A stretch of 22,771 nucleotides of DNA from a virus. A model generated the notes under the pieces. It saw nothing but the letters and a program-made list of their open reading frames with translations, was not told the origin of the DNA and made no database searches. Location: positions 1 to 22,771 of IMG/VR virus record IMGVR_UViG_3300006805_000175, one strand, 5' to 3'. A program made the translations under genes and the position numbers. Positions 1 through 22,771 of this stretch are shown in pieces (positions within the stretch are counted from its first letter, which is position 1; each line of letters starts with the position of its first letter).

Positions 1-2594
1 GCCTCCTCACTACCCATTTTGCGAGCAAGGCTGTTATAGACATTCTTGGCGGTACTTACCTGCATTGCTGGCATGAAGCGACCAAAAGTAGGTTCATTGA
101 ACATCTTGTCCCAAGTAACAGCATTTTTAAGAAATCCTTTATCGCTGGCTTCTGCAAAGTTGATAGGAACACCATTCTCTGCAAGGCGCTTTATAAAGTT
201 TTCATTGGCTGAAAGGAACTTAGTTGTCTGTTTGTCTGAAAATGAGCGTACAAATGTTGCTAAGGGGCTATAAATCGTTTTAATACCACGAATTGGCTGC
301 CCAGTAACGAATTGTCCAGCACCCAACGCACCCTCTTTCATCATCTGTGAGAATGTGAAGAAGTTGGCTGGAGTATGCGGAATACCACCAGCAAGCGCAA
401 TATCCTGCCACATTGAATTGAAATGAGCAGTCTTTCGCAAACCTTTTTCAATAATACTATCTGATTTACCAAAGATATTGTTGATGACATTAGCAACTTC
501 AGGAGGCGCACTCATTGGCGCACCACGATAATCTTTAGGGAATCCCTCAGCTGAAATCATTTTCCAGCCGTGAGGAGTTTTACCAGTAGCAAGCAACCCC
601 TGTTCCTTTAGGTCAGAGAATAACTGAACATTCCCAGTAGCTCGATTTACATTCTGCATGTAGTCAGCCACCATTTTTGCAGGGTTTGTATGCTTTGGAG
701 TAAGACCGAGTTTTAGCCCCTCTTCATAGGTAGGGATAACACGCTTTCCCTCAGCAAGTGCCTTGAGTTGGAAACCTTTTTGCTTGGCAATTTTTTGTAC
801 CTCTTCAGTAGACTGTTTCCAGATGTGAGGTAGATAGTTCTCACGATAGCCAATATCTGCACCAGCATCAATACCAGCCTGTCTTGCAGCATCTAGTCTG
901 GCTCGAGCTGCATCAGCAAACTCACCTTTCATCGTTCCACTTTCTATTTGGTGGACAGTATTCATATCGAGCGTGATACCCTCTTTTTTCGCCAAAGAAG
1001 TGATGTTGCGTTCCATGATATTTGCCTCTACTTTAGAGGAATATTCAGAACCAGCTCGCTTTTTGAAAGCGGCTTGCGTTTCATCAGCAAGATTTCGTAC
1101 AGGAGCAAAAACATTATTCCACTTTGCTTTCATGCCACTGGTAACAATTTTGTCTTCAGCAGTAGGAATCATGGCATTTTTAGCAATAGCATCATCGTAC
1201 ATCGTAGAAGCGCCCTCTTGGGCTGCTTTAATAGCTTGCTTATCAAGTTTCACAGTGCCATCATTGACAGCAGTTTGGAATGCCTGACGAATTTCATCTT
1301 CAGTCTTTCCAGCCATTTTTGTGCCAGCACCCTCAAGCTGTGTAACCATATCTTTAGTAGCAGTATTCGCAATCACATCACTTCTAGCCTGAGTTTTCAC
1401 AAACTCGCTTTTACTGCCAGCACTCACAGCTGCTTTTTCAGCATCAGACAAAACAACATCTGTTACGCCAGCTCCAGCTTTTGAAGCAGCTTTTTCAGCC
1501 ATCTTATCAACAACCATACTTTTAGCTTTACTAATCCCAGCTCCAGCCAAAGGTATCGCTCCACCGATAGCACCACCAATGGCAGCACCTTGCAGATAAT
1601 CGCCTAGTGTAGCATCAGGATTTTGCTTACCAGTTTCAATTGTGCCATAGCCAGCACCAAGTAAAGCCTCTGGAGCAGCTTTTTTTAGCGCCTGTTTGAG
1701 TAGGCTATCGGCAGCTTTTTGACCTACCTGTTTGGTGAGTTGCTCGACAGTGTCTTTAGCGACCTCTTTGCTACCCTGCTTGATTACCTGTTCAAGCATT
1801 TCAGTACCGCCAGTTTTGACAGCTTGTTCAACAGCATCTTTTGCCATTGTTTTGACAACTTGGGTACCAACAGCTTTTACACCAGCTCCAGCTAGACCAT
1901 AGACACCAGTGGCATTTAAGAAAGTTGAGCCAGCAGCAAAGGCGGTCTTTTTGGCATCAACTTTTTGTGATTCATCAAATTGTTTCTTATTTTCAGCACT
2001 TTGAGCATCAAAATTATTATCTTTTTTGTATTTATTTACATCATTATCACGCTGTGTTTTTAATTGGGTAATTTTATCAAGGTCAGCTTTTGACATTTGT
2101 GATTCATCGGCACCGCCATCTTTAGCCACTTTGCCAGCATCAATATATTTGCCATAAATATCATTGATTTGCTTATTCGCTTTGTTTTGAATGTCATTCA
2201 GCCCACCCTGAAGTTTTGACTGTTTGTCAGTGGCGACGGAACCCTCAATAGTATCTTTAATACCAGTGTAAGCATTAACTGCATCATCCTTGATAGAGGT
2301 GGCTACCCCAACAATGAAATCACCAGTTTTTTGTAGGATGTTTTTGCTGTCTTCTTTTTTCTTAGCATCTTCCTCAGCCTGTTTTTTAGTCATGGCATCT
2401 TGGACGGCTTTATTAGCGATATCTTCTTCTTCCTGTTTCCTCCGTTTAGTAGCAATATCTGCCATAGCCATGAATGGACTAATATACCTACTTTTCCCAC
2501 TACTTTGTCCAGAATTAGTAGAGCCATATCCACCAGAAGTATCGCTTCCATTCTGGTCTATTAGTGATAGAAATGGACTATTATATTTAGCCAT
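1..2594 (-). CDS. Very large virion/ejection-type protein (partial, C-terminus off the left edge)
   Basis: The frame is open from an ATG at 2594 to the window edge, giving at least 864 codons with no stop. The N-terminus is polar and low-complexity (residues 1-50), followed by Lys/Glu/Gln-rich helices (50-90 and 120-220). Ala/Gly-rich segments follow, including a glycine-zipper-like stretch GAAIGGAIGGAIPLAGAG at about 336-353. Around residue 583 is the motif ENYLPHIW, of a kind seen in large phage polyvalent and internal virion proteins. It is the last gene visible in the tail cluster and starts 4 bp after the preceding stop; its AGGA site lies inside the end of that gene. Size, position and the zipper fit a protein packaged in the head and ejected with the DNA, where the zipper could help span a membrane. 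That role is inference: no lysozyme or protease motif was recognised in the visible part. Confidence 0.75.
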   Translation of the reverse strand, partial: MAKYNSPFLSLIDQNGSDTSGGYGSTNSGQSSGKSRYISPFMAMADIATKRRKQEEEDIANKAVQDAMTKKQAEEDAKKKEDSKNILQKTGDFIVGVATSIKDDAVNAYTGIKDTIEGSVATDKQSKLQGGLNDIQNKANKQINDIYGKYIDAGKVAKDGGADESQMSKADLDKITQLKTQRDNDVNKYKKDNNFDAQSAENKKQFDESQKVDAKKTAFAAGSTFLNATGVYGLAGAGVKAVGTQVVKTMAKDAVEQAVKTGGTEMLEQVIKQGSKEVAKDTVEQLTKQVGQKAADSLLKQALKKAAPEALLGAGYGTIETGKQNPDATLGDYLQGAAIGGAIGGAIPLAGAGISKAKSMVVDKMAEKAASKAGAGVTDVVLSDAEKAAVSAGSKSEFVKTQARSDVIANTATKDMVTQLEGAGTKMAGKTEDEIRQAFQTAVNDGTVKLDKQAIKAAQEGASTMYDDAIAKNAMIPTAEDKIVTSGMKAKWNNVFAPVRNLADETQAAFKKRAGSEYSSKVEANIMERNITSLAKKEGITLDMNTVHQIESGTMKGEFADAARARLDAARQAGIDAGADIGYRENYLPHIWKQSTEEVQKIAKQKGFQLKALAEGKRVIPTYEEGLKLGLTPKHTNPAKMVADYMQNVNRATGNVQLFSDLKEQGLLATGKTPHGWKMISAEGFPKDYRGAPMSAPPEVANVINNIFGKSDSIIEKGLRKTAHFNSMWQDIALAGGIPHTPANFFTFSQMMKEGALGAGQFVTGQPIRGIKTIYSPLATFVRSFSDKQTTKFLSANENFIKRLAENGVPINFAEASDKGFLKNAVTWDKMFNEPTFGRFMPAMQVSTAKNVYNSLARKMGSEE

Positions 2595-2598
2595 AATA

Positions 2599-3342
2599 CT
2601 ATCCTAAGCCATACTGATTATTCTTTGGGTTCCTAAATGTACTAAATTGAGTATCAAATTCTTTACCACTATAACCCATATTAGTCCACATTTGTTTTGC
2701 CTGAGCGTAGTCTTGCTGATGAACAAATTTATCACCACCAGCAACTGAACGGAAAAATTGGCTCACCCCAGCTATATCTGCACTACGCTTATCAGCAGCA
2801 CTTACTTGCGATGCTGAATATTGAGCAGAGCGATTTGCGGCATTTTGTGAAGCTGTAAAGTTACGTTCTTTTTCACGTTGTGTAGCATCGTAGACACGCT
2901 GTTTTTCAGCCTCAGTAGCCTGGAACTGCTGTTGTGCAGTCATCTTGTTCCAGTCAGCCAGTAAGTTCTTGTCATTTTCAACCAGTGCAGAAGCTTTATC
3001 ATAAGCAGCTTTGCTAAGGTCGGCTTTCTTACCAAGTAGTGATGTGCGAGTGTTTGCAATAGCCGCTTGCAAGTTTGCAAGAGCTGGAAGATAAGTATTT
3101 GCAGTATATTTAGCCTGTTCATCTGGAGTAAAACCAGAAAAGAACATACCCTTGTTTTGAGCACCCTGCTCAATTTGTCCAAAGGTTGTTTTCTGCTGTG
3201 CGGCAAGACCAGCCTGTTGTGCTTGACCAGACTGCTCATTAGCAGTCATTTGAGTATCAAGAAGCTCCTGTTGGGGTTTCAGGGCTGCGTTTTCTTGTGC
3301 GATAGCTGCTTGTAAATCTCGTACTGATGGTGCTGGGGGCAT
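2599..3342 (-). CDS. Coiled-coil virion protein, possibly ejected
   Basis: The product has 247 residues and is dominated by Gln, Ala, Lys and Glu, with no cysteine. It is predicted almost entirely helical. The N-terminal half (residues 5-55) is a Gln/Ala coiled coil, then comes a conserved-looking core, AQNKGMFFSGFTPDEQAKY, at about 61-79, then a second long helix to about residue 180. The C-terminus (about 195-247) looks globular and aromatic. The start has a strong site, AGGAGAAATAAAA before ATG, shared almost exactly with four other virion genes here. It sits between a fibre-like gene and the giant left-edge gene, where short-tailed phages usually keep small ejection or tail-accessory proteins. 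Function is inferred from context; no enzyme signature is visible. Confidence 0.75.
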   Translation of the reverse strand: MPPAPSVRDLQAAIAQENAALKPQQELLDTQMTANEQSGQAQQAGLAAQQKTTFGQIEQGAQNKGMFFSGFTPDEQAKYTANTYLPALANLQAAIANTRTSLLGKKADLSKAAYDKASALVENDKNLLADWNKMTAQQQFQATEAEKQRVYDATQREKERNFTASQNAANRSAQYSASQVSAADKRSADIAGVSQFFRSVAGGDKFVHQQDYAQAKQMWTNMGYSGKEFDTQFSTFRNPKNNQYGLG

Positions 3343-3368
3343 TTTTATTTCTCCTATTGCTTATTTTA

Positions 3369-4523
3369 TCAGAAAGTAGCCTCAAAAGGTATGTATCTAA
3401 AATTCAAAGTTGTGGTTTGCAGGTTTACTGCACCAGAATAAGGGTTCATCATATCGACTTTTATTGTGATATTGTTTCCATTTATTATCTGAGTAATTAT
3501 TCCTGATAGAAGTGAACCATTCGTAGTTTCATTTATCATTGTGTAAGGAACAAGTTGCATACTCTTATAGCGACCAAAGTGCTGAATACTATTATCAAAT
3601 ATCATTTGCCCCATATCAGGCGATGTGGCTGTAAGTGAAGTTGTCCACGAGGCAGCTGCACCACCCCCTAATGTTCCAGATATAGTAAGTGAGGCAGTTT
3701 TAATCTGCCCAGCATTTTTATAGGCATCGAGGTCAGAGTCAATCAGTATTTTTGTTGGTTTGGTGAGAAAACCTAGTGTGTAGCGGTAGTAAATTGTCCT
3801 AGCTGAGGTGTACACATTCTCCAAGATAATATAGAAATTGTCCTTATCTGAGTAACCATAGGCAGAAGTGTAAAAATAGCGTGAATATGGACCACCTGGA
3901 GGACCACTGCTTGTATCTGGTGGACCATTGATTTTCTGATTATCACCATAGAAGTTAGTGCCATCTTCAGAGAACTGCAAATCAAATGATGGCGGATAGC
4001 CATGCGTATGAGGTATTTTTACAATTGTGAATGATGGAGCCATAGTACCGCCAGCAGCATTTGCTGTTGCGCTACCTGTGCCTTTTTGAAATATCTTGTC
4101 GATAGCACTATCAGAAGTTGCAGCAACATTACCAATATCATAAATCCTATACAAAAATGGGACAGCAGTAACTCCAGCTCGGTTGCTCGCCATAATGAAC
4201 TTCACAGTTGTACTGTCTGCAATAATATTCATAAATGGGTCTACCTCTTGATAGGGGAATAGTCCTAGTGAACTATCTGGAAAAGCGTGAGAAGCCCACC
4301 ACTTGCCATCTTTCATTGGGTCCCAATAGGCTTTCACCAAAGGAACATACCCAAGTCCATGATATACCGTAGTTGAGCCAGAGTAGGTAGCCCCGAATGC
4401 ATCTTTTGGGAGCGTAGTTTCTGGGTCTACTGAGCCATTAGCATCAAGCGTACCTGTTCCCTCTATATAGATTTTCAGATACTCTTTATCACTTGTGAGC
4501 GAAAGGTCTTTAAGCAGGGTCAT
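3369..4523 (-). CDS. Tail/fibre-like beta protein with three repeated domains
   Basis: The frame stays open back to 4613, but the better start is the ATG at 4523. It has CCAGGAG ten bases upstream and begins MTLLKDLSLTSDKEYLK; the earlier start would overlap the upstream gene by 104 bp and has no such site. This gives 384 residues with a 14-bp overlap. The protein is rich in Gly, Ser, Thr and aromatics. Three similar units can be seen. The first (about 52-130) holds YHGLGYVPLVKAYWDP and ends VPFLYRIYDI. The second (about 166-252) holds HTHGYPPSFDLQFSEDG and ends IYYRYTLGF. The third (about 275-381) ends LNFRYIPF. Repeated beta-sandwich units at this position suggest a tail spike, fibre or receptor-binding component. 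No hydrolase motif was found, so the role is inferred. Confidence 0.72.
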   Translation of the reverse strand: MTLLKDLSLTSDKEYLKIYIEGTGTLDANGSVDPETTLPKDAFGATYSGSTTVYHGLGYVPLVKAYWDPMKDGKWWASHAFPDSSLGLFPYQEVDPFMNIIADSTTVKFIMASNRAGVTAVPFLYRIYDIGNVAATSDSAIDKIFQKGTGSATANAAGGTMAPSFTIVKIPHTHGYPPSFDLQFSEDGTNFYGDNQKINGPPDTSSGPPGGPYSRYFYTSAYGYSDKDNFYIILENVYTSARTIYYRYTLGFLTKPTKILIDSDLDAYKNAGQIKTASLTISGTLGGGAAASWTTSLTATSPDMGQMIFDNSIQHFGRYKSMQLVPYTMINETTNGSLLSGIITQIINGNNITIKVDMMNPYSGAVNLQTTTLNFRYIPFEATF

Positions 4524-4908
4524 CGAGCGATACTCCTGGCTTAGCCATTTCAAAGCCATAAGTGCTAGTAGAGCGCTTGCCAATATTAACGTAATTTCTA
4601 GCATTAGGGTCAAACCACCTCCATGTTTCCATATCCATTGAAAATATAATCTGCGATTTAGTTGCTACCATAACATCTACTCCTGGCTGTGAGATTTTAA
4701 TACCAAAATCCTTGCCAGTTCCCCAGCCATCTTTCTGATAGCCAAAAAGCATACGCCGTGAACCACCATCAGAAAATACCTGTGTCTTGAGCATCCCATT
4801 TAGGCGGTCAATGACTTCGTTCAAAATAGAAATCTGCACCTCTTGAGATGCATTTGGTGGAACATTCTTGAGTGTCCCACCGTCCATTTTCACACCATTA
4901 GGGAACAT
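4510..4908 (-). CDS. Small tail or fibre-associated protein
   Basis: The product has 132 residues. Its ATG overlaps the stop of the nozzle-like gene (TAATG), with AGGTAGGG upstream, so the two are probably translationally coupled. A short helix containing LNEVIDRLNGMLKTQVFSDG (about 29-48) is followed by a beta-rich stretch, RRMLFGYQKDGWGTGKDFGIKISQPG. A later segment, FSMDMETWRWFDPNARNY, ends with an aromatic patch. A helix leading into a GYQ..GW...DFGIKIS strand repeat resembles trimeric fibre or needle-type phage tail parts. A function as tail tip, fibre connector or needle is inference from this pattern and from gene order (adaptor, nozzle, this gene, fibre-like protein). Confidence 0.65.
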   Translation of the reverse strand: MFPNGVKMDGGTLKNVPPNASQEVQISILNEVIDRLNGMLKTQVFSDGGSRRMLFGYQKDGWGTGKDFGIKISQPGVDVMVATKSQIIFSMDMETWRWFDPNARNYVNIGKRSTSTYGFEMAKPGVSLDDPA

Positions 4909-6881
4909 TAGCGTACCCTACCTGATTTTACGAGTGCCATCCAGCCTAGAAGCATAACAGGTGCAGCAAGCGCATCACAGGCAAAGCGGTACTGTGTTTG
5001 CTTACCACGACCACTCATAGGGACTTTATCGTCAATCAGCTGTGCGCCACCGCCCCACAAAGTACCGTCACCCCAGGTAAATGTACCCCACTTTGAGCCA
5101 CCCTCATCAACAGGGAATGCCCCCATTTGAGGTTTTTCAAGGAAATCTATATCCTTACCAACCCACAGTGTATATGGTTGTTCTGCTGGGCGTACATAGG
5201 GTCTGAAGCGCTTAATACGGTCTTTTGCAGAGCCAGAAGCATAGGTTTTGTACATTGAATACCAGCGAAACTTGATAATCTTTCCAAGGTCAGACTCACC
5301 ACTTTCACCCATGTAAATAGCACCAACTTTAGAACTGAACTCAATCAGCTCATTATTGTTTAACTTCCACTCTAGTGAACCACAGACAACACGCCCCTTG
5401 TCATGAAACCACTGGAGGGACTTATTGCTTTCTTTGCGTGAAAGCTCAAGGAGCAACATATCTTCAGATTTATCACCTGCTGCCGCTGGGTAGTAGATAC
5501 GGAGCTGGTTGCGGTATAAGTGGAAACGGACTTTGCTTACATCAACAATGCTGTTGAGGAGTGGCTCAATAGTTTCAGAAATGCATTCATCATCACCACC
5601 GTTCCAACGATAAATTTGCTTGTCGTCAGCCATGAAATAGACGAAGTTTCTATCAGCCGTCATTGCCTCCTGAGAAACAGCTCCCTTTGTACCAATCGCT
5701 TGGCGCAACTGGAAACTAGAAAGGTCTGTGCCATAAAGGGTATATTTTGTTTCATGAGTGAACACAATTAAGTTATCTTGGAATTTGAGCCAGCCAGTCG
5801 GTTTATCTGGTGATTTAGGGTTATCGACATAGAAGAAATTGACTGTAGGATAACTTGTGAAATTATAGAGGTCAGAGAACTTCATTTGACCACTAGGAAG
5901 CATGAAAAATGCCCTGTTCTGGTGAATAATTACATTGTTTGCACCCGATGGAGCATTATCTATCACAGTCGGAGCGCCTGTTCCGTCCCACCAAAGAGAG
6001 GTGAAGCCATCGACCATGAATGTTTTATCATCTACTTGGTCAAATCTTACTTTCTTGGCGCTTGCATTGAATACTCCTGTCCCTGGGGTAGAAACATTTC
6101 CCAAATCGGTAACAGAATATAGGTTTGTATTCATTGCAAAGAGTGTTCTGTTGACTTCATTCTGTGGATAACGCCGTGTAAAACCAATAATTTCCCCTTG
6201 AGTGGAGAGATATGTTTTGTAACGCCATGTGTATCCAAGCGGTGTATAAACAGCCCCTGGGTTGACTGTTTTCATGCCACCTGCTGCTGCTGTTTGGCGT
6301 ACTACATAGGTAGCCTTACCACCATCTTCAACACGCAAACGATGCCAGTATGTTGTACCAGCTGTGAGGTATGGAGCATCAATGAAAAATGCTGAAACAT
6401 AGTTGTAGCTAGTAGAGATTGCACTAGTGTAAATAGAACTTTGCCCTATCAAAGCTCCTGGATTGCCTGCTACATCAGTAAATATCTCGATAATGACATG
6501 ACCGACACCACTAATAACACTCTTGATTTCATAATCCATTTTGGTGAGCGCACCTGTCGTAGCAGGTACAAATGGCTCTGCAATCCAGTCGGTAACACTA
6601 AATGGAGCATCGCCACTGAGTGTAGCGGTATTTACGGTATCAAGCGTTTCACCTACTGGGGTAGATAAACGAGTAGAACCTTTACGAGTTCGCATTGCAA
6701 CACGCTTATCTTCAGCATTTTTAGCATACATACGACAGTTCAACAGATATGGACTGAAATTAAACTTCATGATTTGGTCAGGGTCTGTAAGATATAGTCC
6801 CCTTAAATCAAAAGTTTCATCCAAGTGTGGAGTTGAGCCTGCGCCTCGTGAACTCCTTGGCTGTGTAAATGCACTTTTCAT
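4908..6881 (-). CDS. Nozzle-like tail protein (P22 gp10 / T7 gp12 type) with inserted domain
   Basis: The product has 657 residues, in the size range of nozzle proteins of short-tailed phages. The N-terminus contains RMYAKNAEDKRVAMRTRKGSTRLS (about 50-73, given here only as an orienting segment), typical of the strand that opens the propeller. After residue 225 the propeller resumes (STQGEIIGFTRRYPQ, then FMVDGFTSLWWDG, FFMLPSGQMKFSD, WLKFQDNLIVFTHET and VYFMADDKQIYRWNGGD). The adaptor gene lies 3 bp upstream, the usual partner: in P22 and T7 the adaptor and nozzle form consecutive rings below the portal. Residues about 80-225 do not fit the propeller and look like an inserted jelly-roll (VIIEIFTDVAGNPGALIGQSS ... 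LTAGTTYWHRL). Assignment rests on pattern and synteny. Confidence 0.7.
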   Translation of the reverse strand: MKSAFTQPRSSRGAGSTPHLDETFDLRGLYLTDPDQIMKFNFSPYLLNCRMYAKNAEDKRVAMRTRKGSTRLSTPVGETLDTVNTATLSGDAPFSVTDWIAEPFVPATTGALTKMDYEIKSVISGVGHVIIEIFTDVAGNPGALIGQSSIYTSAISTSYNYVSAFFIDAPYLTAGTTYWHRLRVEDGGKATYVVRQTAAAGGMKTVNPGAVYTPLGYTWRYKTYLSTQGEIIGFTRRYPQNEVNRTLFAMNTNLYSVTDLGNVSTPGTGVFNASAKKVRFDQVDDKTFMVDGFTSLWWDGTGAPTVIDNAPSGANNVIIHQNRAFFMLPSGQMKFSDLYNFTSYPTVNFFYVDNPKSPDKPTGWLKFQDNLIVFTHETKYTLYGTDLSSFQLRQAIGTKGAVSQEAMTADRNFVYFMADDKQIYRWNGGDDECISETIEPLLNSIVDVSKVRFHLYRNQLRIYYPAAAGDKSEDMLLLELSRKESNKSLQWFHDKGRVVCGSLEWKLNNNELIEFSSKVGAIYMGESGESDLGKIIKFRWYSMYKTYASGSAKDRIKRFRPYVRPAEQPYTLWVGKDIDFLEKPQMGAFPVDEGGSKWGTFTWGDGTLWGGGAQLIDDKVPMSGRGKQTQYRFACDALAAPVMLLGWMALVKSGRVR

Positions 6882-6884
6882 GGA

Positions 6885-7562
6885 TTACCACTCCGTTTGG
6901 CGGCGTACCATCGCTCTGCCTGATTTAATGACACGAGGCTTGAGTGTACCGCTTCCACGACCATAGTTCCGTACAAAAGCCGTTCTAAGCCCCTGCAATC
7001 GCCCTAATTCGGCATCAGCCTCATTGTAGTCCTCATTGACCCTCATTACACGCTCTAGCGTCCCCAGAGTCATCAATTCACGACAATTTATTGGCAGTTC
7101 ACATGTGTCTGTAGCAGTTGCCATAATTTTGGGGCTACGCAGATAGTCAATATTGATACTATAAGTAGCATCAGATGGTCGATTGAAACGCATTTTCTCA
7201 CCAAAGAAAGTCCATTCAAGTGGCTTACCTGCTGGAGCAACAGAATATGTTGCGTATTGCTCCATAAACTCATCGTAATCCATTTCATAATCGGTAATAT
7301 TTTGTGGCTGAGTGGGACTATAGAGCATTGTGGCTCGAATGAGCGTCATATAGTCATTTGGCAAATCGACTGACTCACTTGCACCAGCTGTAACACTTAT
7401 AGCCGTATTCTGTTCCATAAAACGAATACGGTTATCGTTAAACAGCTCAAATTGGAAATCATTGGCAGCCTCATCAATAATCGCATCATCAAACGATGGG
7501 TCATCGAGCTTTCGCTTTACTGAGTTGCGTATATCGCCTAGTGTAAATTTTACAAATGACAT
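6885..7562 (-). CDS. Head-tail adaptor protein (tail tubular protein A / gp4-like)
   Basis: The product has 225 residues. It opens with helices (GDIRNSVKRKLDDPSFDDAIIDEAANDFQFELFND), followed by a beta segment ending SVDLPNDYMTLIRATM and ITDYEMDYDEFMEQYATY, and then WTFFGEKMRFNRPSDATYSINIDYLRSPKIM. A C-terminal helix (CRELMTLGTLERVMRVNEDYNEADAELGRLQGLRTAFVRN) precedes a basic tail. This layout, a helical N-terminus, a Pro-Asn-Asp-Tyr loop, a small beta domain and a C-terminal helix with an E-A-E-L pattern, matches adaptor proteins that dock under the portal in short-tailed phages. The start carries AGGAGAAATAAAT before the ATG. Immediate linkage to a nozzle-like gene supports the call. Confidence 0.72.
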   Translation of the reverse strand: MSFVKFTLGDIRNSVKRKLDDPSFDDAIIDEAANDFQFELFNDNRIRFMEQNTAISVTAGASESVDLPNDYMTLIRATMLYSPTQPQNITDYEMDYDEFMEQYATYSVAPAGKPLEWTFFGEKMRFNRPSDATYSINIDYLRSPKIMATATDTCELPINCRELMTLGTLERVMRVNEDYNEADAELGRLQGLRTAFVRNYGRGSGTLKPRVIKSGRAMVRRQTEW

Positions 7563-7593
7563 ATTTATTTCTCCTAGTGGTTATTATAGCATT

Positions 7594-9033
7594 TTAGAAC
7601 AGCATAAGTCGCTGTAACTCAGTACCTGTATTTCTCAAAGAATAAAGCCATTGAATTGTTTTTGCTGTGTCATAATTCTTCACCCATATCTTATTGCCAA
7701 GCAGAGCAGCACCGTCTGGGTAGAGATTTGTTGACAGCGGCTCTAAGTAGTTCCCTCGCACAGAATACTTGAAGAAGCGGTTTGTAGCATCTTTACGGAT
7801 GAAGATGTAACGACCCATAGCAAATGTGCTAGAACCAGTAGTAAATGTTTCACCATTTACTAATGTAAGTGCTTGCCACGCTCCTGCCCCAGCTGTACCA
7901 CCAGCGATGTCAAAACGGTCAATCACACCAGAGCCACCACCACGAAGTGAGTAAATGTAACGACCATCACGGATTGTGCTTTCATTTGCCCATATAGGCT
8001 CTCCTGATGTTCCAATAGCTACTGCACCCATTCCAACTCCTGGTGCTGCTGCACGAGCTGTTGTAGGGGCTAATACTGTCCAGGTATTGGCAGATATTGA
8101 GTAGCGATACATCGTAACAGCATTGTTCCCTAAGAAATAAATCCAGTCAGAGTTTGCTTGTATCTCATATTGGCTTGTAGCATCTGGAACAACTGTCCAA
8201 GCGCTTGAAACAGTTAAAGTATCTGCGGTGTTTGAAGCAATTGTTCGATATTGCCCAACACCTGTACCAGCCGTAATTCGTACTTCGTAATTTGTCCACT
8301 GGTTGACTGTCCAAGTCTTTCCAGTCACTACTAAAGTAGATGCAGCTCCACTTGTAGCTGTACCAGTAGCAAAATTCTCATTGTGATTAAAAGCACAAAC
8401 CAGACGACCATCCGTAGCAATGGTTGCAGGTAAGTTAGTAATGCTTAGAGCCGTCCAAGTCTGTGTAGCTACATCAAATACCTTGTAAGCATTAGCGGCA
8501 AGTGTACCTGCGCTTAGCACATAAAAACGACCAGTTAGAAGTCTAAACGTGTGAGCGTTAGCAATAGCTACAGGTACTGCACTATCAAGCGTAAGGATAA
8601 TATTTCCTGTACCGCCCCCAGAAGTATCAATATCAGTAATTGTACGCCTTAAACCACTCGAACCAGCAGCAGAGATAAACTCTACAATTGCTCCTTTGGC
8701 AACTCCTGTAATGTTATGTGTTCCAGCTGCAACTTGAACCGTTGTAGTTGAGCCACCATTTGCAGTATAGTTCTGTGACCATGGATGATATTCACCACAA
8801 GCACCCGCACCAAAAGAACCGGCAAGAGCGGCACTTGGTATTTGTACGAAAGCATCTTCATCGTGATGGTAAAGATATTGCACAGTAGCAGATGAAACAA
8901 ACATAGCAATATTGAAATTACCACTTTGCGGAGAAATGATAAATGAGCCAGCAGCACTTGCGACTGGTGCTGGAGTCATCATTTGCCACTCTTTGCGGTG
9001 GAGTAGGGCAAGGTTCTTATTTTGTACTGGCAT
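7594..9033 (-). CDS. Kelch-like beta-propeller virion protein
   Basis: The product has 479 residues. Recurrent blades can be read: YKVFDVATQTWTALS (about 182-196), MYRYSISANTWTVLAPTT (about 307-324), IDRFDIAGG...GAWQAL, FFKYSVRGNYLEPLS and WLYSLRNTG. Each has the aromatic-hydrophobic strand and final Trp or Leu expected of kelch repeats. Two Thr/Gly-rich modules interrupt the propeller: one around 100-165 (SSGLRRTITDIDTSGGGTGN) and one around 225-295 (GVGQYRTIASNTADTLTV), which share a G..xRxI...T/G..LT pattern. It has no signal peptide and no catalytic motif was recognised. It sits between a coiled-coil virion gene and the adaptor, so a structural role on the head, neck or tail is likely. 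The start has AGGAGAAATAAAT before the ATG. Confidence 0.7.
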   Translation of the reverse strand: MPVQNKNLALLHRKEWQMMTPAPVASAAGSFIISPQSGNFNIAMFVSSATVQYLYHHDEDAFVQIPSAALAGSFGAGACGEYHPWSQNYTANGGSTTTVQVAAGTHNITGVAKGAIVEFISAAGSSGLRRTITDIDTSGGGTGNIILTLDSAVPVAIANAHTFRLLTGRFYVLSAGTLAANAYKVFDVATQTWTALSITNLPATIATDGRLVCAFNHNENFATGTATSGAASTLVVTGKTWTVNQWTNYEVRITAGTGVGQYRTIASNTADTLTVSSAWTVVPDATSQYEIQANSDWIYFLGNNAVTMYRYSISANTWTVLAPTTARAAAPGVGMGAVAIGTSGEPIWANESTIRDGRYIYSLRGGGSGVIDRFDIAGGTAGAGAWQALTLVNGETFTTGSSTFAMGRYIFIRKDATNRFFKYSVRGNYLEPLSTNLYPDGAALLGNKIWVKNYDTAKTIQWLYSLRNTGTELQRLMLF

Positions 9034-9044
9034 ATTTATTTCTC

Positions 9045-10145
9045 CTAAGTAATTGCTACATTATTGATATTTGATTGCAGTGCTGCGAGGTTCATCATAG
9101 CTGGGATTTCATTATTAGCCTGATAGCCGCCAACCTGAGTCTGGTTTGTAAGTGTTGAAACAGTAGTGACGCCACCACCAACAATAGTAACACGCAGGTC
9201 AGAAGCAACACCACGAGCGGTTGCAATTCCCTGGATTACTTGCTGTATCTCTTCCAAAATATCAGTCTGAGTTTCCAACTCAAGCTCTGTTGCTCCACCA
9301 GCGACTGAAACTGGAACAGGTGTGGCTCGAAGTTGTGCATCCGTAAGACCACCTGTAGAGCCTCCACTACCTCCACCGCCTTTTATTGTAACTGGGATAG
9401 AGCCATCGGCTTCAGTTGCCACCTGTACGGAAAAACCTGTGCTTGGGTCTTTATATGGGAAAGCGCCACCGCCCCCACCACCGCCAATAGGCTTATCTTT
9501 AATCTTTGTAAGTAGCTCGTTTGATTTCTCAAGTAAGCCCTCAACAGTTGATAAATCAGTAGGCAGCTGTTCGGGAATCTCGAACGACTGAAACGCACCA
9601 AGAATATCAAGCAGTGGCTTCTTTATCTCTGTCAGGTCAACTTTTTCAACATTTACCTGTGCTTTTGGCACTTTGACATCTACTTTTGGTGCTTCAACTA
9701 CCAAATCAAGACTTTGGATAGCTTTGAGAACGGCATCTAGCTTTTGGTTTGTTTCAGCAAAATCCACTTCTTTTGGCTCAGGCAAATCCTGATGTTCTTT
9801 TGGTATTTGTTCTAATTGTGCCTCAACCGCCCTCAAAGCCTCAACAACAGGAGTAAAATCTACATCCTTACTTGCAACCAGTTTTTCAAGTTTTCCAACA
9901 GCTACAACAACCTTATCAACATCAGGGGTAGATACAGACTTTAATTGATTTACTACCTCTGTTTTTGTCGTATGACCAGATAAAAAACCAATTAAAGCCT
10001 GCGTAAGTGTCGTATCATTCTGCTTAATTGACTGCAATAAAGAAATAATATCTTGGTGATTTTTGGTTTGGCGGTCTAATTCAGCCTGTTTTTCAAGGCG
10101 TTGTGCTGTTTCCTGTTGTATTTTTCGTAGATTGTCTGATGCCAT
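9045..10145 (-). CDS. Coiled-coil, glycine-rich virion protein
   Basis: The frame is open from an ATG at 10187, but the first 14 codons from there run through a terminator hairpin. The more likely start is the ATG at 10145 (MASDNLRKIQQETAQRLEKQ), giving 366 residues. Residues 1-125 form a helical coiled coil. The middle (about 130-185) has Val/Lys/Pro repeats such as APKVDVKVPKAQVNVEKVDL. A seven-glycine run and GGGGSGGSTGG linkers (about 227-275) separate small beta segments, followed by GLTDAQLRATPVPVSV, a motif frequent in phage virion proteins of unknown function. The last 100 residues end in a helix and beta stretch. No Shine-Dalgarno precedes 10145; a TATAAT lies 7 nt upstream instead. 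A neck, head-fibre or tail-associated structural role is inferred. Confidence 0.68.
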   Translation of the reverse strand: MASDNLRKIQQETAQRLEKQAELDRQTKNHQDIISLLQSIKQNDTTLTQALIGFLSGHTTKTEVVNQLKSVSTPDVDKVVVAVGKLEKLVASKDVDFTPVVEALRAVEAQLEQIPKEHQDLPEPKEVDFAETNQKLDAVLKAIQSLDLVVEAPKVDVKVPKAQVNVEKVDLTEIKKPLLDILGAFQSFEIPEQLPTDLSTVEGLLEKSNELLTKIKDKPIGGGGGGGAFPYKDPSTGFSVQVATEADGSIPVTIKGGGGSGGSTGGLTDAQLRATPVPVSVAGGATELELETQTDILEEIQQVIQGIATARGVASDLRVTIVGGGVTTVSTLTNQTQVGGYQANNEIPAMMNLAALQSNINNVAIT

Positions 10146-10152
10146 ATAACAT

Positions 10153-10158
10153 ATTATA
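10153..10158 (-). promoter_or_regulatory. -10 element 7 nt before the coiled-coil virion gene
   Basis: TATAAT on the minus strand (10158-10153) follows the terminator and lies 7 nt before the ATG at 10145. Only weak -35 candidates exist, but TTACGCTA, related to the repeats near 19084-19742, abuts it. It would restart transcription with almost no leader. Confidence 0.4.
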
Positions 10159-10170
10159 GCGTAAAACCAT

Positions 10171-10201
10171 AAGAAAAACTCCCCCATAGTAGGAGGAGTT
10201 T
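10171..10201 (-). terminator. Intrinsic terminator after the decoration-like gene
   Basis: On the minus strand, AAACTCC (10201-10195) pairs with GGAGTTT (10182-10176), with two further GC pairs inside after a mismatch and a 6-nt loop. It is followed by TTTTTCTT. It stands 20 bp after the stop of the decoration-like gene, so it would end or attenuate the capsid transcript. Confidence 0.72.
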
Positions 10202-10220
10202 CTCAGAGCGGTCAGCCCGA

Positions 10221-10628
10221 CTAAGGGATACGGACGATACCACCAGTATTCTGCATGGCGATTCCATCGACATTCCAGTTACCAGTAGCACCAGACAATT
10301 TCACATAGTCGCCAGGTACTGCAAGAGCTTTCACGAATGATAGACCCTTGCCAGCAGCAGGAGTGAAACCTGCACCAGAAACAGTATCTGTACCGTTAGG
10401 GACAACAGTGAACCCAACTCGCTTGGCGGAAACTGCACCTGGGGTAGAGCCTACCATAAGACCCTTGTGGCGGATAGTAAATGTCAGACCAGCGGCAGCC
10501 GCAGGGAGTGTAAGAGCAACACCATCAGTAGTTACATCTTGCACAACACCTTGGTCAGCAACGGCAAGCGTTGCGTTCGTGGCACGAGTAGTAGCTGGCA
10601 TGTCAGCATGTTTGTTAAAATCAGACAT
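10221..10628 (-). CDS. Probable capsid decoration/stabilisation protein
   Basis: The product has 135 residues and is rich in Ala, Gly, Thr and Val, with no cysteine. It reads as a beta-rich domain: VVQDVTTDGVALTLPAAAAGLTFTIRHKG, a middle with AVSAKRVGFTVVPNGTDTVSG, and an end with DYVKLSGATGNWNVDGIAMQNTG. Small beta proteins encoded right after the major capsid gene commonly cement the HK97-type shell. Its ribosome-binding region, AGAGAAAGGTAATAAATAAC, lies inside the last codons of the preceding gene and is nearly identical to that of the major capsid gene, which suggests matched, high expression. An intrinsic terminator follows its stop. The role is inferred from size, composition and position. 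Confidence 0.62.
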   Translation of the reverse strand: MSDFNKHADMPATTRATNATLAVADQGVVQDVTTDGVALTLPAAAAGLTFTIRHKGLMVGSTPGAVSAKRVGFTVVPNGTDTVSGAGFTPAAGKGLSFVKALAVPGDYVKLSGATGNWNVDGIAMQNTGGIVRIP

Positions 10629-10630
10629 AG

Positions 10631-11143
10631 TTATTTATTACCTTTCTCTTCAGCAGCTTTCTTGGCTGCATCGGCTTTAGCTTTTTCTTCAGCAGCTTTT
10701 TTGTCAGCTTCAGCTTTTTCGGCAGCAGCTTTTGCATCTGCTTCCTCTTTAGCCTTAGCTTCGGCTTCTGCCTTAGCCTGCTCTTCAGCAGCTTTCTTGG
10801 CTGCATCGTCCTCACCAGAAGTTTTATCGGCTTCTAGTTCAGCCACCTTACGGCGGAGCGATTCAAGCTCAAGCTTGTCAACGGTGCTTTGCAGCTCGCT
10901 GGCTTGAGTAACAGTTGCATCTGTTCGTGCTGTTTCAACGATAGTTTTGATTTCGTCAGCCTTTGCAGGTCGAACAAATTCAAATCCTAGTCTAACAAAT
11001 GCTTCTGCTTGTGCGTTTCCAGTAAGTGGGTCGTACAGAGTTATTGCCTCTGTGCCATTTGGGTGGCGATACAGACCTGCTTCAACAACCATCGTTGATG
11101 TTTCTTGAGCAATTTCACTTCGGTTTACTTCTACTTTACCCAT
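10631..11143 (-). CDS. Capsid-associated protein with Lys/Ala/Glu-rich coiled coil
   Basis: The product has 170 residues in two parts. The N-terminal 60 residues form a small globular domain (MVVEAGLYRHPNGTEAITLYDPLTG ... AEAFVRLGFEFVRPAKADE). From about residue 85 onward it is a long charged helix, with units such as DAAKKAAEEQ, KAEAEAKAKEE and DAAKKAAEEK up to the C-terminus. The helix is encoded partly by a 28-bp exact direct repeat. The gene starts after AAGGAGG and lies between the major capsid gene and the decoration-like gene, ending 2 bp before the latter. Short N-terminal domains with GLYRHPNG..A and VRLGFEFV patterns occur in small proteins encoded next to phage capsid genes, but I cannot assign a specific function. 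Confidence 0.68.
   Translation of the reverse strand: MGKVEVNRSEIAQETSTMVVEAGLYRHPNGTEAITLYDPLTGNAQAEAFVRLGFEFVRPAKADEIKTIVETARTDATVTQASELQSTVDKLELESLRRKVAELEADKTSGEDDAAKKAAEEQAKAEAEAKAKEEADAKAAAEKAEADKKAAEEKAKADAAKKAAEEKGNK
10646..10808. repeat. 28-bp exact direct repeat inside the coiled-coil gene
   Basis: The sequences at 10646-10673 and 10781-10808 are identical over 28 bp, 135 bp apart (both begin CTCTTCAGCAGC). They encode the DAAKKAAEE unit of the charged helix. Recombination or slippage between them could shorten the helix without breaking the frame. Confidence 0.8.
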
Positions 11144-11163
11144 ATTTCAGTCCTCCTTAAAGA

Positions 11164-12000
11164 CTAGGCGATTTTGCGAAGACGAATCGCAACACCCTTA
11201 TTTTGTGGAATGAATGCATCGTAGTAACGGCGACCCATGGCAACCATACCGTCAATACCAAAGGCGAAACCATCACCGGTTCGGATGCTGTTGAACTTAG
11301 TAGGTGCTACAAGCACTTTTTTGCTCACCAACATGAAACCAAAGTTAGCGATGAAGTAGCTGGCAGGACAGACAACGATGGTCATGCCCATAACAGTACC
11401 AATCACACCAGTTGCACGGTCAGCGTGTGTACGGTCACAAGCTGTCTTAAATTCTGGGTCACGCCACAGATAGCTTTCGGCAGTTGGCTCGATGTACACA
11501 ACGATGTCATCAAGGCTAACCTTAGCGTTAATAAGAGCGGCTCGCTCGGCAAGAATACCCTGGAAGATATTCGTGTTTGAAAGAGCAGAAGTCGTTACCT
11601 GGCTGTTTGCAACAGCATAGCTGGTAAGAATACTCAATCGGTAAATATCAGTCGTTGGAATAGATACTTCACGGACTTGGCGTTTAACAGCCTCATCAAT
11701 CGCTGGGACCATTTTGCTATCTTCACGGTTTCCACGGTCAATAGAAATGGCAAACGATTTGTCCTGAGTAAGAACAAAGGTCTGAGTACCGTTACCAAGT
11801 TCGATAAGCTGACCATAGCGCATCGTACCAGTACGAACATAGTTGTTTTCAGCAACTACATCCATGTTGTAGATGGTTACAGCGTTATTGCCGTTTGAGA
11901 ACTCAAGCTCAACACCATTGTTGATGATAGAGTTCGTTTTTGATTCAAGATAAAACCGTTCATCAATTTTATCAAGAACATCAGTTGCATAGTTTTGCAT
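11164..12000 (-). CDS. Major capsid protein, HK97 fold
   Basis: The product has 278 residues. The C-terminal third carries the pattern of a large HK97-fold capsid family: GMTIVVCPASYFIANFGFMLVSKKVLVAPTKF, then a loop, then GDGFAFGIDGMVAMGRRYYDAFIPQNKGVAIRL. The N-terminal region holds a likely extended arm (YATDVLDKIDERFYLESKTN) and a beta segment (VTIYNMDVVAENNY). The middle is a helical region (AIDEAVKRQVREVSIPTTDIYRL...YAVANSQVTTSALSNTNIFQGILAERAALI), as in the P domain. It is encoded directly after the scaffold gene, as expected, and carries the ribosome-binding cassette AGAGAAAGGTAACAAACA. No N-terminal protease-cleaved delta domain is evident; scaffolding is provided by the upstream gene instead. 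Confidence 0.88.
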   Translation of the reverse strand: MQNYATDVLDKIDERFYLESKTNSIINNGVELEFSNGNNAVTIYNMDVVAENNYVRTGTMRYGQLIELGNGTQTFVLTQDKSFAISIDRGNREDSKMVPAIDEAVKRQVREVSIPTTDIYRLSILTSYAVANSQVTTSALSNTNIFQGILAERAALINAKVSLDDIVVYIEPTAESYLWRDPEFKTACDRTHADRATGVIGTVMGMTIVVCPASYFIANFGFMLVSKKVLVAPTKFNSIRTGDGFAFGIDGMVAMGRRYYDAFIPQNKGVAIRLRKIA

Positions 12001-12028
12001 ATTGTTTGTTACCTTTCTCTAAGGGTTA

Positions 12029-12868
12029 TTAGTCCCATTTCGAGAAACGCTCTAATCGCTGTTGCTCAGGAGTTTTTGCACCAGAGGTAGGTGATTTTGC
12101 GCCTCGTCCTGGGGAATTGGCTTGACTTTCCTTTGCAATTCTCTCACCCTCTTTTTTAGCCGCTTCATCTGCGATGACACTAGCATTACCGCTGGCTATT
12201 CGAGCCTTAGCAATTTCTAGTAGGTCAGGCAATGATTCTGGACTGCTCCAAACATCAAAGGCACGCTGCTTCGCTTCTGGGCTAGTAGCCGCCGCTACTT
12301 TTTCCCTAAAGATTTCCACAATTACCTTGCCCTCGGCTTCGGTCACTTTATTCGATTGATAAAATTCAGACTGTAATCTGGTGACTTCTCTGGCATTGTC
12401 ACGCTCTTCTAGTTCACGGACTTTTCTCTCCAAAGGGTCTACGTCTTCATCGTCATCAGAAGATTTTTCAGGCTTTGAGTTCTTTATTTCGTCTGCTAAT
12501 TCTTTCGTTTTAGCAGCTTCAGCTTCGGCTTGACGAGCCTTGGTAAACTCACGTTGCTCATTACGAGTTTCCTGATAAGCTTTGCGTTGCTCATCAGTGG
12601 TTGGCTTTACACCAAAACGCTTTTCCGCCCAATCGTCAATATCTTCATCGAGTTTGACTGAGGTAGGAGTGTCTTCCGTATTAGTATCTGTGGTTGTTGT
12701 TGACTTGTCGCCATCAGCCGCAGAATCGGTTGACTTTGATGCGTCCAGGTTGTTGTCAGTGTTGACAGGCTGGGTATCTGTCCCTGTTGTAGTTGGGGTC
12801 TGCTCGGTTGTAGCACCAGCCGTGCTGTCGGCAGAGTTGTCCGCAGGGGTAGTAGATGTTGGGGGCAT
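12029..12868 (-). CDS. Capsid scaffolding protein
   Basis: The product has 279 residues and is acidic and helical. Residues 1-75 are disordered Thr/Ser/Asp/Ala-rich sequence. A short motif, DEDIDDWAEKRFGVKP (about 74-89), leads into long charged helices (DEQRKAYQETRNEQREFTKARQAEAEAAKTKELADEIKN, then ERKVRELEERDNAREVTRLQSEFYQ). The C-terminus is basic and ends QQRLERFSKWD, a small helix of the kind that contacts coat protein in phage scaffolds. It stands just upstream of the major capsid gene, 28 bp away. A recognisable promoter precedes it (12927-12955), and AGGAGAAATAAG precedes the ATG. Composition, ending and position make the call strong although sequence identity to a named family cannot be shown here. 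Confidence 0.8.
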   Translation of the reverse strand: MPPTSTTPADNSADSTAGATTEQTPTTTGTDTQPVNTDNNLDASKSTDSAADGDKSTTTTDTNTEDTPTSVKLDEDIDDWAEKRFGVKPTTDEQRKAYQETRNEQREFTKARQAEAEAAKTKELADEIKNSKPEKSSDDDEDVDPLERKVRELEERDNAREVTRLQSEFYQSNKVTEAEGKVIVEIFREKVAAATSPEAKQRAFDVWSSPESLPDLLEIAKARIASGNASVIADEAAKKEGERIAKESQANSPGRGAKSPTSGAKTPEQQRLERFSKWD

Positions 12869-12926
12869 CTTATTTCTCCTTATGATTTATTGAAAATTGC
12901 TAACCACCATAGATGGTTATGTTTCA

Positions 12927-12955
12927 ATAATACAACATAGAGAAAGACGTTGCAA
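12927..12955 (-). promoter_or_regulatory. Leftward promoter for scaffold and capsid genes
   Basis: On the minus strand, TTGCAA (12955-12950) is separated by exactly 17 nt from TATTAT (12932-12927), predicting a start near 12920. The new transcript would begin with a hairpin AACCA/TGGTT (12918-12914 and 12906-12902) before the AGGAG site of the scaffold gene. The -35 directly follows the stop codon of the preceding gene, and an 87-bp gap is unusual in this tightly packed block. Confidence 0.5.
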
Positions 12956-13414
12956 CTACGCTTCAGCTTTGTCTGACTCTTCGCCATCAACAACAGTTTC
13001 AGGTTTTTTAGCCTGAATTGGTGTGATAATTTCTTCAGAAGCAATCATTTGACGCTGGATATAGTTCATGATTTCTTCAATACCAGCAGCTTTATCGAGG
13101 TGAGAAACACGCTGTTCCTGTGTAAAAAACACATTTTTTATCTCTTCAGTACCATCTTCGAGCTTGAAACCAGTTTTTTGTGCGCCAACACCGTCTTTGG
13201 CAATTTTTAGGTGATAGTCCATAAAAGACTGACACTTATTGAGCATATCAGCTAGTAAATCATTACTAGAAGCGCTCTGGTACAGTGCTTTTACCTTGCG
13301 AGCTTCATTGGTACGCTCTCTAACAGCACGTTGATGTGCTTCCATACGCTTACGCTTATCTTGGATTCGTTTAGCGATGTTTCCCTCGCCCTCTTGTACT
13401 GGTTCAGTTTTCAT
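12956..13414 (-). CDS. Unrecognised helical protein between portal and scaffold genes
   Basis: The product has 152 residues. It is helical and basic at the N-terminus (AKRIQDKRKRMEAHQRAVRERTNEARKVKALYQ, about 14-47). A middle helix, LLADMLNKCQSFMDYHLKIAKDG (about 53-75), precedes a segment VGAQKTGFKLEDGTEEIKNVFFTQEQRVSHLDKAAGIEEIMNYIQRQM (about 76-123). The C-terminus is acidic and low-complexity. The start has AAGGAGCAAATC before the ATG. It sits at a place where phages often carry head-completion or capsid-assembly accessory genes, but no family was recognised and no catalytic or metal-binding pattern is visible. Its stop is directly followed by the -35 of the scaffold promoter. Confidence 0.65.
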   Translation of the reverse strand: MKTEPVQEGEGNIAKRIQDKRKRMEAHQRAVRERTNEARKVKALYQSASSNDLLADMLNKCQSFMDYHLKIAKDGVGAQKTGFKLEDGTEEIKNVFFTQEQRVSHLDKAAGIEEIMNYIQRQMIASEEIITPIQAKKPETVVDGEESDKAEA

Positions 13415-13424
13415 GATTTGCTCC

Positions 13425-13910
13425 TTACTGCTTATTTAAATATTCTATAGCTTTACCCAATAATTGTACATCATCACGAAAATATCCAAGACCACGGTTA
13501 CAAGCATTACAAAGTATACCCCGAACTTTACCAGTAGTATGATCGTGGTCAACATGGAAATTGGTAGTTTTACCATTTTTAATCAACTCCTCACCACTAC
13601 TAGTAATATTTGTAAGACCGCATATTTTACATACACCACCCTGTGCTTCTAACATCTCATAATACTGGTCCACCGTAAGCCCATATAATTTTCTAAGTTC
13701 ATAAGCCCAACCTACCCTACGAAACTTCTCTGGGTTCCTATCACGCCAACCATCTAGATATTCTCTACAACACTGTTTGCAACGAGCCTGTTTACCATTC
13801 ACACCATTAGCGTTTCCGTTGTAACACTCCCATGGCTTAAATATTAAACATTTTGTGCATACCCTGCCTAATGCATCAATCTTTGTTTTGGTAGGTGTCT
13901 TATGAGCCAT
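13425..13910 (-). CDS. Endonuclease VII / HNH-family nuclease
   Basis: The product has 161 residues. The C-terminal domain fits the recombination endonuclease VII family: YGLTVDQYYEMLEAQGGVCKICG, then HVDHDHTTGKVRGILCNACNRGLG, with zinc cysteines C94/C97 and C134/C137 and the catalytic HVDHDH at 119-124. The N-terminal half has a second set of cysteines (C18/C21 and C44/C47) that could bind another zinc and contact DNA. The gene interrupts the portal-scaffold stretch, as free-standing homing-type HNH genes often do; a role in resolving DNA branches during packaging is an alternative. It lacks a Shine-Dalgarno. Its ATG follows a 13-bp perfect inverted repeat that contains promoter-like hexamers. 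A preference for TTA/ATA-type codons may hint at separate origin. Confidence 0.85.
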   Translation of the reverse strand: MAHKTPTKTKIDALGRVCTKCLIFKPWECYNGNANGVNGKQARCKQCCREYLDGWRDRNPEKFRRVGWAYELRKLYGLTVDQYYEMLEAQGGVCKICGLTNITSSGEELIKNGKTTNFHVDHDHTTGKVRGILCNACNRGLGYFRDDVQLLGKAIEYLNKQ

Positions 13911-13942
13911 ATAAACTATAATATATTACTATTATAGTTTAT
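13911..13942. repeat. 13-bp perfect inverted repeat at the portal/HNH junction
   Basis: ATAAACTATAATA (13911-13923) and TATTATAGTTTAT (13930-13942) are exact reverse complements around a 6-nt loop TATTAC. The portal stop codon lies in the right arm and the HNH start follows the left arm directly. It has no T-run, so a classical terminator is unlikely. Confidence 0.7.
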
Positions 13943-13946
13943 GCAA
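13918..13946 (-). promoter_or_regulatory. Leftward promoter for the endonuclease VII-like gene
   Basis: On the minus strand, TTGCAT (13946-13941) is spaced 17 nt from TATTAT (13923-13918), which is 7 nt before the ATG at 13910. The predicted start would leave essentially no leader. It lies within the 13-bp inverted repeat; AT-rich sequence raises the chance of a random match. Confidence 0.4.
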
Positions 13947-16026
13947 CCATTCCAGCTGGGGCTTGTGCTGGTGTTGGTTGTGGTGGTACAGCACCACTGC
14001 CATCTTGTGGTTGATTCATCATTGCATCTATTCCTGGCAGTGGTTTACCATTATTATCTGTTGCAGGATACATTATATCTGCTCCTCTACCAGCCAAATC
14101 CATTAAGTCGATTTGAGCTTTAGCCTCATGGATAGGATCTGGCTGATAACCAGCTTTAACTTCCATCTGCATTTTTGTGAATTCGCTCGCATCCTTGTAA
14201 TTTATGACGGCAACATCTTTAATATCTTCCTTTGGAGGAGTAGGTGGAGCGAGTAGTTTATTAAATGCATCATCAGTGAGGCTTGGGTCAATCTTCTGGA
14301 GCATCCAGCGCTTGATTTCAACTGGGTTAAAGATTCCATGTGGGTCGTCAGAAAGGATTTCATATATTTGGTTATCTTTCTGACCAACTTCCATCTGCTT
14401 TTGCTTGATAGTAGTATCGAGCTGTGCATGGATTTCCCATTCGCCATCAGCTTCCCATGGGTCGAAGTCTTTGAAGAATACGCCATTTTTACCAACAATA
14501 CGCATAGCAGTCTTCTTAGTGACAAAAATCTGCACCAATTTGAATATGACGCTTGCGAGTTGAGCATATCCCTCATTTTCGAGGTTAGAAACTTTCGTTG
14601 AAAAGCGCATTTGAGCCTGTTGCATTTGTGTAGAGATTTCAGTAGCAGTTGTACGGCTATTCGCAATAGAACCACCCTGTACTGCCTCATCAGCAGCCGT
14701 AGAACGGCGCATACGCTGCATAATGCGCTCTTGCTTGTTGTCCAAGTCGCCAGAAAGCTGTGGTCGCTCTAGCGCACCCATTGCATTGTGAGGAATTGGA
14801 TAGACCGCACCAGGGATAGTTTCAATTTCAGCCGCCAAATCAGCAAACTGAGGGTCAATCCAGTACATCGGTGTATTTTGATAGGCATTATTATCAACCT
14901 GCATTGCCTCATAGTCATTGAGAAGCTCCGCATCATAGATAAGCAGTGCCATTTCACCCTCAGCATAGAACTGTGAGCTGTCGATATAGTCACGAAGCAC
15001 TGCAAACGGCAAAAATGGCTCAATTTCTTTGAGTTTTTGTTCAACTTCGATAGTTTCACCCTCTGGACCGTCAACTTCAGCTAGGCGAGTCATTTCATCA
15101 CGCTGACACCATGTTTTTTCGTTGTAGATGAACTCTTTGCGGTTGCCAATTTCGTAAATACGACCAGTAGGCAAGTGGTGGAGCTTAATAATGAATACCT
15201 GGTCTTTAGCGGCATCATCACCAAGAGTAGAACCAGCAAACATATCCTTGAACTCTTTGTCCATACCCTTGTTATCAGCGTCATCAGACTTGCCACCGTC
15301 TTTTGGTCCAATCTTTTCAAGATTGTTGTAGCGGTCAACCCACTTTTTCTCTTCAGCATTGTAGATTTTTTGGCGTTTTAGGTATTCTTTGTTCTGCAAA
15401 TAGACATAACCAGCATATTCAGCTGGGTTAAGCGTATTTACTAAGCCAGTCGAGGTTGGGTCAACAAAGAAATCACGAACTGGAATGTTGAAGATAAATG
15501 GTTTTCCATTGCGCCACTCTGCACCAAGAACAGCTGTGCCGTAAAGCAACATTTCACGCACCCACTCTTGGTTCTTCAAGCCCATTTGGTTATCAACCAT
15601 GAAATAGTCAAGCATTTCATTCATAACTTCTGTGTCATGAACCTGCTCTTCATTGGTTGGCAAGAAATGGAATCGAGGATTGCCAGAAGCGATATTGCTC
15701 ACCAAAGTTTCAATAATTGTATGTGCTTCACGAATAACAGGGTCAGAAACACCCTCATAATTGCGGATAACTCGTTGACCCTTGTAGACACGGAAATAAT
15801 TGTCCCAATTTGAGCGATGACCACTATCAACATACTTTTTAGCATCATCATACAGCTTCAACGCCTCTTTGAGCGTCAGCTGTCCTGTTTCCTCAGCCTC
15901 GTCTGTGAACTTTTCGTGCTGCTCGTCTTCGGGCGATGACTTCGCTGTGTCGGGTGTTGCGAGTTTTGCCGATGGTAATGTCGGAGAAGTCGGAGGGGTT
16001 ATTGCTGCTTGTGCTTCTGGTGGCAT
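13939..16026 (-). CDS. Portal protein (P22-like)
   Basis: The product has 695 residues, in the range of P22-type portals (about 700). The first 50 residues are disordered and Pro/Ser/Thr/Glu-rich. The body begins with a helix (LKEALKLYDDAKKYVDSGHRSNWDNYFRVYKGQR), then VSDPVIREAHTIIETLVSNIASGNPRFHFLPTN and EWVREMLLYGTAVLGAEWRNGKPFIFNIPVRDFFVDP, a hallmark portal arrangement. Later come a helix region with IANSRTTATEISTQMQQAQMRFSTKVSNLE, probably the long stem or barrel part, and a Pro/Gln-rich tail. The start at 16026 has AAGAGAAATACAA before the ATG, the same cassette as other virion genes, so I keep it although it makes the gene overlap the large terminase by 134 bp. Confidence 0.88.
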   Translation of the reverse strand: MPPEAQAAITPPTSPTLPSAKLATPDTAKSSPEDEQHEKFTDEAEETGQLTLKEALKLYDDAKKYVDSGHRSNWDNYFRVYKGQRVIRNYEGVSDPVIREAHTIIETLVSNIASGNPRFHFLPTNEEQVHDTEVMNEMLDYFMVDNQMGLKNQEWVREMLLYGTAVLGAEWRNGKPFIFNIPVRDFFVDPTSTGLVNTLNPAEYAGYVYLQNKEYLKRQKIYNAEEKKWVDRYNNLEKIGPKDGGKSDDADNKGMDKEFKDMFAGSTLGDDAAKDQVFIIKLHHLPTGRIYEIGNRKEFIYNEKTWCQRDEMTRLAEVDGPEGETIEVEQKLKEIEPFLPFAVLRDYIDSSQFYAEGEMALLIYDAELLNDYEAMQVDNNAYQNTPMYWIDPQFADLAAEIETIPGAVYPIPHNAMGALERPQLSGDLDNKQERIMQRMRRSTAADEAVQGGSIANSRTTATEISTQMQQAQMRFSTKVSNLENEGYAQLASVIFKLVQIFVTKKTAMRIVGKNGVFFKDFDPWEADGEWEIHAQLDTTIKQKQMEVGQKDNQIYEILSDDPHGIFNPVEIKRWMLQKIDPSLTDDAFNKLLAPPTPPKEDIKDVAVINYKDASEFTKMQMEVKAGYQPDPIHEAKAQIDLMDLAGRGADIMYPATDNNGKPLPGIDAMMNQPQDGSGAVPPQPTPAQAPAGMVA

Positions 16027-17830
16027 TTGTATTTCTCTTTACTGGCTTATGAATATTTTCTTTAGCGTATTCAGTATTCAGAGAGTTGTAATCTGTTAGA
16101 TACAGAGCAATCGCTTTCGCCATCACTGTGTCATCGAACATACCCTCTTGTGCGTTTGTAAAACCTTGGTCATCGACCACATAGGTCATACATTCACGGA
16201 TGAATACTACATCCAAGTCAATTATATCATTATCTCGTATGGCTGTCGCCAAGTTGTTTATGATTTTCGGTTTTGTTTTACGATTTGTCTGCCAACCCAT
16301 GAGTGAAGTGCGCTCTTGGAACTGGTGTTCTTCAGAGTTTTTACGCATAAATAAGTTTCGATAGAATTTATTTCGCAGACTTTGGACTGTCGTAAGTCCA
16401 TGGTTATTTACTTCAACACCAACTAGCGCTGTGTTGTAGAAAGTGCCAATGGCATAGACAACCGCACCAAGTAAATCAGGCTCGATGTGACCACGCCATC
16501 TTGCTACAGTTTTCAGGTCAGATTGCCGTGTAACATCTATCACAGAGTAGTCATTTTCCTTTTTGGCGGACTCATTGTTCAATTTACCCTCTGAAACGTC
16601 CACACCAATGACATATTTCTCAGTTTTTTCAGGCAAATCCCATATTTTGAGTGGTGATGGGTCTTGGTCTTGAAATGTTCGAGCCACTTCATTGAATATA
16701 TACTTTTCAACAGCCGTTGGGTCTGGATTAGCGACAACCTGTCCAAACATAGGCGATGGTGCTTTTTGAGCAATTTGCTCCATGCGTACCAGCTTATCAA
16801 TCTCAAATCGTGGGCGACCTGATGATAGAAACGCTTCCATGTCGTCTTTCGGATATTCCTGATAAAACTTCTTTGGCTCAGAGCGAAACTCCTTACGCTT
16901 TTCCCTACGCCACAGTATTTTACGGTCCCAGCTAGCTTTATCGTAGTTTTTTTCCTCAAAAATACGGAGTAAATCGAGTTCTTCGTCATCATAGATACCG
17001 TTGCAAGTACCCTCTATTTCGTACTCATTATGCTCATGCCAAGCGAAGAATAATGGTCGAAATGCAGATTCACCCTTTTTAGCAAACTGCCACTCATCAT
17101 AAAAGAATCCACCGACACCGTTAGCGGTACTCTCCAAGAAAGCAAAGGTAAATGGAGCAAGCGGAACAGCCTGAATTGCTGATGAAACAACGTCAGCTTT
17201 AGCCTCCCAGAACGCTACCTCAGAACCGTGGAAAAAGTGAATAGTGGCAGAGCGCCCTTTGCCCTCTTTTGCTACCAATGTCTTGATTTCACTACCAAGA
17301 CCAGGAGAACGCTTACCTTGCGCCTTATATTCCTCCTTGATTTGGTCATCAACATCAAAAACCAGCCCTTTGACGTTATTGTATTTTCGCCGTGGCTGGA
17401 ATGTTGGATGGCAATTATCAAAGTAGCGCTTAAACATCTGATAAAGGTTAGCTGAGGCATCGGTTTCGTGAGCGATAATCACTGTTTTTATATTGCGGTG
17501 GGTCGTTGTCCACCAAAAAGCAAGTGCCTCAATGACCGTTGAAAGCCCCATCTGCCGTGCTTTCAGAATTATATAGCGAACAGGGCGACCATTGGCAATA
17601 TCATTCATCACCTCTTCAACAAGCAGTTTTTGCGCCCAGTTGAGGACAAACGGCACAATTTCTCCAGAGATTTTGTCCTGAATCATCAGGTTGCGCTCAC
17701 AGTAGATGTAGAAATCTTCGGCAATAACCTTAATAGCAGCTTTCAACTGCTCTTCTTGGCTCAAATTGTGGTAGTCGGGTATTCGGCTTCTTACCAAAGC
17801 TCTTGTTTCTTCTCGGAGTTCTTGCGCCAT
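15893..17830 (-). CDS. terL: Terminase large subunit
   Basis: The product has 645 residues and acts as the packaging motor ATPase plus nuclease. The ATPase domain has a deviant Walker A, ARQMGLST (91-98), a coupling or adenine region around IIAHETDASANLYQMFKRYFD, and a Walker B ending FAFLESTANG (acidic E233). The C-terminal RNase H-like nuclease begins VIGVDVSEG (407-415, catalytic D411), continues DYSVIDV (D427), and ends with FDDTVMAKAIAL. The gene overlaps the small upstream gene by 40 bp at the start and the portal gene by 134 bp at the end; AAGGCA stands near the ATG. The last 45 residues, encoded in the portal overlap, are basic and Ser/Thr/Asn-rich and probably disordered. Confidence 0.93.
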   Translation of the reverse strand: MAQELREETRALVRSRIPDYHNLSQEEQLKAAIKVIAEDFYIYCERNLMIQDKISGEIVPFVLNWAQKLLVEEVMNDIANGRPVRYIILKARQMGLSTVIEALAFWWTTTHRNIKTVIIAHETDASANLYQMFKRYFDNCHPTFQPRRKYNNVKGLVFDVDDQIKEEYKAQGKRSPGLGSEIKTLVAKEGKGRSATIHFFHGSEVAFWEAKADVVSSAIQAVPLAPFTFAFLESTANGVGGFFYDEWQFAKKGESAFRPLFFAWHEHNEYEIEGTCNGIYDDEELDLLRIFEEKNYDKASWDRKILWRREKRKEFRSEPKKFYQEYPKDDMEAFLSSGRPRFEIDKLVRMEQIAQKAPSPMFGQVVANPDPTAVEKYIFNEVARTFQDQDPSPLKIWDLPEKTEKYVIGVDVSEGKLNNESAKKENDYSVIDVTRQSDLKTVARWRGHIEPDLLGAVVYAIGTFYNTALVGVEVNNHGLTTVQSLRNKFYRNLFMRKNSEEHQFQERTSLMGWQTNRKTKPKIINNLATAIRDNDIIDLDVVFIRECMTYVVDDQGFTNAQEGMFDDTVMAKAIALYLTDYNSLNTEYAKENIHKPVKRNTNATRSTSSNNPSDFSDITIGKTRNTRHSEVIARRRAARKVHRRG

Positions 17831-18093
17831 GTGCCTTGCCTTTTCTGTGTTAGCTCATTTTGGGGGTATCGCTCATTGAATTTATCAACGACATCTTCAA
17901 CTTTCCTACCTGTATTATACTTCTTTGGGTCATAATCTTTTAGTATCGCCCATGCCATGATGTCGGGTGCTAAATCGACTGCTATCTGTACAAACTTGGA
18001 AAAATTATCTATTTGTGCCGCCACTTTTAGCTGTGGCTCTGGCAAATAGATGTGAGTTCGCTTGGATTTTTTACGATATTTTAGCTTTGGCAT
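17791..18093 (-). CDS. Small ribbon-helix-helix-like protein, possible terminase small subunit
   Basis: The product has 100 residues with a very basic N-terminus. The segment RTHIYLPEPQLKVAAQIDNFSKFVQIAVD (about 12-40) reads like a ribbon-helix-helix DNA-binding motif: a short strand, a helix, a turn, then an F-x-x-F-x-x-x-A helix. The rest (LAPDIMAWAILKDYDPKKYNTGRKVEDVVDKFNERYPQ) is helical. It starts 2 bp after the RecA-like stop without a Shine-Dalgarno, suggesting translational coupling, and overlaps terL by 40 bp. Genes immediately upstream of terL usually encode the small terminase, but another small gene at 20128-19769 also fits that role, so the assignment is open: small terminase, or a DNA-binding regulator. 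Confidence 0.68.
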   Translation of the reverse strand: MPKLKYRKKSKRTHIYLPEPQLKVAAQIDNFSKFVQIAVDLAPDIMAWAILKDYDPKKYNTGRKVEDVVDKFNERYPQNELTQKRQGTWRKNSEKKQELW

Positions 18094-18095
18094 AG

Positions 18096-19070
18096 TTAAA
18101 ACGCTGGAGTATCAGATACTTCCTCTTGTGGGACTGGTTCTGGGTAAAATAGCTTGATTTTTGTCTTGCGGTGAGGCTGGGAAACCTTACTTTTTGCCAC
18201 TGTAACCTCTATTTCATGCCCTAAATACAGCCCATTTTTAGCATCTTTGGGAAATCGCCACGATGGAATCGTTTTGAGCGCCAAAATAAGTGAGGCAGCG
18301 TATGGAACACCCATTCCGCCTGGTGTGTACTTCATCGGCACATAACTCCCAATCACTTCACGCTCCTGGTTGATTATGACAAGTGCAGTGTCAGTATTTT
18401 TCAAAATCATTGGCACAACACGCATTAGCTTGTTCACAACCAAAGCCTTTTGACCGATGTTTCGGTCAGTGCTTTTGCCGTCCTGCTCGGTGCGGAACGT
18501 CATGCTCGCCAAAGAATCAACAACAATCATGTCATATTTGCCCGACTGAGCGGCTTTCAGCACCACCTCATAGACATCTTCGATAAAGGCAGAATCATTG
18601 TACAAAGTGAAATTATCAGCATCTACTTCCAAATCAGCCAGCAATTCTGGGTTCAGACTTGCTTCGCTATCGACATAAAATACTTTTACATTATGCAAAC
18701 CAGCTAGCATATTAAGCGCAAGCGTTGTTTTACCGACTGCATACGGTCCCTGAATTTGTGTTACACGACCACGAGGTATTTTCTGAAACACATCTAGCTC
18801 TTTTATACCAGTAGTAAGCCACTCAACTTCAGCTAGCCCCATCTTCTTGAACGCAGCCAAGTTTTTCTCACGGTCGTAAGGCTTTTTTTCAGATACTTCA
18901 CGCTTTGGAGCATCCTTAGTTATTTTAGCGACCTTCTCATCAATAATCTCCCCAGTTTTTTCATCAATATTATTTTTACGAGCATACTGTAATCTACATT
19001 TTGGTGAACAGAATTTTGCTGTTGCTCTTTTTGGCTGAAACTCAACCCCATCGTTCAAACATTTTGCCAT
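18096..19070 (-). CDS. RecA-like ATPase with N-terminal zinc-finger-like motif
   Basis: The product has 324 residues. Residues 1-30 hold C4, D7, C21 and C25 in a CLND...FCSPKC arrangement, like small phage zinc fingers, but the second cysteine is replaced by Asp. Residues 30-75 are a charged linker. The RecA core has Walker A GPYAVGKT (108-115), DSEAS with E136 at the position of the catalytic glutamate, Walker B YDMIVVDS (179-186), IINQ, and a GGMGVPYAASLILAL stretch comparable to RecA's L2/DNA-contact region. It likely handles single-stranded DNA during recombination or replication. A short leader with AAGGAG precedes the ATG and the gene is read with the packaging genes. It is shorter than bacterial RecA (about 350) and lacks an evident C-terminal RecA domain; RadA-like or annealing roles are alternatives. 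Confidence 0.83.
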   Translation of the reverse strand: MAKCLNDGVEFQPKRATAKFCSPKCRLQYARKNNIDEKTGEIIDEKVAKITKDAPKREVSEKKPYDREKNLAAFKKMGLAEVEWLTTGIKELDVFQKIPRGRVTQIQGPYAVGKTTLALNMLAGLHNVKVFYVDSEASLNPELLADLEVDADNFTLYNDSAFIEDVYEVVLKAAQSGKYDMIVVDSLASMTFRTEQDGKSTDRNIGQKALVVNKLMRVVPMILKNTDTALVIINQEREVIGSYVPMKYTPGGMGVPYAASLILALKTIPSWRFPKDAKNGLYLGHEIEVTVAKSKVSQPHRKTKIKLFYPEPVPQEEVSDTPAF

Positions 19071-19096
19071 TTTTTGATGCTCCTTAGCGTTTCATA

Positions 19097-19102
19097 ATTA
19101 TA
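19097..19102 (-). promoter_or_regulatory. Leftward -10 element before the RecA-like gene
   Basis: TATAAT on the minus strand at 19102-19097 lies 26 nt before the ATG at 19070, predicting a leader of about 20 nt that includes AAGGAG. No good -35 is present; the expected position is occupied by ACGCTAA repeats, so a repeat-binding protein might activate or block this promoter. Confidence 0.45.
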
Positions 19103-19145
19103 CTCTTAGCGTATCATTTTAGCGTTTCAAATTCAATAGCGTTTC

Positions 19146-19597
19146 GTAGTAGGGGTACACGTTTTTTATTTCAGTCAGTATTGGGAAATCTTATTGCACG
19201 TTCAGCGGCTTACAGCGGAGGCAATACTAGCGCTCATACCCCTAAAGCCTATTATAAGCGACTGCGACTCATCCGAGGAGCAGGAGCGCACCAAAGGAAG
19301 AAAGATTGAATACAGAGCCTGTAGTAAGGTCACAGAGGGTAAAAAATACTGGGTAGAAAAAATATGGGAGGAGAAATTTTTAGTGGGTCGCAGTCGTAGC
19401 GAGATAGGGATAGTACCGTAATAATACTCACTCATAGCCTGCGACACACCACCCTTTGGGGACTACCCCCCACCCCTACCCCCCTATAACTACCTCATTA
19501 TATCATTATAAAATCTTTTTATTATTTATCAAGTAATAATGATGATGTATGTATACATGGTATGGGTACATGGCCCACCAAGAGAAGAGGGTGCCTG
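19146..19597. other. Non-coding core with inverted repeats, C-tract and AT-rich segment
   Basis: No convincing gene is seen in the non-coding interval 19071-19768. The core between the two repeat clusters holds an 8-bp inverted pair TAGGGGTA/TACCCCTA (19150-19157 and 19237-19244), with a nested ATTGC/GCAAT. Next is a 10-bp perfect pair CGACTGCGAC/GTCGCAGTCG (19259-19268 and 19387-19396) enclosing purine-rich sequence. Three C tracts follow (19466-19471, 19473-19476, 19479-19484), so the minus strand could form a G-quadruplex. Then comes an AT-rich block (about 19496-19545) with ATTATT/AATAAT and the palindrome ATGTATACAT (19549-19558). Such a mix suits an origin, a packaging site or a structured RNA; none can be chosen from sequence alone. 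Confidence 0.6.
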
Positions 19598-19768
19598 ATA
19601 CGCTACGCTATATGTAGTGTGTACTGTTACGCTAATTATCTTGTTACGCTAACAACAGAGGTGGATAGTGTCGCACAATATACATTTTCAGACATTACCG
19701 TTTCATATTGTTACGCTAACATATAGCATTTGATACGCTAACGGCCGCCACAGAGGCTCACAAGCGGT

Positions 19769-20128
19769 TTAATCAAGCACCGCCTCTATATTGATGTTCA
19801 AGTGCTTTCCCTCTTGTCGTTGTACCGCTTTACCCCTAATGTGGTCAATTACAAAATGTGCGTTTTTGGTTGCTACTCTTTCATCAACACTATTCACCAT
19901 CTTCCCCACCCTCTGCACTGCATCAACTCCAATCTGTTGTAGGCTATTTTCAATGTAATCTAAAGCATTCTCATTTTCTGCTTTTTTCTTAATTCTCCAT
20001 GCTCTATCCCCAGGTTTCAATATCGTGGGATTTATGGCCCTTTGTGCAGCGCTACCATTACCCAGAGTTGCCTCTAGTGCTTTGTGTTCGGCTATTTCTT
20101 TTGGTGTGATTTTTCTATATGCTCTCAT
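19769..20128 (-). CDS. Small DNA-binding-type protein, candidate terminase small subunit
   Basis: The product has 119 residues and is helical and basic. The N-terminus (MRAYRKITPKEIAEHKALEATLGNGSAAQRAINPTILKPGDRAWRIKKKAE) could fold as a helix-turn-helix region. The C-terminal half, ENALDYIENSLQQIGVDAVQRVGKMVNSVDERVATKNAHFVIDHIRGKAVQRQEG, resembles the end of many small terminases and related helix-turn-helix proteins, where an A-x-x-I-x-D-x-x-x-GKP/A-x-Q motif is followed by a beta ending (LNINIEAVL). It is the first gene of the leftward block. The 698 bp after it hold repeats that a small terminase could recognise. No Shine-Dalgarno precedes the ATG; a TAAAAT lies 6 nt upstream. A repressor is the main alternative. 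Confidence 0.62.
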   Translation of the reverse strand: MRAYRKITPKEIAEHKALEATLGNGSAAQRAINPTILKPGDRAWRIKKKAENENALDYIENSLQQIGVDAVQRVGKMVNSVDERVATKNAHFVIDHIRGKAVQRQEGKHLNINIEAVLD

Positions 20129-20134
20129 GCTTGC

Positions 20135-20140
20135 ATTTTA
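20135..20140 (-). promoter_or_regulatory. -10-like hexamer immediately before the small terminase-like gene
   Basis: TGA-TAAAAT on the minus strand (hexamer 20140-20135) has an extended -10 form and lies 6 nt before the ATG at 20128. No -35 match and no Shine-Dalgarno are seen, which would fit a leaderless mRNA. Confidence 0.3.
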
Positions 20141-20264
20141 TCACAAAATAGGGCTTGCGGGGCGTTGTGCCGTTTTGGCGGCTTGTATTCTTTTTGGTGC
20201 TGCAAATTGTAAAGGTGCTTTTTTGTGTTTGTATTGCTATATTTTGCGCTTTTCTTATACTATA

Positions 20265-20294
20265 ATTATAGCACTTTCACCCCTGTTATTACAA
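20265..20294 (-). promoter_or_regulatory. Leftward promoter for the packaging block
   Basis: On the minus strand, TTGTAA (20294-20289) is spaced 18 nt from TATAAT (20270-20265), predicting a start near 20258 and transcription into the gene starting at 20128. The -10 sits in the 12-bp perfect palindrome CTATAATTATAG (20260-20271), so the same core could also fire rightward (TATAAT at 20261-20266). Confidence 0.45.
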
Positions 20295-20307
20295 GCATTT
20301 TATAGAG

Positions 20308-20316
20308 TTATACACA
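20308..20316 (+). promoter_or_regulatory. DnaA-box match
   Basis: TTATACACA matches the bacterial DnaA box TTATNCACA exactly. It lies between the leftward and rightward promoters, so host DnaA could influence replication or early transcription. A single box can occur by chance. Confidence 0.4.
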
Positions 20317-20331
20317 GGCTTTTTTGCATTT

Positions 20332-20376
20332 TATGGGCTTATAGTGTTGACATATGGGCTTATGGTGTGCTATACT
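20332..20376 (+). promoter_or_regulatory. Strong rightward early promoter with overlapping direct repeat
   Basis: TTGACA (20347-20352) and TATACT (20371-20376) are separated by 18 nt, a near-ideal sigma70 promoter predicting a start near 20383. TATGGGCTTATAGTGT (20332-20347) and TATGGGCTTATGGTGT (20353-20368) form a direct repeat with one mismatch and a 21-bp period, two helical turns. They sit upstream of the -35 and in the spacer, so a protein binding both copies would cover the polymerase site. This is the likely control point of the early genes. Confidence 0.75.
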
Positions 20377-20382
20377 TTAGAC

Positions 20383-20500
20383 AGTGAGATAAGCAAATAA
20401 GGGCAAGCTCACTATATAGATGAACATTTACAGTCTGCAACACTACCGCCGATGAAAGGCTAATCATCAATAAACAATATAGCTCTAGGTACTGTTGCAG
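20383..20500 (+). ncRNA. Structured 5' leader of the early transcript
   Basis: From the predicted start, AGTGAG (20383-20388) can pair with CTCACT (20408-20413), a stem at the extreme 5' end. A second domain closes with CTGCAACA/TGTTGCAG (20435-20442 and 20493-20500), a C-C mismatch, then TACC/GGTA (20444-20447 and 20488-20491). It encloses a hairpin GATGA/TCATC (20451-20455 and 20464-20468). A possible 11-codon peptide MNIYSLQHYRR starts at 20420 and stops inside this hairpin, without a good ribosome site. The leader is about 170 nt long. It may be a regulatory or stabilising RNA; no known riboswitch class was recognised. Confidence 0.5.
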
Positions 20501-20551
20501 CTGGTCCATCAATCGACAAAACATAAAAACAATAAAAAGGAAAATATAGCA

Positions 20552-20680
20552 ATGTATAAATTGAAAGTAGGAAAAAACAAGTATAAATTAATCAGTAAGG
20601 ACACCGCCAAAGTAAAAGCGTTCAATAGTTTGACTGTTGCGCTTGCACTATATGGCATATACTCAATCATCATCAAATAG
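20552..20680 (+). CDS. Small single-pass membrane protein, first early gene
   Basis: The product has 42 residues. I place the start at the ATG at 20552 (MYKLKVGKNKYKLISKD), preceded by AAAAAGGAAAA; an upstream in-frame start at 20495 would lie inside the structured leader and has no ribosome site. The first 22 residues carry many lysines. Residues 24-41 (FNSLTVALALYGIYSIII) are hydrophobic and long enough for one membrane helix, so the positively charged N-terminus would face the cytoplasm. It is the first gene behind the strong rightward promoter, a usual place for small host-takeover or superinfection-exclusion proteins, but no function can be assigned. Confidence 0.6.
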   Translation: MYKLKVGKNKYKLISKDTAKVKAFNSLTVALALYGIYSIIIK

Positions 20681-20699
20681 AAAACTACAGAGGTAAAAC

Positions 20700-20768
20700 A
20701 TGAATTTCGAGATGACACCGGGAACTACACCTGTTGACAACATAATCAAGCAATTACTCAACAACTAA
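20700..20768 (+). CDS. 22-residue early peptide
   Basis: The short frame MNFEMTPGTTPVDNIIKQLLNN ends in TAA. It begins 19 bp after the preceding stop and has a good ribosome-binding site: ACAGAGGT followed five bases later by ATG, resembling the GGAGGT in front of the HNH gene further right. It has no recognisable domain; the end (VDNIIKQLLNN) could form a small amphipathic helix. The site and the absence of another gene in this stretch are the reasons for listing it. It could equally be a leader peptide or a remnant. Confidence 0.4.
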   Translation: MNFEMTPGTTPVDNIIKQLLNN

Positions 20769-20842
20769 TAACTTGCTTCTGCTATGACCCTAGCTATAAC
20801 GGTGTGGGTGTTCATAGGCAAAAGCTGAAAGGTTACACAACA

Positions 20843-21169
20843 ATGGAAACTACAGAAAACACGTTCAAAAAATATCTTTTGGACAATCACGAAAAAGATG
20901 AATTGAAAGATTTAGCAAATTATGGTGCTACTGGTGGGTTTGGTGGAATGATTTACTACTACCAGACAGAGGCGCTATATAATGAACACGCTGAAAGCCT
21001 ATGGCTTACACTTGAAGAAATAGCCGATATGTATGGAGAAAAACCGCTTGAAGTTTTGGCAAAAGCTTTTGATATTACCAATGAAACCACGTTCAAAAAC
21101 TCTATAGTATGGCTTTGTGCTGAATATCTAGCGCAGCAAATTGTAAACGATGAAGACGATGAGGCATAA
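20843..21169 (+). CDS. Early protein of unknown function, small acidic phage family
   Basis: The product has 108 residues, starting at the ATG at 20843 (METTENTFKKYLLDN) with GAAAGG nine bases upstream; in-frame codons upstream of it lie in a hairpin and have no ribosome site. It is acidic and helical. The segment LANYGATGGFGGMIYYYQTEALYNEHAESLWLTLEEIADMYG (about 24-65) has a recognisable signature, a YG-x-x-GG-x-x-G turn followed by IYYYxT-x-x-LYxxH and a Trp helix, that I associate with small proteins of phages and plasmids annotated only as domains of unknown function. The ending is DEDDEA. Located in the early operon, it may be an accessory of replication or a host-interaction protein; no enzyme motif is visible. 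Confidence 0.7.
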   Translation: METTENTFKKYLLDNHEKDELKDLANYGATGGFGGMIYYYQTEALYNEHAESLWLTLEEIADMYGEKPLEVLAKAFDITNETTFKNSIVWLCAEYLAQQIVNDEDDEA

Positions 21170-21170
21170 A

Positions 21171-21281
21171 ATGATAACGCTTACATTAAAAGAAAATGCA
21201 CTCACAGAAGACATTCAAGACCGCACACACACAGAATTTTTATGTAATCAAGCTGGCTATTGCTGGCTGGAGGTAAAGTAA
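21171..21281 (+). CDS. 36-residue early protein
   Basis: The short frame starts at the ATG one base after the previous stop, with GATGAGG six bases upstream, and ends at TAA, which overlaps the next ATG by one base (TAATG). The product begins MITLTLKENALTEDIQDR and ends with a Cys/Trp-containing segment, FLCNQAGYCWLEVK. Tight packing, a good ribosome site and the overlapping stop/start support a real gene. No family was recognised. Confidence 0.55.
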   Translation: MITLTLKENALTEDIQDRTHTEFLCNQAGYCWLEVK

Positions 21282-21514
21282 TGGAAACTCAAACATTTTT
21301 GAACATTGTTTACGACATCATTGCACAAAATCCAGTTGCTGGCGCTTATGGGATGATGGGGCAAGAGCATGACATCATGACAGACTTAGTGGACCATGTT
21401 GACACAGAAAAAAACACAATTGTTTTCATCAACCAAAAAACAGGTAAAGAGTTTGAACTAAGATTAGTTGAAACTTACGCCCCATCAAGCAAGGTTGCAA
21501 GAGGGGGGCTGTAA
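21281..21514 (+). CDS. Small early protein of unknown function
   Basis: The product has 77 residues, starting METQTFLNIVYDIIAQNPV. The ATG at 21281 overlaps the stop of the 36-residue gene and has TGGAGG upstream within it; an earlier in-frame start at 21260 has no such site. It opens with a helix (FLNIVYDIIAQ), then MMGQEHDIMTDLVDHVDTEKNTIVFINQKTGKEFELRLVETY, a helix-strand-turn-strand layout with a beta hairpin around NTIVFINQKTGKEFELRLV. Its stop overlaps the next start (TAATG), so the three genes are likely translated as a coupled set. Function unknown; small phage proteins of this length next to HNH and helicase genes are often DNA-metabolism accessories. Confidence 0.68.
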   Translation: METQTFLNIVYDIIAQNPVAGAYGMMGQEHDIMTDLVDHVDTEKNTIVFINQKTGKEFELRLVETYAPSSKVARGGL

Positions 21515-21933
21515 TGTACAAAGCATCTTACGCAAATGGCGAAAAGTGGTTTGAGTTCCTCAAGATGGGCGCAAGCGCCTACAGCACATACAGAGTAAAC
21601 GGCGACGGCTCTATAACTCAGTTCGACCAGTACCGCTTAAAATCAATGGCCAAAAAGTGGGTGCAGTTCATGAATGACAACTATGCCACAGATGGGGGAC
21701 GGCTGAAAGTATTCAAAAGCTCAGAGGGTGAAGAATTTTTGAGCAAAAGCACATTCGCCAAAATGAATAATGATGGCGAGGGCTTCCCACTCTGTAACAT
21801 CTACAAAGAGAAAGTTTTACCAGATGAAAATGACTTATGCAGTTTGTGCCGCATGCATAGCGCATCCGTTACATGGGATGGCAAATGGGCCACACTGGAA
21901 CAGTTGAAAGTAACAAATAACATCCCATTTTGA
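21514..21933 (+). CDS. Cysteine-containing early protein of unknown function
   Basis: The product has 139 residues. The first part (YANGEKWFEFLKMGASAYSTYRVNGDGSITQFDQYRLKSMAKKWVQFMNDNYA) looks like a mixed alpha/beta domain. A later segment has three cysteines plus His (PLCNIYKE ... LCSLCRMHSAS), which could bind a metal. It lies in the coupled early cluster: its ATG overlaps the previous stop, and it has AGAGGGGGG immediately upstream. The following HNH gene starts 17 bp after its stop. No known family was recognised, and no nuclease or polymerase signature is visible. Confidence 0.7.
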   Translation: MYKASYANGEKWFEFLKMGASAYSTYRVNGDGSITQFDQYRLKSMAKKWVQFMNDNYATDGGRLKVFKSSEGEEFLSKSTFAKMNNDGEGFPLCNIYKEKVLPDENDLCSLCRMHSASVTWDGKWATLEQLKVTNNIPF

Positions 21934-21950
21934 AAAACTACGGAGGTGAT

Positions 21951-22457
21951 ATGGACAATTTTGGTAAATTTAAAAAATGGCTTACAAAGCGTGGGGCGGT
22001 CGTATTAGACCCCACAAACCCCTATGAAGCGGTACGTTTCAAAACTGTCAATGGCGTTTCGGTTATTTACCGCCGCAATACTGGGGTACTAACTTTTACA
22101 GGCGAAAGCGAAGAAGCCTGGAACGCTTACCAGAATAATAAAGCATGGAAAGCTGTGGACCGCAAGCGCCAAAACTTACGAGCCAAAAAAGCACGGCTAG
22201 CAAATAGAGATGGTAAAATGTGCTTTTGCTGCACTGCAAGACTGGGATTTGATGAGCTTACAATCGAGCATATTCTCAGTTTTTCGCATGGCGGCACAGA
22301 CAATGAAAATAATTTATGCTTGGTGTGTGAACCTTGCAACAAACTACTTGGCAATTTGCCAGTAGCCAAAAAGATAAATATCGTTTTTGAAAAACGAAAC
22401 TCAATAAAGCCACATAATGTAAATGGAGTTATGCGAGCAATAAGGAAAATGCTATGA
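21951..22457 (+). CDS. HNH endonuclease
   Basis: The product has 168 residues from the ATG at 21951. That ATG follows GGAGGTGAT, a full anti-Shine-Dalgarno match but set unusually close; a TTG at 21930 in the same frame is less likely. The N-terminal part (MDNFGKFKKWLTKRGAVVLDPTNPYEAVRF ... VIYRRNTGVLTFTGESEEAWNAY) is a small alpha/beta domain, linked by a basic helix (WKAVDRKRQNLRAKKARLANRDG). The nuclease core has C91/C94 (CFCC), IEH with H107, H113, and a closing C126xxC129 with N130 (LVCEPCNKLLGN). It sits just before a helicase gene, which it overlaps by 4 bp (ATGA), so it may act in replication or recombination rather than homing. Confidence 0.88.
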   Translation: MDNFGKFKKWLTKRGAVVLDPTNPYEAVRFKTVNGVSVIYRRNTGVLTFTGESEEAWNAYQNNKAWKAVDRKRQNLRAKKARLANRDGKMCFCCTARLGFDELTIEHILSFSHGGTDNENNLCLVCEPCNKLLGNLPVAKKINIVFEKRNSIKPHNVNGVMRAIRKML

Positions 22458-22771
22458 ACTACAAACTACGACCATATCAACAGGAAGCAAGCGACATTGC
22501 GGTAAGACTACTGCAAAAAAGCGAAAAGCCATTTGTTATCCAGGCAGCAACTGGAGCTGGTAAGTCGCTCATCATCGCTGACATTTGCCATAGACTTGAT
22601 GCACCTGTACTAATTTTGCAACCATCAAAGGAAATTCTGGAGCAAAACTACAATAAGCTCAAGAGCTATGGAATTGATGACATAAGCATTTACAGCGCAA
22701 GCCTGAAATCAAAAGAAATTGCAAAATACACCTATGCAACTATTGGTTCAATCTACAAAAAGCCAGAACTA
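22454..22771 (+). CDS. Superfamily 2 DNA/RNA helicase (partial, runs off right edge)
   Basis: Only the first 106 residues are inside the window. It starts at the ATG overlapping the HNH stop (ATGA). It has a Q-type lead-in, LRPYQQEASDIAVRLL, and a Walker A, AATGAGKSLIIADI (about 34-47). Motif Ia follows as APVLILQPSKEILEQNYNKL, then the start of the segment leading to motif II (YATIGSIYKK). The N-terminal pattern is that of DEAD/DEAH-type and type I/III restriction-like helicases; many phages encode such a replicative or recombination helicase beside an HNH nuclease. Later motifs (DEAx, SAT, VI) are beyond the edge, so the subfamily cannot be told. Confidence 0.9.
   Translation, partial: MNYKLRPYQQEASDIAVRLLQKSEKPFVIQAATGAGKSLIIADICHRLDAPVLILQPSKEILEQNYNKLKSYGIDDISIYSASLKSKEIAKYTYATIGSIYKKPEL

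Follow-up and report, generated by a model that had tools for sequence, protein, structure and literature searches.

What is the function of the non-coding DNA that separates the small-terminase-like gene of this virus from its RecA-like gene? The window, i.e. the whole stretch of DNA that was analysed, is a viral contig of 22,771 bases. Its minus-strand genes follow the order terS-like gene (119 aa), the locus under study, RecA/UvsX-like gene, the gene of a 100-aa protein, terL and portal gene, and the early genes run in the opposite direction from about 20.8 kb of the window. Previously, a sequence-only reading had described at this locus ten ACGCTA cores in two clusters that point away from each other, and had proposed a packaging site, a replication origin or an operator array controlling the RecA-like promoter.

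Organization of the locus in a podovirus family

The elements of the locus and the neighbouring genes are listed below, with their positions in the window.

15893-17830, minus strand: terminase large subunit (phrog_2, 3.4e-19; phrog_24361, 7.6e-23)
18096-19070, minus strand: RecA/UvsX-like recombinase with an N-terminal cysteine cluster (PF00154, 5e-33; phrog_97, 8.7e-41)
19085-19090, minus strand: left array copy, partly over the ribosome-binding sequence AAGGAG (from the sequence)
19097-19102, minus strand: TATAAT, presumed -10 of the recA-terL operon (from the sequence)
19107-19112, minus strand: left array copy in the -35/-10 spacer (from the sequence)
19120-19125, minus strand: left array copy at the -35 position (from the sequence)
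19137-19142, minus strand: left array copy CGAAACGCTATT (motif count and simulation)
19341-19389, minus strand: series of T-tracts (A-tracts on the plus strand) spaced about 17-18 nt, by eye; similar series in relatives
19466-19485, minus strand: G-tract (C-tract on the plus strand), GGGGGGTAGGGGTGGGGGG, reading 5' to 3' away from the dif-like site
19487-19545, no strand: AT-rich stretch, also in the relatives L023, L025 and L051
19600-19622, no strand: two overlapping ACGCTA cores in an imperfect palindrome, ACGCTATATGTAGTGT; similar palindromes there in relatives, by eye
19629-19634, plus strand: right array copy 4, CTGTTACGCTAAT (motif count and simulation)
19646-19651, plus strand: right array copy 3, TTGTTACGCTAAC (motif count and simulation)
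19668-19695, plus strand: dif-like Xer recombination site, GTGTCGCACAA-TATACA-TTTTCAGACAT (11-6-11), a 28-bp motif found in the window and in 15/15 relatives
19713-19718, plus strand: right array copy 2, TTGTTACGCTAAC (motif count and simulation)
19735-19740, plus strand: right array copy 1, TTTGATACGCTAAC (motif count and simulation)
19769-20128, minus strand: TerS-like protein of 119 aa, first gene of the leftward late block; 15 relatives have a homologue at this position

Searches with RecA, TerL and TerS led to a podovirus family that includes the circular genome MW202692.1, and the oriented relatives keep the order terS, locus, downstream genes. In this family, the stretch from the TerS-like gene to the recA-terL operon is a conserved control region made of several parts, and it adjoins the terminase genes, lying beside terS and upstream of terL. 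The TerS-like protein gave no Pfam or PHROG match. Its structural model, for which the alignment was built without the MW202692 row, is all-helical, with five helices and moderate confidence (pLDDT 69), and its best PDB neighbours, the small terminases of NV1 and PaP3, are insignificant (E 1.2). Elsewhere in the window, a small gene at 13425-13910, flanked by the portal gene and the structural gene that follows, has by eye the look of an HNH/endonuclease VII-type nuclease and is possibly a homing insertion. The terL gene is split by an insert of ~1 kb in L025, L039, L024, L028, L029 and L030 (tblastn finds it in two segments), which points to an intron or intein, and the TerL of L261 also has intein-like stretches.

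The window contains 18 exact copies of ACGCTA, where 7.3 would be expected. Ten of these copies lie at the locus, four on the minus strand (19085, 19107, 19120 and 19137) and six on the plus strand (19600, 19605, 19629, 19646, 19713 and 19735), which bears out the positions and orientations described in the sequence-only reading; in first-order Markov simulations (n=2000), the count never exceeded 5 copies per 660 bp, and ten were reached in 0/2000. Eight copies have in common a longer, ACGCTAA-type core with flanking TGNT/TGAA, and the overlapping pair at 19600/19605 is without part of this outer consensus. The best copies of the window read TTGTTACGCTAAC, and the left copies read TGAAACGCTAA or TGATACGCTAA. 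Their spacing is irregular, with steps of 22, 13 and 17 on the left and of 5, 24, 17, 67 and 22 on the right. A CRISPR or TIGR guide array was ruled out by this spacing and by zero Rfam matches, and a structured RNA at the locus was likewise rejected with zero Rfam matches. The left copies overlap promoter elements, and the one at 19120-19125 lies exactly 17 bp upstream of TATAAT, so that the -35 of the RecA-like promoter is indeed occupied, as had been claimed.

The opposed design, with reverse copies after terS and forward copies before the next gene, is also found in MW202692, L020 and L025/L039; in other relatives the copies are fewer, of mixed orientation or altered in sequence. The motif drifts within the family (TGTTACGCTAA, TGTCACGCTAA, TGTCACACTTA, TGTTACATTTAA), with the variants TGTCCCGCTAA in L023, TGTCACACTTA in L013, TGTTACATTTAA in L010, TGTCCGYCTAA in L141 and TGTCACGCTAA in L298, and the last copies regularly adjoin the start of the next gene, regardless of which gene it is. 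Thus, the repeats persist among the relatives compared, often with a changed sequence, and the loss of repeats next to retained genes, which the sequence-only reading had named as evidence against its proposals, was not what we observed. TerS identity does not closely track the repeat motif: the TerS of L141 is 56% identical to that of the window and its repeat is TTTGTCCGYCTAA, whereas that of L020 is 48% identical and its repeat is unchanged.

The inverted repeats, the C-tract and the AT-rich segment reported between the clusters are all present. A 13-bp inverted repeat lies at 19259-19271/19384-19396; it holds GTCGCAGTCG, has GTCGCA in common with the dif-like arms and flanks the part of the locus that contains the T-tracts. 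Elements common to the relatives, by eye, are a palindrome around CGCTATATGTAGCG, the AT-rich stretch, a G-rich block often ending in GGGTGGGCCCGA, a GTTAC-GTACC element and the T-tract series, the G-rich block being present in most of them.

A dif-like site and its counterpart in probable host chromosomes

Inside the right repeat cluster lies the dif-like site, which had been overlooked in the sequence-only reading. The geometry of dif, with two 11-bp arms and a 6-bp centre (PMC5357621), is found here together with partial dyad symmetry. The family consensus is ACGTCGCAAAA-TGTATA-TTGTGCGACAT, located between terS and the G-tract in a single copy per genome. Over the window and its 15 relatives, the motif has 10 invariant positions and scores 30-41 bits, against at most 13 for the next place in each sequence. 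In the window copy, one arm is degenerate (TTTTCAGAC), and the L051 copy is identical to E. coli dif over 15 consecutive bases (CGCATAATGTATATT). The site is single-copy in 18/18 other phage records, and the search for a tyrosine recombinase returned zero in eight phage records, all of them relatives, the window itself being a fragment. Genome ends at the dif-like site were considered and rejected: L231, L250, L270 and L278 end 44-364 bp away from it, but at non-homologous places. A further element, ACCCCTGTTA, recurs around the dif-like site in L214 (four copies), in L283 and in the family members L014, L017, L018, L053 and L298, phages whose portal proteins are unrelated.

One relative, L053, belongs to a Candidatus Saccharibacteria MAG. 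A pattern made of the arms only, with one mismatch allowed, matched 85/192 genomes of the phylum of this MAG (0 for the reversed-pattern control), almost always at one place per genome; the pattern was absent from 107/192, which may be incomplete MAGs or have a diverged dif. In the phylum to which the Runella MAG belongs, a related pattern matched 3/99 genomes. The site in hosts occupies an intergenic position, often with convergent genes on its two sides and ftsQ next to it (genes named by eye). In a host chromosome of 909,550 bases it is found at 119,078, and the TA skew flips from the 90-110 kb block to the 110-128 kb block; this location at a switch of strand composition, seen in one chromosome, suggests that it is probably the host dif. 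The phage site therefore matches a chromosomal site of the presumed hosts that is single-copy and, in this one chromosome, near the terminus. From these sequence comparisons, the chromosomal site is probably dif and the phage site its mimic, and the hosts are probably Patescibacteria, bacteria of ultra-small size, of the Saccharibacteria type. Host genomes carry 1-3 tyrosine recombinases each. A literature search gave no report of dif in genomes of the candidate phyla radiation, and the present analysis supplies a probable dif sequence for Saccharibacteria-type hosts.

Two dif copies as a sign of a prophage were also looked for, and both candidates were discarded, G119 being an overlapping contig pair and the second match of G161 lying inside a coding gene. 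L051 (Dependentiae MAG) and L052 (Runella MAG) were rejected as host-linked, since their MAGs have no good chromosomal dif-like match; these phage contigs are thus probably mis-binned. In the G085 chromosome (417 kb sampled), GAAGAAG shows a leading-strand bias of 114:28 and is a candidate chromosome-orienting motif.

The same site upstream of terL in unrelated phages

Viral contigs were scanned for the exact arms, which gave 98 stretches, and 80 loci were analysed for position. The site lies upstream of its neighbour from the TerL cluster in 44/44 loci, 46-2634 bp away and never inside or downstream, a count that speaks to side and not to distance given the search window of 3 kb, and that refers to a cluster joined by BLAST linkage rather than by checking each member with a family model. 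These 44 TerLs form 26 groups at 40% identity. Moreover, terminases lead the PHROG families found within 2.5 kb of the site, with large as well as small subunits from several unrelated families, whereas zero terminases appear among the top 25 PHROG families of far ORFs (at least 4 kb) at the same loci; an integrase was found once among 146 near proteins. No earlier description of a dif site next to the terminase genes of a phage emerged from a literature search. The strongest new result of this analysis is the dif mimic with its strict position upstream of terL, and this placement in unrelated phages suggests that they use the host recombinase for their own DNA.

After dereplication, 27/72 phage loci have a G-tract (an 18-nt stretch with 13 or more G or C) no more than 400 bp from the site, versus 12/672 control windows, and the tracts are directed away from the site in 20 cases and toward it in 9. 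At host dif, no G-tract was present in twelve flanks. A KOPS-like role of the G-tract in orienting or loading FtsK was considered and is not supported, because GGGNAGGG is rare, occurring only 12 times in 417 kb of host chromosome (9:3), and because the host dif flanks are without G-tracts. Its place beside the terminase genes would instead be consistent with a role in packaging.

Repeats near the site are a less general feature. In unrelated phages, 9-mers with at least four copies near the dif-like site are modestly enriched (11/74 vs 11/504), and their motifs differ from one phage to another, which indicates that arrays are not a universal part of the dif-like module; the opposed arrays may be a family-specific addition. 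In L282 and L281, which have a distant TerL, 6-8 copies of GTAACACTT about 20 bp apart form a regular array upstream of the dif-like site.

Possible roles of the locus

We favour, with a probability of about one half, a packaging-linked control and recombination locus of a Patescibacteria podovirus, at which the host Xer system circularises or resolves the phage DNA and the repeats bind a phage protein. According to this model, a mimic of the host dif is placed next to the start of packaging, and the host Xer recombinase(s) would act on pairs of phage dif-like sites. The two members of a pair could be the copies at both ends of a terminally redundant incoming genome, leading to circularisation, or copies within a multimer, leading to its resolution. 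The G-tract, the AT-rich stretch and the T-tracts would form the presumed packaging core. A DNA-binding protein of the phage would occupy the opposed arrays: through the copies next to recA, which cover the late promoter and the ribosome-binding site, it would regulate the recA-terL operon, and the copies that surround the dif-like site would carry the other half of this nucleoprotein complex. Conservation of the site, its match to the host, its place upstream of terL and its company with G-tracts come from the sequence comparisons, and Xer action, the packaging start and the identity of the repeat-binding protein are inferred.

Several known systems offer partial parallels. The pac or cos regions of SPP1, P22 and lambda lie beside the terminase genes and contain repeats and possibly bent T-tract DNA. 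The locus resembles them in its position, its repeats and its T-tracts, and differs by its dif-like site and its G-tract, its own packaging role being a prediction. In P1, a single-copy recombination site, loxP, lies near pac and is suited to circularise redundant DNA and to resolve multimers. Both cases thus present a single site-specific recombination site next to the packaging region, and the link of the dif-like site with terL suits a function where packaging begins, like that of lox; however, P1 encodes its own recombinase, whereas the phage records here are without a tyrosine recombinase and their site copies the host dif. Cre-lox has been described as a multimer resolution system (PMC10999674). 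The cer and psi sites of multicopy plasmids also combine an Xer site with neighbouring accessory sequences for multimer resolution (PMC5357621), but the accessory repeats found here are of another motif and lie on both flanks. Finally, five relatives (G001, G002, G003, G005 and G012) have end overlaps of 99-127 nt at unrelated places, indicating circular assembly; this closure equally fits headful/permuted, redundant or intracellular circular DNA, and places no packaging ends.

Alternatively, the dif-like site could be an attachment site through which the phage integrates at the chromosomal dif via the host Xer, in the manner of the IMEX CTXphi, VGJphi and Legionella LME-1, in which host Xer is likewise presumed to act on a dif mimic. 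A dif mimic without an integrase of its own is the IMEX signature (PMC5357621, PMC9765430), and the window centre, TATACA, agrees with the common host centres, TRTA, in its first four positions and differs in the last two, as in some IMEX attP sites (VGJphi, PMC5357621). However, we saw no sign of an integrated relative in host genomes, where the Pfam terminase scan has a low sensitivity, and close TerL matches in genomes were separate contigs; the host dif loci examined have housekeeping neighbours, and host genomes show one dif place each, not two. Moreover, TRTA is seen in 69/87 host centres and 38/97 phage centres, and 65/97 phage centres equal no sampled host centre, a comparison limited by the possibility that some phages have hosts that were not sampled and by a central-region rule borrowed from other Xer systems. 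Recombination between identical phage copies needs no host centre, so that variable phage centres fit exchange between phage copies better than exchange with the chromosome. An attP would also not require a strict place upstream of terL, and integration is in our view improbable. An iteron-type replication origin appears more improbable still. The repeats and the AT-rich stretch would suit it, and the cumulative GC skew, proposed as a check in the sequence-only reading, has its minimum near the locus in the window and in two circular relatives (MW202692 and G005). This minimum coincides with the switch in gene direction, however, and in G001-G003 the minima lie at least 2.8 kb away; the spacing lacks the regularity of iterons, the orientation is opposed and the adjacent genes are terS and recA, with no gene for a replication initiator. 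The interpretation of the sequence-only reading is thus supported in part: of its three proposed roles, the origin is the one that lost ground, and the operator and packaging options both keep some backing.

The most likely partner of the repeats is either a regulator made by the phage, acting at the late promoter, or else TerS. Overlap with the -35, the spacer and the ribosome-binding sequence favours a regulatory protein, and the position beside terS favours TerS. If the repeats were solely an operator array, at which a repressor or activator shuts down the recA-terL operon or sets its timing, with the dif-like site as an independent neighbour, the array ending at the next gene start in relatives, whichever gene this is, and the drift of the motif, as in operator/repressor pairs, would both be explained. 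On the other hand, the second array is 450 bp off, in the opposite direction and interleaved with the dif-like site, so looping would be needed, and we consider this account possible rather than probable. That the repeats are the TerS-binding sites of a pac or cos region seems doubtful. The location beside terS and upstream of terL, the occurrence of the dif-like site with a G-tract upstream of terL in unrelated phages, and the helical TerS model with small terminases as best, though insignificant, neighbours all point in this direction; packaging does not need overlap with a promoter and a ribosome-binding site, however, and TerS similarity fails to follow the repeat motif in L141 and L020.

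Extending the packaging-linked recombination model beyond this family, we propose, somewhat more tentatively, that Patescibacteria phages as a group keep a dif mimic upstream of terL with a strand-biased G-tract, and that, without any lysogenic integration, the host Xer system would circularise or resolve virion DNA at the site of packaging, the opposed repeats being a regulatory or synaptic part in one family. The module yields a testable prediction of how these phage genomes circularise, and the relatives, with a drifting motif in a fixed architecture, form a ready-made series in which to look for the DNA-binding protein that recognises it. With the dif-like arms as a marker, phages that infect these hosts could be recognised from DNA alone. 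The host dif, the terminase genes and a repeat-bound control region would thus be joined as one module across very different phages of a poorly cultured phylum.
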